Shown here piece after piece: positions 1 through 64,000 of a stretch of DNA of 64,000 nt (position 1 is its first letter; the number at the start of each line of letters is the position of its first letter). The stretch comes from Clostridiaceae bacterium (GTDB lineage: Bacteria; Bacillota; Clostridia; Tissierellales; Sporanaerobacteraceae): assembly GCA_019391515.1 (NCBI GenBank), contig JAHXQP010000030.1:124001-188000 (forward strand). The letters run 5' to 3'. The notes below the pieces were generated by a model, which was not told the DNA's origin, ran no database searches, and saw only the letters and a program-made list of their open reading frames with translations. A program made the translations under genes and the position numbers.

Positions 1-1297
1 AGTAAATTTCTTCTTTATCATTTAAAAACTCCATTAGCTCATCAGGATTACACTGCTCTTTTAAAGTATCATAAATCTTAACTTCATCTACTTTGCATAG
101 TTTTGAAAGCTCTTCCACTAAATAAGGTCTTGCACTCTTAGCCCTTGGAATTAGAACTCTATCTTTGCCATTTAAAATACTTTTTAATTCTTCTGCTAAA
201 GCCTCAGCTACGTATTCATTTGGAATAATATCTGGTTTTATTCCATACTTTTCTATAGCTTTTCCTGTTTTAGGACCAATTGCTCCAATCTTTAGGCCTC
301 CTAATCTTCTAGAATCATAGCCAAGAGAAAACAATTTTTCGAAAAATATATCTGCTCCATTTTTACTAGTTAATATAATATAAGTATATCTATCTATATT
401 TTCAATAGCTTCATCCAATTCTAAATTAGGAGATATTTCATCTATTTTAATAGTTGGAAATTCATAGGTTATAGCTCCAAGTTCTTTAAGTTGACTAACA
501 GACCCTTTTTTTTGCGATTTAGCCCTAGTTATAACTACAGTTTTGCCAAATAACGGTTTCTTATCAAAAAAGTTAAGGTTTTTTCTTAATTTAACTACTT
601 CTCCTACCGCTATAAGACTTGGTGGAGTTATTTTTTCTTTCAATGCTTTTTCATATATATTTGAAAGATTACCTTCAACTACCCTTTGATAAGGTGTTGT
701 AGCCCAATTTATTATGGCTACAGGTGTATCTTCAGGTTTACCATTTTCAATAAGATTTTCACATATCTTTTTCAAATTTGAAACTCCCATTAAAAACACA
801 AGAGTACCTTTTAATTTTGCTAGTGAACTCCAATTCAGTTCTTCGTTTTCATCTTTCAAATGTCCAGTTATGACATGGAAAGATGAAGCATAGTCTCTAT
901 GGGTTATAGGTATTCCAGCATAAGCTAATCCTCCAATAGGAGAAGTAACCCCTGGTACAGTTTCAAAAGGAATATCCCTCTTAATTAAATATTCCCCTTC
1001 TTCTCCCCCTCTTCCAAATACATAGGGGTCTCCTCCTTTAAGCCTTGCAACAATATTGCCATCTAAAGCTTCCCTATATATTATTTCATTTATTTCATCT
1101 TGGGTTTTAGCATGGTTTTTTGCTTCTTTTCCCACATATATAAATTTACAGTTTTCCCTTGCTTCTTCCAATAAGCTGTCATTTGCCAACCTATCATATA
1201 CTATTACATCCGCATTCTTTATACATTTTAGCCCTTTTACAGTTATTAAACTAGAATCTCCTGGACCAGCTCCTATTAAATATACTTTTCCCTTCAT
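1..1297 (-). CDS. cobA-hemD: Uroporphyrinogen-III C-methyltransferase / uroporphyrinogen-III synthase fusion (CobA-HemD), 3' end cut by window
   Basis: Translating the minus strand from 1297 gives 432 residues without a stop before the window edge, so only the C-terminus is missing. The first ~240 residues form a SUMT-type methyltransferase: an N-terminal GAGPGD SAM-binding loop, then KGGDPYVFGRGGEE and a VPGVTS segment. The rest (from about residue 250, VVITRAKSQ) is a HemD-type domain that cyclises hydroxymethylbilane to uroporphyrinogen III. The methyltransferase then makes precorrin-2, committing flux to siroheme and cobalamin. The ATG overlaps the hemC stop by 4 nt (ATGA), so translation is probably coupled. 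Fusions of this order are usual in clostridia. Last visible gene of the riboswitch-led operon. Confidence 0.93.
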   Translation of the reverse strand, partial: MKGKVYLIGAGPGDSSLITVKGLKCIKNADVIVYDRLANDSLLEEARENCKFIYVGKEAKNHAKTQDEINEIIYREALDGNIVARLKGGDPYVFGRGGEEGEYLIKRDIPFETVPGVTSPIGGLAYAGIPITHRDYASSFHVITGHLKDENEELNWSSLAKLKGTLVFLMGVSNLKKICENLIENGKPEDTPVAIINWATTPYQRVVEGNLSNIYEKALKEKITPPSLIAVGEVVKLRKNLNFFDKKPLFGKTVVITRAKSQKKGSVSQLKELGAITYEFPTIKIDEISPNLELDEAIENIDRYTYIILTSKNGADIFFEKLFSLGYDSRRLGGLKIGAIGPKTGKAIEKYGIKPDIIPNEYVAEALAEELKSILNGKDRVLIPRAKSARPYLVEELSKLCKVDEVKIYDTLKEQCNPDELMEFLNDKEEIY

Positions 1298-2202
1298 CTG
1301 CTATCCCTCTCCCTAATCATTGTATTTGCCAGGTCATAACCTAATTTTTCTAGAGAATCTTTGCTTCCTTCCAATCTTTTATTAACGAGTACACTTCCAT
1401 CTTCCGTTCCCAAAAACCCTTCTAGAACTACTTTTTCATCATAGATTTCACAATAAGCTCCTATTGGTACCTTACAACTTCCACCTGTCCCCTTTAGGAA
1501 TCCTCGTTCTACTTTTGCTTGTATTTCTGTTTTTTCATGAGAAATACTCTTTAAGATTTCTTCCATTTTCTTGTCATCTTTTCTTATTTCAATGGCAAGT
1601 ATTCCTTGACAAGGAGAAGGTAAAACTATTTCTTTATCTAAATATACAATCCTATCCTTTAAAGTTTTATCAAGGCCTAGTCTTTTAATTCCTGCTGCCG
1701 CTAATACTACTCCATCTAATTTTTCTAATTCTATTTTTTTAATCCTAGTATCTATATTTCCCCTTATTTCTATTATATTTAAATCCCTTCTATATCTAAG
1801 AAGTTGATATTTTCTTCTCTTGCTTCCCGTTCCGATTTTTGCTCCAATAGGTAACTCATCCAAACTATTTAAGCCTTCTCTAAGAACTAGAACATCTCTA
1901 TAATCCTCTCTTTCAGGTACATAAGATAGTTTCAATCCTTCAGGAATTACTCCAGGCATGTCTTTCATGCTATGAACTGCCATATCTATTTCTCCATTTA
2001 AAAGCTCCTTCTCAATTTCTTTTACAAATACTCCCTTTCCTCCAATTTTATATAATGAAGCTTCCCTTAAAATATCCCCTTTAGTTTTAATTGTCTTTAA
2101 TTCTATTTCTAAATAAGGGTGTTCTTTTTTTATCATATCTATTATAAAATTAGTTTGAGTTATTGAAAGTTTGCTTCCTCTAGCTCCAACCACTACTTTC
2201 AT
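1294..2202 (-). CDS. hemC: Hydroxymethylbilane synthase (porphobilinogen deaminase)
   Basis: Joins four porphobilinogen molecules into hydroxymethylbilane in the cytoplasm. The 302-residue protein has the family's usual length. Cys243, in the GTGGSCKVP segment, is the expected attachment site of the dipyrromethane cofactor. Asp81, in HSMKDMP, is the catalytic aspartate, and the arginine-rich GTGSKRRKYQLL stretch (about 124-135) binds the growing chain's carboxylates. It starts 5 nt after the precorrin-2 dehydrogenase gene and its stop overlaps the next start, so it is an internal operon gene. Its product feeds the HemD domain encoded immediately downstream. Confidence 0.97.
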   Translation of the reverse strand: MKVVVGARGSKLSITQTNFIIDMIKKEHPYLEIELKTIKTKGDILREASLYKIGGKGVFVKEIEKELLNGEIDMAVHSMKDMPGVIPEGLKLSYVPEREDYRDVLVLREGLNSLDELPIGAKIGTGSKRRKYQLLRYRRDLNIIEIRGNIDTRIKKIELEKLDGVVLAAAGIKRLGLDKTLKDRIVYLDKEIVLPSPCQGILAIEIRKDDKKMEEILKSISHEKTEIQAKVERGFLKGTGGSCKVPIGAYCEIYDEKVVLEGFLGTEDGSVLVNKRLEGSKDSLEKLGYDLANTMIRERDSR

Positions 2203-2207
2203 ACCTT

Positions 2208-2807
2208 TTATTCCCCCTTAAGCTCTTTATAGAAATCTTCTAGTTCTTCGTTATTAAGCTTCAAACAACGATCTAAAAGCTCTTCCTTTTTATAACTATA
2301 ATCTGAAATAATAATCTTTCTTATTTCTCCTAATAGATTTATATATTCACTATTTATATTTGAATACTTCTTTTCCAAATCTAATCTTATCTTTTTACTT
2401 AAAAAAGGACACTTTCCCATAGTAGACATAGATAGTACAAGGTCTCCTTTATTTATAAATGAAGGACAGATAAATTCTGAACTCTCTAAACTATCTACTA
2501 TATTGCACAATATACCTTCCTTATTACAATCTATTGCAATTTGTCTATTTATATGAGATGAAGAAGTAGCTGCTACTACTAAAAATCCATTAGTGATATA
2601 CTCCTTTTTATAATTATCTTCAATTAAAATAATGTTTTCTCTATATTTGTCTTTTAATTCGCAAAATTTGGCAAAAAAATCAGGACTTATTACTATTACC
2701 TTTCCTTCAAACTCCAAAAAATTTTTAGCTTTCCTGTATCCAACCTTTCCGCCACCTATCACTACAATTTTTTTATCTTCAATATCTAGCATTATGGGAT
2801 AGAACAT
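2208..2807 (-). CDS. Precorrin-2 dehydrogenase / sirohydrochlorin ferrochelatase-like protein (CysG N-terminal/Met8 type)
   Basis: About 199 residues with an N-terminal Rossmann fold: the MLDIEDKKIVVIGGGKVGYRKA segment carries the GGGxxGxRK dinucleotide-binding loop typical of SirC/Met8/CysG-N proteins, which oxidise precorrin-2 to sirohydrochlorin with NAD. The open frame extends 7 codons further upstream, but an AGGAG motif lies just before the ATG at 2807, so I choose that start; it falls 10 nt after the hemA stop. The GDLVLSMSTMGKCP segment matches the family's helical domain. It sits between hemA and hemC, consistent with the siroheme/cobalamin branch. Whether it also chelates iron cannot be judged from sequence. 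Confidence 0.88.
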   Translation of the reverse strand: MFYPIMLDIEDKKIVVIGGGKVGYRKAKNFLEFEGKVIVISPDFFAKFCELKDKYRENIILIEDNYKKEYITNGFLVVAATSSSHINRQIAIDCNKEGILCNIVDSLESSEFICPSFINKGDLVLSMSTMGKCPFLSKKIRLDLEKKYSNINSEYINLLGEIRKIIISDYSYKKEELLDRCLKLNNEELEDFYKELKGE

Positions 2808-2817
2808 ATTTACACTC

Positions 2818-4050
2818 CTAAAATTCAAATAAATTATTTAACATTTCAATATAGTTATCCATATTTTCTTCTTCTAAAGCTTTTAGATTCTTTATAGGCT
2901 CTCTTACAACCCTCTTAAGTGCTGAATTAAGCATTTTATCTACAATCTTTTTTTCTCTTTGATCCAAATCTAACTTTCTATTTATATACTCCATTGTATT
3001 AGATTTTATGTCTGAACATCTCTCATTTAGTGATTTCAAAACTGGATCTACTTTTATGCTTCCCATCCATTCCAAAAATTCATTTACATCTTTTTCTACT
3101 ACATCCATAGCTTCTTTTGATAGATCTTCCCTTCTTTGTTGATTGCCTTCAGATACCTTTCTAAGATCATCAATATAGTATAAAACTACATTTTCAATAT
3201 CTTTAACCTTAGAATCTACATCTCTAGGAAGGGCTAAATCTAATATATATAATTCTTTTTCGATCTTAGGCATGTCCTCATAAGAAATTATTGTATGAGG
3301 TGCCGCTGTGGCACTTATAACTATATCTATATCATTTAACAAACTATACCTTTCATCATATTCTACTGGTATTAAACAAGGAAATTCTTTAAATATATCC
3401 TTCACTCTTCCATGGGTTCTATTGGTAAGATATATCTCATCTAATCCTTCTTCGCATAAATATTTTAATGCAAGTCTACTTATTTTTCCTGCTCCAATTA
3501 TAAGGGCTTTTTTACCCTCAAGACATCCCATTTCTTTCCTTAAAAGCTTGATCCCAATATAACTTGTTGATAATGGAATCTCAGATATTCTTACATTTGT
3601 TCTTATTTTTTTTCCTTCTCCTATGGCTTCCATAAATAGTCTATTCAAAACTTTCCCACTAAACCCTAACTCCATAGAGAACATCATTGCTTCTTTTACT
3701 TGTCCTAATATTTGATCTTCTCCTAAAACTAATGAATCTAATCCAGACGTAACCATATACAGGTGAGTTACAACTTCTTTACCTTTTTTAATGAATAAAT
3801 ATTCTTCTATTTGAGGAAAATTAAAAAAATCACTATAAAAAGATTTTACTTCTTCAATAGAAGTTTCTATGTTGTTACTGGCTATATATATTTCACTCCT
3901 ATTACAGGTAGACAAAATTACTACTTCATCAATAGATTCATCTAAAAGTCCATTACATCCATCTATTTTCATAGATTCAGTAAAAGAAACTTTTTCCCTT
4001 ACTTCAATAGGAGATATATTGTGATTAACTCCAATCAATGCCAGATCCAT
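2818..4050 (-). CDS. hemA: Glutamyl-tRNA reductase
   Basis: First enzyme of C5-pathway tetrapyrrole synthesis: NADPH-dependent reduction of glutamyl-tRNA to glutamate-1-semialdehyde. From the chosen start the protein has 410 residues. The N-terminal GVNHNISPIEVREK motif and STCNRSEIY with nucleophile Cys49 are diagnostic. A Rossmann segment (KKALIIGAGKISRLA) forms the NADPH domain, and the C-terminal helical dimerisation domain is present. The frame is open to 4086, but GGAGGG lies directly before the ATG at 4050 and the protein then begins at the conserved MDLALIGVNH. It overlaps the 3' end of cbiO by 26 nt, linking cobalt import and tetrapyrrole synthesis in one transcript. Confidence 0.97.
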   Translation of the reverse strand: MDLALIGVNHNISPIEVREKVSFTESMKIDGCNGLLDESIDEVVILSTCNRSEIYIASNNIETSIEEVKSFYSDFFNFPQIEEYLFIKKGKEVVTHLYMVTSGLDSLVLGEDQILGQVKEAMMFSMELGFSGKVLNRLFMEAIGEGKKIRTNVRISEIPLSTSYIGIKLLRKEMGCLEGKKALIIGAGKISRLALKYLCEEGLDEIYLTNRTHGRVKDIFKEFPCLIPVEYDERYSLLNDIDIVISATAAPHTIISYEDMPKIEKELYILDLALPRDVDSKVKDIENVVLYYIDDLRKVSEGNQQRREDLSKEAMDVVEKDVNEFLEWMGSIKVDPVLKSLNERCSDIKSNTMEYINRKLDLDQREKKIVDKMLNSALKRVVREPIKNLKALEEENMDNYIEMLNNLFEF

Positions 4051-4846
4051 ATTTCTCCCTCCAATAGCTAAAAAATTCTTCTTCATCCTTAAAAAGTGGC
4101 AGCCCTAATCTTTTGTGTATTTTAACAAGCCAAGGTTCTTCCAAGCCTGCTCTTTCTAAAATTTCTTCCTCTGTAAATACATCCTTTACTGAACCTTCTT
4201 TTATAATCTTTCCTTTTTCAAGGACATAGATATAATCACAAATTTCATATATTAAATTCATGTCATGGCTAGATATTATTATATTCTTATCTTTGCTAAT
4301 ATCTTCTATTATACTTACAATTTCTCTTGTCATAAGTGGATCTAAACCACTTGTTGGCTCATCAAATAATATTATATCACCATCCATAACTAATATGCCC
4401 GCTATAGCAACTCTCTTTTTTTGACCATAGCTTAAAAAATGGACTGGTTTATCTTTAAAATCATAAGCTCCTACCCTTTTTAAAACTTTATCTATCCTAC
4501 TTTTTATTTCTTCTTCATCATATCCTATATTTCTTAGTGCAAAAGCTATATCATCATATACATTAGAATAAAATATTTGTTTATCAGGATCTTGGAAAAC
4601 TATATTTACTTTTTTCCTATATTCCCTCAAATATTTCTTATTATATTTTATACTTTCTCCATTAAATAGTATATTTCCTCTTCTAGGTTTTAAAATTCCT
4701 ACCATATTAAGAAATAAAGTAGATTTTCCAGAACCATTGGCTCCTATTATACCTATTTTTTTACCTTTTTTTAAGTTTATATTGATATTTTCTAAAGCTT
4801 TTGTTCCGTCTTCATATGAATAAGTTAAGTTCTTTACTTCTAACAT
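4025..4846 (-). CDS. cbiO: Cobalt ECF transporter ATP-binding protein
   Basis: The 273-residue ATPase powers cobalt uptake together with CbiM, CbiN and CbiQ. It has a Walker A loop (GANGSGKST, about residue 37), a Q-loop (VFQDPDKQIF), an ABC signature (LSYGQKKRVAIAG), a Walker B (IILFDEPTSGLD) and the switch histidine (IISSHDMNL). The Q-loop form DPDxQ is typical of ECF-type ATPases. It starts 4 nt after cbiQ and overlaps hemA. Only one ATPase gene is present, as expected for the dedicated cobalt system rather than a shared ECF module. Confidence 0.95.
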   Translation of the reverse strand: MLEVKNLTYSYEDGTKALENININLKKGKKIGIIGANGSGKSTLFLNMVGILKPRRGNILFNGESIKYNKKYLREYRKKVNIVFQDPDKQIFYSNVYDDIAFALRNIGYDEEEIKSRIDKVLKRVGAYDFKDKPVHFLSYGQKKRVAIAGILVMDGDIILFDEPTSGLDPLMTREIVSIIEDISKDKNIIISSHDMNLIYEICDYIYVLEKGKIIKEGSVKDVFTEEEILERAGLEEPWLVKIHKRLGLPLFKDEEEFFSYWREKYGSGIDWS

Positions 4847-4850
4847 TTTA

Positions 4851-5531
4851 TCACCCTATTTTAAAATCTCCATTATATAGTTTAGCATCTAAAGAGTTTA
4901 TCATATCATTATACTTTAATAAAACCCTTACAAATAAACATTTCATAAGAAGTCCAATAGATCTGTAGGTGTTTTTTATACCAATGTATCCAAACCTCAT
5001 CTCCTGAGCAAAACTAATTTCTTTACTTTCTTCTAAAAACACAAATATAAATCGATATATTAAAATAATAAGTTCAATAATTGTAGGTGGAAGTTTTAGC
5101 TTCTTAAATATTTTAATTAGATGGTTTATAGGTGTAGTTAGAGCTATAAAGAAAGTAGAAGAAAGACAAGCTAAAACTCTAAGGATTAAAATAATAGAAC
5201 TAGTTAAAGATTCTTCTTTTATTCCAAAATAGCTTTTTCCCATTTTAAATGACCATAAAAATATATCTTCACTAGATTTACTTATTATTATAGTTAAAAT
5301 ACTAAAAAAAAGGAAGAGAAATGGCACTAAATAGATCTTAAAATAATTTTTACTAGGTATTCCAGCAACTATGGTTGTTAAGAGCACCATAGTTAGGAAA
5401 ATTACAAAATTGATGTATAAATTATTGAAGCCTATGGCTACAAAAAGAGCACCTATGGCAAATATAAACTTTGCCATAGGATTGAAATCTTTTAATTTAT
5501 TAGTATATGCATATCTATCTATCAGAAGCAA
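4851..5531 (-). CDS. cbiQ: Cobalt ECF transporter transmembrane protein
   Basis: The 226-residue polytopic membrane protein is the T component that couples CbiO to the substrate-binding CbiM. It begins with the [17 protein letters not shown] segment typical of CbiQ and has about five membrane spans. A coupling motif (LDAKLYNGDF, near the C-terminus) resembles the conserved RGY/AR-type coupling helices of this family. The only plausible initiation codon near the family start is a TTG at 5531, inside the last codons of cbiN (17-nt overlap), preceded by AAAGGA. Translation is therefore probably coupled to cbiN. Confidence 0.92.
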   Translation of the reverse strand: MLLIDRYAYTNKLKDFNPMAKFIFAIGALFVAIGFNNLYINFVIFLTMVLLTTIVAGIPSKNYFKIYLVPFLFLFFSILTIIISKSSEDIFLWSFKMGKSYFGIKEESLTSSIILILRVLACLSSTFFIALTTPINHLIKIFKKLKLPPTIIELIILIYRFIFVFLEESKEISFAQEMRFGYIGIKNTYRSIGLLMKCLFVRVLLKYNDMINSLDAKLYNGDFKIG

Positions 5532-5808
5532 CTTGTTTCTTTCCTTTCATATTTCCTAATATATATCCAATAAGTCCTGCTCCAATTGCTACTTGAACAG
5601 AGAACAACAAGCTTTCAATTTCTCCACTTGGTGGTTCCCAAAGACTTTCAAACCAAGGTTCATAATCTGGATTTATTTCTTCTATAATACCTTCTGCTTG
5701 ATCATCTGCACCTTCAAACTCTGATCCACCTTTAAGTATTAGTGGTGTTATAACAATTATAACGGCTAATATAAGGAGTAATATATTCTTTTTACTTGAT
5801 GATTTCAT
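5515..5808 (-). CDS. cbiN: Cobalt transport accessory protein CbiN
   Basis: A 97-residue protein with one membrane helix at each end ([18 protein letters not shown] near the start, [13 protein letters not shown] near the end) and an extracytoplasmic loop between them. The loop has the [19 protein letters not shown] segment characteristic of CbiN, which stimulates cobalt loading through CbiM. I chose the ATG at 5808 because AAGGAGTG stands just upstream; the longer frame to 5838 lacks such a site. It overlaps cbiM by 17 nt and cbiQ by 17 nt, giving a tightly coupled cbiMNQO order. Confidence 0.93.
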
Positions 5809-6523
5809 TGCCCAACACTCCTTCCCTATCATAATCAACTAATAAATTATACACAATACTTGTTAAAATACCTTCTACAATAGCAAGAGGTATTTGTGTT
5901 ACTGCAAATACACTTAAAAATTTAGCCATAGAACCTGCAAATCCTGCTACTGGATCTGGAAAAGCTAGTGACAATTGAATAGATGTTATAACATATGTTG
6001 CTAAATCTCCTAGACAAGCTGCTATAAATACAGCTACTGATGTTTTGGTTCCTCTTTTTTTAAAAAACTTAAATAATCCATAAGATACTAAAGGTCCTAT
6101 AACTGCCATAGAAAAAGTATTTGCCCCTAAAGTAGTAAGTCCTCCATGAGCAAGTAGTAATGCTTGAAATAATAGTACTATTATTCCAACTACAGTCATA
6201 GTGGTTGGTCCAAATAATATAGCACCTAAACCTACTCCTGTTGGGTGGGAACAGCTACCTGTAACAGAAGGAATTTTCAATGCTGATAATACAAACACAA
6301 ATCCTCCTGCCAAACCTAATAATACTTTCTTATTAGTCTCCTCTGTAAATATCTTATTCACTCTTTTAATTCCTACTACTAAAAATGGTAGAGTTATAAT
6401 TGCCCAAAATATAGCCCATTTAACTGGTAAAAATCCTTCCATAATATGCATTGCATTAGAAATACTTGGAGTAATGCATACTAATAATAATACAAAAATA
6501 AAAGCTTTTTTCTTTTCTCTCAT
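5792..6523 (-). CDS. cbiM: Cobalt ECF transporter substrate-capture protein CbiM
   Basis: The 243-residue membrane protein is the cobalt-binding S component. A signal-like helix ends at SISNA (residue 24) and would leave Met-His-Ile at the new N-terminus; the family coordinates cobalt through the N-terminal Met-His residues, so cleavage matters for function. The conserved [27 protein letters not shown] and [16 protein letters not shown] segments are all present. The start has a GAGGTGAT ribosome binding site about 10 nt upstream. It is the first gene of the operon, lying 27 nt after the terminator at 6551-6580 and under the cobalamin riboswitch. Confidence 0.95.
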
Positions 6524-6550
6524 AAAATATCACCTCACATAAAATATTTA

Positions 6551-6580
6551 AAAATCCAGCCTCTTCGGCTGGATTTTTTT
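6551..6580 (-). terminator. Rho-independent terminator of the cobalamin riboswitch expression platform
   Basis: On the minus strand an 11-bp stem (AAAATCCAGCC paired with GGCTGGATTTT) closes a GAAGA loop and is followed by a run of Us. It lies between the B12 aptamer and cbiM, so it should act as the OFF terminator. A further hairpin (AAGTAAACCT with AGGTTACTT, 6607-6636) lies between aptamer and terminator. Confidence 0.85.
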
Positions 6581-6645
6581 TACAAATTATTTTGACTATA
6601 AATAATAAGTAACCTCTTCCCACCGAAGGTTTACTTGAAAAATAA

Positions 6646-6795
6646 TAGGCAGGTCTCCTGACTTATGGATCATCCTACTCTCAACGCCTTCCCAAAATAT
6701 TTAGTGGCATATTGTTGATTTCGTACCCACTTACAGTAACGGGGGTTGCATTGGATTTTCACCAATTTCCCTTTTAATCATAATGAACCTAAAAC
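6646..6795 (-). ncRNA. Cobalamin riboswitch (AdoCbl type) upstream of cbiMNQO-hem operon
   Basis: Read on the minus strand the leader contains the aptamer's conserved blocks in order: AAAGGGAA, GGTGAAAATCC, a CCCCCGTTACTGTAAGTGGG region, ATGCCACT, GGGAAGGCG and the B12 box AGTCAGGAGACCTGCC. This order matches the adenosylcobalamin riboswitch family. It precedes an intrinsic terminator and cbiM, so cobalamin binding is expected to stop transcription of cobalt uptake and of the tetrapyrrole genes downstream. Confidence 0.95.
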
Positions 6796-6829
6796 TTTTT
6801 CTATGCAGTTTTCATTTTTATAATATCAT

Positions 6830-7172
6830 ATATATATAAATAATTCTATAAAAATTTAACTATAACTTTATATTAATATATTTTTAACAGATTAACACTA
6901 TATTTTATATCAATTTTTATATATTATCCTTTAGAAAAACAACTCTTTATTTCTAAATAAATATATATACTATAATATACAATGTTTATACTAAATTAAT
7001 ATATTCTTTATATTAATTTAAGCTAATTATTATGTCATATATTACTTGAATATTTCATTCATAATTGTTTCTTATGATACTTATTTATCAAAGTATATTG
7101 ACAAGATTTCTTCGTTATAATATAGTAAAGATGACTAGTTTAGTATATATTTTTGATAAAAAGGAGCTTATT
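6830..7172. other. AT-rich divergent intergenic region
   Basis: About 340 bp of very AT-rich DNA between the riboswitch leader (minus) and the Rrf2 regulator (plus). It must hold the two divergent promoters. I see no further structured RNA or ORF here beyond an AAGGAG ribosome binding site just before 7173. Confidence 0.5.
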
Positions 7173-7598
7173 ATGAGAATAACACAAGAGTCAGATTATG
7201 CCTTAAGGGTAGTACTTTATTTTTCAAATTTAAACCCTGGCACTAAGGTTAGTGCTAATATTGTAGCTGAAGATCAAAATATCCCCTTAAGATTTCTCCT
7301 AAAACTACTACAAAAGCTTAAAAAAGCAGATATAGTAGAATCTTTTATGGGAGTAAATGGCGGATATGCTCTTAAAAAAGAGCCTAAAGATATTTCCTTA
7401 AAAGATGTTATAGAAGCTATCGAAGGACCTATCCATTTAAATAGATGTCTATTAGATCCTGAACAGTGCAATAATGAAGGACCTAAAAAATGTTTAATTC
7501 ATAATGCACTATATAGTGTACAAGAAACACTAATAAATAGGCTTGCTTCTATAAATTTCAAAGATATAGCTGATGGTTATTATTTAGATAGGGGATAA
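7173..7598 (+). CDS. Rrf2 family transcriptional regulator, IscR-like with three cluster cysteines
   Basis: A 141-residue winged-helix regulator. The MRITQESDYALRVVLYF start is typical of Rrf2 proteins, and the helix-turn-helix is followed by GVNGGYALKKEPKDISLKDVIEAIEGP. Cys92, Cys99 and Cys107 lie where IscR binds a [2Fe-2S] cluster, so it may sense iron-sulfur status or redox state. I start it at 7173, where AAGGAG sits at the right distance; the open frame reaches back to 7065 but has no ribosome site there. No isc/suf genes are adjacent, so its targets are unknown. Confidence 0.88.
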   Translation: MRITQESDYALRVVLYFSNLNPGTKVSANIVAEDQNIPLRFLLKLLQKLKKADIVESFMGVNGGYALKKEPKDISLKDVIEAIEGPIHLNRCLLDPEQCNNEGPKKCLIHNALYSVQETLINRLASINFKDIADGYYLDRG

Positions 7599-7612
7599 GC
7601 CCTTATCTTTTT
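7585..7612 (+). terminator. Probable terminator after the Rrf2 regulator
   Basis: AGATAGGG pairs with CCCTTATCT across a short loop, with one bulged base, and a seven-T run follows. It overlaps the last codons and stop of the gene. Confidence 0.6.
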
Positions 7613-7808
7613 TTGTATATATTATATCGAATTAGTTAATCTTTATTGAATAAATATACTTTCTAAAACAATCTTTCTTTTTATATTGCCTTAAAACCTG
7701 CCTAATAATTTAATCTTTCACAATTCCCTAATTTAAAGTAGTAAATATTTACAATTTTCTTTTTTTAATATACACTATAATAAACAACAAATATACGGGG
7801 TGATTTGT

Positions 7809-9044
7809 ATGAAGAATTTTGAACAAATGTTAGAAGAATATGCTCAACTTGCAGTAAAAACAGGAATAAATGTTCAAAAAGGACAAACTCTAGTAATAAA
7901 CTCTCCCATCGAATGTTCAGACTTTGTAAAACTTGTTGCAAAATATGCCTACGAAGAAGGCGCAAAAGAAGTTCATATAGAATGGCATGATGAAGATTTA
8001 ACTAGAATGAAATATGACCATGCACCTATTGAGGTGTTTAAAAACTTTCCAAAATGGAAAGCCGATGGGTTTGAACAATTTGCCGAAGATGGAGCAGGTT
8101 TTCTTTCAATAGCAGCATCAAATCCTGAACTTTTAAAAGGGGTAGCCCCTAAAAAAGTTGCTGCAAATAATAAATCCAGCTCTAAAGCTATGGAAAAATT
8201 CAGAGATTACACTATGAACAATCATGTATCTTGGTGTGTAATCTCAATACCTACAAGTGATTGGGCAATGAAGGTATTTCCTAATATACCTAAGAAAGAA
8301 GCCTTAGAAAAACTTTGGGATGCTATTTTTAAAACTGTGAGAATAGACAAAGAAGATCCTATCGAAGCATGGAATGAACATTTGAATAATCTAGATGAAA
8401 AATTAGAATTTCTAAATGAAAAGAAATTTAAGAATCTACACTACACTTCTTCAAACGGAACTGATTTAATAATTGAGCTACCTAAAGGACATATATGGTC
8501 AGGTGGTGGAGATTATAATACAAAAGATGTATTCTTTGTAGCAAATATGCCTACTGAAGAAGTATTTACTCTACCTAAAAAAACTGGTATCAACGGAATA
8601 ATTGTGAGTACTAAACCATTAAATTATAGTGGAAATTTAATAGATAATTTTAAACTTACTTTTAAAGATGGAAAAGTTGTGGATTTTGAAGCAGAAAAAG
8701 GTTATGAAACTCTTAAAAATCTTTTAGATACCGATGAAGGAGCAAGATACCTAGGAGAAGTAGCACTAGTCCCATATGATTCTCCTATATCTAATTCTAA
8801 TATACTATTTTACAATACATTATTTGATGAAAATGCTTCTTGCCATTTAGCTTTTGGTATGGCCTATCCTACTTGTATTGAAGGTGGAAGTGAAATGAAC
8901 GAAAAAGAAAAAGAAGTTCATGGAGTAAATTCTTCGCTTGTTCATGTAGATTTCATGGTGGGCTCAAAGGATTTAGATATAGTAGGAGAAACTGATGAAG
9001 GAGAAAAACTTCAAATATTTAAAGATGGAAATTGGGCATTTTAA
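7809..9044 (+). CDS. M29 family aminopeptidase (AmpS/PepS type)
   Basis: A cytoplasmic metallo-aminopeptidase of about 411 residues, the usual size for thermophilic-type M29 enzymes. Family signatures are visible throughout: the N-terminal YAQLAVKTGINVQKGQ, EVHIEWHD, and in the catalytic half GARYLGEVALVPYDSP, NTLFDENASCHLAFG and LVHVDFMVGS, which supply the Glu, His, Tyr and Asp residues that bind the two metals. The frame can open at a GTG at 7800, but GGGGTGA overlaps that codon and is well placed for the ATG at 7809. It is monocistronic, followed by a terminator that doubles as the leader of the phosphatase. Confidence 0.93.
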   Translation: MKNFEQMLEEYAQLAVKTGINVQKGQTLVINSPIECSDFVKLVAKYAYEEGAKEVHIEWHDEDLTRMKYDHAPIEVFKNFPKWKADGFEQFAEDGAGFLSIAASNPELLKGVAPKKVAANNKSSSKAMEKFRDYTMNNHVSWCVISIPTSDWAMKVFPNIPKKEALEKLWDAIFKTVRIDKEDPIEAWNEHLNNLDEKLEFLNEKKFKNLHYTSSNGTDLIIELPKGHIWSGGGDYNTKDVFFVANMPTEEVFTLPKKTGINGIIVSTKPLNYSGNLIDNFKLTFKDGKVVDFEAEKGYETLKNLLDTDEGARYLGEVALVPYDSPISNSNILFYNTLFDENASCHLAFGMAYPTCIEGGSEMNEKEKEVHGVNSSLVHVDFMVGSKDLDIVGETDEGEKLQIFKDGNWAF

Positions 9045-9072
9045 TTTTTTACTTTAAATTAACATATTAATA

Positions 9073-9123
9073 AAAAACCTCCCATATAATTAAACTAAAA
9101 CTATACTGAAGGGAGGTTTTTTT
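9073..9123 (+). terminator. Terminator whose 3' arm carries the ribosome binding site of the next gene
   Basis: AAAACCTCCC (from about 9075) pairs with GGGAGGTTTT (9111-9120), followed by more Ts. The loop is long (about 27 nt). The GGGAGG arm is also the only Shine-Dalgarno for the phosphatase ATG at 9124, which directly follows the T run. Confidence 0.7.
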
Positions 9124-10458
9124 ATGAATATTTTTAAGAATAAAAAATTAGGTTTATTTTTAACCTCACTAGTAGTTTTATCTTTAATTCTATCTTCTTA
9201 TATTCCATCTTTTGCTCAACCGAGTAAAGTTAAAAATGTAATATTACTTATTGGAGATGGAATGGGCATTGAACAAGTTAACTTAGGAAGAATCTATAAA
9301 AATGATAAGCTCTATATGGACGAGTTTGACTATACAGGCACAGCTTCCACTTATTCAGCAGATCCTAAAAATAAATGGGTAACTGACTCTGCCGCAGCAG
9401 GTACAGCCTTAGCTACTGGAGTAAAAACCTATGATGGCGCCATAAGCGTAGACTTAAATCAACAACCTATTGAGACAATACTTGAAAAAGCCCAAAAAAA
9501 TAAGAAATCAACAGGAATCGTAACTACTACTAGGATAACCCATGCAACACCAGCCTGCTTCGCTTCTCACAATATTCATAGAGATAATGAAAACGAAATA
9601 GCAGAAGATATTATTGAACATGGAGTAGACGTAATTTTAGGAGGAGGAAAAGCTAATTTCCTCGATAAAAATGATAATGGCAAAAGAGAAGATGAGAGAA
9701 ATCTTATAGAAGAAGCTAGAGATAAAGGATATAAATATGTAGATACAAGGGAAAGTCTAAAAAAAGTAAACCATGAAAAAGTTTTGGGTCTATTTAATAA
9801 TTCCCACATAAGTTATAAATTAGATAGAAATCTTACAGTAGAACCAAACCTTAGCGAAATGACAAACAAAGCTATAAATATTTTGAGTAAAAATAATAAG
9901 GGGTTTTTCCTAATGGTTGAAGGTGGAAGAATAGACCATGCTGCTCACAATAATGATCCAGCTACTATGGCTAATGAAGTATTAGATTTCGATGAAGCCG
10001 TAAAAGTTGCCTATGAATTTGCTAAAAAAGATAAACAAACCCTTGTAATAGTCACAGCAGATCATGAAACTGGAGGTATTTCTATTGGTGCTAATAGCAA
10101 ATATGAATATCATCCTGAAATATTAAAAAAACAAAAGAAGTCAATTGAATATTTATTAGACATCATTACAATATCTAACTATAAAACAATAATTAAAGAA
10201 GAGTTGGGTATAAATAATTTAACTAAAAAAGAAGAGTTAGATATAGTTCTTGCATTAAAAAAAAATAATAAAGATAATCTTTCAAAAGCTCTTGTTGATA
10301 CAATAAATACAAGATCAAATACAGGTTGGACTACCGCTGCTCATACAGGGGTTGATGTACCTGTTAAAGCATATGGTCCAAATGCTAATTTATTTTCAAA
10401 ACACTTAGATAATACAGATATAAATAAATTAGCTATAAAATGTATGAAATTAAAGTAA
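9124..10458 (+). CDS. Alkaline phosphatase, secreted (PhoA family)
   Basis: Hydrolyses phosphate monoesters outside the cytoplasm. A signal peptide (basic NKK start, hydrophobic core 10-25, cleavage near SFA at 31) precedes the catalytic domain. The LLIGDGMG metal motif, nucleophile Ser89 in VTDSAAAGTA, the MVEGGRIDHAAHNNDP block, TADHETGG and a C-terminal AAHTGVDVPV give a complete set of zinc ligands and catalytic residues. At 444 residues it is close to E. coli PhoA. Its ribosome binding site lies inside the preceding terminator stem, so translation may depend on how the transcript begins. No PhoB-type box was recognised. Confidence 0.95.
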   Translation: MNIFKNKKLGLFLTSLVVLSLILSSYIPSFAQPSKVKNVILLIGDGMGIEQVNLGRIYKNDKLYMDEFDYTGTASTYSADPKNKWVTDSAAAGTALATGVKTYDGAISVDLNQQPIETILEKAQKNKKSTGIVTTTRITHATPACFASHNIHRDNENEIAEDIIEHGVDVILGGGKANFLDKNDNGKREDERNLIEEARDKGYKYVDTRESLKKVNHEKVLGLFNNSHISYKLDRNLTVEPNLSEMTNKAINILSKNNKGFFLMVEGGRIDHAAHNNDPATMANEVLDFDEAVKVAYEFAKKDKQTLVIVTADHETGGISIGANSKYEYHPEILKKQKKSIEYLLDIITISNYKTIIKEELGINNLTKKEELDIVLALKKNNKDNLSKALVDTINTRSNTGWTTAAHTGVDVPVKAYGPNANLFSKHLDNTDINKLAIKCMKLK

Positions 10459-10510
10459 TTCTTTTACTTTTCATAAATTACATCTATATAAAATCCTAGC
10501 TTACAACTAA

Positions 10511-10554
10511 AAAATGGCAAGGAATTTAATCTGATTAAATTCCTTACCATTTTT
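10511..10554. terminator. Bidirectional terminator between phosphatase and ECF gene
   Basis: A long stem (AAAATGGCAAGGAATTTAAT with its near-perfect complement, one C-A mismatch) closes a CTG loop and has T runs on both strands. It serves both convergent genes. Confidence 0.85.
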
Positions 10555-10556
10555 TA

Positions 10557-11057
10557 TTAATGTAGATCAAATATCCCCGTCTTTTTTAAGGCCATGCTTA
10601 ATGCTGTAGCTACTACTGCTCCAAACAATCCTTGTACTATATTTCCTGGCATAGATGCTAATGCCGCTTTAGCTCCATACATAAATATTTCTGTTATATA
10701 ATAGCCCAAAGCCATCCAAACTCCTCCTAATGCCATAGGAATAATTTGAGCTTTTTTGCCTAAGTTAGTTTCTAATAAACTACCTGCTATAAATCCTTCA
10801 AGTCCTTTAACAATAAAAGTAATAGGAGCATAATGAGTATATCCAAGTAATACATCGGCTAACCCGGAGCCTAAACCTCCTACTATAAAGCCACCTTTTT
10901 TACCAAACATAATTGCAGCTAAAAACACAACCATATCTCCCAAATTCAAATATCCTTTTGTACCTGGAGTTGGTATGTGTATAACCATAGTCATTACAGT
11001 AGTAAGAGCAATCATAACAGCATATCTAGTCATTTCTTTCAAATTTTGATTTTTCAT
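10557..11057 (-). CDS. ECF transporter S component (substrate-binding membrane subunit)
   Basis: A 166-residue membrane protein with about five to six helices and the S-component hallmarks: an N-terminal cytoplasmic stretch, RYAVMIALTTVMTM, then a glycine-rich LNLGDMVVFLAAIMFG and GGLGSGLADVLLGY. This pattern is close to the group annotated as vitamin-precursor (HmpT/PanT-like) S components, but the substrate cannot be assigned. No ATPase or T component adjoins it, so it presumably uses a shared ECF module elsewhere. I start at the ATG 11057, nine nt from AAAGGAG; the upstream TTG at 11066 abuts that site. No riboswitch is recognisable in its ~100-nt leader. Confidence 0.8.
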   Translation of the reverse strand: MKNQNLKEMTRYAVMIALTTVMTMVIHIPTPGTKGYLNLGDMVVFLAAIMFGKKGGFIVGGLGSGLADVLLGYTHYAPITFIVKGLEGFIAGSLLETNLGKKAQIIPMALGGVWMALGYYITEIFMYGAKAALASMPGNIVQGLFGAVVATALSMALKKTGIFDLH

Positions 11058-11163
11058 ATATGTCAACTCCTTTCACATATGTATGGGTACACTATGTGAT
11101 ATGCCAAAATTGTACTCATGTATATGATAATACTTTTTAAACACTTTTTCAATATAAAACGAT

Positions 11164-11193
11164 AAAAAAACTGTCTTTTTAGACAGTTTTTTT
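11164..11193 (-). terminator. Terminator after the MATE gene
   Basis: AAAAAAACTGTCT pairs with AGACAGTTTTTTT around a short loop immediately after the MATE stop codon. It is symmetrical enough to work on both strands. Confidence 0.85.
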
Positions 11194-11194
11194 A

Positions 11195-12628
11195 TTAAAT
11201 TAAATGATCTTGAATTTTTTTACTTTTATGTTTATTTAATTCATAATCTTTCTCTTTAATCTTCTTTGATCTGGATTTTTCAATATTAATATCCAATTTT
11301 TTAGATTCTATTTTCATCAATATAATAGATGTAACACTTGCTATAAAATCAGATATAGGGTAAGATACCCAGGCTCCTATTGCTCCTAAATCTATTATCT
11401 TTATTAAGAATATTGATACTGGGAGAAGTATGATAATTTGTCTAAATATAGATACAACAAATGAAGTCCTTGCTTTACCCAATGCTTGGAAATAATAAAT
11501 TGATACATAGTATATACTTATCATAGGAAATACTGCTATCATTATTCTAAAAGCTTTGGCTGCCTCAACTATGATATCTTTTTCTTTAACAAATACAGAT
11601 ATAAGCTGTTCTGCAAATAATAAACCAATTATCCAAAGAATAGCTGAAGTCATCAAAGCAAAAATAACCGTTTTTTTAACTACTTCCTTTAGCTTTATGT
11701 AGTTCTTTGCTCCTAAATTGTAGGCTGCTATAGGTTGCATAGCTGAACTTATTCCGAGCATAGTTATAAACATGAACATAGAAAGCTTAGATATTACACC
11801 AAGTATTATAACCCCACTGTCTCCTACATGATTTAAAAGTAAATTATTTAACACTGCAAGGAGTATTCCGTCTTCGGCTTCTACAATAAAAGCCGAAAAA
11901 CCTACAGTAATTATAGAAGTTAGAATGTAACTCTTAATTTCAAATCCAAATTTTAATTTATATTCTTTCTTTACATCTATAAAATGTAAATAGGCATACA
12001 TAAATGATATAAATTGAGAAAATATAGTAGCAAAAGCTGCACCTTTAACACCATAAGGCAATTTAACTACTAAAAAATAATCTACAATGGCATTAGTTAC
12101 TGCACCTGTAATAGTACTTTTCAATGCAGTTTTTCTATCTCCTAACGCCATCATAATATAACCTATAGAAATGGTTAAACATTGAAATATGCTACCAAAT
12201 ATTATTATAGATAGATAATCATGAGCATAAGGCAATATTTGCTCACTAGTACCTAACATATTCAAGACATTATCTCTAAATATAAAAATCAAGATAGTCA
12301 TGGGAATCATAGTTAAAAATATAAGACTTAGTGCATTTTTTATAACTGCCTTAATACCTTCGTTATCTTTTTTGCCATTATTTCTTGCAATAGCTGTAGA
12401 AGATCCTATAGCTATCATCATACTAATAGCAACTATAATTCTCTGAATAGGAAATACTACTACTAATGCTCCTATAGCATTCCCTCCTATAATTCTTCCT
12501 ACAAATACTGTATCTACCATATTATATAATTCTGCTACAAGTAAAGATATTATAGCTAGAATTGAAAACTTCATTAAAAGTTTTCCTACATTTTCTTTTT
12601 CAAATATATTATGATCTACCCCATTCAT
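11195..12628 (-). CDS. MATE family efflux transporter
   Basis: A 477-residue polytopic protein with twelve predicted spans, exporting drugs or metabolites in exchange for Na+ or H+. The N-terminal block (LLMKFSILAIISLLVAELYNMVDTVFVGRIIG) and the internally repeated GISSAMQPIAAYNLGAKNY are typical of MATE proteins of the NorM/DinF superfamily. The C-terminal tail is rich in Lys and Ser and probably cytoplasmic. The upstream GTGGAGG-like sequence is internal to a longer frame to 12640, and the GGAGG is correctly spaced only from the ATG at 12628, so I use that start. Substrate unknown; it is monocistronic. Confidence 0.92.
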   Translation of the reverse strand: MNGVDHNIFEKENVGKLLMKFSILAIISLLVAELYNMVDTVFVGRIIGGNAIGALVVVFPIQRIIVAISMMIAIGSSTAIARNNGKKDNEGIKAVIKNALSLIFLTMIPMTILIFIFRDNVLNMLGTSEQILPYAHDYLSIIIFGSIFQCLTISIGYIMMALGDRKTALKSTITGAVTNAIVDYFLVVKLPYGVKGAAFATIFSQFISFMYAYLHFIDVKKEYKLKFGFEIKSYILTSIITVGFSAFIVEAEDGILLAVLNNLLLNHVGDSGVIILGVISKLSMFMFITMLGISSAMQPIAAYNLGAKNYIKLKEVVKKTVIFALMTSAILWIIGLLFAEQLISVFVKEKDIIVEAAKAFRIMIAVFPMISIYYVSIYYFQALGKARTSFVVSIFRQIIILLPVSIFLIKIIDLGAIGAWVSYPISDFIASVTSIILMKIESKKLDINIEKSRSKKIKEKDYELNKHKSKKIQDHLI

Positions 12629-12787
12629 AAAAACCTCCATTATACCTTGCCATATATTTTATAGTCTTTATACTATATCTATATCATAACACTAATTTAT
12701 CTTCTTTTCATTTTTTGAATATATAATATGAAACATTAAATTTTTTATAGTATAATCATATTAAATAACAAAATTGGAGGTAATAAA

Positions 12788-13009
12788 ATGAGTAAGAAAA
12801 TTGACTGTCTTGGTGATTTTTGTCCATTACCTTTACTTAAAGCTGAACAAGAATATAAAAAAATTAAAACCGGAGAAGAATTTACCTTAATAACAGACCT
12901 TAGTTGCGCTACATCTAATATAAGATCTGCTTTCAAAAATGAAAAATGTATAATAGAAGATGAGGAAGAAATGCCGGGAATTTGGAAGATAACTATAAAA
13001 AAACTATAA
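12788..13009 (+). CDS. TusA/SirA-like sulfurtransferase family protein
   Basis: A 73-residue protein with the TusA-fold signature CPLP: Cys12 is the residue that carries persulfide sulfur in this family, and a second Cys7 lies nearby. The later LITDLSCATSNIRSAF segment matches the conserved second half. It has a strong TTGGAGG ribosome binding site. It abuts the convergent LysR gene end to end (13009/13010) and is near a YeiH-type exporter, which fits a role in sulfur (or, in selenium-using anaerobes, possibly selenium) trafficking. The partner is not visible. Confidence 0.88.
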   Translation: MSKKIDCLGDFCPLPLLKAEQEYKKIKTGEEFTLITDLSCATSNIRSAFKNEKCIIEDEEEMPGIWKITIKKL

Positions 13010-13921
13010 CTAACAGAAAGTATCTCTGCCAAACTTTTTCATATAATTAATAAATTTCTTTATATGTTCTTCTTGTAGCTGTTCCTTTCGGTATATCATA
13101 CATATATGACATTCTACATCCACTTCTTTTATTGATCTACTTTTTAAAGTTTCTGTATACAATTCTTTCTTAACAGATATATAAGGAACAATAGATGCAC
13201 CGTGATTTTCTATAACCGATGTCTTTATGGATTCTACACTACCTAATTCCATATGCACATTTACATCATTAAAGGAAATAGAGTTTTCGTTAAATATGTT
13301 TTCTATAATTTTTCTTATACCACTTTCTTCTGGACCAATTACAAAAGGGAGAGAAGCTATTTCTTTAAGGCTTATACTTTCATTTATATTCAATATATCT
13401 TTATTTTTAGGCGAATATATAAATACTAAATCACTTTTACAAAGTTTGATACACTCTATACCTTTCTTATATATAGGAACAGTTACAAAACCTACGTCTG
13501 CACCACGACTTAATATTAAATCCACTACGTTCTTTGTATAATCGCTTTTAGTAGAAAATTTTATATCCTTGTTTTTTTCTTTATAAGTATAAAGTGTACA
13601 AGGTATTAGATACTCACTTACACTGCCAGATGAAGCAATCCTTATTTCTTTTATCTCATCATTATGACACTCTTCTATTTCTTCAATCATATTATTATAT
13701 AGGCTTGAGAATATTTCTGCATACTTAAACACAATTTCTCCTTCTTCCGTTGGCACAACCCCTTTATTACTTCGATCTAAAAGTCTACAGTCTAAAGCTT
13801 TTTCTATAGATTTTAATTGTTGGCTTAATGCAGATTGGGTTAGATGTAGCTTTTTTGCAGCCTTGGATATACTATTTTCTTCTATTATTTCAATAAAAGA
13901 TATTAAATTATAGATATTCAC
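13010..13921 (-). CDS. LysR family transcriptional regulator
   Basis: A 303-residue LTTR with an N-terminal winged helix (SKAAKKLHLTQSALSQQLKSIEKALDCRLLDRS) and a C-terminal periplasmic-binding-like effector domain beginning near residue 90. It is divergent from the YeiH gene, the classical geometry of a LysR protein and its target; E. coli pairs YeiE with YeiH. The ligand is unknown, though sulfite or another sulfur compound is a reasonable guess from that pairing. The intergenic region holds dyads that could be its binding sites. Confidence 0.9.
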   Translation of the reverse strand: MNIYNLISFIEIIEENSISKAAKKLHLTQSALSQQLKSIEKALDCRLLDRSNKGVVPTEEGEIVFKYAEIFSSLYNNMIEEIEECHNDEIKEIRIASSGSVSEYLIPCTLYTYKEKNKDIKFSTKSDYTKNVVDLILSRGADVGFVTVPIYKKGIECIKLCKSDLVFIYSPKNKDILNINESISLKEIASLPFVIGPEESGIRKIIENIFNENSISFNDVNVHMELGSVESIKTSVIENHGASIVPYISVKKELYTETLKSRSIKEVDVECHICMIYRKEQLQEEHIKKFINYMKKFGRDTFC

Positions 13922-13976
13922 AGTATCCCCCTCTCGAAACGTTTTCCAGTATAATATATAGCTATAGGTATTTGAT

Positions 13977-14011
13977 ATTAATTATTCTTATGTACTATAA
14001 GTAGAATTAAT
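13977..14011. promoter_or_regulatory. Candidate LysR operator dyad, LysR-proximal
   Basis: Imperfect inverted repeat with 15-nt arms (12 of 15 positions complementary) centred on CTTAT-N5-ATAAG. It lies about 55 nt upstream of the LysR start, a typical place for autoregulation. Confidence 0.35.
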
Positions 14012-14086
14012 CACTAATACTTGTCTACTTTGTGTATAATTGTAATTGAGTTCTTATTATATAATTAAATGTTACTATTTTAACAA

Positions 14087-14106
14087 GTTATTGTCAATAC
14101 GATAAC
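14087..14106. promoter_or_regulatory. Candidate LysR-type dyad, second site
   Basis: GTTAT-N10-ATAAC, a dyad of the T-N11-A form bound by many LysR proteins. Located mid-way between the divergent genes; the assignment rests on form and place only. Confidence 0.3.
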
Positions 14107-14349
14107 TTTGAAACTCTAAACTATAATTAAATAGCAAAAAACATTTTAAAAATTAGAGATTTTTCTCCATACTAAACTGTCCACTTCCCACTAAATACAA
14201 TAATATAAATTAATACATAAAAATTCTTAAATCAATATTTTTCATTTTAAATTCTTTAAATTTTCTTTTAATTTAGAACTTTTTATAGTTTAGAAGAATG
14301 TAATATTTTATAATTTCTTTATTATTATGAAGGGGAGGCGAACTTATAT

Positions 14350-15414
14350 ATGTTATTAGGTATAGGAGTATGTGTAATTATAGCTTTTTTAGCAACCTAC
14401 TTGGGAGGGCTACAACGTATAATTGGCGGCCCTATGATTGGCCTTTTTATTGGAATGTTAGTTGCCAATATTAAACCACCAGAAGGCGATTTTAAAAATG
14501 GAACAACTTTCGCTGCTAAAAAATTTCTAAACTTAGGAATTATAGTTACAGGAGCAACTTTAAGTTTTAAGGAAATTGTAGGATTTGGAGCTAGCGCACT
14601 ACCTCTTATAATATTTAACATAGCTCTTGCTCTTGGAATCGCTTACTGGATAGGTGGAAAACTAGGGGTAAGCAAAAATACAAGAACCCTAGTAGGAGGA
14701 GGAACTTCTATATGTGGTGGTACTGCCATAGCTACTCTAGCATCTATAATAGAAGCAAAAGAAGAAGAAATGGCTTATGCACTTACAGCAATATTTTTAT
14801 TTGATATTATAGCTGCTCTAGGTTTCCCTTATTTAGGAAGAGCATTAGCTTTATCTCCAGAACAATTTGGTGTAGTAGCAGGAACGGCTATAAATGATAC
14901 ATCTAGTGTAGTAGCTGCAGCGGATACTTTTGATAAGTTATTAGGTAATTTATCAATGTCAACCAGTGGATTAACTGGAGGTAACTTAGCTGTAATAGTA
15001 AAATTAACACGTACAACTATGTTAGTTATTTTAGCTATAATTTTTACTTTTGTTACTATTAATAAGAAAAGAAAGAGTTTAGTCGCTCAAGGAAATAATG
15101 GTTCATCATCAATAAATGATAGCAATAATGAATCAGTAGGTAAAGTAGTGCTTAGAGTATTTCCATGGTTTATATTAATCTTTATAATAGCGGCTCTTCT
15201 AAATACAATAGGAGTATTTCCTGAAAGTGCTGCTCCTTTTATTAAAAAGTTATCAAAATTTTTAGTAACGACAGCCCTTGCTGGTGTAGGATTTAAAATT
15301 AATTTTAAGGATTTATTTACAAAAGGTATAAAACCTATAATGTTAGGTGGATGTACTTGGCTTGGCCTTTGTATATCATCAATGACTTATATATTCTTGA
15401 TAATGCCTAAATAA
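14350..15414 (+). CDS. YeiH-type putative exporter (sulfate exporter family transporter)
   Basis: A 354-residue membrane protein with about ten spans and the UPF0324/YeiH signatures: GPMIGLFIGMLVAN, a GGGTSICGGTAIA block with a conserved cysteine, and TAINDTSSVVAAADTF. The family is annotated as a possible sulfate or sulfonate exporter, but direct biochemical evidence is thin. It is divergent from a LysR gene, as YeiH is in Proteobacteria, and lies close to a TusA-like gene, supporting a sulfur-related role here. A hairpin terminator follows at 15421-15458. Confidence 0.88.
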   Translation: MLLGIGVCVIIAFLATYLGGLQRIIGGPMIGLFIGMLVANIKPPEGDFKNGTTFAAKKFLNLGIIVTGATLSFKEIVGFGASALPLIIFNIALALGIAYWIGGKLGVSKNTRTLVGGGTSICGGTAIATLASIIEAKEEEMAYALTAIFLFDIIAALGFPYLGRALALSPEQFGVVAGTAINDTSSVVAAADTFDKLLGNLSMSTSGLTGGNLAVIVKLTRTTMLVILAIIFTFVTINKKRKSLVAQGNNGSSSINDSNNESVGKVVLRVFPWFILIFIIAALLNTIGVFPESAAPFIKKLSKFLVTTALAGVGFKINFKDLFTKGIKPIMLGGCTWLGLCISSMTYIFLIMPK

Positions 15415-15420
15415 ATATTT

Positions 15421-15458
15421 AAAATAAAAGATGTGAAAAATCACATCTTTTATTTTTT
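15421..15458. terminator. Bidirectional terminator after yeiH-like gene
   Basis: AAATAAAAGATGTGA and TCACATCTTTTATTT pair around an AAAA loop, with T runs on each strand. It ends the plus-strand gene and the convergent PII/DUF1538 operon. Confidence 0.85.
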
Positions 15459-15494
15459 ATCTTTATATAATTAATACCCTAAAATATTATTAAG

Positions 15495-15815
15495 TTAAAA
15501 TTCTTTCCTATGTCGTAATCCTAATAAATTAGATATATGCATAGTAAATATAATTCCTGTTCCTGGTTTTTTAAGGTTTCCTGCTTCTACCATAGTATCA
15601 TATATCTTTTCATATTTTGATTCTTCACTCACTATAAGAATTACTTCCTTTGAAGCCTCTATGTGTATATTTAAAAATTTTTGTATTTCACTTTCTCCTG
15701 TTCCTCTTCCATATAGAATTGTAGCCCCTTTTGCTCCTGCCATCTTTGCTTTATCAACTATTTTATCTGCCTTACCTCTTTCCACTATAGCAACAATACA
15801 TATTTTTTCTTCCAT
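15495..15815 (-). CDS. PII-like (GlnB-fold) regulatory protein paired with DUF1538
   Basis: A 106-residue protein of the PII superfamily. The ferredoxin-like pattern is visible (KICIVAIVERGKADKIVDKAKMAGAKGATILYGRGTG, then the late PGTGIIFTMHIS strand where PII has its nucleotide-binding loop). The T-loop region differs from true GlnB/GlnK and lacks the uridylylated Tyr motif, so it is not a standard nitrogen PII. It starts 17 nt downstream of a DUF1538 membrane-protein gene on the same strand. By analogy with GlnK/AmtB and SbtB/SbtA, it probably binds nucleotides and controls that membrane protein. Confidence 0.82.
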   Translation of the reverse strand: MEEKICIVAIVERGKADKIVDKAKMAGAKGATILYGRGTGESEIQKFLNIHIEASKEVILIVSEESKYEKIYDTMVEAGNLKKPGTGIIFTMHISNLLGLRHRKEF

Positions 15816-15831
15816 CTTATATACTCCTTTC

Positions 15832-16533
15832 TTAAAATTTAGCTAGTATTCCTAAAGTTAAAACAGAAATAACAGCACCTAAAGATGTCAATCCTACAAT
15901 ACCAAATCCATTGAGAAGAGGATCTGAGTTTTCTATTATTTTTGAAAGTCCTATTGCTACTGCCATATTTAAAGGAATATTTACAGGTCCAGTAGTAGAA
16001 CTTGCTGAATCCATTGCTATAGCTACAAATTCATCTGGTGCAAAATAAACAAGTATAAGTATTATAAAGAGTATAGGCATTATTATCTTAGTATTAGGTA
16101 TATTATTCAATATCTTAAATATTCCTAATGCCATTCCTCCTCCAAATCCTATAGCTACAGCTTGAATAAGAACCTTATTAGGGATAGCCCCTATAGATAT
16201 CTCCTCTACTTCTAAAGCTAAAGCCTTTAATGCTGGTTCTACTAAAGTAGCAAAATAGCCTAAAACAAATGCAAAAACTATGATCATCCATTTATAATCA
16301 AGATATATTAAATTTTTTCCTACTGAATCCCCTAATGGGATTAAAGATATAGAAACTCCCTTTAAAAAAAAGTGTAATCCAAGTATACTTAATAAAAATC
16401 CTAATACAAAGTCTTTTAAATTTTCTATAGGTTTCTTAAGAATTAAAATTTGAAACAAGAGAAGAAAAGCTGATATAGGAATAACACTTCTTGCTGTTTC
16501 CCATAATGCTCTTAGCCCCTCTAAACTTTTCAT
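15832..16533 (-). CDS. DUF1538 family membrane protein
   Basis: A 233-residue integral membrane protein with about seven hydrophobic segments. The ISLIPLGDSVG segment and the later FGGGMALGIFKI fit one DUF1538 unit; many relatives carry two units or two adjacent genes, but only one is found here. Function is not established; the family looks like a transporter or channel and is repeatedly found beside PII-like genes, as here. Its ribosome binding site is GGGGGA-like before the ATG at 16533. Confidence 0.75.
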   Translation of the reverse strand: MKSLEGLRALWETARSVIPISAFLLLFQILILKKPIENLKDFVLGFLLSILGLHFFLKGVSISLIPLGDSVGKNLIYLDYKWMIIVFAFVLGYFATLVEPALKALALEVEEISIGAIPNKVLIQAVAIGFGGGMALGIFKILNNIPNTKIIMPILFIILILVYFAPDEFVAIAMDSASSTTGPVNIPLNMAVAIGLSKIIENSDPLLNGFGIVGLTSLGAVISVLTLGILAKF

Positions 16534-16865
16534 TGTAACATCCCCCTTGTTTATTATTTTAAATTAAACTAGAAATATTGTTATTTTTATAAATAATTCT
16601 GAAAATCTTACTAAACCCCCTTGACTTACAGCATCATAATAATTAAAATAGTAAAAGATATACAAAGACAGGAAATAAACTAGAAATGATATTTGAATTT
16701 TTCACATTAAATAGAATTATATCATATTTGATATTATATATAAAATATATGGCTATAATTGAAAAGGATTTATTTATTTACTCATCTTAGGGTAAACATA
16801 ATTATATAGGTATAAAGGTATAGATCATGTTTTATGTAAATCTATAAAGATTGGAGGTATATAAA
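16534..16865. other. Divergent intergenic region
   Basis: 332 bp between the DUF1538 gene (minus) and the TIM-barrel gene (plus). A possible plus-strand promoter is TTGACT (16621-16626), 17 nt, TAAAAT (16644-16649), though this would leave a leader of about 200 nt. No structured RNA recognised. Confidence 0.4.
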
Positions 16866-17540
16866 ATGGAAAGGTATATTCCCGAAGTGAAATCCAAGCT
16901 TAGAAGTCGAATAATAGAAGTACCACCAGTTATATATAAAGCTACTGGAATAAAAGTATTGGGAACTAGAATTAAATCACTACTTTTTTCTACAGATGTA
17001 GCTGTAATAAAAAATACTAATGCTAATTCAATAATAGCAGTATATCCCTTTACTCCTCAACTCTCTATTACTCAAGCAATTTTGGAAGTAGCTCCAGTAC
17101 CTGTTTTTGTCGGAGTAGGTGGTGGACTCACTACAGGAAAAAGATCTGTAGATATTGCCCTTCAAGCAGAACTTATGGGGGCTTATGGTGTAGTAGTCAA
17201 TGCTCCTACTAGTAAAGAAGTAATAAGTAAAATGTATAAGAGGATAGATATACCTATCATTGCAACTATAGCATCTGATTGTGATGATTATAAGGCAAAA
17301 TTAGATGCCGGTGCTAGAATTTTAAATATATCAGGGGGACCAAAAACTGCTGAAATAGTTAGAACTATCAGGAAAGACTATGGAAAAGAACTTCCAATCA
17401 TAGCTACAGGTGGCCCTACAGATGAATCTATATTAGAAACCATTGAATCTGGTGCCAATGCTATTACTTATACCCCACCTTCAAGCGGAGAAGTTTTCTC
17501 CGATATAATGGATCAGTACAGAATAAAAAAAGAAAAATAA
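16866..17540 (+). CDS. TIM-barrel family protein, putative hydrolase
   Basis: A 224-residue soluble protein with a (beta/alpha)8 look: alternating hydrophobic strands and a C-terminal phosphate-binding pattern (ILNISGGPKTAEIV, then PIIATGGPTDESILETIESGANAITYTPP). Close relatives in clostridia are generally labelled simply as hydrolases; I cannot name a substrate. The ATG at 16866 follows TTGGAGG by a normal gap, so the frame's upstream TTG at 16851 is not the start. It is monocistronic with a terminator directly behind it. Confidence 0.65.
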   Translation: MERYIPEVKSKLRSRIIEVPPVIYKATGIKVLGTRIKSLLFSTDVAVIKNTNANSIIAVYPFTPQLSITQAILEVAPVPVFVGVGGGLTTGKRSVDIALQAELMGAYGVVVNAPTSKEVISKMYKRIDIPIIATIASDCDDYKAKLDAGARILNISGGPKTAEIVRTIRKDYGKELPIIATGGPTDESILETIESGANAITYTPPSSGEVFSDIMDQYRIKKEK

Positions 17541-17567
17541 AAAGCCTAAAATTAGGCTTTTTATTTT
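17537..17567. terminator. Bidirectional terminator between TIM-barrel gene and AGCS gene
   Basis: AATAAAAAGCCTAA pairs with TTAGGCTTTTTATT around an AA loop, overlapping the stop of the plus-strand gene and sitting just after the stop of the minus-strand one. Confidence 0.85.
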
Positions 17568-17569
17568 AT

Positions 17570-18976
17570 TTAAGGAGTCGTCAATTGTTCTCTTACTTTT
17601 CCCTTCTCCACTTTAATCTTTCTATCATAATCTTTTGTAGTTTTGAGTATAAGTGGACTTAAACCTATAATGCCTATAACATTTGGTATTATCATCAAAC
17701 CATTAAATACATCTGATAAATTCCATACTGTTTCTAACGATGTAGTAGCTCCTACAAAAGTTAAAATTATCCAAGCCCAGCTATAATAATTTACAGCTTT
17801 TAAACCAGCAATATATTCAACACATTTAGAACCATAATAATACCAACCAAGAATAGTTGAAAATGCAAAGAATATTAATCCAACAGATATAATATAACCA
17901 CCTACTCCTGGAAGTAATTTTTGAAAAGCTGCCGTAGTTAAAGTAGCTCCCTTTAAATTACCCTCAATTGCCATGGCACCATTTGCTTCTATACTGACTA
18001 ATCCTGAAGTTAATATAACAAGGGCTGTCATTGTACAAATTATAATAGTATCAATAAAAACACCTAGTGAAGCATTAATACCTTCAATCATTGGATCTTC
18101 ATTTTTAGAAGCAGCATGAGCTATTGGAGCACTTCCAAGACCAGCTTCATTTGAAAATACCCCCCTTGCAATTCCAAATCTTATAACTGTACCAAGAAGT
18201 CCACCACCTACTGCTTGAGCTGTAAAAGCATTTGTAAATATCATTTTGAAAACTGTCGGAATCATAGTTGCATTACTAAATATTGCTATTAGTGAACCTA
18301 TAATATATATTATTGCCATTGCAGGTACCAGTTTTTCAGTAACACGGCCTATATTTTTAATACCACCAATTATTACTAATCCCGTAAGTACAGCAATAAC
18401 TATTCCAGTTATGAAAGGACTTAAGCCAAAAGTAGCTTCTACAGATTCAGAAACAGAATTGGCTTGAGTCATATTTCCAATACCAAAAGAGGCTACAAAT
18501 CCAAAAAATGCAAACAACCAACCAAGCCAATTAGCATTAACTCCATATTGTTCTTTAAATCCTCTACTTATATAATACATTGGCCCACCAGATTTTTCCC
18601 CATCTTCATTTGTTATTCTATACTTTATAGCTAAGAAAGCTTCTGCAAATTTAGTAGCTCCACCAAAAGCACCACTTATCCACATCCAAAATACTGCTCC
18701 TGGTCCTCCAAAAGTTATGGCAGATGCAACTCCAACAATATTTCCTGTTCCAATAGTCGCTGCCATAGATGTCATCAATGCTTGAAATGGAGTAATGTCT
18801 CCATCTCCGACATCTTCTTTAGAAAAAAGGGATTTAGTAGCAAATTTCATTTTCCTGAACTGAATAAACTTAGTCCCAAAGCTTAAATATATTCCAGTAC
18901 CTACTAGTAGTGCAACAGTAGCAGGTCCCCAAACTACTTCAGCAGCTTTTGAGATAAAGCTTTGAAAGAAGTTCAT
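17570..18976 (-). CDS. Sodium:alanine/glutamine symporter (AGCS family), copy 1
   Basis: A 468-residue sodium-coupled amino acid carrier. AGCS signatures are clear: FQALMTSMAATIGTGNIVGVA, GGPGAVFWMWISGAFGGATKFAEAFLA, and SNEAGLGSAPIAHAA. It is about 70-75% identical by eye to copy 2 at 19411-20823. A strong GGAGG precedes the ATG. Upstream lie a promoter (TTGAAA-18-TATAAT) and a 35-bp element shared with copy 2. Because a GlnK/GlnL-type system adjoins the cluster, glutamine is as likely a substrate as alanine. Confidence 0.92.
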   Translation of the reverse strand: MNFFQSFISKAAEVVWGPATVALLVGTGIYLSFGTKFIQFRKMKFATKSLFSKEDVGDGDITPFQALMTSMAATIGTGNIVGVASAITFGGPGAVFWMWISGAFGGATKFAEAFLAIKYRITNEDGEKSGGPMYYISRGFKEQYGVNANWLGWLFAFFGFVASFGIGNMTQANSVSESVEATFGLSPFITGIVIAVLTGLVIIGGIKNIGRVTEKLVPAMAIIYIIGSLIAIFSNATMIPTVFKMIFTNAFTAQAVGGGLLGTVIRFGIARGVFSNEAGLGSAPIAHAASKNEDPMIEGINASLGVFIDTIIICTMTALVILTSGLVSIEANGAMAIEGNLKGATLTTAAFQKLLPGVGGYIISVGLIFFAFSTILGWYYYGSKCVEYIAGLKAVNYYSWAWIILTFVGATTSLETVWNLSDVFNGLMIIPNVIGIIGLSPLILKTTKDYDRKIKVEKGKVREQLTTP

Positions 18977-19031
18977 ATATATACCTCCTAATTTATATTA
19001 TTGATGTATTAATTAAGCTTCACTTTACTAC

Positions 19032-19061
19032 ATTATACTACAATTTATAGTTAAGTTTCAA
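19032..19061 (-). promoter_or_regulatory. Predicted sigma-A promoter of AGCS copy 1
   Basis: On the minus strand TTGAAA (19061-19056), 18 nt, TATAAT (19037-19032). It gives a leader of roughly 50 nt before the ATG at 18976. Confidence 0.6.
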
Positions 19062-19067
19062 GCTATT

Positions 19068-19124
19068 TTCTGAAAATTTAAAATCGTTTTTATTTTCACA
19101 ATACTTCGTTTGTATTTTCACAAT
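19068..19124 (-). promoter_or_regulatory. Candidate activator site upstream of AGCS copy 1
   Basis: Contains a 35-bp segment (19068-19102) matching 32 of 35 bases of 20902-20936 upstream of AGCS copy 2. Inside it TGAAAAT and ATTTTCA form arms separated by 14 nt. A 19-nt piece of it (19084-19102) recurs once at 19106-19124 with one mismatch, a 22-bp period, about two helical turns. It abuts the -35 box, where an activator would sit. Confidence 0.55.
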
Positions 19125-19337
19125 TTTCATTTAGGTTCAATTATGTTATCAAACTATATCTAATCACTATATTGGCTTCATTACATATGTTTTTTATAAT
19201 CTATTTAATTAGATATAAATTGTTTTTACACGCAATTTTCTATGCCATTACCATGTTTTTGATATATGATTCACAATCAGTATCCTTATATCAACTTTTC
19301 TTGTTAAATAATCTTAAGGTAGCAAAATTTCTACATA

Positions 19338-19387
19338 AAAAAGCTTGTTTGGTTTAAATAATATTATTTAAACCAAACAAGCTTTTT
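19338..19387. terminator. 50-bp perfect palindrome, terminator of AGCS copy 2
   Basis: A perfect self-complementary sequence of 25-nt arms with no spacer (AAAAAGCTTG at one end, CAAGCTTTTT at the other, centre AATAAT|ATTATT). It follows the stop of AGCS copy 2 by 23 nt. As RNA it makes a very long hairpin followed by Us on either strand. Confidence 0.8.
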
Positions 19388-19410
19388 GTTTACATATATT
19401 TATTATTAAA

Positions 19411-20823
19411 TTATCCTATAGGATCTGTTAATTGTTCACTCACTTTTCCTTTTTCAATCTTAACTTTCTTATCATATTCTTTTGTCATATTAAATACTAC
19501 TGGGCTAAGAGCTATAAGTCCTATTATATTTGGTATTGCCATAAGTCCATTAAACATATCAGATAGATTCCAAACTATTTCTAAAGGTACAACTGCTCCT
19601 ACAAAAGAAAGGCCAACCCAAACCCATTTATATATATTTACAGCTTTTAGTCCAGCAATATATTCTATACATTTAGCTCCATAATAATACCATCCAATAA
19701 TCGTTGAAAATGCAAAGAATATTAATCCAAATGTTACTATATAGCCTCCTATACCTGGTATTAGTCTATCAAAGGCTACCGTAGTTAATGTAGCACCATT
19801 TAAATTTCCTTCAATTGCCATAGCACCATTTCCATTAATAGTTACTAATCCAGAAGTTAAAATAACTATTGCAGTCATAGTACATATTATTATAGTAGTG
19901 AAAAATGAATCAAGTGAAGCTATAATTCCTTGAGCTACAGGATCATCATTTTTAGATGAAGCATGAGCAATCGGGGCACTTCCAAGTCCAGCTTCGTTTG
20001 AAAACATCCCTCTAGATATACCTATTCTAATAACAGTACCTAATGTACCTCCTGCTAACGCTTTTGCCGTAAAAGCATTTGTAAATATCATTTTGAAAAC
20101 TGTTGGAACCATAGTTACATTACTTAATACAGCTATAATTGCACCAACAATATAGGATACTGACATTATAGGTACTATTTTTTCAGTTATTTTTCCTATG
20201 TTCTTAACCCCTCCAATTATTACTAAGGCTGTTAATGCTGCTATAACTCCTCCTGAAATATAGGGGTTTATTCCAAGAACAACCTTTAGCGAATCAGAAA
20301 CAGCATTAGCTTGGGTCATATTTCCAGTACCAAGAGAAGCTATAAGGCCAAATAATGCAAACAACCATCCAAGCCATCTAGCGTTAATACCATATTGTTC
20401 CTTTATACCTCTACTTATATAGTACATTGGTCCGCCAGATTTTTCTCCATCCTCATTTGTTATTCTATATTTTACTGCAAGAAGACCTTCAGCATATTTA
20501 GTAGCTCCACCAAAAAGACCACTTACCCACATCCAAAATACTGCCCCTGGTCCTCCCATTACTATCGCAGAAGCTACTCCTGCAATATTACCTGTTCCTA
20601 TAGTCGCTGCCATAGATGTCATCAGCGCTTGAAATGGAGTCAAATCACCTTCTCCATCATCTGAGCTAGAAGTAAGTAATTTAAGACTAGTCTTCATTTT
20701 TCTAAATTGGATAAACCTAGTAGCAATACTTAAATAAATACCTATACCTACTAATAGAAGAATAGTTACAGGTCCCCAAGCAAATTCTACTCCTCGGGAA
20801 ACGATTGCATTAAAAATATCCAT
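19411..20823 (-). CDS. Sodium:alanine/glutamine symporter (AGCS family), copy 2
   Basis: A 470-residue paralogue of the neighbouring carrier with the same family blocks (TSMAATIGTGNIAGVA, GGPGAVFWMWVSGLFGG, SNEAGLGSAPIAHAS). The frame is open to 20889, but the ATG at 20823 has AGGAGG at the correct distance and gives an N-terminus aligned with copy 1. It lies 91 nt downstream of the response-regulator gene on the same strand and carries the shared 35-bp element just upstream. In Bacillus subtilis the GlnK-GlnL system controls the AGCS glutamine carrier GlnT, a strong parallel. Confidence 0.92.
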   Translation of the reverse strand: MDIFNAIVSRGVEFAWGPVTILLLVGIGIYLSIATRFIQFRKMKTSLKLLTSSSDDGEGDLTPFQALMTSMAATIGTGNIAGVASAIVMGGPGAVFWMWVSGLFGGATKYAEGLLAVKYRITNEDGEKSGGPMYYISRGIKEQYGINARWLGWLFALFGLIASLGTGNMTQANAVSDSLKVVLGINPYISGGVIAALTALVIIGGVKNIGKITEKIVPIMSVSYIVGAIIAVLSNVTMVPTVFKMIFTNAFTAKALAGGTLGTVIRIGISRGMFSNEAGLGSAPIAHASSKNDDPVAQGIIASLDSFFTTIIICTMTAIVILTSGLVTINGNGAMAIEGNLNGATLTTVAFDRLIPGIGGYIVTFGLIFFAFSTIIGWYYYGAKCIEYIAGLKAVNIYKWVWVGLSFVGAVVPLEIVWNLSDMFNGLMAIPNIIGLIALSPVVFNMTKEYDKKVKIEKGKVSEQLTDPIG

Positions 20824-20901
20824 ATAAAAACCTCCTAATTTAAACTTAAATAAAGTATACATTAGGAGAGTCAATAAACTACAAATCACTACAGAAATAT
20901 A

Positions 20902-20936
20902 TTCTGAAAATTTCTAATTGTTTTTATTTTCACAAT
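20902..20936 (-). promoter_or_regulatory. Candidate activator site upstream of AGCS copy 2
   Basis: 35-bp element, 32 of 35 bases identical to 19068-19102. It overlaps the last codons and stop of the response-regulator gene and lies 79 nt before the AGCS start. A possible -10 (TATACT, 20859-20854) lacks a good -35, as expected of an activator-dependent promoter. Confidence 0.5.
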
Positions 20937-21759
20937 GTATTATTAGTCCAGCTATAAATTTTTTTGTATTTACAGAGCCACCTCTCTTATTTTTACCTCT
21001 TATAAAGTCCATTTCCTTCTTAACCTGCTCAAAATTAAATAAACTACTAGAATACTCCACAAATATATCATTCATATAATCCTCAATGCCTAAACTAGCT
21101 ATATTTGACATAGCTACAGCTATAGCCCTTCTCATTCTTTGCTCCATAGACTTTGGATTTTCAGAAAAATTATTGCAAAGGTTTCGTATAGTCATATTAG
21201 ATATATCTACATTATTATTAATGATATAATCACAAACTTTAATAATATCATAACTTCCTTTTTCACCCATGATACCTAATTTTTTTAATATATTTTTGAT
21301 ATATTGTTCACAAGAATCTTTTTCGACCCTATTTTCAATAGAAACTTCTTTATCATTGAATAACTCTTGAATTTTCATAAGGGTTTTATCAATCTGCATT
21401 CTCTCTCCAACTTTTTTTATAATAGTTTCTACTTCTAATGCATTTATCGGTTTATAAATATAATACTCTACACCATGCTTATAGGCTTTTTCAACCATAT
21501 CTTTAGATGATACTTGAGATATCATTATGAATTCCATACTTGAATAAATAGATTTTAATTTTTTTACAATAGATATACCATCCTCACCTGGCATTAAAAG
21601 ATCGATGAGAACTAAATCTGGTTTAAGAGATTCAATCTTTTCATATCCTTCTTTTCCATTCACAGCTTTTCCTACGACAGTTCCTAGGTTTCTATCATGA
21701 ATAATCTTCTCTAATATTCTAATAACATTTATATCATCATCCAAAATAAATATTCTCAT
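20914..21759 (-). CDS. GlnL/YcbB-type response regulator
   Basis: A 281-residue two-component regulator. Residues 1-120 form a receiver domain: acidic pocket LDDD, phospho-acceptor Asp in LVLIDLLMPGEDG (about residue 54), and Lys in YIYKPIN. The C-terminal ~150 residues match the YcbB/GlnL DNA-binding domain (GEKGSYDIIKVCDYI, ENPKSMEQRMRRAIAVAMSNIASLG). It overlaps its sensor kinase by 4 nt. In Bacillus this protein class activates glutaminase and the glutamine carrier; the AGCS carriers next door are the obvious targets. Confidence 0.88.
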   Translation of the reverse strand: MRIFILDDDINVIRILEKIIHDRNLGTVVGKAVNGKEGYEKIESLKPDLVLIDLLMPGEDGISIVKKLKSIYSSMEFIMISQVSSKDMVEKAYKHGVEYYIYKPINALEVETIIKKVGERMQIDKTLMKIQELFNDKEVSIENRVEKDSCEQYIKNILKKLGIMGEKGSYDIIKVCDYIINNNVDISNMTIRNLCNNFSENPKSMEQRMRRAIAVAMSNIASLGIEDYMNDIFVEYSSSLFNFEQVKKEMDFIRGKNKRGGSVNTKKFIAGLIIHCENKNN

Positions 21760-23015
21760 ATACTATCACCCTCCAATTCTATAATTGGAATAGATATTTC
21801 AAACTTAGTCCCTTTAGCTTCTTTGGAATCTATAGAAATATTCCCTTTTAAATGAACTTCAACTAGATTTTTAACAAGACTTAATCCTAAACCTCTATTT
21901 ATCTCACCTGTAACATAATTTATTTTTGTAGAATACCCTGGAGAAAAAATATACGCTAAATCTTCTTTCGGTATTCCACAACCAGTATCTTTAATTATAA
22001 AAACATGTTTTTCATATTCAGTTTCATGAATAAAAATGATTTTACCCCTATCTTCAATAGAATCAATGGAATTCATTATAATATTTCTTAGTATAGACAT
22101 TAAATAGTAATGTTTTTCTGTATAAAAATCCTTTCCTAATTGAAAATCTAAGGTAATTCTTTTTTTCCTGTATTTGATTTCTGTTTCCATACTTTCTTTG
22201 AGTATTAATCCTAATTCATGAAAATGCATTCCATTATCATCGAGTTTATTAGAAATCATGTCTTCTATACCCTTAACTACTAGTCCATATTCTTTTTTTA
22301 TTTCATGAACATCTTTGGATATTTCTAGTGCTCTATTTTCCCAGCTTTCTATTTCTTCTTCATTCCTAATTTTAAAAAATAACTCATATGCATTAGACAT
22401 TACAGATTCAATATTTCCCATATTCTTTTCCATCCAATAAACTTCCGTCTTTAATCTAGATGTAAGCCAAAGGAGTTTGATATATCTTTCTTCATGCTCT
22501 TTTTTAATTAAAAACATCCTATAATACTTAAGAGCATTAAGTATTAACCATACAAATCCTGACCTTAAAAAAGCGACTAATATTAAGCCTTTCATAATCT
22601 TAAAATTATCTAAAAAAATATTATTTCCTATCCTAATATAGGCTTCTAAAAAATTGCCTAATAAATCACTTATAAATGATATAATAAACATCTGATTCAG
22701 TGTAATAGAAAATAAATAATTTTTACATAAGAAAAAGACAATACCATAGATTATATAAAAAACAGTTTCTGGAAAATACCAAAATACACCTACATCAGAA
22801 ATACTTCCTCCTAAAATAACTCTAAACATATATAATGACAATCCTGAAAAAGCTCCCAATAAAATTGGGTTAATCTCATCATACATAAATAAAAATATTG
22901 GAAATACTATACCTGCAAAAGAAAATTTAAAATTTGATATGTAAAAATTTATATAGAGTTGTGAGGACAGACCCACTGCAAAAATAGTTAAAATAAACCT
23001 TTTTTTCTTGTCCAT
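21756..23015 (-). CDS. GlnK/YcbA-type membrane sensor histidine kinase
   Basis: A 419-residue sensor. The first ~180 residues are hydrophobic with about six membrane spans and no large extracellular domain. The H-box is DVHEIKKEY, the form used by the YcbA/GlnK group, with His near residue 238. The ATPase domain shows the N-box (RNIIMNSIDS), G1 (DTGCGIP) and GRGLGLSLVK. Stop and start overlap with the response regulator (ATGA), so both are made together. The signal sensed is probably glutamine or a related amino acid, by analogy only. Confidence 0.88.
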   Translation of the reverse strand: MDKKKRFILTIFAVGLSSQLYINFYISNFKFSFAGIVFPIFLFMYDEINPILLGAFSGLSLYMFRVILGGSISDVGVFWYFPETVFYIIYGIVFFLCKNYLFSITLNQMFIISFISDLLGNFLEAYIRIGNNIFLDNFKIMKGLILVAFLRSGFVWLILNALKYYRMFLIKKEHEERYIKLLWLTSRLKTEVYWMEKNMGNIESVMSNAYELFFKIRNEEEIESWENRALEISKDVHEIKKEYGLVVKGIEDMISNKLDDNGMHFHELGLILKESMETEIKYRKKRITLDFQLGKDFYTEKHYYLMSILRNIIMNSIDSIEDRGKIIFIHETEYEKHVFIIKDTGCGIPKEDLAYIFSPGYSTKINYVTGEINRGLGLSLVKNLVEVHLKGNISIDSKEAKGTKFEISIPIIELEGDSI

Positions 23016-23112
23016 TATACCACCTTAAACTGTGTCATTTAAATATAATATGTAATTATTATACCATTTGTAAATATATAAGGGAAATAATGATATTATT
23101 TTAACGAAAAAT

Positions 23113-23158
23113 AAAAGGGAAGATGTATACTAATTGGTATAACATCTTCCCTTTTTTT
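23113..23158 (-). terminator. Terminator after the EamA gene
   Basis: AAAAGGGAAGATGT pairs with ACATCTTCCCTTTT, the stem extending through ATAC/GTAT with one bulge, with T runs on both strands. Confidence 0.8.
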
Positions 23159-23179
23159 ATATTATATTTTTACATAAAA

Positions 23180-24061
23180 TTATTCTCTTTTCAAAAAATC
23201 CCACTTTGTTTCTGCTGTAATTATGGAAATTAATATCGCACTACATCCAATAAAAAACTTTAAAGTAAAAGGCTCTTTTAATATCAAAACAGAAAATAAA
23301 CTACCAAAAACAGCCTCCATACTTAAGATAATAGCCGCATGGGTAGATTTTGTATACTTCTGTGCCATATTCTGAATAAAATAAGCTACCAGTGTTCCAA
23401 AAACCGCTAAATATAGTATAGGAAATATAGCTTCTTTTGTGAATCCTGTTATTTTAGGTTCAAAAATACTTGCAGATATAAAGGAAAGAATTGCCGTAAG
23501 TAAAAATTGGTATATAGTCAATAATACAGGATCATGTTTTTCTGCAAAATATCCTATAGAAACTATATGAGAAGCAAAAAATAATGCACATAAAAGGGTT
23601 AGTCCATCTCCAAGCCCCATTGACAGATTCCTCTCAAAAGTTAAAAAGCCTATACCTAAAAAACAGAGAAAAGCTGATATAATTTCGTATTTATCAGGTC
23701 TTGTTTTATTTATTGCCCAATATAAAAATGGTACCATGACTACATTAGTTCCTGTAATAAAAGCTTGTTTACCTGCAGTAGTATATTGAAGACCTATGGT
23801 TTGTGCCATATAAGCTACAAATAAAAATATTCCTATAGTAAAACCTGCTTTTACATCTGACCATTTGGTTTTCTTAAATCTTTTAAAGAAAACTAAAATC
23901 ATAAGAATAGAAGAGATTCCAAATCTAATGGCAATCATATACATAGGAGTTACATGTTCTAATGCATTTTTTACAACTACAAAAGTACTCCCCCATATAA
24001 TAGCTACTAATAATAATGATAAATCTGCAAATAAACCTGTTCTCTTATTTGTTTCCTCCAT
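23180..24061 (-). CDS. EamA/DMT family transporter
   Basis: A 293-residue carrier with ten membrane helices in two EamA repeats. The first repeat opens with LLLVAIIWGSTFVVVKNAL and RFGISSILM, the second ends in SMEAVFGSLFSVLILKEPFT, both standard for the drug/metabolite transporter superfamily. Members export amino acids or metabolites; the substrate here is not predictable. AGGAGGG precedes the ATG. It stands alone between two divergent or convergent terminators. Confidence 0.9.
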   Translation of the reverse strand: MEETNKRTGLFADLSLLLVAIIWGSTFVVVKNALEHVTPMYMIAIRFGISSILMILVFFKRFKKTKWSDVKAGFTIGIFLFVAYMAQTIGLQYTTAGKQAFITGTNVVMVPFLYWAINKTRPDKYEIISAFLCFLGIGFLTFERNLSMGLGDGLTLLCALFFASHIVSIGYFAEKHDPVLLTIYQFLLTAILSFISASIFEPKITGFTKEAIFPILYLAVFGTLVAYFIQNMAQKYTKSTHAAIILSMEAVFGSLFSVLILKEPFTLKFFIGCSAILISIITAETKWDFLKRE

Positions 24062-24218
24062 TTATTCCCTCCTCCTTTTTTTGTATCCAACACCCCATTT
24101 TCATTATATTATAAAACTATGACTAAAACAAAGATTTTACAGTTTTGTGAGCTTCATAGGTAACATTTTTTATTCTATTAAATACAATGATAGTAAAATA
24201 AATTTTAGGTGATGAATA

Positions 24219-25532
24219 ATGTATAGAAATTTAGTTTTTGGAGTAAATACATTGGTGCCAATTACCAATGGTGAAAAAGTACCTTATATAAATTTTGATA
24301 ACGGAGCTACAACTCCCCCATTTTGTTCCGTTATTGATGGAATTAATCACTTTTCCTCTTTGTATTCTTCTATCCACAGGGGTACAGGATATAAGTCCAT
24401 AGTTTCGTCTAATTTCTATGATAATGCAAGAGAAATTGTTTTAGACTTTGTTAAAGGCGATTCTAGATATCATGAAGTAATATTTGTTAAAAATACAACA
24501 GAAGCGATAAATAAACTATCTTATAGACTGCTTGAAGACAATAAAAACAGTGTTGTTTTATCTACATTTATGGAACATCATTCAAATGATTTACCTTGGA
24601 GGAGTAAATACAATATAGACTATGTAAACATAGATTCATCTGGTAGACTGTCTTTGAATGATTTAGAAAATAAACTAAAAAAATATAAGGGCAAAGTCAA
24701 ATTAGTAACAGTTACAGGAGCCTCTAATGTAACAGGATATATAAACCCTATCCATGAAATTGCTGAAATATCTCATAAATATGGTGCAAAGATATTAGTG
24801 GATGGAGCTCAGCTAGTACCTCACTATCCAGTAGATATGAAACCTTTTAACTCTAGTGAACATATAGATTATCTAGCCTTTTCTGCTCATAAAATGTATG
24901 CCCCTTTTGGCACTGGTGTACTTATTGGACCAAAGGAAACTTTCAAAAAAGGGGATCCAGAATTTATGGGTGGTGGAACTGCCAATATTGTAACTCCTAA
25001 TTTTGTACTATGGGAAGACCCTCCTAATAAGGAGGAAGCTGGAACTCCAAACCTTTTAGGTGTGGTGGCATTGGTACATAGTATAAAAACATTAAAAAAC
25101 ATAGGCATAGAAAATATTGATGAACACGAAAAGCTTTTAGCTGAATATGCACTTGAAAAAATAAAAAATATACCTAATATTAATCTATATTGTGACTCTA
25201 CTATATATAATAAGGTTTCCATAATTCCTTTTAATATCGAGGGAATACATCATGAAAAAGTAGCTGAGATACTAGCTGCTGAAGGTGGGATTGCAGTAAG
25301 AAGTGGATGTTTTTGTGCACAACCATATATACAAAAATTACTTAAAATTAATATAGAAGATATGAAAAAATATCGAAAAAACCTAACTCTTCCTCGTCCT
25401 GGTATGGTTAGAATTAGTTTTGGTCTTTACAATGACTTTAAAGAAATAAATATCTTTATGACATTGCTTGAAGATATTGCATTAAATATAGAAAAATATA
25501 ATAATAAGTATAGAAAATCTCCTTTTTCCTAA
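24219..25532 (+). CDS. Class V aminotransferase-fold PLP enzyme, cysteine desulfurase-like
   Basis: A 437-residue PLP enzyme. Lys225 in SAHKMYAPFG is the Schiff-base lysine, Asp195 in DGAQ binds the pyridine nitrogen, and His120 in EHHSN stacks on the ring. Cys364 (RSGCFCAQPY) sits where cysteine desulfurases of the SufS/CsdA class carry the persulfide, so sulfur (or selenium) transfer is likely. It is longer than SufS (~406) because of small insertions near residues 260-280. The next gene encodes a DsrE-like protein that could accept the sulfur. Ribosome site is GGTGATG. Confidence 0.85.
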   Translation: MYRNLVFGVNTLVPITNGEKVPYINFDNGATTPPFCSVIDGINHFSSLYSSIHRGTGYKSIVSSNFYDNAREIVLDFVKGDSRYHEVIFVKNTTEAINKLSYRLLEDNKNSVVLSTFMEHHSNDLPWRSKYNIDYVNIDSSGRLSLNDLENKLKKYKGKVKLVTVTGASNVTGYINPIHEIAEISHKYGAKILVDGAQLVPHYPVDMKPFNSSEHIDYLAFSAHKMYAPFGTGVLIGPKETFKKGDPEFMGGGTANIVTPNFVLWEDPPNKEEAGTPNLLGVVALVHSIKTLKNIGIENIDEHEKLLAEYALEKIKNIPNINLYCDSTIYNKVSIIPFNIEGIHHEKVAEILAAEGGIAVRSGCFCAQPYIQKLLKINIEDMKKYRKNLTLPRPGMVRISFGLYNDFKEINIFMTLLEDIALNIEKYNNKYRKSPFS

Positions 25533-25557
25533 AACTAAAGAAAAAGGAGGTTTTTTT
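25514..25557 (+). terminator. Terminator whose 3' arm contains the ribosome binding site of the DsrE-like gene
   Basis: A roughly 15-bp stem: AAAATCTCCTTTTTC pairs with GAAAAAGGAGGTTTT around a short loop, then more Ts. It includes the last codons and stop of the desulfurase gene. AGGAGG within the 3' arm is the only Shine-Dalgarno for the ATG at 25558. Confidence 0.75.
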
Positions 25558-26034
25558 ATGAATAAAAAAATGAGTATTCTTATGTTTAGTGGGGAATATG
25601 ACAAAGCGTTAGCAGCCCTTATCTTGGCTAATACAGCAAAAACAATGGACATTGATGTAACCATGTTCTTTGCTTTTTGGGGACTTTGTCTTGTTAGGGA
25701 TCCACAAAAAATGACTGATGAAGATAAAACTACCTATGAAAAAATGTTTGCTAACTTAACTCCTAGAGGTATCGAAGAACTCCCTCTTTCTAAAATGAAT
25801 ATTGGTGGTATCGGAAAAAAGATGCTTAGAGATATGATGGAAGAAAATGAAACTCCTACTTTAAAAGATTTCCTAAATGGTGCTATAAAAAAAGATGTAA
25901 ATATGTGTGGTTGTAAACTATCCCTAGAAGTGATGGGATTCAAAGAAGAAGAGTTACTTTCTGAAGTAAAAATAATTACTGCTGAAGAATACTTAAAAGA
26001 TGCATTAGAATCAAATATACAATTATTTATATAA
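25558..26034 (+). CDS. DsrE/DsrF/DrsH-like family protein
   Basis: A 158-residue soluble protein. The N-terminal ILMFSGEYDKALAALILANTAK and the FFAFWGLCLVRDPQ segment are typical of the DsrE-like family once labelled peroxiredoxin-like; the late VNMCGCKLSLEVMGF carries a CGC pair, the likely sulfur-binding cysteines. It is positioned directly after a cysteine-desulfurase-like enzyme, which suggests a sulfur-relay partner. Its ribosome binding site is locked in the upstream hairpin, so expression may be held below that of the desulfurase. Confidence 0.85.
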   Translation: MNKKMSILMFSGEYDKALAALILANTAKTMDIDVTMFFAFWGLCLVRDPQKMTDEDKTTYEKMFANLTPRGIEELPLSKMNIGGIGKKMLRDMMEENETPTLKDFLNGAIKKDVNMCGCKLSLEVMGFKEEELLSEVKIITAEEYLKDALESNIQLFI

Positions 26035-26084
26035 GTTTATTTGTGATAAAATATATTTATATAATATAAAAGGGGGCTTTAAAA

Positions 26085-27425
26085 ATGGATGACACAAATT
26101 TTTATTCCTTAGAAAAAGATTTTCCTCTTATTAAAAAAATAAAGGATTTAAATGAAGTTTTCTGGATAAATCCTAAATATGAAAGCTTTGAAACTATAAA
26201 AGACAAACTTCAAATTTCAGAAGAAGATGTAAAAGATGCAGAAGATAGATTAAATAGATTTGCTCCATATATAGAAAGTACTTTTCCTGAAACAAATAAA
26301 CTAAATGGGATTATAGAATCCCCTATCTCTAGAATTTCCAATATGAAAAAATATATGGAAAAAGATTTAGAAACTAAAATATTTGGTAATCTACTAGTTA
26401 AACTTGATAGCAATTTACCTATAGCTGGCTCTATAAAAGCAAGAGGGGGCATATACGAAGTACTTAAACATGCTGAAAACCTTGCTCTAAATAAAGGACT
26501 TCTTTCTAAAAATGATAATTATTCAAAAATTAATAGTAATACATTTAGAAACTTCTATTCTAAATATACTATCCAAGTAGGCAGTACTGGAAACCTTGGT
26601 TTAAGCATAGGGATAATGAGTGCAAAGTTAGGATTTAAAGTAAAAGTACATATGTCTTCCGATGCAAAACAGTGGAAAAAAGATCTCCTAAGAAGCAAAG
26701 GTGTAGAAGTAATAGAATATTCATCAGACTATTCAAAAGCAGTAGAAGAGGGAAGAAAACTTTCAGATATGGACCCAAATAGTTATTTCATAGATGATGA
26801 AAATTCTAAAGATTTATTTACTGGATATGCAGTAGCAGGTTTTAGACTTCAAAAACAACTTGAAGAAATGAATATATCGGTTGATGAAGAACATCCATTG
26901 TTCGTATATTTACCTTGTGGAGTTGGTGGTGGTCCCGGTGGTGTTGCGTATGGTCTTAAATTAGTCTATGGAGATAGTGTTCACTGTTTTTTTGCAGAAC
27001 CAACCCATTCCCCAGCAATGTTACTTGGACTTATAACTGGACTACATAGTGAAATCTGTGTCCAAGATTTCGGAATAGATAATAAAACTGAAGCTGATGG
27101 ATTAGCAGTAGGTAAACCTTCTAGTTTTGTGGGAAAAACAATGGAAAATCTCTTAAGTGGTGCCTATACTATCGATGACAATAAACTTTATAGATTTTTA
27201 ACTGCATTAGTAGATGAAGAAAAAATATATTTAGAACCTTCCGCCCTAGCCGGATTTATGGGACCTATATTTTTATCTAAAAGTGAGGGATTAGAATATA
27301 TTAAAAAACAAAATTTAATAGATCAAAAAAATAATATAACCCATATTTGTTGGGCAACAGGAGGAAGTCTAGTACCTAAAGATATAATGGATGAGTATTA
27401 TAAAATAGGAAAGTCTATTGAATAG
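26085..27425 (+). CDS. dsdA: D-serine ammonia-lyase (D-serine dehydratase)
   Basis: Converts D-serine to pyruvate and ammonia. The 446-residue protein is the same size as E. coli DsdA (442) and has Lys118 in GSIKARGG as PLP anchor, the GSTGNLGLS phosphate-contact loop, and the [16 protein letters not shown] tetraglycine loop near residue 280. [11 protein letters not shown] follows. No dsdX or dsdC neighbour is present; it comes 50 nt after the DsrE-like gene with a GGGGGC-type ribosome site and may share its transcript. Confidence 0.95.
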
Positions 27426-27447
27426 AGGAAGGGCAAATTGCCCTTCT
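27426..27447. terminator. Hairpin between convergent dsdA and ABC permease genes
   Basis: GAAGGGCAA pairs with TTGCCCTTC almost without a loop. The T run is poor on the plus strand, so termination efficiency is uncertain. Confidence 0.5.
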
Positions 27448-28102
27448 AAAATTCTCTCTTTAGGTATATATGTTTAGATACTTGAAGCGAAATACAATAT
27501 ATTGCTATAGAAAATATGAATATAACTATGCTTACTTTATAGGAATTTAGGCTCTCTACCATATCTAATATTCTTTCTACCTCAAATCTATCAAACACTT
27601 TTACAAGTATCTTAGGTGCAATAAGTACTAATATAAATAATATTGAGTTAAACACATTGTTACTATCAAACTTAAAGAACAAAGGGAAATATATTGAATA
27701 AAATATAAGTAATATATCTATAGCTACAATAATATCTAAAATACCTATAGCCCTTCCATCTGTCTTATGACTTACTACCTTAATTATATTTGTAAGTAAA
27801 AAAAATAAGATTGAACTGATTAATATAAATACTATTAAAATTATGTATTTTTCCTTCACAATATCACTTCTTTTAATAGGGAAACTATTTAAAATCACTT
27901 GACTTTTATTCCTACCATCATGTTCAATACAAGAAACTATTAAAATAAATACTATCCCAATAATGCCAAATGTATATGCTATATTTATGTTGTTAGCCTT
28001 CAGAAGAATAAAACCTATTATCGAATCAATATATGCACAAATTACTATAAAAATGCTTACTCCAGATAACAATATAAAATCCTTTTTAAGTAAATTAAAC
28101 AT
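27446..28102 (-). CDS. ABC-2 type transporter permease
   Basis: A 218-residue membrane protein with six predicted helices and no soluble domain, beginning MFNLLKKDFILLSG. The N-terminal short amphipathic stretch and the SFPIKRSDIVKEKYIIL loop are typical of ABC-2 permeases in YtrB-like exporters. It is the last gene of the GntR-ATPase-permease-permease unit and probably forms a heterodimer with the preceding permease. The substrate is unknown; related systems respond to cell-envelope stress or antimicrobial peptides. Confidence 0.85.
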   Translation of the reverse strand: MFNLLKKDFILLSGVSIFIVICAYIDSIIGFILLKANNINIAYTFGIIGIVFILIVSCIEHDGRNKSQVILNSFPIKRSDIVKEKYIILIVFILISSILFFLLTNIIKVVSHKTDGRAIGILDIIVAIDILLIFYSIYFPLFFKFDSNNVFNSILFILVLIAPKILVKVFDRFEVERILDMVESLNSYKVSIVIFIFSIAIYCISLQVSKHIYLKREF

Positions 28103-28143
28103 TATATCACCCCTATTTAAACTAAAATATAGAATAGTTAAAT

Positions 28144-28770
28144 CTATATATCTTTTGTTTTGTACAAATTCATTGACATAAATAGTGATAATAGATATAG
28201 AATAATAGCCATAATTGAAATATATTTACCATCACCTGAAAGAATTAACCTTCCTAATAAAGATTTTTCACCTGAACTCCCTAACATCATCACTCTATTA
28301 AAAGAAACTATAAACATAACTGCATATGCACTTGAAGCTACACTAGACCCAAAATCAAAATATACTAGATATAATATAGATAAAACAATAAGTATCATAG
28401 GTAGGACCGCTCTTATCATCTCTAAATTAAAATAATCCACATCTGCTATTCCTAAAACATTAATTATCCACAAGTAAACCCCAGTCCACACAATTGCTAT
28501 TAAAAAATAAACAAATGTAGATACATATTTATATATCACTATCTCCTTTCTACTGATGGGTAGAGAATTTACAATAGGACTCGATATATCATATAAAAAT
28601 GGCTCTGTAAATATAGTATAGGTATAGGTGTATACTATAATAAAATACCTCCATTTTTGCTCACAAGGTTTACATATTATAAATAATAAAGGTATAAATA
28701 ATAAAAAAACCACTTTATTAAAATTGCTAAAAAACATAAGTTTTAAATCCCTCTTCAGTAGTTTCAACAT
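28144..28770 (-). CDS. ABC-2 type transporter permease
   Basis: A 208-residue membrane protein with six predicted spans. Like its neighbour it starts with a short LLKRDLKLMF helix and has the SLPISRKEIVIYKY cytoplasmic loop, so the two are distant paralogues. AAGGAGG lies 7 nt before the ATG at 28770 (an adjacent GTG at 28773 is too close to it). It starts 4 nt after the ATPase gene, indicating tight co-translation. Confidence 0.85.
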   Translation of the reverse strand: MLKLLKRDLKLMFFSNFNKVVFLLFIPLLFIICKPCEQKWRYFIIVYTYTYTIFTEPFLYDISSPIVNSLPISRKEIVIYKYVSTFVYFLIAIVWTGVYLWIINVLGIADVDYFNLEMIRAVLPMILIVLSILYLVYFDFGSSVASSAYAVMFIVSFNRVMMLGSSGEKSLLGRLILSGDGKYISIMAIILYLLSLFMSMNLYKTKDI

Positions 28771-28774
28771 CACA

Positions 28775-29629
28775 TTACCTCCTTACTATATAAAACATTA
28801 TATCTTCAAGAGTTGCTCTTTCTATCAATACTTCATCCTTAAATATCTTCTTAATATTATCAATATTGTCCGTAAGCCCTTCAAATCCTACTGATGTCTC
28901 TCTTAATCCTATAAATTGATTTCTTGTATCACTGTTAAGAAGATCTGTTCCTCCTTTAACCATTGCATAATTATCTAATATCTCATCTTTAGGTCTGGAA
29001 AATACCATTTTTCCATTATTTATAAAGGTAATATAGTCTGCTACTTTTTCTAAATCTGTAGTTATATGGGTAGAAAAAAATATACTTTTATGCTCATCTT
29101 GAATTATATTATGTAAAATATCTAGTATTTCCCGTCTAAATATAGGATCCAATCCTGAAGTAGGTTCGTCCATTATTATTAAATCTGCATTATGAGAAAG
29201 TGCCACTGCTAATGAAAACTTCGTCTTCATACCTTTAGATAAAGTCTTAATTTTAGACTTTGGATTTAAGTTAAATTCTCTCATATACCTATTAAAAATA
29301 TTATCATCCCATTTTGAATAAAATCCTGATACTATACTTTTCATTTGTTTTATAGTTAAATTTTCATAATAATGGCTTTCATCATATACAAAACCTATCC
29401 TGTCCTTTATTTCTTTTTCATGTTCAATATGGTCCAGTCCAAATACTTTTATTTCCCCACCACTTTTATTAATTAGATTCATTATCAATTTAATAGTAGT
29501 ACTTTTGCCTGCTCCATTAGGTCCAATAAATCCCATAATATATCCTGGTTCCAATCTAAAACTAATATTGTCTAATGTAAAATTATTAAATTCTTTACTC
29601 AAATTATTTACTTCTAAAATATAATTCAT
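28775..29629 (-). CDS. ABC transporter ATP-binding protein (YtrB-like)
   Basis: A 284-residue ATPase with Walker A (GPNGAGKST, about residues 36-44), signature (LSKGMKTKFSLAVAL), Walker B (LIIMDEPTSGLD) and switch His (FFSTHITTD). The signature LSKGM and C-terminal ~60-residue extension fit the YtrB/BcrA branch that pairs with ABC-2 permeases. It is 2 nt downstream of the GntR gene, whose 3' end holds the AGGAGG for this start. Exports an unknown hydrophobic or peptide substrate. Confidence 0.92.
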   Translation of the reverse strand: MNYILEVNNLSKEFNNFTLDNISFRLEPGYIMGFIGPNGAGKSTTIKLIMNLINKSGGEIKVFGLDHIEHEKEIKDRIGFVYDESHYYENLTIKQMKSIVSGFYSKWDDNIFNRYMREFNLNPKSKIKTLSKGMKTKFSLAVALSHNADLIIMDEPTSGLDPIFRREILDILHNIIQDEHKSIFFSTHITTDLEKVADYITFINNGKMVFSRPKDEILDNYAMVKGGTDLLNSDTRNQFIGLRETSVGFEGLTDNIDNIKKIFKDEVLIERATLEDIMFYIVRR

Positions 29630-29631
29630 GA

Positions 29632-30006
29632 TTAAACCTCCTCAAATAAAATTCTTAGCATTTCACTTACTTCACTATAAGAAAGTCCTAATATATTGCT
29701 TTCCTTGACCACTTCTTGCAATTTTTCTTCTATTATTTTTAGTTTCATTTCTCTCATCAGTTCCTTGTTTTGACTGGCAACAAAAGAACCCTTCCCTTGA
29801 ACTGATTCAATAAATCCTTCCCTTTCTAATTCATCATAAGCCCTCTTTGTAGTTATGACACTTATTTGAAGATCCTTAGCAAGTCCCCTTATAGAAGGAA
29901 GCATATCCCCTTCTTTTAAATCTCCCTTAAGTATCATAGCTTTTATTTGACTAGATATTTGCTCATATATGGGCTCATTTGAGGAATTTGAAATAAGTAT
30001 TCTCAT
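29632..30006 (-). CDS. GntR family (YtrA subfamily) transcriptional regulator
   Basis: A 124-residue repressor: a winged helix (PIYEQISSQIKAMILKGDLKEGDMLPSIRGLAKDL) followed by only ~50 residues of helices, the short form that defines the YtrA subfamily. GGGGAG adjoins the ATG at 30012 but is correctly spaced from the ATG at 30006, which I use. It leads the ABC operon and its promoter overlaps a long perfect inverted repeat, so it almost certainly represses itself and the exporter until an inducer arrives. Confidence 0.92.
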   Translation of the reverse strand: MRILISNSSNEPIYEQISSQIKAMILKGDLKEGDMLPSIRGLAKDLQISVITTKRAYDELEREGFIESVQGKGSFVASQNKELMREMKLKIIEEKLQEVVKESNILGLSYSEVSEMLRILFEEV

Positions 30007-30029
30007 TTTCATCTCCCCTATTCTAATTT

Positions 30030-30078
30030 AACTGTGTATATACTGTATATATTATTTATATACAGTATATACACAGTT
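30030..30078. promoter_or_regulatory. Operator of the YtrA-type regulator: 22-bp perfect inverted repeat
   Basis: Two 22-nt arms (AACTGTGTATATACTGTATATA and its exact complement) flank a 5-nt TTATT spacer. Each arm is itself partly dyadic around CTG, so two or more repressor dimers could bind. It covers the -10 of the operon promoter. Confidence 0.8.
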
Positions 30079-30092
30079 AGATAATTTGTCAA
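30064..30092 (-). promoter_or_regulatory. Promoter of the GntR-ABC operon
   Basis: TTGACA (30092-30087), 17 nt, TATACT (30069-30064) on the minus strand: a near-consensus sigma-A promoter whose -10 lies inside the palindromic operator. Repressor binding would block it directly. Confidence 0.75.
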
Positions 30093-30137
30093 TATATTTT
30101 CTATTTCATACAATTGTTAACCCACTTATTTTATTCG

Positions 30138-30166
30138 TTGACAATCTCTTTTAAATAAAGTATATT
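30138..30166 (+). promoter_or_regulatory. Promoter of bioY
   Basis: TTGACA (30138-30143), 17 nt, TATATT (30161-30166). The expected start of transcription falls at the left half of the BirA-type operator. Confidence 0.75.
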
Positions 30167-30170
30167 AGTA

Positions 30171-30202
30171 TTGTAAACCATTTTATGTTTTATACTTTAC
30201 AT
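30171..30202 (+). promoter_or_regulatory. BirA-type biotin operator upstream of bioY
   Basis: TTGTAAACC (30171-30179), 14 nt, then ACTTTACAT (30194-30202). The left half matches the Firmicute BirA half-site exactly and the right half matches 6 to 7 of 9 bases of its complement, with the spacing seen for BirA operators. It overlaps the transcription start. Confidence 0.75.
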
Positions 30203-30221
30203 ATAGAAAGGAGAGAGTTTT

Positions 30222-30773
30222 ATGAAAATAAGTACTAGAGATATGGTTTTAGTATCTTTATTTACAGCTTTAACAGCTATAGGGGCTTTTTTAAGTATTC
30301 CACTAGGGAATGTTCCTATATCACTTCAAAGTTTATTTACTATACTTTCTGGACTTATATTAGGTGCTAAGCTTGGCAGTTTATCTCAGCTTATCTATGT
30401 AATATTGGGACTTGCTGGTGTTAAAATATTTGCAGGTTTTTCAGGAGGACCACAATCGATTTTTAGCCCTAGCTTTGGATTTTTGATAGGATTTATATTT
30501 GCATCTTATATTGTTGGATTTATATCTCATAGAAACAAAGATTTTACATTTAAAAAGATGTTTTTAGCTACTCTAGCTGGAACTTTGGTTATTTATGCTT
30601 TTGGAGTTCCTTATATGTATTTTATTTTAAATAAGGTACTTGTAAAAGAAATTTCTTTTATAACAGCACTAAAAACTGGATGTATTATTTTCCTACCGGG
30701 GGATATTTTAAAATGTTTTGTTTCAAGCTACGTGGCTACAAAGATAGTTCCATTAGCCACAAAAGAAGCATAA
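30222..30773 (+). CDS. bioY: Biotin ECF transporter S component
   Basis: A 183-residue biotin-capture protein with six membrane helices. BioY blocks are clear: ALTAIGAFLSIPLGNVPISLQ, QLIYVILGLAGVKIFAGFSGG, SPSFGFLIGF and the late LPGDILKCFVSSYVATKI. AGGAGAG precedes the ATG. No ECF module genes are next to it. The promoter and BirA operator just upstream put it under biotin repression through the BirA encoded at 34602-35585. A perfect hairpin terminator follows. Confidence 0.95.
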   Translation: MKISTRDMVLVSLFTALTAIGAFLSIPLGNVPISLQSLFTILSGLILGAKLGSLSQLIYVILGLAGVKIFAGFSGGPQSIFSPSFGFLIGFIFASYIVGFISHRNKDFTFKKMFLATLAGTLVIYAFGVPYMYFILNKVLVKEISFITALKTGCIIFLPGDILKCFVSSYVATKIVPLATKEA

Positions 30774-30811
30774 AAAATAGATATCTGGATTTCCAGATAT
30801 CTATTTTTTAT
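30772..30811 (+). terminator. Terminator of bioY
   Basis: An 18-bp perfect stem (AAAAAATAGATATCTGGA with its complement) with a 2-nt loop and a T run; it overlaps the bioY stop. Confidence 0.85.
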
Positions 30812-30924
30812 TTAAAAATGAAGTTTTTGTCATTATTTTCCCTTCTTATTGACTTTGTTATTAGCAATTGTTAAAATATTATCAAAGCTATTGTTTAAAA
30901 GTAATCGAGTTAGGTATATAGCTA

Positions 30925-30945
30925 GAATCTGAAAGGAGGATTCTT
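30925..30945 (+). promoter_or_regulatory. Small hairpin presenting the hydE ribosome binding site
   Basis: AGAATC pairs with GATTCT around TGAAAGGAG, followed by TTTT. The loop and 3' arm hold the only Shine-Dalgarno, about 21 nt before the hydE ATG, an unusually long spacing. Confidence 0.4.
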
Positions 30946-30960
30946 TTTAAAAATCATGTT

Positions 30961-32007
30961 ATGAAAAATACTCTCGACAAGCTTTATAAGGATAATTATT
31001 TAAATGAAGAAGAAATAATTTTTATATTAGATAATATAAATAGTAAGTGGGAATCTTATCTCTTTAAACTAGCTAGAAAAACCTTATTTAGGACCTATGG
31101 AAATAGGATTTTTGTAAGAGGTCTTTTAGAGTTTTCTAACTACTGTAGAAATAATTGTATCTATTGCGGTATAAGAAAAGATAATAAAAATGTAGATAGG
31201 TATAGGCTAAGTAAGAAACAAATACTTTCATCTCTTAGTGAAAGTAGTAGATTAGGGTATAATACCTTTGTACTGCAAAGTGGAGAAGATATATATTATA
31301 CTGATGAATACCTTGAAGACTTAATAAAACAAATAAAACTTAGATATCCAGAGATTGCCCTTACATTATCTATTGGAGAAAGAAGTTTTAAGTCTTATGA
31401 AAAACTTTTTAAAGCTGGAACTGATAGATTTCTACTTAGACATGAAACTGCAAACTCAACAATCTACAATAATATTCATCCAGACATGAATTGGAATACA
31501 AGAAAAGGATGCCTTTATAATTTAAAGGAAATTGGATATCAGACAGGTGCTGGATTTATTGTAGGACTACCTAAACAAACTAATAAAATATTAGCTGAGG
31601 ATTTACTTTTTTTAAAAGAATTAGAACCTGCTATGGTCGGAATAGGTCCTTTAATACCCCATCCTAATACACCTCTCAAAAAAGAAAAAATAGGATCTCC
31701 CAAAAAAACTATTATACTTATTGCTCTTACAAGACTACTTCTTCCCGAAGCCTTAATTCCAGTAACTACTTCACTAAATACCATTTATGAATATGGTTTT
31801 GAACGTGGAGTTTTAGCTGGTGGCAATGTGATCATGCTAAATGCATCTCCCCATTATGTTAGAAAAAAATATGAAATTTATAAAAATAAAGAAACTAAAG
31901 ATGCTAAAGAATTAGATGTTCTTAAAAAAAGAGCTAAAAAAATTGGTTTCATTATAGATATGGAAAGAGGAGATAATCTAAATTTTAGGGGGAATAAAAA
32001 TGTATAG
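30961..32007 (+). CDS. hydE: [FeFe]-hydrogenase H-cluster radical SAM maturase HydE
   Basis: A 348-residue radical SAM enzyme that helps build the dithiomethylamine bridge/diiron precursor of the H-cluster. The CRNNCIYCGIR motif binds the [4Fe-4S]-SAM cluster, and FVLQSGEDIYY, TLSIGERS and GAGFIVGLPKQT line the barrel as in HydE/BioB relatives. The later biotin-synthase-like auxiliary cysteines are not conserved, as is common in HydE. The ATG at 30961 has its ribosome site unusually far upstream. First gene of hydE-hydG-hydF. Confidence 0.93.
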   Translation: MKNTLDKLYKDNYLNEEEIIFILDNINSKWESYLFKLARKTLFRTYGNRIFVRGLLEFSNYCRNNCIYCGIRKDNKNVDRYRLSKKQILSSLSESSRLGYNTFVLQSGEDIYYTDEYLEDLIKQIKLRYPEIALTLSIGERSFKSYEKLFKAGTDRFLLRHETANSTIYNNIHPDMNWNTRKGCLYNLKEIGYQTGAGFIVGLPKQTNKILAEDLLFLKELEPAMVGIGPLIPHPNTPLKKEKIGSPKKTIILIALTRLLLPEALIPVTTSLNTIYEYGFERGVLAGGNVIMLNASPHYVRKKYEIYKNKETKDAKELDVLKKRAKKIGFIIDMERGDNLNFRGNKNV

Positions 32008-33400
32008 AGAAGATTTTATCAACGATGATGAAATTTTTCAACTTCTTGAAAATGGGAAAAAATCAGATGAAGTTGAAATTGAAGAAATTATAGCTAAATC
32101 TTTAAGTAAAACTCGGCTAGAACCAGAAGAAACTGCTAAACTGCTCCAAGTTGAAGATGAAGAATTATTAGAAGATATATTTAAAGCTGCTAGAAAAATA
32201 AAACAAGATATATACGGTGATAGAATAGTATTCTTTGCTCCTCTATATATAGGTAATAAATGTATAAATAACTGTCTATATTGTGGATTTAGAAGATCTA
32301 ATAACCCTATAGTACGTAAAACTCTAACCAAAGAAGAACTTAAAAAACAAGTAAGGATCCTTGAAAACAAAGGGCATAAAAGACTAATATTAGTATATGG
32401 AGAGCATCCTGACTATCATGCAGAGTTCATAGCAGATACAATGAACACCGTCTATAGTACAAAAGAGGATAAGGGAGAAATTAGAAGAGTAAATATAAAT
32501 GCTGCACCTTTAGATATTGAAGGATATAAGATACTTAAAAAAGCGGGAATAGGCACTTTTCAAATATTCCAAGAAACTTATCATCATGAAACCTATCAAA
32601 AATTACATCCTCCAACAGATTTAAAAGGAGACTATACTTGGAGACTATACGGCTTAGATAGAGCTATGGAAGCAGGTATTGATGACGTAGGAATAGGTGC
32701 ACTATTCGGACTTTATGACTGGAAATTTGAAGTTATGGGACTCTTAAAACATACTATACATTTAGAAGAAAAGTTTGGAGTAGGACCACATACCATTTCT
32801 TTTCCTAGGATAGAACCTGCCATAGATACTAAATTTTACAGTCAAACTAAGTATAGGGTTTCTGATAAAGATTTTAAGAAAATTGTTGCCATACTACGCT
32901 TATCTGTTCCTTATACTGGAATGATTTTAACTGCTAGAGAGACTTCCAAAGTAAGAAGAGAAATTATCCCTCTTGGGATATCACAAATAGATGCGGGTTC
33001 AAATATTGGAATAGGGGGTTATACATTAGAAAATCATATGCCTGAAAAAGAACAATTCCAGTTAGGAGACAATCGCTCCTTAGATGAAGTTATAAATGAA
33101 ATGAATGATTGCGGTTTTCTCACTTCTTTTTGTACAGCCTGCTATAGATCTAAAAGAACAGGAAAAGATTTTATGTGTGTAGCTAAGCCTGGAAATATAC
33201 AAAACTACTGTGAAGCCAATGGAGTACTCACATTTAAAGAGTACCTTTTAGACTATGCTTCAACTACAACTAAACATTCTGGAGAGAGACTGATACAAAG
33301 AGAACTTGAAAAAATAGGGGAAAAAAATTTAAAGAAAAAAAATGATATTGAGGAAAAACTAGAGCTTATTGAAAAAGGTATGCGAGATATATATTTATAA
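32000..33400 (+). CDS. hydG: 2-iminoacetate synthase / tyrosine lyase HydG
   Basis: A 466-residue radical SAM enzyme that splits tyrosine to supply CO and cyanide for the H-cluster. The N-terminal cluster motif is CINNCLYCGF (about residues 92-101). The C-terminal auxiliary cluster motif CTACYRSKRTGKDFMC (CX2C, third Cys about 22 residues on) distinguishes HydG from ThiH. It overlaps hydE by 8 nt and precedes hydF by 11 nt, so the three are one operon. Confidence 0.96.
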   Translation: MYREDFINDDEIFQLLENGKKSDEVEIEEIIAKSLSKTRLEPEETAKLLQVEDEELLEDIFKAARKIKQDIYGDRIVFFAPLYIGNKCINNCLYCGFRRSNNPIVRKTLTKEELKKQVRILENKGHKRLILVYGEHPDYHAEFIADTMNTVYSTKEDKGEIRRVNINAAPLDIEGYKILKKAGIGTFQIFQETYHHETYQKLHPPTDLKGDYTWRLYGLDRAMEAGIDDVGIGALFGLYDWKFEVMGLLKHTIHLEEKFGVGPHTISFPRIEPAIDTKFYSQTKYRVSDKDFKKIVAILRLSVPYTGMILTARETSKVRREIIPLGISQIDAGSNIGIGGYTLENHMPEKEQFQLGDNRSLDEVINEMNDCGFLTSFCTACYRSKRTGKDFMCVAKPGNIQNYCEANGVLTFKEYLLDYASTTTKHSGERLIQRELEKIGEKNLKKKNDIEEKLELIEKGMRDIYL

Positions 33401-33411
33401 GAGGTGAAAAC

Positions 33412-34617
33412 ATGGATAATACACCAAATGCAAATAGGGTAGTTATATCTATCTTTGGGAAAAGAAATACAGGTAAGTCTTCATTGCTTAACAACTTAAC
33501 AAATCAAGAAATATCTATAGTAAGCCCTGTGAAAGGTACTACTACTGATCCTGTTAAAAAAGCTATGGAATTAAATCCTATAGGTCCAGTCCTTTTTATA
33601 GACACAGCTGGTATTGATGATGATACAGAATTAGGTCATTTAAGAGTACAAAAAAGTATAGATATCATGAGAAGAACTGATATAGCACTACATATTGTAG
33701 ATATAAATGATATAGACAATTATTCTCTTAAACATATGGATTTATTGTTCAAAAAATATAATATACCCTATATTCTTGTAATAAATAAAATAGATACTGT
33801 CAATAATGAATTTCTTGAAATAATCAAATCTAGATATTCTGAAGCTATATTCATTTCTTCTACTGAAAAAATAAATATAGATATACTTAAAAATATTTTA
33901 ATCAATACAATTAAAGATACAGAAAAAGAATTATCTATTGTGGGAGATTTAATCCCTTATGATGGAAAAGTAGTACTTGTAATTCCTATTGACAAACAAG
34001 CCCCAAAAGGAAGACTTATCCTTCCACAAGCACAAATTATAAGGGATTGTTTAGACCATGGAATCAAATCCTATATTGTAAGAGATACAGAGCTTGAATC
34101 TGCACTAAAGGACTTAAAAGATATCGATCTAATAATCACCGATTCTCAAATATTTAAACAAGTAGATAATACAGTTCCTAAAGAAATTAAGCTTACTTCT
34201 TTCTCTATTCTATTTGCTAGGCATAAAGGTGATTTAAAAGAATTTATTAAAGGTATAAAAGCTATAGAAAAATTGGAAAATGGAGCAGATATACTTATAG
34301 CTGAAAATTGTACACACAATACTAATCATGAAGATATAGGCAGGATTAAAATTCCAAAACTTCTTAAAGAGAAAACAAATAAAAGCTTTAATTTTCACTT
34401 TAAATCAGGCTTCGATTTTAGTAAAAACATTAAAGATTACGATTTTGTTATACACTGTGGAGGCTGTATGGTAAATAGGAAAGAAATTGAAAATAGGATG
34501 AAAATATGTGCTGAAAACACTATTCCAATAACTAATTATGGAATAGCGATAGCCTATTTAAATGGAATAATAAATAGAAGTTTAGAAATATTTAACGAGG
34601 GCTATACATATCCGTAA
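33412..34617 (+). CDS. hydF: [FeFe]-hydrogenase maturation GTPase HydF
   Basis: A 401-residue scaffold that assembles the diiron subcluster and delivers it to the hydrogenase. The G domain has GKRNTGKSS (residues 17-24), DTAG and NKID (about 125-128). The cluster-binding residues of HydF are all present: Cys300, His302, then His348-Cys349 and Cys352 (HCGGC). Its last 16 nt overlap the convergent birA gene. No structural hydrogenase gene lies in the window, so the client is encoded elsewhere. Confidence 0.96.
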   Translation: MDNTPNANRVVISIFGKRNTGKSSLLNNLTNQEISIVSPVKGTTTDPVKKAMELNPIGPVLFIDTAGIDDDTELGHLRVQKSIDIMRRTDIALHIVDINDIDNYSLKHMDLLFKKYNIPYILVINKIDTVNNEFLEIIKSRYSEAIFISSTEKINIDILKNILINTIKDTEKELSIVGDLIPYDGKVVLVIPIDKQAPKGRLILPQAQIIRDCLDHGIKSYIVRDTELESALKDLKDIDLIITDSQIFKQVDNTVPKEIKLTSFSILFARHKGDLKEFIKGIKAIEKLENGADILIAENCTHNTNHEDIGRIKIPKLLKEKTNKSFNFHFKSGFDFSKNIKDYDFVIHCGGCMVNRKEIENRMKICAENTIPITNYGIAIAYLNGIINRSLEIFNEGYTYP

Positions 34618-35585
34618 AGCCCTCTCACAGATACCTCTCCAGACATAATATTTTCCACTTCATTTTCCCCATAATCAACCAATAATTCCCCTTCATCATT
34701 TATGCCTACTACCTTCGCTGATTTTTCATCTCTGCCTTTTATAATTCTTACTTCTTTGCCTATAAGTATTGATTTATCTCTGCAAACTTTTAATGTGTCT
34801 TCAAAATTATCTTTATTTATAAAAGAAGTATATAATTCTTCAAATCTATTTAAAAATAATCCTAGAAGTTTTTTTCTACTTACCTTTTTCCCTGTTTCTA
34901 CCTTAAGGGATGTCCCAACGTTTTCTATTTCTCCTCTAAAATCTTGTTTATCTAAATTTACATTTATTCCAATACCTATTATTACATAATTAATCATATT
35001 TAATTCACAGCTCATCTCAGTAAGAATACCACATACTTTTTTTCTATTTATGACTATATCATTAGGCCATTTAATATAAGATTCAATATCTAAATCTTCT
35101 AATGCTAACGAAACTGCTGCTGCTCCTATTTGGGTTACTTTTGCAACCTTTATTGGATCTATATGTGGTTTAAGTATAATGGACATCCATATACCCTTTC
35201 CTTCTGGAGAAACCCAACCTCTTCCAAGTCTTCCTCTGCCTAAAGTCTGTTCCTCTGAGATAACTATGGTTCCCTCAGCTTCTTCTAAAGCTATTTCCTT
35301 AGCTTTTGTATTTGTTGAATCTATAGTATCAAAATAATATATTTTTCTTCCAATAAATTCTGTATTTAAGTATTTCTCTATTTCTCCATAGGTAAGTATG
35401 TCTGGTGAAGAAATAAGTCTATATCCCTTTCTTGGAATTGATTCTATTTCATACCCTTCTTGTTTCAAAGTATTTATATGTTTCCATATTGCAGCCCTAC
35501 TTACATTGAAATATTCACTGATTTTTTCTCCTGACAAAAAATCATGAGCATTCTCTTTTAATAGTTTTAGTATTCCTTCTTTCAT
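34602..35585 (-). CDS. birA: Biotin--[acetyl-CoA-carboxylase] ligase / biotin operon repressor BirA
   Basis: A 327-residue bifunctional protein. Residues 1-60 form the DNA-binding winged helix (SGEKISEYFNVSRAAIWKHINTL, then GYEIESIPRKGYRL), so this is the repressor form rather than the short ligase. The ligase core has GRGRLGRGW (117-124, biotinyl-AMP binding), KWPNDIV and a C-terminal SH3-like domain with GEVSVRG. It probably controls bioY, whose operator lies 4.4 kb away on the same window. AGGGGA precedes the ATG. Confidence 0.95.
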   Translation of the reverse strand: MKEGILKLLKENAHDFLSGEKISEYFNVSRAAIWKHINTLKQEGYEIESIPRKGYRLISSPDILTYGEIEKYLNTEFIGRKIYYFDTIDSTNTKAKEIALEEAEGTIVISEEQTLGRGRLGRGWVSPEGKGIWMSIILKPHIDPIKVAKVTQIGAAAVSLALEDLDIESYIKWPNDIVINRKKVCGILTEMSCELNMINYVIIGIGINVNLDKQDFRGEIENVGTSLKVETGKKVSRKKLLGLFLNRFEELYTSFINKDNFEDTLKVCRDKSILIGKEVRIIKGRDEKSAKVVGINDEGELLVDYGENEVENIMSGEVSVRGLYGYV

Positions 35586-35789
35586 TAAAATCCCCTTCTA
35601 GTCTTCTTTTTTAACTAAGCATAATTTAATCCCTTAACTCTATATATTCTCCATATATTAATTTTTCCCTCTATCTTATATTCAATTTCTAAGATATTAT
35701 AACTATATGTACTTTTAATACTTTATTTGAAATTTGACACTAAATACAAAATAATGGTAATATAATTTAAATAGACAAATAGAAAGGAG

Positions 35790-37592
35790 ATGTTTAAAAT
35801 AATAAATTCTACTAGAAAATTTCAAATTATATTCTTAATATCTATTATAATATTATCTTTTCCATCGAAACCTTATGCTGAGGACTCCCTAGCTATTTCT
35901 AGATGGTTAATTGAATCTGAGCTATTAGAAAATGGGGATCTATATATTGAGGAAGATATAACCTTTGATTTCTCAGGCAAATTTAGTGGAGTTTTTAGGG
36001 AAATAGTTCTAGAAAAAACTAGTGGCGTTAAAAATATAGAAGTAGGGGAAATAATAGATGGAAAAGAAATAAAATACGATAATATCAATAAAGGAAAAAA
36101 AGGTAATTCTAATGTATTCACCATAGATACTAATAATAATTCAAAGACTGTAACTATATATTCTCCTTCAAAAGACCAAAAGAAAACTTTTAAAATTAAA
36201 TATACAGTGAAAAATGTAGCTATAAAACATAATGATACTGGTGAATTGAATTATCAGTTCTTAGGAAGTGAAAATAAGACACCTATAGAGTTTTTCTCAG
36301 TTAATATTAAACTACCACAAAACAGAAATAATAAAGTTAAAATATTTGCTCATGGACCTTTAAATGGAATGACTGATTTTAAAGATGAGAACTTAGTTCA
36401 CATGGAAGTTGAAGATGTACCAAAAAATACATTTGTAGAGGGAAGAATTCTTTTCCCAAACAATTTTATTCCCAAATCATCTAATTTGTCAAACAAAAGC
36501 AATTATAACAATATTTTAAACGAGGAAAAAGCTCTTATTAAAGATATAGAAAAAAAAGAACTGCAAAAAGAAAAAATAACTAAAGTACTAAGCTATGCTT
36601 CCTTAATTGCTGGCGGAATTGGTATTATAACTTTAGCATTATTTCTTTCAAAATTGAAAAGAAAAATAAATATCTATGAAAAAACAAGTTCTAATATTAT
36701 TCCAGAAGACTGTAGTCCTGCCGTAGCCTCTTATTTAACCCTTTCACATAATAATACAGAAGTTATAGTAGCTACAATTCTTGATTTAGTAAGAAAAGGA
36801 TATTTCAAAATAGAGAAAAATGAAAAAGAAGGAAAACCTACCAACTTAAATATTATAAAAATTAAAAACCAAGATGAAAAACTGTTGAAACATGAGAGTT
36901 TTTTTATTCAATGGATTATAGATACCATTGGTACAGGAAATGATGTAGATATTGAAAATATAAATAAATATGGAGAAAATTATAATGATAAATTTTTAGA
37001 AGACTTTAATAAATGGCAAAACTTAGTGAAAAAAGAAACAGAAGATAAAGGTTATTTTGATTTGAAAGTTAAAAAATATGGGTATATATTAACTGTTTTT
37101 TCTATTATATTCTTCATTATATCTATAGCTACTATAGCATATGGAGTAATATATGGGCTTTTTCCACTTATAATCTCTATTATTGTTTTTATATACGGCC
37201 TGACCTTATTATCTAGAAAGAGTGATGAAGGGCATGTACAATATAAGAAATGGAAAAAATTCATAAAATATATGAAAAACACTAAAAAAATAAATATTAA
37301 TAAAGAAGATTTAATATATCCATTAGATATGACCTTGATATATGCCATAGCTTTAGGCTTAAATACAGATATCTTGGATAATTTTAAGAGCGCAGTTTCT
37401 GATAAAAATTATACAAACAATAGCTGGATTTATTGGTACTTTTTTTCTGGGAATAAACATATACTTCATAAAAGTATGGAGGAAGCTTTCAACCCTATAT
37501 CGAATTATAATAGTAGTAATATCGGTGGCGGTGGAAACTTTTCTGGAGGTGGAGGTACTGGAGCCGGCGGTGGAGGAGCTGGTGGATTTTAA
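35790..37592 (+). CDS. DUF2207 family membrane protein with glycine-rich tail
   Basis: A 600-residue protein. A signal peptide (hydrophobic core 13-25, cleavage near PYA at 30) leads into the DUF2207 extracellular domain (ISRWLIESELLENGDLYIEEDITFDFSG). Membrane helices lie near residues 268-287, 430-450 and 455-472, with cytoplasmic segments between. The C-terminus is a run of Gly, Ser and Phe, as in many family members. Function unknown; relatives often pair with LemA, which is absent here. The only start codon, ATG 35790, touches its GGAG without the usual gap, so initiation is odd. It overlaps idi by 4 nt (convergent). Confidence 0.85.
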   Translation: MFKIINSTRKFQIIFLISIIILSFPSKPYAEDSLAISRWLIESELLENGDLYIEEDITFDFSGKFSGVFREIVLEKTSGVKNIEVGEIIDGKEIKYDNINKGKKGNSNVFTIDTNNNSKTVTIYSPSKDQKKTFKIKYTVKNVAIKHNDTGELNYQFLGSENKTPIEFFSVNIKLPQNRNNKVKIFAHGPLNGMTDFKDENLVHMEVEDVPKNTFVEGRILFPNNFIPKSSNLSNKSNYNNILNEEKALIKDIEKKELQKEKITKVLSYASLIAGGIGIITLALFLSKLKRKINIYEKTSSNIIPEDCSPAVASYLTLSHNNTEVIVATILDLVRKGYFKIEKNEKEGKPTNLNIIKIKNQDEKLLKHESFFIQWIIDTIGTGNDVDIENINKYGENYNDKFLEDFNKWQNLVKKETEDKGYFDLKVKKYGYILTVFSIIFFIISIATIAYGVIYGLFPLIISIIVFIYGLTLLSRKSDEGHVQYKKWKKFIKYMKNTKKININKEDLIYPLDMTLIYAIALGLNTDILDNFKSAVSDKNYTNNSWIYWYFFSGNKHILHKSMEEAFNPISNYNSSNIGGGGNFSGGGGTGAGGGGAGGF

Positions 37593-38620
37593 ATAAGTTC
37601 TTTCAATTCCCCTTTTACCTTATATGGGGTTTTTGTTACTTCTTCAATATCTTTTTTCCCAAGGAGGATCATTAAAATCTTTAACTTATAAGTAAGTCCT
37701 TCTATATAGTTATAAGCTAAATCATATCCTCCTTCTAGTAGCCTCTTTAAAATCTCTCCACTTATTCCTACCATATTAGCCCCAACACATAAAGATTTAA
37801 CTATATCTTGAGAATTTTTTATTCCACCACTAGCAATAATATTCAAATCTTTATTTACAGCTACACATTTTATAATACTTAAAGCAGTAGGTATTCCCCA
37901 AGAATAAAGATCTGCAAAGTCTATATCATCTCTTCTTATTCCTTCTATTTCAATAAAATTGGTTCCTCCAGATCCTGATATATCTATATATGAAACTCCT
38001 ACATCATTCAATCTTTTAGCTACATCTTTTGATATGCCAAATCCTACTTCTTTTACTATTAATGGTTTATTTATATTTTTAGCTATATCCTCTATATTAT
38101 TTAATATACCTTTAAAATCTCTATCCCCTTCATTCATTACAAGTTCTTGGGCTACATTAAGGTGAAGCTGTAGAGCATCTGCTTCTATCATATCTATAGC
38201 AACTTTAGCTTCCTCAACTGTAGCTGTAGAGTTTAAATTCCCTATTACTACACCATCTTTCATTGTTTTTCTTACAACTTTAAAAGACTCTCTACTTTTT
38301 TCATCATATAATGCTATAGTTTGAGAGCCTACTGCCATAGGAATGTTGAATTCTGATGCTATACAAGAAAGTTGTCTATTTATTTCCTGAGAAAAGTCTG
38401 TGCCTCCAGTAATAGCATTGATCATAATAGGATAATCTACTTTTTTGTCTAAAAACAAAGTTTTAGTATTTATATCCTCAAAACCTAACTCTGGTAGTGC
38501 ATTATGTTCTAAATATATATCTTCAAATAAAGTATTGTTCTCATGTTCAGATTTTAAATAAAATTTTATATGCTCTATCTTCCTATTCTTTCGGCTATTA
38601 AATTCTTCAATCTTTTTCAT
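37589..38620 (-). CDS. fni: Type 2 isopentenyl-diphosphate delta-isomerase
   Basis: Interconverts IPP and DMAPP using reduced FMN in the cytoplasm. The 343-residue flavoprotein has the family's blocks: RKIEHIKFYL at the N-terminus, MINAITGGTDFSQEINR, LHLNVAQELVMNEGDRDF, VKEVGFGIS, DISGSGGTNFIEIE and the FMN phosphate loop IIASGGIKNSQD. No MEP-pathway gene adjoins it. GAGG before the ATG serves as ribosome site. It is co-directional with the LCP gene upstream and may share its transcript. Confidence 0.94.
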   Translation of the reverse strand: MKKIEEFNSRKNRKIEHIKFYLKSEHENNTLFEDIYLEHNALPELGFEDINTKTLFLDKKVDYPIMINAITGGTDFSQEINRQLSCIASEFNIPMAVGSQTIALYDEKSRESFKVVRKTMKDGVVIGNLNSTATVEEAKVAIDMIEADALQLHLNVAQELVMNEGDRDFKGILNNIEDIAKNINKPLIVKEVGFGISKDVAKRLNDVGVSYIDISGSGGTNFIEIEGIRRDDIDFADLYSWGIPTALSIIKCVAVNKDLNIIASGGIKNSQDIVKSLCVGANMVGISGEILKRLLEGGYDLAYNYIEGLTYKLKILMILLGKKDIEEVTKTPYKVKGELKELI

Positions 38621-38651
38621 AATAAAACCTCACATTAATTTAATTATTCTA

Positions 38652-39557
38652 TTATCTATTATTATAGATATAATCTCCAAACATTTCTCTTACTATTATA
38701 TTCAATTGGTTCTCATCATATATATAATAACTAACTCCACCTATCCACTTCCCATTGCCAGGGATAGTACTTAAATTAATATTATCTGTATTTATCTTCC
38801 TAGCACTTAATGCCATCTTAGTTAAAGTACTCATAGGTATATTAGTATCTACATTTCTATAATATGAAGGTACCATTCTAGGAAGTTTAAATAAATTTTT
38901 AGCCCTTAATGCTTGCTCTATAAAAGCTTTCATAAATTGCTGTTGAGCTCTAATTCTTCCTAAATCTGCATCCTTGTAACCTTTTCTAAATCTTAAAAAT
39001 TGAAGAGATTTTTGTCCATCTAACACCTGTCTACCTGCCTTTAAGTCTATAACAAGGGGTGGATCTGCTGCTGGATCCTCATAGTGCATATCTTGCGGAA
39101 CGTCTATTTCAACACCACCTATAGCATCTACTGCTTCTTCAACTATTTTATAATCCACTTTTACATAATAATCCAGTTCTAACCCTAAAAGTTGCCTTAC
39201 AGTTTTAACTGCTAATTCAGGTCCTCCATAGGCATGAGCTGCATTTATTTTGCTTCTACCTTTTCTTCCATCAATATTAACCCTTGTATCTCTTGGAATT
39301 GAAAGTATGTCAACTCCTTCAGTAGAAAGATTTACTTTAACTAACATCATAGTATCAGTTCTAGCACCTTTTTCTTGTGTTAAATCTTGAGCATCTATTC
39401 CTAAAAGCAAAAATAATATTTCATTTTTATTGTTTGCGTCATTTTTCTCTCTAGGGCTTTTTATTCCATTATTTGAAATAAAATATCCAATACCAATATA
39501 AGCTAAAATAAAACAAATTAAAGATATAAAAAAAGCTTTAAAGAATTTTTTCTTCAT
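38652..39557 (-). CDS. LytR-CpsA-Psr (LCP) family cell-envelope ligase
   Basis: A 301-residue protein with one N-terminal membrane helix (residues 7-28) and an extracellular LCP domain. Key features are LLGIDAQD, GARTDTMMLVKV (Arg-Asp pair near pyrophosphate), SIPRDTRVNI (Arg-Asp), KINAAHAYGGPELAVKTVRQLLG and the R-F-R-K segment before DADLGR. LCP enzymes attach wall teichoic acid or capsule polymers to peptidoglycan. No polymer locus is adjacent, so the polymer remains unknown. Confidence 0.93.
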   Translation of the reverse strand: MKKKFFKAFFISLICFILAYIGIGYFISNNGIKSPREKNDANNKNEILFLLLGIDAQDLTQEKGARTDTMMLVKVNLSTEGVDILSIPRDTRVNIDGRKGRSKINAAHAYGGPELAVKTVRQLLGLELDYYVKVDYKIVEEAVDAIGGVEIDVPQDMHYEDPAADPPLVIDLKAGRQVLDGQKSLQFLRFRKGYKDADLGRIRAQQQFMKAFIEQALRAKNLFKLPRMVPSYYRNVDTNIPMSTLTKMALSARKINTDNINLSTIPGNGKWIGGVSYYIYDENQLNIIVREMFGDYIYNNR

Positions 39558-39671
39558 GATTTCACCTCAACATTAGAGTTCTTAGATTAAATAATACTAG
39601 AGTAAACATTTTTTTGCAATTAAAAAAATATTATTGTTACTTTTATTATTTCAAAAAATAAATTAAGTAGG

Positions 39672-40853
39672 CTATTCACCTACTTGTATCTCTCCTGCTT
39701 TTATTAAAGCCATTTTTGTAATCATAGGCCCTATAAGTTCATATATAACTGTACCTGCAAGAACAATAGTCCTTATTTCAACGCCATAAGGATGTGGTAA
39801 TGTATTTTGGGCTACCATAGAAAGTCCTATAGCTACCCCTGCTTGAGGAATTAATGTATATCCTAAATATTTTTGAACCGTACTTGGAAATTTTGAAATC
39901 CTAGCTCCTAAATAAGCTCCCAACATCTTACCTATAACCCTAATAATTACATAGGCTATTCCTAAAACTCCTACATCTTTAAGAATAGATAAATCTAATT
40001 GAACTCCAGCTATAGTAAAAAATGAAATAAGAACAGGTGGAGTAAATCTTTCAACAGTTGTAAAAGCTCTTTTATTATTCGGATCTATATTGATTAAAGT
40101 AGCTCCCACCATCATACATGCAAGTAATGAAGAAAGTTCAAATCTTATAGCAATACCTGTTGTAGCAAAAAGTACAGCTATAATAATGGAAAGTAAACCG
40201 TCTTCTCCTCTTGCTTTTTTGGATAAATAAGTTAAAATAATTCCCATCATAAAACCTAGAAGCAATGCAAAAAATATTTCTAACAGTGGAATAAATATTA
40301 TCTTAGATCCCGATATATTAGTGGAATTATTTAATATAGCTTTTGCAATAGTAGTTGAAATACCAAAAGCTATTATTCCTACAGCATCATCCATGGCTAC
40401 CACTGGCAATAGTGTATTTACTACTGGTCCCTTTGCCTTATACTGTCTAATAACCATTAGCGTTGCTGCTGGTGCTGTTGCTGCAGCTATTGCTCCTAGT
40501 ACTAAGCTAAAAGGAACAGATTGTTTAAATATAAAAATCATAGACATATCAACTAAAGCTACAGCTGTTAAAGCTTCAAAAATGGTTATAACAATAACTC
40601 CCCTACCTACGTTTCTTAAGTTTTCTATATTAAATTCACTTCCAATACTATAAGCTATAAAAGATAGAGCTGCCTCAGAAATAATGGAAAGTTTATCAGC
40701 CCCTTCTTTTGGTATAATTCCCAATATTGAAGGTCCTATAATAAGGCCTGCAATTAAGTATCCAGTTACATTAGGCAATTTAAACTTTGCCAAAATCTTT
40801 GCAAAAAACATTCCTGCAAATAGTACAATAGCGATATAAAACAACATGTGCAT
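39672..40853 (-). CDS. CPA2 family cation:proton antiporter
   Basis: A 393-residue membrane protein with about 12 spans and no RCK domain. The LPNVTGYLIAGLIIGPSILG start, the AAATAPAATLMVIRQY block and DDAVGIIAFGIS (Asp-Asp pair, here the family's ion-binding Asp) are typical of KefB/NapA-like exchangers. Its gene follows a PII-like gene by 12 nt. As no regulatory domain is attached, that PII-like protein is the probable regulator. Confidence 0.9.
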   Translation of the reverse strand: MHMLFYIAIVLFAGMFFAKILAKFKLPNVTGYLIAGLIIGPSILGIIPKEGADKLSIISEAALSFIAYSIGSEFNIENLRNVGRGVIVITIFEALTAVALVDMSMIFIFKQSVPFSLVLGAIAAATAPAATLMVIRQYKAKGPVVNTLLPVVAMDDAVGIIAFGISTTIAKAILNNSTNISGSKIIFIPLLEIFFALLLGFMMGIILTYLSKKARGEDGLLSIIIAVLFATTGIAIRFELSSLLACMMVGATLINIDPNNKRAFTTVERFTPPVLISFFTIAGVQLDLSILKDVGVLGIAYVIIRVIGKMLGAYLGARISKFPSTVQKYLGYTLIPQAGVAIGLSMVAQNTLPHPYGVEIRTIVLAGTVIYELIGPMITKMALIKAGEIQVGE

Positions 40854-40865
40854 CTAATCATCCCT

Positions 40866-41207
40866 TTACTTTAATATTCCTTCTGTTATATTTACTGGAA
40901 TAGTAAACATTATACCTACTCCATTCTTATTTAAGTCTCCTACAGTTTTCTTAACACAATCCATTGCAATAGGTATTTTTTTACTATCTAATACTGTAAA
41001 TATAGTTTTGTTAAAAGGTCTATTTTCATTGAGCATCATTTTTAAAGAACCAAATAGCGGTAGATCTTCTGGATGTTCGTCTGCAAGAACCCTAATCATT
41101 CCCATACTATCTATAATAGTTGCCCCCCTTATATCATTGTTCTTAAATTCTACCATTAAGTCTTCCAGTAAATCTATTTTGTTTAATACAATTACTAATA
41201 CTTCCAT
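40866..41207 (-). CDS. PII-like small protein paired with a CPA2 antiporter
   Basis: A 113-residue protein with no firm family name. The pattern of a beta-strand start (MEVLVIVLNKIDLLEDLMVEFKNN), a GIRGATIIDSMGM turn, a long loop and a final NGVGIMFTIPV strand is that of the PII fold; compare GTGIIFTM in the PII-like protein at 15495. It lacks the GlnB T-loop motif. Being the first gene of a two-gene unit with an antiporter, it may gate ion exchange in response to a nucleotide. AGGAGGG precedes the ATG. Confidence 0.65.
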   Translation of the reverse strand: MEVLVIVLNKIDLLEDLMVEFKNNDIRGATIIDSMGMIRVLADEHPEDLPLFGSLKMMLNENRPFNKTIFTVLDSKKIPIAMDCVKKTVGDLNKNGVGIMFTIPVNITEGILK

Positions 41208-41261
41208 TCATATCCCTCCTCCTTTTTTATTATATTCCTATAAAAATTCTTTTTCAAATAC

Positions 41262-41873
41262 TTATTTAAACTTGGATACATTGGGATTTCCTTCAACATA
41301 AAACCTATATAAAAAATCTCTTGCCTCTTCTGCATAATCTATTCCTATTCTTTTAGCCTCAACTATATTAAAATTTTTATCTATTCCTTTTTCTATATAA
41401 AGCTTCTCGCCACATAAATCCTCTTTATCTAATGATCTGTTAATCATCATAGCCTGACATAGCTTACCTGGACCATTGGTTAAATTTTTCATTTGGTTTT
41501 TTGTCAATTCTTCTAATTGTTTATTAAATCTATTTAATGCCATATATTCTAACCCTTCAATAGGTTCTATTCCTCTAATCAAAACTCCTTGAGGAACACC
41601 TTCTTCTCTTGTTATTGTATTTAGACAATTGTACATTCCATATATAATATAAACATAAGCTCTACCTGGTGGGCCATACATAGTTTCTACTCTTTTAGTC
41701 CTCCTACCACCATAAGCATGGGCAGCTTTATCATTAACCCCTAAATAAGCTTCCGTTTCTACAATCATTCCACTTAGTAGTTTCCCATCTATTTTATGGA
41801 CTAAGATCTGCCCTAATAGTTCTTTAGCAACAACTAAAGTATCTCTATTATAAAAATTCCTATCTAATTTCAT
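41262..41873 (-). CDS. DNA-3-methyladenine glycosylase (AAG/Mpg type)
   Basis: Excises alkylated and deaminated purines in base excision repair. The 203-residue protein begins [18 protein letters not shown] and has the catalytic ETEAY (Glu, about residue 40), the [10 protein letters not shown] segment and [16 protein letters not shown], all diagnostic of the mammalian-type Mpg family in bacteria. The C-terminal GPGKLCQAM is also present. GGAGGG precedes the ATG; single-gene unit. Confidence 0.95.
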
Positions 41874-41942
41874 TTTTTCCCTCCCAGATAATCATTGTAT
41901 TTACTCACAAGCTCTATTTTAACAAATCTATTACAATATGAT

Positions 41943-41970
41943 AAAAAAGCGGAAAACTCCGCTTTTTTTG
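41943..41970 (-). terminator. Terminator after the DJ-1/PfpI gene
   Basis: AAAAAAGCGGA pairs with TCCGCTTTTTT around AAAC; good T runs on both strands. Confidence 0.9.
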
Positions 41971-41975
41971 TCATA

Positions 41976-42548
41976 CTATTCTTTTACTTTGTTTTCAACC
42001 ATATCCAATAGTATTTCTTTTTCTAAATCCTCCTTTATATCTTTCCCTAAAAGATAAGATACTATTTCCAAAGCAAAGTATACAGCCACAGCAGGTCCTC
42101 TTGCTGTTATAATATGTCCGTCCCTTACCACTAAATCCTCTTTATAATTTCCACTCATGAGGTCATTTTCTGTTCCTGGATAGGAAGTTATATCCTTTCC
42201 AGCTATAATCTTGGCCCTTTCAAGCACAATTGGTGCTGCACATATTGCTGCAATCAATTTTTCACTTTTATTAAACTCTTTTATTAATTCTATAATCCTA
42301 TCATCGTCTCTTAAATTTGTAGCCCCTGGAAGTCCTCCTGGAAGGATTATCCCATCATAATCTTTACCACTTATATCTTTTAAGATTTTATCAGCTTCTA
42401 CTACTATTCTATGGGCACCTTCTACCTTCTTTTCTTCCGTAATAGAACAAGTATCGCATACTATATCTTTTCTCCTTAAATAATCTACTACAGTAAGAGC
42501 TTCAACCTCTTCAAACCCTTCAGCTAACATAAGTAATATCTTTTTCAA
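41976..42548 (-). CDS. DJ-1/PfpI family protein
   Basis: A 190-residue class I glutamine-amidotransferase-like protein. ILLMLAEGFEEVEALTVVDYLRR and the nucleophile elbow AAICAAPIVLERA (Cys near residue 102) match the DJ-1/YajL branch, with the acidic partner in the GFEEVE loop. Members act as redox-sensitive chaperones or glyoxalase-like enzymes. The open frame reaches 42590, but AAAGGAGGGG sits six nt before a TTG at 42548 and from there the protein begins at the conserved KKILLML, so I use TTG. Confidence 0.88.
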   Translation of the reverse strand: MKKILLMLAEGFEEVEALTVVDYLRRKDIVCDTCSITEEKKVEGAHRIVVEADKILKDISGKDYDGIILPGGLPGATNLRDDDRIIELIKEFNKSEKLIAAICAAPIVLERAKIIAGKDITSYPGTENDLMSGNYKEDLVVRDGHIITARGPAVAVYFALEIVSYLLGKDIKEDLEKEILLDMVENKVKE

Positions 42549-42668
42549 ACAAACCCCTCCTTTGAATATATTTTTATAAAAAAATCCCAAATCTCTTTAT
42601 GTATAAATTTAGGACTGTAAATTCTTATTTAATTATTATATACCATAGTATTGTAGATTAATCAAATT

Positions 42669-42728
42669 GTTCTATGCCAATAAAATAGGCATAGTTCCTA
42701 TTTATTGAAGGGGTTTCAGAACTATGCC
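42669..42728. repeat. Three-armed alternating inverted repeat
   Basis: GTTCTATGCC (42669-42678), GGCATAGTTC (42688-42697) and GAACTATGCC (42719-42728). The middle copy can pair with either flank (about 8 bp with the first, 10 bp with the third), so two hairpins exclude each other. It lies between the lipoprotein stop and the DJ-1 promoter. Confidence 0.6.
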
Positions 42729-42738
42729 AGTGGTGGGC

Positions 42739-43692
42739 TTATTTATTTTCTTCAAGTCTTCCTATAGCTTCATTGTATATTTCTAACAATCTAGATGTTA
42801 TCATATCATCTATTAAATAATCATTATTCTCTATTAGCTGTGAATATTCCCCTATAATTTCTCCTGTAATTGTCTTCTTATTGTTAGAAGCCATTTTTCT
42901 ATAAGCATCAAGTATTTCCTTAGATATTTTCTTGTTTTCATCATTGTATATAGGAGTATTTTTTGAACCCGATATATACATAAGTAGATATTCACTATAT
43001 AACCTTGTTACTTCTTCATCTTTTATTCCTTCTTCATATTTTGTTAAATATTTCTCTATTCTTATTAATCTACTTCCTAACTCATCCCAAGTTATAGCTA
43101 TTTTACCATCTAAAATAGCAGGCGCTTCAGATTCTATTATTTTAATATTCAAATACTCTTTTAATTCATCTGATAGAAATTTTTCATAATCTTTAAAACT
43201 TACATAGTTAATTACTGGACAATAAGATTCTTCTTTTTTAACCAACTTATATCTTCCCTTTACTATCTTAGAGACTAGTTCTTTCAACTCCTCGTCTTTT
43301 ATTTTATTAGGATCAATTTCAGAATTTGAATATGTTTGAGATAAAAGATTTTGTCTATTTTCTTTACGTAATTCATCAGTATATAAATCAATATAACTTT
43401 CTTGTAATCTTTCAAAATCTTCCAGCATTTCTACTGACCCTTTTTGGGAAACTTTTTCAATATTTTTATCGATAAATTCTATAACTTGATAAGGTTCTTT
43501 ATTTTCCGAGATTAGAGATTTAAACTCTATCATAACTTTTTCTTGCTTTTCTTCTTTAGACTCTTTTAACTCTTCTTTTGTTTTTTCGCTAGAATCTTCT
43601 TTGCTTACAATGCTATTTTTAGAGGTACAACTGGAAACAAATATTATTATTAATAATCCAAGAATCAAAAACAAATATTTCTTTTTTTTCAT
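42739..43692 (-). CDS. Hypothetical lipoprotein
   Basis: A 317-residue protein with a lipoprotein signal (MKKKK start, hydrophobic 6-20, lipobox VSSC with Cys22), so it should be anchored outside the membrane. Residues 30-50 are a Lys/Glu/Ser-rich linker. The rest is mostly helical and shows no motif I recognise, apart from a YCPVINY segment near residue 157. Function unknown. It is monocistronic, with GAGG before the ATG, and followed by the alternating repeat. Confidence 0.75.
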   Translation of the reverse strand: MKKKKYLFLILGLLIIIFVSSCTSKNSIVSKEDSSEKTKEELKESKEEKQEKVMIEFKSLISENKEPYQVIEFIDKNIEKVSQKGSVEMLEDFERLQESYIDLYTDELRKENRQNLLSQTYSNSEIDPNKIKDEELKELVSKIVKGRYKLVKKEESYCPVINYVSFKDYEKFLSDELKEYLNIKIIESEAPAILDGKIAITWDELGSRLIRIEKYLTKYEEGIKDEEVTRLYSEYLLMYISGSKNTPIYNDENKKISKEILDAYRKMASNNKKTITGEIIGEYSQLIENNDYLIDDMITSRLLEIYNEAIGRLEENK

Positions 43693-43967
43693 ACCATTAC
43701 CTCTTTCATTATTTTATAATTTCATTCCCTATTTATTATACATTATATAGGAATTTTTTGCATTGTTTTAGTTTTTATTGGACCCTAGCACTATTTTAAT
43801 TTTTTAATTCATAATAAATATATCAAATACTATTTTAAAAGTAGTTACAAAATAGTTACAAAAATGGTTTTATGTTAAAAAATCCCTTACATTTTATAAA
43901 TTAATTTTTATTAATTTTATTTCAAGGTATAATTAAAATAGGTATATAAATTTAAGGAGTGAATTTC

Positions 43968-45332
43968 ATGGATTATAATAAAAGCATTCTAAAAAGACAG
44001 AAAGATTTTTTTAGGTCTGGAAAAACTAAAGATATTCAATTTAGAATAGAAAATTTAAATAACTTGAAAAAAAGCATTGAAAAAAATGAACAATATATAA
44101 TGGAAGCATTGAAAAAGGATTTAGGAAAATCAACTTTTGAATCTTATTCAACAGAATTGGGCATAGTCCTAAGCGAAATAAGCTTTATAAGTAAACATTT
44201 AAAAAAGTGGGCTAAACCTAAAAAAGTTAAAACTCCTATAACTAATTTTAAATCTAATAGCTATATATATCCTGAACCCTATGGAAATACTTTAATATTA
44301 TCGCCTTGGAATTATCCTTTTCAATTATCTATTGTACCTTTAATTGGGAGTATAGCTGCAGGTAATACAGCTATACTTAAACCTTCTAGCACCTCTTATT
44401 ATACTAGTAAAATAGTAGAAGAAATTATAAATAAAAACTTTGACACTGGCTATATTCACGTTATCACTGGTGAAAGAGGCAAAAAGCTTTTAAATGAAAA
44501 CTTTGATTATATTTTCTATACAGGGAGTGTTCCTGTTGGAAAAATAGTAATGGAAAAAGCCTCAAAATATTTGACCCCTGTTACATTGGAATTAGGGGGA
44601 AAAAGTCCATGTATAGTAGATAATAAAGCAAATTTGAATTTGTCTGCAAAAAGAATTGTTTGGGGCAAATTCTTGAATTCTGGTCAAACTTGTGTTGCTC
44701 CTGACTATATGCTCGTCCACAAAAGTGTTAAAAGTGAAATGATAAATAATATAATTTACTACATAAAAACATTTTATGGAGAAAATCCACTATATAGCGA
44801 AGAATATACAAAGATAATAAACGAAAGACAATTTAATAGACTTATTAAACTATTAGATAATAATAAAATAATATATGGGGGAAATTCTATTAAAGACTCT
44901 CTTTATATTTCTCCCACTTTAATGGATAATGTGAATTGGGATGATCCAATAATGGGTGAAGAAATATTTGGTCCTATACTTCCCATTTTAGAATATGAAG
45001 AATTAGATGAGGTTATAGACATAGTAAATTCTCATCCAAAACCACTAGCTCTTTATTTTTTCTCTAATGATAAGGAAGATATCAAAAAAATTGTAGATGG
45101 TATTTCATTTGGCGGTGGATGTATAAATGACACTATAATGCACCTTTCAAGCCCATATCTTCCTTTTGGAGGAGTAGGCACAAGTGGTATGGGTTCTTAT
45201 CATGGTAAAAAAAGTTTTGACACTTTTACCCATTATAAAAGTATTCTAAAAAAAAGTAATATAATCGATCCTAATTTTAGATACCCTCCTTATGGTAATA
45301 AGCTAAGTATTGTAAAAAAGTTTTTGAAATAA
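43968..45332 (+). CDS. Aldehyde dehydrogenase, NAD(P)-dependent (class 3-like)
   Basis: A 454-residue aldehyde dehydrogenase. SPWNYPFQLS (residues ~108-117), the nucleotide loop FYTGSVPVGKIVMEKA, the general base Glu in VTLELGGKSP and the catalytic Cys in NSGQTCVAPDY are all present. The shorter C-terminus and missing oligomerisation arm resemble class 3/fatty-aldehyde enzymes. The frame can begin at a GTG 43959, but that codon overlaps the AAGGAGTG ribosome site; the ATG at 43968 is correctly spaced. Physiological substrate unknown. Confidence 0.93.
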   Translation: MDYNKSILKRQKDFFRSGKTKDIQFRIENLNNLKKSIEKNEQYIMEALKKDLGKSTFESYSTELGIVLSEISFISKHLKKWAKPKKVKTPITNFKSNSYIYPEPYGNTLILSPWNYPFQLSIVPLIGSIAAGNTAILKPSSTSYYTSKIVEEIINKNFDTGYIHVITGERGKKLLNENFDYIFYTGSVPVGKIVMEKASKYLTPVTLELGGKSPCIVDNKANLNLSAKRIVWGKFLNSGQTCVAPDYMLVHKSVKSEMINNIIYYIKTFYGENPLYSEEYTKIINERQFNRLIKLLDNNKIIYGGNSIKDSLYISPTLMDNVNWDDPIMGEEIFGPILPILEYEELDEVIDIVNSHPKPLALYFFSNDKEDIKKIVDGISFGGGCINDTIMHLSSPYLPFGGVGTSGMGSYHGKKSFDTFTHYKSILKKSNIIDPNFRYPPYGNKLSIVKKFLK

Positions 45333-45337
45333 TGAAA

Positions 45338-45376
45338 TTAAGACTAGAATGCTAAATCTTAGCATTCTAGTCTTAA
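45338..45376. terminator. Bidirectional hairpin between aldehyde dehydrogenase and activase genes
   Basis: An 18-bp perfect stem (TTAAGACTAGAATGCTAA and its complement) around an ATC loop. T runs are short on the plus strand. Confidence 0.75.
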
Positions 45377-45389
45377 AATATATTTAACT

Positions 45390-48300
45390 TTAAATTGAAT
45401 CAGAAGAACTCTCTAATATTTCTTCATACTGTTTTTCTTGTACTTCATTTTCTTCAAGATTATCATAGGCTGCTGATAGCATTAGTTTCAATCTATTTAA
45501 TTGATTTACTTCACTTGCACCAGGATCATAATCTATTGCAACAATATTTGCTTTTGTATACTTTTCTTTCATGGCTTTTATCATACCCTTGCCTACTATA
45601 TGGTTTGGGAGACAACCAAATGGTTGAACACATACTATATTTTCTACTCTACTTTCTATTAGTTCCATCATTTCAGCTGTTAGTAGCCATCCTTCTCCTG
45701 ATTGATTTCCTACTGAGATCATTGGAGCAACTAGCTCTGCTAATTTCTGAACTTTCAGTGGGGAACTAAACCTTTTACTGTTAGCTAAAGCTTTTTTCAA
45801 TGGTTTTCTATAGTGTTCCATATAAAATATAGCCATATCTCCTACAAACTTATTCAATCTTGATTTTGATAATTGTTTGAACTTAAATGTTTCATTATAT
45901 GCACAATACATTAGGAAGTCAGTTAAATCTGATACTACAACCTCAGCCCCTTCGTTTTCAAGTATCTTTACAATATCATTATTTGCAGTTGGATGATATT
46001 TTACAAGTATCTCCCCTACTATTCCTACCTTTGGTTTCTCTACATCTTCTATTTCTATTTCATCAAAATCCCTAACTATATTTTCAACATTTTTTTTGAA
46101 TTCTTTCTTATCTCCAACTTTTACAGCTTCTATACATTTATCCATCCACTTTTCAAATAATATATTTGTAGATCCTTTAATCTTTTCATAAGGTCTTACT
46201 CTATATAAAACTCTCATAAGAAGATCTCCATACATTACAGCTATAATTGACTTCCTAGCTAATTCCATAGAATAAGTAAATCCTGGATTTGATTCCATAC
46301 CATAAGGATTCACACTTATAACTGGAATATGTCCAAATCCTGAATCCTTAAAGGCTTTTCTTATAAATCCTATATAATTTGAAGCCCTACAAACCCCTCC
46401 TGTTTGGCTCATTAAAACTGATGTATTATTCAAATCATATTTTCCAGATTTTAATGCATTTAAAAATTGTCCAACTACTATAATGGAAGGATAACAAGCA
46501 TCATTGTTTACATATTTTAGGCCTTCATTTATAGCCTCTTTGTCTACTGATGGCAGTATTTCAATATTATATCCACAAGTATTCACTGCTTCTTCTATAA
46601 GTTTAAAATGGATTGGTGCCATTTGTGGAACAAGAATAGTATGGTTTTCTCTCATTTCTGTTGTAAATACTATCCTTTCAAGAGGTTTTCCTGTTTTAAC
46701 AGGCTTAAAATTAACCTTTTCTCTTTCTTCTATTGCTGCATTTAAAGAACGTAGTCTTATCTTTGCTGCCCCAAGATTACTTACTTCATCTATCTTAAGA
46801 ACAGTATATATTTTTTCATAGTTTTCCAATATTTCTTGAACTTGATCCGTAGTTACTGCATCTAAACCACATCCAAATGAGTTAAGCTGTACTAATTCTA
46901 AATTCTCACTTTTAGCTACAAAACTAGCAGCCCTATAAAGTCTAGAATGATATGTCCATTGGTCCACTACTCGCAATGGTCTCTCTACATCTTCAAGATG
47001 TGAAATCGAATCTTCTGTGAGAACTGCCATTCCAAGTGAAGTAACTAAGTTTGGAATACCATGATTTATCTCTGGATCAATATGGTATGGACGTCCTGAA
47101 AGGACTATTCCTTTCATATTATTCTTCTTTAAATATTGAAGAATCTCCTCGCCTTTTCTCTGTATATCTTTTTTATATCTTTCTCTTTCATACCAAGCAC
47201 TTTCAACTGCTTTATCAATATCCCTTTTAGATATTGATAGAGATTTTAGTTCTTTTTTAAGAATCTTCTTAAGCCCTTCTTTATCATCAAAAGTTAAAAA
47301 TGGATTTAAAAAAGTAATATTTTCTTCATAAATTTCATCTATATTATGCTTAATAACTTCCGGATAAGAAGTTACAACTGGACAGTTTAGATGATTATTT
47401 GACTCACGATCTTCCTTTTGCTCATAAAATACACTAGGATAAAATATAGTTTTTACTCCCTTTTCTATTAAATCCATGATATGACCATGAACCAGTTTAG
47501 CAGGATAACAAATAGTTTCACTTGGTATACTTCCTATCCCTTTTTCATATAATTCTCTTGTTGAGTGCTCTGACAGCTCTACTCTATATCCCAATTCTGT
47601 AAAAAATGTGAACCAAAATGGATAATTTTCATACATATTAAGAACTCTAGGAATCCCTATAATCCCTTTTCTTGCTTCATCCTTAGTTAATGGTTCATAA
47701 TCAAATGTTCTCTTATATTTATAACTATATAAATTAGGAATATCCTTTTTCTTTTTAGTTAATCCTGCCCCTTTTTCACATCTATTCCCTGTAATATATC
47801 TATTCCCGTCTGAAAATATATTTATAGTTAATAGGCAATTGTTTCCACATCCACCACACCTTCTCATCTTTGCATCATAAGAAAAACTCTTTAAGTTTTC
47901 TCTATTTAACAAAGATGTTTTAGATTGCAGATTGAAACGCTCTTTTGCTATTAAAGCCGCTCCTAAAGCGCCCATAAGCCCTGGTTCATCTGGTCTTACT
48001 GCAACTCTACCTGAAACCAATTCAAAGCTTCTTAAAATAGCATCACTGTAAAAAGTTCCTCCTTGAACTACTATTTTTTCTCCCATTTCTTCTGGATCTC
48101 TTATTTTAATTACTTTTTGCAAAGCATTTCTAATAACTGAATAGGAAAGTCCTGCTGCAATATCTCCAACTGTAGCACTTTCTTTTTGAGCTTGCTTTAC
48201 CTTTGAGTTCATAAACACTGTACATCTTGAACCTAAATCTACTGGATTTTCAGCCATAAGACCTTCATTTAAAAAATTCTCAGCACTCATATTTACTGAA

Positions 48301-49670
48301 TGAGCAAAGGTTTCAATAAAAGAACCACATCCAGAAGAACATGCTTCATTGAGCAATATGCTTTCTATAACGCCATCTTTTATTCTCATACATTTCATAT
48401 CCTGGCCACCAATATCAAGAATAAAATCTACTCCAGGAAGAAAATAATCTGCAGCCTTATAGTGGGCTATAGTTTCAACTTCCCCTTCATCTACATTTAA
48501 TGCTGCCTTTATAAGTTCTTCTCCATATCCAGTTGCAGCAGAATAACTAATAGTAGCTTCTTTAGGTAGCAATGAATATATTTCCTCTAGAATTTGTACG
48601 ACTAAATCCAAAGGTTTCCCTTTATTATTTCCATAATATGAATACAGTATATTTTTATTCTCATCAATAAGGACTACTTTAGTAGTAGTTGACCCTGCAT
48701 CAACGCCTAAAAAACATCTTCCTTCAAAATTACTTATATCCTTTTCAACAAGCTTATGAGTCCTATGTTTTTTTCTAAACTCCATAAGCTCATCTTCATT
48801 CTTAAATAAAGGTCTAATTCGTTTTACATCTGTATCAACAGGTCTATCTAGATATGCAAGTCTATTCTTCAACTCTTCAAATGTAATGCTATCTTCATCT
48901 ACTGAAGCTATAGCAGCACCTATAGCTACAAATAATTGAGAATTGTCAGGATATATTATCTCATGATCTTTTAACTTTAAGGTCTCTATAAATCTTTCTC
49001 TAAGTCCCGATAGAAAATGTAGTGGTCCTCCTAGAAAAGCAACATTTCCTTTTATAGGTCTTCCACAAGCAAGGGTAGTTATAGTTTGATTTACAACAGA
49101 TTGAAACACACTAGCTGCAATATCTTCTTTAGAAGCTCCTTGATTTATTAGAGCCTGAACATCAGTCTTTGCAAACACCCCACACCTAGAAGCTATTGGA
49201 TATATAGCTTTATAGCCTTTAGAAAGCTCATTTAATCCTCCAGCATCTGTTTGAAGTAATGAAGCCATCTGATCAATAAAAGCTCCTGTTCCTCCAGCGC
49301 AAATACTATTCATCCTTTGGTCTATTCCACCATCAAAATATATTATCTTTGCATCTTCTCCGCCTAATTCTATAACTACATCAGTTCTAGGTATAAATTT
49401 TCTAATAGCAGTTGTAGAGGCTACCACTTCTTGAATAAAAGGAATTCGAAGCCATTTGTTTACAGATAATCCTCCTGAACCAGTTACCATTATACTAATT
49501 TTTTCATTCTTAAATTTACTATAGGCTTCCAATATAAGCCCTTTTACACTGCTCTTTATGTCAGAAAAATGTCTCTTATAATTACTATAAAGTATTTTAA
49601 AACTCTCGTTTAATATCACTAATTTGACTGTTGTTGAGCCTACATCTAATCCTAAGTATAATTTTTTCAT
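45390..49670 (-). CDS. Large 2-hydroxyacyl-CoA-dehydratase activase-like protein (two BadF/HgdC domains, DUF2229, HgdB-like end)
   Basis: A 1,426-residue cytoplasmic protein with at least four regions. Residues ~3-265 and ~320-590 are tandem ASKHA/HgdC-type ATPase domains, each starting with a phosphate loop ([26 protein letters not shown]) and each with cysteines for a shared [4Fe-4S] cluster ([11 protein letters not shown] with [17 protein letters not shown] with GSRCTVF). A CGGCGNNC cysteine cluster follows near residue 608, then a DUF2229-like region and an HgdB-like C-terminal part. Such activases drive electrons with ATP into a dehydratase or double-cubane protein. No HgdA/HgdB partner or CoA-transferase is nearby, so the physiological reaction is unknown. 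Confidence 0.88.
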
Positions 49671-50060
49671 AGACACACAGCCTTAGCAGGCTATTTACCC
49701 CCCTTATGTTTCTTTATACAAAAAAATTGGTAAAATGACTCCCGCCAAATACCAATACTCATTGCTCAATTTTCTTTAACTTTATATACATTCTAGCACA
49801 ACTTTAGACAATAAACAAATAAAGCAATCCCTCTTAAACAGCTTAAATAACCAAAAAAATATAAGTTTTTCAAATCATACTCATCTATATGAGTCTAATC
49901 CCTTTAATATGCATTTTTAGACAATACTTCTTATAATATCCTCATTTATTTTATTATATATTATAAATATACCACAAAGCTTTGAAAAATTTCCTCGGAT
50001 TGATGATATAATTCATAACTATGATATAATTTATTAATATATATTTGAAAGGAGTAAAAT
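49671..50060. other. Divergent intergenic region between activase and CPBP protease genes
   Basis: About 390 bp, AT-rich. Next to the activase start a small hairpin (AGCCTGCTAAGGCT, about 49682-49695) separates a GGGGGG tract from the ATG; looping it out would bring that tract to a usable distance. ACTCATCTATATGAGT (about 49889-49904) is a minor dyad. No ORF or known RNA seen. Confidence 0.45.
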
Positions 50061-50930
50061 ATGGAAAGCAAAGTAACCTTAAAAAATAAGCCAATATATA
50101 AAGTTAATTTATTTTATTTAATTACGCTTATTTGGGCAATAATTACCCAATTCTTACCTATTGATGATAAATCATATCAATATGTAGCTATATTAATTCC
50201 AGCATCCATATATCTTATTTTAAATAAAAAAGATATAAAAAGAATTTTAAAACTTAATCCATTAAACAAAAAAAGCTTATTACTTATACCTATTATATGG
50301 ATTTTCATGCTTCCACTTTCATTGTTTATAATAACAGTATATAATTATTTCTTTGGAGATGCTCTTGCAAATGTAATTATTGAAGAAACCACTAATAACC
50401 TCATTTCTACCTTTATCTTTACAGCTTTTACTCCAGCAATTATTGAAGAAGTCTTTATGAGAGGAATCATATTAGATGGATATAGATATAAAAATATATT
50501 TACTGCTTCTATCATAAATGGATTAATGTTTGGTATGTTACATTTGAACACTTTCCAATTCTCCCATACATTCTTTGCTGGAATTGTTGCTTCTTTTTTA
50601 GTATATAGTACTAATTCTATATATTCTTCTATTTTACTGCATCTTATAAATAACGGCTTCCCAATACTTATATATCTAATAACTCCAATTCAAAACACAG
50701 CGCCTAAAACTAAAGAAGAATTAGATTTGTTATTTTTTAGTATAATAGTTGTATTATCTTTAATAATTGTATGCTCTTTAATATATAGATTAGCAAGTAT
50801 AAATAATATAAAACTAAAAAACAAAAAGAAATTTTCAAAGGAAAAAATATTTAATAAACCTTTGAAAGCAAGTATATTAATATTTATATGTTTCAGCCTT
50901 ATATTATCTTTTATGATAAAGAAAATATAA
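50061..50930 (+). CDS. CPBP family intramembrane glutamic endopeptidase
   Basis: A 289-residue membrane protein with about eight helices. The paired glutamates in AIIEEVFMRGIILDGY, FGMLHLNTFQF (His) and LLHLINNGFPI (His, Asn) are the four conserved motifs of the Abi/CAAX protease family (Rce1-like). Family members cleave membrane or bacteriocin-related peptides; the role here is unknown. GGAG lies before the ATG. Single gene ending in a perfect hairpin. Confidence 0.92.
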   Translation: MESKVTLKNKPIYKVNLFYLITLIWAIITQFLPIDDKSYQYVAILIPASIYLILNKKDIKRILKLNPLNKKSLLLIPIIWIFMLPLSLFIITVYNYFFGDALANVIIEETTNNLISTFIFTAFTPAIIEEVFMRGIILDGYRYKNIFTASIINGLMFGMLHLNTFQFSHTFFAGIVASFLVYSTNSIYSSILLHLINNGFPILIYLITPIQNTAPKTKEELDLLFFSIIVVLSLIIVCSLIYRLASINNIKLKNKKKFSKEKIFNKPLKASILIFICFSLILSFMIKKI

Positions 50931-50960
50931 AAAGCCTAGATTATCTAGGCTTTTTATATT
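50924..50960. terminator. Bidirectional terminator after CPBP protease
   Basis: A 17-bp perfect stem (AATATAAAAAGCCTAGA and its complement) with a TTA loop; it also ends the convergent LysM gene. Confidence 0.9.
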
Positions 50961-50968
50961 AAAAATAT

Positions 50969-52069
50969 TTATTCATCTTCCTCTTCACTTAATGGCCTAG
51001 CTATTGGAACACATATTAGCTGACCTATTTGTAAATTGTTTGGATCCACTCCTGGATTTGCTCTTATTAAAGCTTCTACTGATACATTGAATCTACGACC
51101 TATACTAAAAAAGGTATCTCCTCGTCTCACAACATAGAAAAATCCATTTCTACATGGGGGTGGTCCTGGAGGCATTGGTCTTGGAATACATATTATCTGA
51201 CCTATTTGCAAATTGTTTGGATCTATTCCTGGATTTGCTCTTATTAAAGCTTCTACTGATACATTAAATCTACGAGATATGTTAAAGAGAGTATCTCCTC
51301 GTCTTATAACATAGAAAAATCCATTTCTACAAGGAGGTATTGGTGGAATAGGTCTTGGAATACATATTACTTGACCTATCTGTAAATTATTTGGATCTAT
51401 TCCCGGGTTTGCTCTTAGTAATGCCTCTACTGATACATTAAACCTTTGGCCTATATTAAAAAGAGTGTCTCCTGCTCTTATTGTGTAGAAAAATCCATTT
51501 GGACATGGAGGAGGTCCCGGTGGCATAGCTCTTGGAATACATATTACTTGACCTATCTGTAGATTATTTGGATCTATTCCCGGGTTTGCTCTTAGTAATG
51601 CTTCTACTGATACATTAAACCTTTGACCTATGTTAAAAAGAGTGTCTCCTGCTCTTATTGTGTAGAAAAATCCATTTGGACATGGAGGAGGTCCCGGTGG
51701 CATAGCTCCTGGAATACATATTACTTGACCTATCTGTAAATTATTTGGATCTATTCCTGGGTTTGCTCTTAGTAATGCTTCTACTGATACATTAAACCTC
51801 TGACCTATGTTAAAAAGAGTGTCTCCTTGTCTTATTGTATAGAAAAATCCATTTGGACATGGAGGAGGTCCTGGTGGCATAGCTCCTGGAATACATATCA
51901 CCTGACCTATCTGTAAATTGTTTGGATCTATTCCTGGGTTTATAGCAGTTATTGCTTGAACAGTAGTATTAAATCTTCTAGCTAGTAAAAATAATGTATC
52001 TCCTGATCTTATTGTATAAGGGAAACTTCCCGCTGGACATCTTTGTTGTCCTTCAAAAGAATCGTACAT
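50969..52069 (-). CDS. LysM repeat protein with six tandem LysM domains
   Basis: A 366-residue protein made almost entirely of six LysM units of about 57 residues, each reading roughly [39 protein letters not shown] and ending ICIP. They are joined by short Pro/Gly linkers (PPGPPPCPNG). LysM domains bind N-acetylglucosamine of peptidoglycan or spore cortex. There is no signal peptide, and the N-terminus ([19 protein letters not shown]) resembles clostridial spore-coat/cortex LysM proteins, so location at the forespore or non-classical export are both possible. The central units are almost identical at DNA level. ATG 52069 is preferred over GTG 52078. Confidence 0.88.
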   Translation of the reverse strand: MYDSFEGQQRCPAGSFPYTIRSGDTLFLLARRFNTTVQAITAINPGIDPNNLQIGQVICIPGAMPPGPPPCPNGFFYTIRQGDTLFNIGQRFNVSVEALLRANPGIDPNNLQIGQVICIPGAMPPGPPPCPNGFFYTIRAGDTLFNIGQRFNVSVEALLRANPGIDPNNLQIGQVICIPRAMPPGPPPCPNGFFYTIRAGDTLFNIGQRFNVSVEALLRANPGIDPNNLQIGQVICIPRPIPPIPPCRNGFFYVIRRGDTLFNISRRFNVSVEALIRANPGIDPNNLQIGQIICIPRPMPPGPPPCRNGFFYVVRRGDTFFSIGRRFNVSVEALIRANPGVDPNNLQIGQLICVPIARPLSEEEDE

Positions 52070-52156
52070 CTTAACCACCTTTCTTTAATATAATTTTGTT
52101 CAATATTATATTATGCAAAGAAAGAGTTAAGTGTTAAAGTTTTTATACTTATAATC

Positions 52157-52705
52157 TTACATTGTTCTTGGAATACATATTAATTGGCCTATTCTTAAAT
52201 TATTTGGATCTATTCCTGGATTTGCCCTCAATAAAGTATCTACTGATACACCAAATCTTTGGCCTATATTAAAAAGAGTGTCTCCTTGTCTTATTGTATA
52301 GAAAAATCCATTTGGACATGGTACTGGTTGAGGTGTTACACCTCTAGGGATACATATTACCTGACCTATTCTTAAACTATTTGGATTTATTCCTGGGTTT
52401 GCTCTTATCAATTCTTGTACAGATACACCAAATCTTTGGCCTATACCAAAAAGAGTATCTCCTTGCCTTATTGTATAATGAAATCCATTTGGACATGGTA
52501 CTGGCTGAGGTGGTACTGCTCCTGGAATACATATTACTTGACCTATTTGTAAATTATTTGGATTAATTCCTGGATTTATAGCTATTATTGCTTGAACAGT
52601 AGTACCATTTCTTCTAGCTAGTTCAAAAAGAGTATCTCCTGACCTTATTGTATAAGGGAAACTTCCCGCTGGACATCTCTGTTGGCTTTCAAAAGAATTA
52701 TACAT
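52157..52705 (-). CDS. LysM repeat protein with three LysM domains
   Basis: A 182-residue shorter paralogue of the next gene. It has the same N-terminal leader ([27 protein letters not shown]) and three LysM units joined by [21 protein letters not shown]. Cys residues recur at the same place in each unit, before the NGF linker and in VICIP. The two genes clearly arose by duplication, with repeat expansion in the downstream copy. GGTGA precedes the ATG. No signal peptide. Confidence 0.87.
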
Positions 52706-52798
52706 TTAAATCACCTTTCTTCATTAAAATTTTGTTCAATATATATTATGTTAGAAAGATGTTAAATGTTAAAAATAGAAACACCTTATTTTTAAGAA

Positions 52799-53719
52799 CT
52801 ATCTAAATTTTTTCCCTTGGTATGTATCCCTTTCCTTAAGCTCTTTATCAATACCTGAAAACACTTTCAGTTTATTAAGTGTCCATCTAGGCTCTATTAA
52901 CAACTCTTTTTTTCCATCTCCTGTAAGTCTATGAACAACCATATTTTGTGGTAACAATTCTATACTGTCTACTACTAGTGATATATACTCATCTCTAGAT
53001 AGTATGTGGAACGGATTTTTTATATAATAATTATATAAATCTGTTCCTTCCTGTATATATAAATTGTGAAATTTAACACCCCAAGTATCAGTATTTGAAA
53101 TATATTGAACTGAATCCAACATATCTTTATTTGTTTCATTGGGAAGTCCAAATATAAGATGAGTGACCACTTTTATATTTCTTTTATTCAGCTCCATTAT
53201 TGCTTTTTCATAACAATCTAATTCATAACCTCTCCTTATGAACTTAGCAGTTTCACCATGTATAGTTTGAAGTCCTAATTCCACCCATAAAAAAGTCTTT
53301 TTGTTGAATTCTTCAAGTAAACTTAGCACTTCTTCTGATAAGCAATCTGGCCTTGTAGCTATTGCTAAACCAACTACTCCATTTTGGAAAATAGCCTCTG
53401 AGTATTTCCTGCTTAAATCTTTCACCGTTGAATAAGTATTTGTAAAGTTTTGAAAAAAAGAAATATACTTTCCTTCCGACCATTTTTTGGATAGAAATCT
53501 CTTCTGGCTTTCTATCTGATCTCTTATAGAAAGTTTCCTAGACGAAGTAAATTCGCCGGAACCTTCTTCTCCACAAAATATGCAACCTCTATTTCCAATA
53601 GTTCCATCCCTATTAGGACAAGTAAATCCTCCATCTAATGAAAGTTTTATCACCTTTGCTCCAAATATCTTCCTAAGTTCATAATTTAATGAACGATATC
53701 TCTTGTCTCCCCACATCAT
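52799..53719 (-). CDS. TIGR01212-type radical SAM protein (YhcC-like)
   Basis: A 306-residue radical SAM enzyme. Unlike the classic CX3CX2C, the cluster cysteines come in CPNRDGTIGNRGCIFC (Cys at about 29, 41, 44), the longer spacing that defines the TIGR01212/YhcC subgroup and the Elp3-like fold. GLAIATRPDCLSEEV, ELGLQTIHGETAK and HLIFGLPNET follow. Its substrate is not known to me; related proteins modify tRNA or lipids. Start options MM are equivalent. Confidence 0.88.
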   Translation of the reverse strand: MMWGDKRYRSLNYELRKIFGAKVIKLSLDGGFTCPNRDGTIGNRGCIFCGEEGSGEFTSSRKLSIRDQIESQKRFLSKKWSEGKYISFFQNFTNTYSTVKDLSRKYSEAIFQNGVVGLAIATRPDCLSEEVLSLLEEFNKKTFLWVELGLQTIHGETAKFIRRGYELDCYEKAIMELNKRNIKVVTHLIFGLPNETNKDMLDSVQYISNTDTWGVKFHNLYIQEGTDLYNYYIKNPFHILSRDEYISLVVDSIELLPQNMVVHRLTGDGKKELLIEPRWTLNKLKVFSGIDKELKERDTYQGKKFR

Positions 53720-53771
53720 AAGTCTTCACACCTTTATTTAAATATATTTATAATTTATAATTAATTGCAAA

Positions 53772-53814
53772 AACCTGATAAAGCTTTGATTTAAGAAAGG
53801 CTTTATCAGGTTTG
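53772..53814 (-). terminator. Terminator after the M42 peptidase gene
   Basis: AAACCTGATAAAGC pairs with GCTTTATCAGGTTT across a 15-nt loop, with Ts following on the minus strand. Confidence 0.8.
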
Positions 53815-53824
53815 GAACCATTTA

Positions 53825-54862
53825 TTAATCACTTAACATATAGCTTTTTAAAAGATTAGCCGTATTTTCTATAGATAAAATATGAGTTCTTTCATAGTGA
53901 TGGGATGCGTCTACTCCTGGACCTAAACAAGCAAAGTTTATATCCTTTCCTTGAGTTGCACAATGAGTTGCATCAGAACTATAGAAATTATGTACATCCA
54001 CTGCATATTTAATATTATTTTTCTCTGCTATTTCTACTAATTTATTCCTAAATTCAAAATCATAAGGACTCCTTCTATCTTTTGCTACAATGGTTACACT
54101 AAATTCGCTAGACTGTTGTCCTTCTCCTACAATCCCCACGTCTATAGCTATTATTTCTTCTGTTCTTTCTGGTATAACTGATACACCATGTCCTATTTCT
54201 TCATAATTACTTATATAAAAATGGGTTGTATATTTGGGTTTTAAATTATTTTCTTTAAAATAACGAGTAATTTCCATGACTATAGCTACGGCTAACTTAT
54301 TATCTAAATACCTGGACTTTACAAACCCACTATCAGTTATCTCTGTTCTTGTGTCCATGCATATAAAATCGCCTACATTTATCCCTAGTTTAAATACATC
54401 ATCTTTATTCTCAACTATCTCGTCTATCCTTACAAACATATTGTCTTCATTTCTAGCTTCATTTCCTTTTACAGAACCATAGGTATGAGTAGAAGCTACT
54501 TTAGGAATAATGGAACCCCGTATTTTCTTGCCTTTCCTAGTTATAATATAACAATTTTCCCCTTCTATTGATCCCCAACTACTCCCACCTATTTTATGGT
54601 ATCTAATTCTTCCATTATCCTTAATCTCCTTAACCATAGCTCCCAATGTATCTATATGAGCTGTTATCATAATATGTCTATTGTCATTTTCTCCTTCTAA
54701 TGTACCCATTAAGGCTCCCTTATTGGTTATTTTTGTCGAAAGTCCAAATTTTTCAAAATCTTCTTTTGCTTCTAATATAGCCTCTTTAGTATAACCTCCT
54801 GGGCTTGGCATTGAAAGATACTTTTTCATATTATCAAGTATAAACTCAGTGTCGATTTCCAT
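53825..54862 (-). CDS. M42 family metallopeptidase (glutamyl aminopeptidase-like)
   Basis: A 345-residue cytoplasmic dizinc aminopeptidase. Metal and catalytic residues are in MITAHIDTLGAMV (His, Asp), the NEDNMF region, YLDNKLAVAI (bridging Asp), the base Glu in ISNYEEIGHG and the C-terminal GVDASHHYERTH (His). The N-terminal MPSPGGYTKEA is also standard for the family (YsdC/FrvX/PepA). It ends in its own terminator and begins 20 nt after the WYL regulator gene, so the two may be co-transcribed. Confidence 0.92.
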   Translation of the reverse strand: MEIDTEFILDNMKKYLSMPSPGGYTKEAILEAKEDFEKFGLSTKITNKGALMGTLEGENDNRHIMITAHIDTLGAMVKEIKDNGRIRYHKIGGSSWGSIEGENCYIITRKGKKIRGSIIPKVASTHTYGSVKGNEARNEDNMFVRIDEIVENKDDVFKLGINVGDFICMDTRTEITDSGFVKSRYLDNKLAVAIVMEITRYFKENNLKPKYTTHFYISNYEEIGHGVSVIPERTEEIIAIDVGIVGEGQQSSEFSVTIVAKDRRSPYDFEFRNKLVEIAEKNNIKYAVDVHNFYSSDATHCATQGKDINFACLGPGVDASHHYERTHILSIENTANLLKSYMLSD

Positions 54863-54882
54863 GATATTTCCTCCCTTAAAAT

Positions 54883-55872
54883 TTAATTATACATATTGTT
54901 CAAATCTTTAACCTTCTCTTTTATCATGTCTCTTACTTCTACAGGCTCTATAAGTTCTGCAGAGGAACCAAATTGTAACAACCAAGAAATAAAACCTTTA
55001 CTAATAATTATCTCTGCACATACTAAAAAATTTTCATCTCCATCTTTTCTTAAAAATACACCTGTTCCAAATTTGTCTATAACTGGATTAATAAGATGAT
55101 TTTTAAATCGAATCTTTACTGTTTTCTTTTCCCCAGTAAACATATTAAAAGTTTTATTTATATAATCTACTACATTAAACTCTCTCCCATCTTCATACTC
55201 CACAAGTATCTTCCTTTTTTCATCTAATATTTCTACATCTTTTATTTTATCTACTCTATAGTGTGAAATATTATCATACTTTTCATGGACCCCTATTAAA
55301 TAATAATTATCTTCATGCCAACCCAAACCATAAGGACTTACTTTGTAAGTTTTTCCTTTCTTCCTATACTCTAATTGTTTATTTATATTATAAGTTGTGT
55401 ATTTGAAATTTACTTTTTTATTTTCTTCAATAGCAGAACTTAATGCATTTACATTATAGTAAATTCTTTCATTTTTACTTTTTATTTTTTCATCTATATA
55501 AACTTGTCCTACAATCTTTTTTCCTAAGTTCTTGCTAGTAAGTTTCTTTAACTTATCAATAAGTTCCTTAGATTTTTTTGTAGTTATAGATTTGGAAGCA
55601 GATACTGTATCTATAAGTATTCTCAATTCTTCTTCCTCAAATTTTCTACTTCTTAAATAATATCCCTGTTTATTTTCCTCATAGAGGCTTAAATCGTATC
55701 CAAAGGCTTCTAAAGTTTTTATATCCCTTATTACTGAACGCCTTTCTGCTATTATCCCTTTATCTTGCAATCTATCTACTATATCACTGGTGGTTAAAAT
55801 TGTTTCTTCATCAGATTCTTCTTTCAATATATTGAGAATATGTAAAAGCTTAAGTTTAGTTTTCTCTCCCAA
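54883..55872 (-). CDS. WYL-domain transcriptional regulator (YafY/PafC type)
   Basis: A 329-residue regulator: an HTH_11-type winged helix (TTSDIVDRLQDKGIIAERRSVIRDIKTLEAFG), a central WYL domain (KVSPYGLGWHEDNYYLIGVHEKYDNISHYRVDKI) and a C-terminal WCX extension. WYL domains sense ligands such as nucleic acids or metabolites. Two TTG codons compete; the one at 55878 touches AAGGAGGG, so the TTG at 55872 with a seven-nt gap is chosen. It sits just behind a hairpin that could attenuate its transcription. Confidence 0.88.
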   Translation of the reverse strand: MGEKTKLKLLHILNILKEESDEETILTTSDIVDRLQDKGIIAERRSVIRDIKTLEAFGYDLSLYEENKQGYYLRSRKFEEEELRILIDTVSASKSITTKKSKELIDKLKKLTSKNLGKKIVGQVYIDEKIKSKNERIYYNVNALSSAIEENKKVNFKYTTYNINKQLEYRKKGKTYKVSPYGLGWHEDNYYLIGVHEKYDNISHYRVDKIKDVEILDEKRKILVEYEDGREFNVVDYINKTFNMFTGEKKTVKIRFKNHLINPVIDKFGTGVFLRKDGDENFLVCAEIIISKGFISWLLQFGSSAELIEPVEVRDMIKEKVKDLNNMYN

Positions 55873-55899
55873 CCTCAACCCTCCTTACCTATACCCAAA

Positions 55900-55928
55900 A
55901 GAACCTTACCTTAGTAGGGTAAGGTTCT
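55900..55928 (-). terminator. Hairpin before the WYL regulator gene
   Basis: An 11-bp perfect stem (AGAACCTTACC with GGTAAGGTTCT) around a 7-nt loop, about 30 nt upstream of the regulator's start. It could be a second terminator of the helicase gene or an attenuator for the WYL gene; the T tract is short. Confidence 0.55.
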
Positions 55929-56050
55929 TCTATGTTTTGCTAGGCTCATCCCCTAAAACTCTTTTCCATAAACATATATATTATAACATATTTCATTTAA
56001 TGTTATAACTTCCTTTCATGCCATCAATAGTGCAAATAATTTTCTTTATA

Positions 56051-56088
56051 AAAAAATTCTTTTCTATTATTTTCGAAAAGAATTTTTT
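56051..56088 (-). terminator. Terminator after the DEAD-box helicase gene
   Basis: AAAAAATTCTTTTC pairs with GAAAAGAATTTTTT, loop of 10 nt, T-rich on both strands, directly after the helicase stop. Confidence 0.8.
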
Positions 56089-56094
56089 AACATA

Positions 56095-57681
56095 TTATCT
56101 AGGGTTAGCTATTTCAATATTCATTTTCTTACCTTTTATCCTATAATTTTTAAGGCCTGCAAGAACTTCACTTGTATTCTCTTTAGAAACCTCTACGAAT
56201 GAAAATTTATCATATATATCTATCTTCCCTATATCATTTCGTGAAAGACTAGTTTTATTTGTTATAGCTCCAATAATATGTCTTGGACTTATTTTCTGTT
56301 TTTTACCCATATTTATAAATAACCTTACCATTCCAGCTTCTGCACCATTATTTAAATTGTTTGTATCTATTTCTTCATAGCCGTCTTTCTTATTGTCATC
56401 TATATAAAGTTTTAAAATGGCAGAAGCTATATCAAAAGAATTATATTCTTCTTCTAGGAGAATTGCCACAATTTTTTCATATTTAGAAAGATCTTCATTA
56501 TCTAATTTATTCCTAACTTTCTCTAATAATATATCCATTCTTTTTTCTTCTACATCCCCTAATGTAGGAAGATCATGCCTAATTATTTTAGTTTTAGTGT
56601 ATTTTTGAATGTCTTTAAGTTTGTGTATATCTCTACCTACAACGAAGCTAAAAGCTTTACCAGATCTTCCTGCTCTAGCTGTTCTTCCTATTCTATGAAC
56701 ATAAGATTCTTCATCTTGGGGAATATCATAGTTAAATACTACATCTACATTGCCTACATCTATTCCTCTAGCTGCTACATCTGTGGCAACTAAAATGTCA
56801 ATATTTCCTTTTCTAAATGAAGCCATGACTTTATCCCTTTGTGATTGCTTTAAATCCCCATGAAGCCCATCAGCAAAATACCCTCTTGCTTGTAGTTCCA
56901 TTACTAATTCATCAACTTTTTTCTTTGTATTACAAAATACGAGGGAAAGCTTTGGATTATATATATCAACAAGTCTACATAATATTTCTGTTTTCATATT
57001 TCTTTTAAGCTCAAAATAGTATTGTTCTACTTTAGGAACTGTAAGCTCTTTATGAACAACTTTAATTATTTCAGGATCCTTTTGATATCTCTTTGCAAAA
57101 CTCATTATTTCTTTTGCCATTGTTGCTGAAAAAAATACAGTCTGTCTGTCTTTAGGCATATGATTTAATATAAGCTCAATATCATCTCTAAATCCCATAT
57201 CAAACATTTCATCTGCCTCATCAAATACAACCATTTTTACATTTTTGGGCTTTAAAGTACCTCTTTTTAAATGATCTATAACCCTTCCTGGCGTACCAAT
57301 TACTATTTGTACACCTTTTTTTAAACTTCTTATCTGTCTTTCAATAGGTTGGCCACCATAAACTGGCAAAACATATATATTCTTTTTGTACTTTGCTAGT
57401 TTTTTTACTTCCTCTGCTACTTGTATTGAAAGTTCTCTTGTAGGACAAAGCACAATAGCCTGAAGTTCTTTACTACTTGATTTACACATTTCTAACATAG
57501 GTATTCCAAAAGCTGCTGTTTTTCCTGTACCTGTTTGGGCCTGGCCTATTACATCATTTCCTTTGAGAATATACGGTATAGCTTGAGATTGAATAGGAGA
57601 AGCCTCTTCAAATCCCATATCAGAAATAGCTTTTTTCATCTCCTTCGATAGTTCTGTATGTTCAAATTTCAATTTTTCCAT
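56095..57681 (-). CDS. DEAD-box ATP-dependent RNA helicase with DbpA-type RNA-binding tail
   Basis: A 528-residue RNA helicase. Motifs run in order: Q motif (ASPIQSQAIP), I (AQTGTGKT), Ia (PTRELSIQ), II (DEAD), III (SAT), IV-VI with ARGIDVGNVDVVFNYD and HRIGRTARAG. The C-terminus (GMVRLFINMGKKQKISPRHIIGAI, then KFSFVEV) is the DbpA/CsdA RNA-binding domain, indicating a ribosome-assembly or cold-shock role. The upstream region to 57820 is about 140 bp and carries no recognised cold-box. Confidence 0.95.
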   Translation of the reverse strand: MEKLKFEHTELSKEMKKAISDMGFEEASPIQSQAIPYILKGNDVIGQAQTGTGKTAAFGIPMLEMCKSSSKELQAIVLCPTRELSIQVAEEVKKLAKYKKNIYVLPVYGGQPIERQIRSLKKGVQIVIGTPGRVIDHLKRGTLKPKNVKMVVFDEADEMFDMGFRDDIELILNHMPKDRQTVFFSATMAKEIMSFAKRYQKDPEIIKVVHKELTVPKVEQYYFELKRNMKTEILCRLVDIYNPKLSLVFCNTKKKVDELVMELQARGYFADGLHGDLKQSQRDKVMASFRKGNIDILVATDVAARGIDVGNVDVVFNYDIPQDEESYVHRIGRTARAGRSGKAFSFVVGRDIHKLKDIQKYTKTKIIRHDLPTLGDVEEKRMDILLEKVRNKLDNEDLSKYEKIVAILLEEEYNSFDIASAILKLYIDDNKKDGYEEIDTNNLNNGAEAGMVRLFINMGKKQKISPRHIIGAITNKTSLSRNDIGKIDIYDKFSFVEVSKENTSEVLAGLKNYRIKGKKMNIEIANPR

Positions 57682-57819
57682 ATAAATTTTAACTTCCTTC
57701 CTTTTTCCTTATTTAACAACTTATAAAGTATATATTTATTATTCCAAATATGCAAGGTAAATATTACTTATTCTCATACATAGACCTTATCATATAAATT
57801 ACTAATATAGCAAATAGGT

Positions 57820-58932
57820 TTATAGCTCCTCAACTATATGGGCAATTAAATATATAAGTTTCTTTACCATATATTCTACTACCTCATTATCTATACATAG
57901 ACTAAAATTTGATAGCTTATAGTCTATTTCTTTTGATATGTTAAAGTTATTCTTTATCCTTTTAATTACTGCCTCTCCTTCTTCTATAGCTTCATCATTT
58001 GATATAAGTTCCCAATATAATTGATCTATAAGATGTAAATATAAACTTGTTGGAACTATTAATTTAGATTTTTTGTCTATAATATGGAGTTTATGTATAA
58101 AACCTGGTTTACTTATCCTGTTGATACTTGACATGTTTTCATAGATATCAAACAATATGTCCTCATTAACTCCAAACCTTTCAATCCTTCTAAGAAAACT
58201 ATGTTGCTTTTCTCCACAAAGTCCTGTTTGTTTATAAAGTGCTTCTTTAACTGCTTCCTCAACAGAAACTCCTATAAGTTCTCCTAATTTTGAATGCTTT
58301 CCTGCATTTGTAAGTTTTAATTTTGATTCACTGTTTGCCACTATTATGGCTCCATCTGTCCCTGATCCAGTTGCAATTCCATTAGAAAAGTTACTTCCTG
58401 ACATTAACTCCTGCAATGCTGCAGTCTTAGCTTCTGTAGAAGTAATCAAAGCTCTTGTTAAAGTATCTGAAGGCAAATTAGCATCTACAATCAATATAAT
58501 ATTTATTGTTCCTGGTTTTATCATAACTATTTTTTCTTCTTCTTCATAAAAAGTGGCTGGATCTCCTACTCTACCTCCATTTACTTCTATACCACCTGTA
58601 ACTATTGCTGTTACTGTTAAAGCTTTAAACCTTTTTTCCACAATTGCTACTTCTTCCATAGAAGCTGCAGTACCAATTCCCGCTGTACTTTTAGAGTCAA
58701 GACCTAATTCTTTAGCTACAATAGCCATATGTCCTTCATAAGTAGGAGCTTTCAAATCACAAAGCATCCCTGCCCCTGGATTAAAATCATTATTGAAAAT
58801 AGCCTTTAAGTCCTCTCTATATCCGCCATTTAAAGGTGAAGTACTTAAAACTTTCCTATTCCCTTTAAAAGGTATCACTATACTTTTTTTATATCTATGT
58901 ACTTCATCATTTGTAGATAATCTATATATCAT
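57820..58932 (-). CDS. cbiZ: Adenosylcobinamide amidohydrolase (CbiZ) with C-terminal extension
   Basis: A 370-residue protein. Residues ~15-225 match CbiZ, which removes the aminopropanol side chain of cobinamides so that the ring can be salvaged: STSPLNGGYRED, GTAASMEEVAIVE, VTGGIEVNGGRVGDPATFYE, DANLPSDTLTRALITSTEAK and ATGSGTDGAIIVAN. The last ~140 residues are mostly helical and resemble nothing I know; they include an SSIN and a LYKQTGLCGEKQH piece. ATG 58932 is used because TTG 58935 is an unlikely start. It complements the cobalt importer operon at 4-6.5 kb. No B12 riboswitch was seen upstream. Confidence 0.9.
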   Translation of the reverse strand: MIYRLSTNDEVHRYKKSIVIPFKGNRKVLSTSPLNGGYREDLKAIFNNDFNPGAGMLCDLKAPTYEGHMAIVAKELGLDSKSTAGIGTAASMEEVAIVEKRFKALTVTAIVTGGIEVNGGRVGDPATFYEEEEKIVMIKPGTINIILIVDANLPSDTLTRALITSTEAKTAALQELMSGSNFSNGIATGSGTDGAIIVANSESKLKLTNAGKHSKLGELIGVSVEEAVKEALYKQTGLCGEKQHSFLRRIERFGVNEDILFDIYENMSSINRISKPGFIHKLHIIDKKSKLIVPTSLYLHLIDQLYWELISNDEAIEEGEAVIKRIKNNFNISKEIDYKLSNFSLCIDNEVVEYMVKKLIYLIAHIVEEL

Positions 58933-58974
58933 CAAGAAAATCCTCTCCCATAAATAATTAAATCTTTCAAAAGT

Positions 58975-58999
58975 AAAAGTCCCTAGATGGGACCTTTAT
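58975..58999 (-). terminator. Weak hairpin after the threonine aldolase gene
   Basis: AAAGGTCCC pairs with GGGACTTT around ATCTA and is followed by T-rich sequence. It may allow read-through into cbiZ. Confidence 0.45.
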
Positions 59000-60016
59000 T
59001 TAAATAGAAGCTATTCCTTTAATAGTATCTATAAATTTATCTATATCTTCCTTTGTAGTATCAAAAGATGTTACTAATCTTGTTTCTCCATCTTCTTCAT
59101 ATAATGGGTATATCTCTTCTAATGGCTCCACCCATTTTGTAGGTATATTTATAAATAATATGTTAGCTTCAATATCTCTACACAACTTTACACCATTTAT
59201 TCCTTTAAGCTTACCCTCTAAATATTTAGCCATTGAATTTGCATTTTCTGCATTTTTCCTCCATAAATCATCTTCTAAATAAGCAATAAATTGGGCAGAA
59301 ACAAAACGCATTTTTGAAATTAATTGCATGCCTTGTTTCCTTATAAATTTAAAATTTTTACTTATTTCTGGATTAAAAGATATTATTGCTTCCCCCATCA
59401 TCATTCCATTTTTAGTACCTCCAAAGGAAAGTAAATCAACTCCCGTATCTGTAATAATTTCCTTAAAGCTCCTATCTAAAGATACTGCTGCATTTGCTAT
59501 TCTTGCTCCATCTACATGAATATATAGATTATTTTCATGAGCAAAATCCGTTAGTCTTTTTATTTCATCTACTGTATATACAGTCCCTATTTCTGTACAT
59601 TGTGCAATAGAAATAACTTTAGGCTGAGTTTGATGTTCATCTCCTAAAGAATTAAGAAATTTTTTAATATCTTCTATGCATAGTTTTCCATCTTTATTGG
59701 GTACATATAACAACTTAGAACCACTAAATCTTTCAAAAGATCCACATTCATCTACATTTATATGGGCTGTATCAGCACATATAACACCCTCAAAAGGTCT
59801 TAGTAAACCACTAAGTCCCACTACATTGGCAGCTGTTCCAGTAGTAACAAAATATACATCTACGTCCTTTTCAAAGACTTTCCTAATTTTTTCTACAGCC
59901 TTTTCTGTATAAATATCTTGTCCATAAGGCAACTGATGATCTACATTACATTCTTCCATAGCCTTAAATATTGTCGGATGTACACCTGAATTATTATCGC
60001 TTAAAAAACTTCTCAT
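59000..60016 (-). CDS. ltaE: Low-specificity L-threonine aldolase
   Basis: A PLP enzyme splitting L-threonine/allo-threonine to glycine and acetaldehyde. The 338 residues contain SDNNSGVHPTIFKAMEE at the N-terminus, the PLP-pocket TTGTAANVVGL, IHVDGARIANAAV (Asp) and the Schiff-base Lys in LSFGGTKNGMMMGEA (about residue 208). No downstream glycine-cleavage genes are seen. AAGGTGG precedes the ATG. The weak hairpin after it may permit read-through into cbiZ. Confidence 0.93.
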   Translation of the reverse strand: MRSFLSDNNSGVHPTIFKAMEECNVDHQLPYGQDIYTEKAVEKIRKVFEKDVDVYFVTTGTAANVVGLSGLLRPFEGVICADTAHINVDECGSFERFSGSKLLYVPNKDGKLCIEDIKKFLNSLGDEHQTQPKVISIAQCTEIGTVYTVDEIKRLTDFAHENNLYIHVDGARIANAAVSLDRSFKEIITDTGVDLLSFGGTKNGMMMGEAIISFNPEISKNFKFIRKQGMQLISKMRFVSAQFIAYLEDDLWRKNAENANSMAKYLEGKLKGINGVKLCRDIEANILFINIPTKWVEPLEEIYPLYEEDGETRLVTSFDTTKEDIDKFIDTIKGIASI

Positions 60017-60132
60017 TTTGCCACCTTCTTCTTTTTATTATTTAAAATTGTCTTTTATATATTTTATCACAATATAAACTTTTTTTAATATTTTTCTATA
60101 TATTAAAATCATTTAATTGCCTCTTTAGTAAG

Positions 60133-60165
60133 GAAAGACCAATAGAATTAAACTATTGGTCTTTC
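60133..60165 (-). terminator. Terminator after the selenoprotein peroxiredoxin gene
   Basis: GAAAGACCAATAG pairs with CTATTGGTCTTTC around a 7-nt loop, 3 nt after the stop codon. The T run after it is short. Confidence 0.7.
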
Positions 60166-60167
60166 AA

Positions 60168-60818
60168 CTAATATTGGTATATATCTTTATAACATAGATA
60201 CCAGTCTACACAACATAAACCCTCTTCTCCCTCTAGCCTCCTCAAAAGCTCATCATAAGTTTGTGGAGGGGGTACAACTACTGGAGCTCCCGGTATCCAA
60301 TTTGCTGGAGTAGCTACTTTCTCCCTGTCAGCTGTTTGAAGAGCAATTAATAACCTAAGCATTTCATAAGTGTTTCTTCCAGTTGAAAGAGGATATACTA
60401 AAACTGCTCTGATTATCTGATTTGGATCAATAAAATATACATTTCTAACAGTAGCAGTTGTACTTTCTCCTGGTGCTATCATCCCATAAAGTTTTGCAAT
60501 ACTTCCATCTCTATCTGCAATCACAGGAAAAGGTATTTGAATTCCAGTATTTTGATATATATTATAAACCCAAGCTAAATGAGAGGGGTTACTATCAATA
60601 CTTAAACCTATAAGTTGTGCATTTCTTTCTTCAAAAGAATTGTATTGCTTTGCCAAAGCAATGAATTCTGTAGTTCAAACAGGTGTAAAATCTCCTGGAT
60701 GAGAAAATAAAATTACCCATTTTCCTCTATAATCTGAAAGTCTTAATGGCCCAAAAGTAGTTTGAGCAATAAAATCTGGTGCTTTCATACCTATTTTTAA
60801 ACAGTTATTTTCATTCAT
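60168..60818 (-). CDS. Selenocysteine-containing peroxiredoxin (Prx6/AhpC-TSA type), UGA = Sec48
   Basis: Reading from ATG 60818 gives 216 residues with one in-frame TGA at codon 48 (60677-60675). The sequence around it is [15 protein letters not shown], i.e. the peroxidatic PxxxTPVC-TTEF motif of 1-Cys peroxiredoxins with Cys replaced by a stop, a known replacement in clostridial PrxU-type proteins. Everything before ([22 protein letters not shown]) and after is intact and in frame to the normal stop at 60168, with no frameshift. The C-terminus has LCCVDWYLC, a probable resolving-cysteine region. The UGA is followed by a SECIS-like hairpin. GGTGGTGA precedes the ATG. It should reduce peroxides with thiol or thioredoxin reductant. 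Confidence 0.93.
60636..60669 (-). promoter_or_regulatory. SECIS-like hairpin for Sec48 (bacterial type, inside the coding sequence)
   Basis: Read on the minus strand: outer stem AGAATT with AATTCT, a 1/2-nt internal loop, then an 8-bp stem ATTGCTTT with AAAGCAAT closing a GGC apical loop. The first loop G lies 21 nt after the UGA, within the distance of bacterial SECIS elements that recruit SelB. Confidence 0.8.
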
Positions 60819-61026
60819 AAGTTTCACCACCATATTTTTTTATTTTCTCACTATTATAATATGTTGTCTACAAATAGAAAGTTAAGGAATATAAAATCCA
60901 TAATTTTTTAGTGCTATAAGTTAAAAATATCTATTGTATTTATCTTATATATGATTGAAAATTATTATTTAATTTCCTTTATTTTTGTAATATAATATAA
61001 AAAAGATTTGAGGGGAGGAGTGTTAT

Positions 61027-61665
61027 ATGAAATTATATTTTCCTATTATTATTATTTTAATAGGGTATGTATTTGGATGTTTCCAATCTTCATATATAAT
61101 TAGTAAATACTTTAAAAAAGTTGATATACGTAATTTAGGAAATGGAAATGCTGGAGCTTCAAATACAGTGATTTCTTTAGGATGGAAATGGGGTGTTGTA
61201 GTAGCTATTTTAGATATTGCTAAAGCCATAGTTTCTATATTTATTATAAAAGCTTTTATAATAAATAGCTTCCCCAACAATAACTTGTCCTTCTATTTAT
61301 ATTTAAATGGTCTTTCAGTAATCTTAGGACATAACTATCCTTTCTATATGAGTTTTAAAGGTGGAAAAGGAACAGCCTCTCTTATTGGTATGTTAATAGC
61401 TATCGACTATCGAATTGCTATAATAGGTATATTATCTATAATTTTAATTACAATTATTACAGACTATATTGCATTAGGAACAATAGGCCTAGTAATTTTA
61501 GTTATAATATCTACTGCATTATTTGGCTATGGCACAAATGCTATGCTTATTGCAATATTAATAGCACTATTAAGTATTTATAATCATTTACCAAATATAA
61601 ATAGAATCTTAAAAAAAGAAGAAATAGGATTAAGAAAAACATTAAAAAAAGATAGCGCTTTGTAA
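61027..61665 (+). CDS. plsY: Acyl-phosphate glycerol-3-phosphate acyltransferase PlsY
   Basis: The 212-residue membrane enzyme makes lysophosphatidic acid from glycerol-3-phosphate and acyl-phosphate. It has the family's three motifs: GCFQSSYIISKYF with DIRNLGNGNAGASNT, then LGHNYPFYMSFKGGKGTASLIG (phosphate loop) and a C-terminal NHLPNINRILKKEE. Seven membrane segments are predicted. GAGGGGAGGAG precedes the ATG. PlsX is not in the window. Confidence 0.94.
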   Translation: MKLYFPIIIILIGYVFGCFQSSYIISKYFKKVDIRNLGNGNAGASNTVISLGWKWGVVVAILDIAKAIVSIFIIKAFIINSFPNNNLSFYLYLNGLSVILGHNYPFYMSFKGGKGTASLIGMLIAIDYRIAIIGILSIILITIITDYIALGTIGLVILVIISTALFGYGTNAMLIAILIALLSIYNHLPNINRILKKEEIGLRKTLKKDSAL

Positions 61666-61688
61666 TCATAAAGCTCTATCTTTTTTAT
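61644..61688. terminator. Bidirectional terminator between plsY and methylase genes
   Basis: AAAAAAGATAG with GCTTT pairs with AAAGC and CTATCTTTTTT, with one mismatch in the stem; T-rich on both strands. Confidence 0.8.
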
Positions 61689-61693
61689 TTACT

Positions 61694-62617
61694 TTAATAG
61701 TTTGTAATAAGTACCTCTATATTATTAGACTTTTTATCTCTCCTATGGTAGTTTGAATTATTATAATTATAATTTAAATAATTGATATTGTATTTTTTGC
61801 TCCACTGAATTAAAATTTCATTTCTCTTTCCCTTAGTTTCTAATACATTTGATAAAGCAAATTTTACATTCTTTTCATTTAAATCATCTAATATATTTAA
61901 TAACTGAAATTCCTTTACTTTATCCCATTTGTTTTGCTCGTTATATGTAGCATTTGTTATTAAATAAGGAGGATCTGCATATACAAAAGAACTATTATCT
62001 AAATAAGTATTAAAATCTACTTCCCTAAAATCATCCAAAATAAAATGAATATTTTTTTTCTTAATTCCATCTATGAAATAAGATAATTTTTTTTCAACAG
62101 ATTCATTGAAATCTCTTTTTCCTACTGGAATATTAAATTTTCCATTCCTATTAAATCGTATATGATTATTAAAAGAGTATATAGTCATTGTATAAAATAA
62201 TATATCGTAATAAAAATTTTCTTCACTTCTGTTATTATAATCATCTCTTAATTTCAAATATCTTTCCTTATTATAATGGCTTAACCCTGAAGAACTAACA
62301 CAATCATAATATTCATATCCATATTTAGATGAGTTTGAAAGATTATATCTTTTAATTATATAATAAATTGTATTAAAGATTTCTTCTTTGTCTCTTAACT
62401 TAAAAGAGTTAAGTAATCTTATAAGGGGTTTCTCATTGTCTATACATATAATTTTATTTCCTAATACATTTATTCCAACATTACACCCTCCACAAAACAA
62501 GTCTATAAAAGTCTCTGTTTCATCAGGGAACAAAGGCAATATCTGTTCTAATAATCTATATTTTCCTCCAGTATAATTTAACGGGGACTTTATAAGTTTT
62601 TTATTATCTGCTATCAA
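61694..62617 (-). CDS. DNA adenine N6-methyltransferase, D12 class (DPPY type)
   Basis: A 307-residue Dam/DpnM-like alpha-class methylase. The N-terminal SPLNYTGGKYRLLEQILPLF and FIDLFCGGCNVGINV (SAM loop) lead to SFVYADPPYLI with the catalytic DPPY near residue 204. Closest in layout to the M.DpnIIA/Dam family, so the site could be GATC-like, but the target cannot be read from sequence. It starts at a TTG with AAGGAG at the correct distance, 14 nt after the other methylase gene. No restriction endonuclease gene adjoins. Confidence 0.9.
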   Translation of the reverse strand: MIADNKKLIKSPLNYTGGKYRLLEQILPLFPDETETFIDLFCGGCNVGINVLGNKIICIDNEKPLIRLLNSFKLRDKEEIFNTIYYIIKRYNLSNSSKYGYEYYDCVSSSGLSHYNKERYLKLRDDYNNRSEENFYYDILFYTMTIYSFNNHIRFNRNGKFNIPVGKRDFNESVEKKLSYFIDGIKKKNIHFILDDFREVDFNTYLDNSSFVYADPPYLITNATYNEQNKWDKVKEFQLLNILDDLNEKNVKFALSNVLETKGKRNEILIQWSKKYNINYLNYNYNNSNYHRRDKKSNNIEVLITNY

Positions 62618-62631
62618 AAAAATCTCCTTCC

Positions 62632-63645
62632 CTATCTACATTTACATAAAAATAATCTTTCTTTATAATTCATAGCTTCAGATTTACCTGTAGTAAACTG
62701 TCTATAATCTGTATAAAATATTTTTACTTCTCCTCTTTTTTCTAAACTCTCTACTATTTCTTCATCATTTATCTTCGCATTAGATCTCCCATGTCCTTTT
62801 TTACCCATATTACTGTAAGAAACTAAAATATACTTAGAATCAATATTTTGTATTAAATCATCAAATACCTTGGGAGCTTTTACGGTACAATAGTCACTTT
62901 TTATATCACTTCTATCTATCATTTTTTTAGATACTCCTACTAACTTAGGTTTTTTCCATGTAACTATATTTTCAAGAAGATGATAAGAATCTGAGTATTG
63001 CCTAGAATTATAAGGGGTGTCTATATATACAATATCAGAATAAATTTTTCTTACCAACTTGTTTGCATCTTCATTGTATATTTCATTATTCTTATTATAA
63101 TCATCCTTTATAAAGGGGATTTTTAATCTTAAAGATTGAACATTGTCCAAGTTTTTTCTATATGCATCATAATGACCACATGTATTAGCTACTTTATCTA
63201 TTGCATATATTAAAGATGTTATTAATATAGCCTTTTCTCTAAAAGTTAACATTGAAGAGATACTTTCTATTTCATCTCTTATGGCTCCAATTTTTCTGGC
63301 ATTTTCCATTGTAAAATATCTATTTCCAAAGTTTATGGAAATATAGTTTTCCTTTGTTGCCTTTATATTATTAAATTCGCATATTATTTGTCTTATTTTA
63401 TTTTTATTATACTCACCATTGCTAAACCAAGTAATATATGAAAGGTAATTGGAATACAGAATATCATTTATTATAATCTTATTTTCTCGACTATTGAAAG
63501 CATTAGCTACAACTCCCGTTCCTCCAAAAATATCACTAAATATGTTATAACTACTACATTCCTTATCTATTACTCTTCTAATTAGGGGTATTAGTCTATA
63601 TTTACTTCCTAAGTATCTTCTATTATTTATATGAAAGTTTTCCAA
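62632..63645 (-). CDS. DNA adenine N6-methyltransferase, D12 class (DTPY type)
   Basis: A 337-residue relative of the next gene. RRYLGSKYRLIPLIRRVI and FSDIFGGTGVVANAF are motifs X and I; YIDTPYNSRQYSDSYH is motif IV with DTPY in place of DPPY, seen in some D12-class enzymes of asymmetric or non-GATC specificity. A SMGKKGHGRSN segment follows. It starts with TTG behind AGGGG. Together with the downstream methylase it forms a two-gene unit, the arrangement used by some type II/IIS systems that modify both strands of an asymmetric site. Confidence 0.88.
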   Translation of the reverse strand: MENFHINNRRYLGSKYRLIPLIRRVIDKECSSYNIFSDIFGGTGVVANAFNSRENKIIINDILYSNYLSYITWFSNGEYNKNKIRQIICEFNNIKATKENYISINFGNRYFTMENARKIGAIRDEIESISSMLTFREKAILITSLIYAIDKVANTCGHYDAYRKNLDNVQSLRLKIPFIKDDYNKNNEIYNEDANKLVRKIYSDIVYIDTPYNSRQYSDSYHLLENIVTWKKPKLVGVSKKMIDRSDIKSDYCTVKAPKVFDDLIQNIDSKYILVSYSNMGKKGHGRSNAKINDEEIVESLEKRGEVKIFYTDYRQFTTGKSEAMNYKERLFLCKCR

Positions 63646-63857
63646 TATTTCTTTTCCCCTTTCGAAGCTATTAATATACCTACTTTTATTTTATATTATC
63701 ATATTTATAATGCTAAATGAAGACTACTATACTTATAATAATATTTATATGTTAATTTAAGTATTTATCATAAGTATATAGAATAGAAATAGTAAGAATA
63801 GATTTATTATGATATAATAAAAAAAATAAAATTCTATATATTTTATAGGAGGTAGAA

Positions 63858-64000
63858 ATGAAAACTAAAAATAAACTCTCCTTTTTAACCCAGTTATTTT
63901 ACGGATTGGGTGTTAGCTACGCTATAATTGATCAGATATTCGTTCAATGGGTTGTATACTTCTACTTACCACCATCAAGTTCTGGACTTAAACCCTTAAT
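63858..64000 (+). CDS. MFS/GPH-type sugar or drug transporter, N-terminus only
   Basis: The ATG at 63858 follows AGGAGG by a normal gap and opens a frame to the window edge (47 codons). The peptide KLSFLTQLFYGLGVSYAI, then DQIFVQWVVYFYLPP, is the first helix and following loop of the glycoside-pentoside-hexuronide/MFS carriers. Its substrate and end lie outside the window. Divergent from the methylase pair. Confidence 0.75.
   Translation, partial: MKTKNKLSFLTQLFYGLGVSYAIIDQIFVQWVVYFYLPPSSSGLKPL

Follow-up and report, generated by a model that had tools for sequence, protein, structure and literature searches.

A putative composite control region before two AGCS symporter genes, with tandem 10-bp repeats as the proposed operator of a YcbB-type response regulator

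RESULTS

Genes of the locus and an element shared by two symporter genes

The DNA analysed here, a 64,000-nt stretch of a clostridial genome (hereafter the window), carries on its minus strand a two-component gene pair with two symporter genes behind it (Table 1). The histidine kinase gene lies upstream of the response regulator (RR) gene, and the two share 4 nt. The RR combines a Response_reg receiver domain (PF00072, 2.4e-22) with a YcbB domain (PF08664, 6.1e-36) and is of the GlnL/YcbB type, as the preliminary description of this DNA had proposed; its nearest named relatives are from Anaerosalibacter (94% and 82%). Both neighbouring symporters belong, as also proposed, to the AGCS family. 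AGCS1 and AGCS2 are 72% identical to each other, and the genome has six AGCS matches. It also encodes CodY (PF06018, 2.5e-68) and contains a Rex-type gene. Positions 15495-17540 of the window encode a P-II protein, a DUF1538 protein and one of 224 aa that matches DHO_dh weakly (below the cut-off). The same group occurs near AGCS genes in other loci (L002-L004, L009, L020, L167, L169 and L170) and forms a conserved neighbourhood.

Table 1. Genes and sequence features of the locus (positions in the window; RR, response regulator)
Feature	Position	Strand	Basis or remark
Histidine kinase (HATPase_c)	21756..23015	-	Pfam; adjoins RR gene, 4-nt overlap
RR, receiver + YcbB domain	20914..21759	-	Pfam
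AGCS2 symporter	19411..20823	-	Pfam
AGCS1 symporter	17570..18976	-	Pfam
Shared element, copy 2	20898..20936	-	39 nt; RR gene 3' end at 20914-20936
Left box TTGTGAAAATAAAAACAA, copy 2, inside RR coding end	20918..20935	-	Genome scan, alignment
CodY-type box AATTTTCAGAATATA	20898..20912	-	13/15 to AATTTTCWGAAAATT; predicted binding site
Three 10-bp units before AGCS2, proposed RR operator	20868..20897	-	Top score in window, 14.1
Candidate -10 of AGCS2, TATACT	20854..20859	-	8 nt after repeats; position conserved in relatives by eye
Second left box TTGTGAAAATACAAACGA, 22 bp upstream	19106..19123	-	Repeat search, alignment
Shared element, copy 1	19064..19102	-	39 nt, noncoding; 90% to copy 2, 92% to A. 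massiliensis
Left box TTGTGAAAATAAAAACGA, copy 1	19084..19101	-	Repeat search, alignment
CodY-type box AATTTTCAGAAAATA	19064..19078	-	14/15 to AATTTTCWGAAAATT; predicted binding site
Three 10-bp units before AGCS1, proposed RR operator	19017..19046	-	Second score in window, 11.7

A cis element common to the regions before both symporter genes had been described at positions 19068-19102 and 20902-20936. Read from the sequence, these two stretches share 32 of 35 bases, both on the minus strand, and 91 and 78 nt separate this core from the symporter ATGs (92 and 79 nt if counted from start to start), in agreement with that description. The likeness extends to 39 nt (19064-19102 and 20898-20936, 35/39 identical), and this longer pair was recovered independently as repeat family D5. 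Across the 434-nt spacer before the second symporter gene, identity to A. massiliensis (L003) has a median of 51%, compared with 92% for copy 1; positions 19064-19102 are the joint best-conserved 39 nt of that spacer, tied with six neighbouring frames. This conservation exceeds chance. Copy 2 runs into the RR gene, a feature that had been missed: the stop codon ends at 20914, so that 20914-20936 are coding, and the left half of this copy also encodes the C-terminus of the RR (HCENKNN).

Two internal features of the element were found as described. Copy 1 contains a 19-nt repeat with a 22-bp period (19084-19102 and 19106-19124, 18/19 identical), and TGAAAAT-N14-ATTTTCA is present in both copies. 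The latter was rejected as a functional unit because its arms vary independently in relatives (e.g. L004, L057 and L058). A genome scan for further members of a regulon, which the preliminary description had suggested, gave exact matches to TGTGAAAATAAAAAC at only the two known places in the 2.84-Mb genome. Five matches with a single mismatch were obtained, one of them being the 22-bp copy at 19108-19122, and allowing up to two mismatches gave 56 matches against 46 for the reversed pattern. Since these weaker matches sit near the level of the reversed pattern, no wider regulon is visible and the idea of a genome-wide regulon defined by the element was rejected.

Between the two symporter genes there is a perfect 25-bp inverted repeat without a loop and T-rich on both sides (19338-19387). 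Judged by these features it is likely to be a two-way terminator, and AGCS1 would therefore probably need a promoter of its own.

Tandem 10-bp repeats downstream of YcbB-type regulator genes

Relatives of the RR were sampled at 100 loci (L002-L023, L050-L079 and L096-L143) and reduced to 85 on the basis of RR similarity, 15 being removed as redundant; L140 was removed for too little downstream sequence, which left 84 loci. Of 59 RR matches in one search, 30 were obtained as loci and 20 more were added later; L024 and L025 were left out as poor relatives. In the DNA 3' of the RR stop codon, identical 5-mers containing G or C recur at a lag of 10 nt far in excess of shuffled sequences (176 versus 20, z = 27; 84 loci). 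Echoes are seen at lag 20 (z = 8.7) and lag 30 (z = 2.8), together with a smaller rise at lag 12 (z = 5.4), and there is no such signal at lag 11 in these loci. Fitting three tandem 10-bp units yielded TTTTTG(A/T)A followed by variable bases. In the 84 loci the three-unit array is mostly found near, and 5' of, a hexamer resembling TATAAT or TATACT.

In two-fold cross-validation 33-35 of 42 held-out loci exceeded the 99th percentile of shuffles. The threshold for the repeat was passed by 69 of the 84 loci, as against 0.5% of 404 GC-matched control windows from the same loci; the repeat is missing in the remaining 15 RR loci. Among loci with an AGCS gene, 30 of 31 passed (a manual count of the list); only L072, which has two units, did not. 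The repeats persist despite changes of the gene behind them: 37 other genes occur 3' of the repeats, and the ten of these that were checked against Pfam comprise SDF and Glt symporters, a PTS_EIIC_2 protein, two carriers of the Na_H_antiporter family, three substrate-binding proteins, a permease and a carbamoyltransferase.

When both strands of the 64-kb window were scanned with a repeat model trained without this genus, the two best matches were those before AGCS2 and AGCS1 (Table 1); the third-ranked match scores 10.2. Each array sits between the shared element and its symporter gene, abutting the 39-nt element in copy 2 and lying 17 nt away from it in copy 1. No clear -10 was seen at the usual place before AGCS1. 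Because the whole genome contains other matches of similar score, some within coding sequence, the repeat motif alone is not unique. One such additional candidate (G000:C2:53489-53522) was judged by eye to be coding sequence and was taken as a chance match. Four AGCS genes lie outside the locus: three (L147-L149) have no repeat match above 5, and the fourth (L146) has a three-unit match scoring 15.3 (approximately 1171-1200, minus strand), some 300 bp before the AGCS gene and on the opposite strand.

More distant loci were also considered: of 398 genomes sampled from the phylum, 52 have a YcbB domain. The repeat was found directly 3' of the RR gene in only 3 of 29 distant loci, one of them weak, and 14 longer stretches were scanned for their best repeat. 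In L202 and L204 the best match stands before a glutaminase gene that is followed by an AGCS gene; in L207 it precedes an AGCS gene, in L206 and in L208 an SDF symporter gene, and in L205 a Lyase_1 gene (Pfam assignments cover L202 and L204-L207); the scores in L206 and L207 are only 9.4 and 8.2. The other eight stretches gave weak matches, or matches in coding or ambiguous places, and the top match of L209 falls, by its coordinates, within the kinase gene. TTTTGTN4TTTTGT, which we take to be the GlnL site of Bacillus subtilis, where there are two units, occurs exactly in L204 (before the glutaminase and AGCS genes) and in L205.

From its distribution, the 10-bp repeat is very probably the operator of the RR. 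It is this feature, three units beside a -10, that tracks the RR genes across genera and targets.

A CodY-type box next to the repeats

The right half of the shared element resembles AATTTTCWGAAAATT, which PMC12772354 quotes as the CodY consensus of C. difficile, tolerating as many as four mismatches. Among the 84 RR loci the CodY half-site ranks first of 105 permutations. A box with at least 13 matches is present in 27 of these loci; 100 shuffle sets gave 1.5 such loci on average and never more than 5, and the rate in genomic control windows was 1.5%. In the genome that contains the window there is no excess of CodY-type boxes: four places lie within one mismatch of the consensus, against seven for the reversed pattern, and the three that are not in the element comprise two in coding sequence and one, AATTTTCTAAAAATT at L048:1501-1515, that is found 5' of a gene read as oppA-like, as expected of a CodY target.

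Searches for CodY detected the gene in 56 of 68 and in 21 of 22 genomes (two partly overlapping lists). Of 72 loci from genomes with CodY, 27 have a box with at least 13 matches, as opposed to none of 11 from genomes without detected CodY (P = 0.0135, kinship ignored), some of the latter genomes being only about 80% complete and the CodY-less regions being richer in GC (32% versus 27%). L076 was excluded from this count, the CodY match of its genome being below the cut-off. If only repeat-bearing loci are considered the figures are 26 of 61 and 0 of 7 (P = 0.0385, kinship again ignored). The link fades at other cut-offs; with at least 14 matches it becomes 6 of 72 versus 0 of 11 (P = 1).

In the 25 loci that have both features, the distance from box to repeat is 4-8 nt (12 loci), 16-18 nt (7), 25-27 nt (5) or 35 nt (1). 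The distances change in steps, and the box and the repeats therefore lie on nearly the same helical face. Such spacing fits two neighbouring regulators; it could also fit an RR that reads the box as well as the repeats. According to this second possibility the box, and perhaps the left boxes, belong with the repeats to a single phased RR array and the likeness to a CodY site is coincidental. The steps of about 10 nt are what such an array would show, the box and the units both contain TTTT followed one or two bases later by GAA, and the left boxes of copy 1 are 22 bp apart. However, the box is a palindrome whereas the units are direct repeats, and none of the 11 CodY-less loci has a box with at least 13 matches while seven of them keep the repeats. 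We consider a single array rather unlikely and slightly favour a CodY site as the identity of the right half of the element.

The left boxes

In copy 1 the left half lies in noncoding DNA, occurs twice with a 22-bp period and is conserved, and in L056 two similar noncoding left boxes are found 5' of a CodY-type box. An operator of Rex, which would add control by NAD+/NADH, was considered for these boxes. They show the spacing TTGT-N10-ACAA, as do sites listed in PMC5886521, L009 and L013 have perfect TTGTGAA-N4-TTCACAA palindromes in the corresponding position, across the RR stop codon, and the Rex-type gene noted above would provide the protein. Moreover, when 210 permuted half-sites are ranked, TTGTGAA comes first in the 31 AGCS-linked loci and second in the full set of 84. 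Against this, TTGTGAA is required to encode Y/H-C-E, conserved residues at the C-terminus of the RR, so that the left half of the palindrome is partly explained in this way, and its right half is degenerate in the window. Copy 2 has two mismatches to TTGTKAANNNNTTMACAA (half-sites TTGTKAA and TTMACAA), and sites of that quality number 187 in the genome against 146 for the reversed pattern. No exact site is among the genome matches listed, and the boxes of copy 1 are absent from those matches, which reach up to two mismatches. In view of the weak genome scan and the partial explanation by coding, the Rex operator was not accepted and we regard it as improbable.

The proposed operator role of the element, and its origin

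In the preliminary description the 35-bp element alone was read as the RR operator, to which an activator would bind just upstream of a TTGAAA-18-TATAAT promoter. The element is indeed conserved and common to both symporters, and the string TTGAAA-18-TATAAT exists (19032-19061). This proposed promoter overlaps the 10-bp units, TATAAT lying inside the array, and the hexamers are TTGAGG and TTTAAT in A. massiliensis. Furthermore, most of the 52 listed loci of relatives lack the whole element, whereas the 10-bp units are present in 69 of 84. The element itself is probably not the RR operator, and as sole operator it has little likelihood; an additional contact of the RR with it is possible. The assignment should probably shift to the 10-bp repeats just downstream, as their association with RR genes suggests.

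A single AGCS gene is found behind the RR gene in nine outgroup stretches (L167-L171, L004, L009, L016 and L020), and two are found in the window, L002 and L003. On the basis of gene content, not of a tree, we judge with considerable confidence that the two copies arose by tandem duplication of a symporter gene with its control region. The duplication would have included the last bases of the RR gene, and the spacers would then have diverged while the control elements were retained. That the element is merely a passive relic of this event, shared through duplication of the symporter gene and the RR gene end and devoid of a regulatory role, would agree with the overlap of copy 2 with the RR gene and with the single symporter of the outgroup stretches, but it is very unlikely given the conservation of the noncoding copy 1 in A. 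massiliensis within a far more variable spacer and the noncoding left boxes of L056.

DISCUSSION

The interpretation that we favour, with moderate confidence, is that the 39-bp element forms the upstream part of a composite control region, with a CodY-type box and with the RR acting on the repeats, which was copied along with the AGCS symporter gene. Towards the gene, the order would be a TTGTGAAAATA-type box (coinciding in copy 2 with the last RR codons), the CodY-type box, three 10-bp units and the -10. The kinase may respond to an amino acid; the phosphorylated RR would then bind the 10-bp units head to tail beside the -10 and activate the symporter gene. CodY, loaded with branched-chain amino acids and GTP, would bind the adjacent box and limit expression in rich conditions.

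The closest known system is GlnK-GlnL (YcbA-YcbB) with glsA-glnT (ybgJH) of B. subtilis, which has in common with the locus described here an RR made of a receiver and a YcbB domain, AGCS targets and tandem sites with a 10-bp period. There are three units here, whereas the B. subtilis site has two. The target lies behind the RR gene, in contrast to B. subtilis, where it is divergent from the kinase gene; the unit contains no glutaminase gene, and a CodY-type box stands beside the repeats. In B. subtilis, glutamine induces glnT through GlnK-GlnL, as stated in PMC2743287. The boxes of the window resemble known CodY boxes in matching the consensus in PMC12772354 at 14 and 13 of 15 positions and in the presence of a CodY gene in the genome; they differ in that the predicted site keeps fixed, stepwise distances to the repeats of a second regulator. 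Among the best-ranked literature matches listed, nothing was found on a YcbB/GlnL operator or on these motifs; we do not claim that the repeat is unpublished.

As a tentative generalization, YcbB-type regulators may share one operator, three head-to-tail 10-bp units set against a -10, which in many clostridia would be phased with a CodY box and with a box overlapping the 3' end of the regulator gene, so that duplication of the target copies a whole nutrient-integration module.

For the locus itself, the operator has been moved away from a plausible but probably wrong place. For the widespread PF08664 family, the repeats provide a testable operator rule. The targets of the family that were examined are carriers or enzymes, many of them for amino acids, and the prediction is that substrate-specific activation and control by CodY would converge on one promoter.
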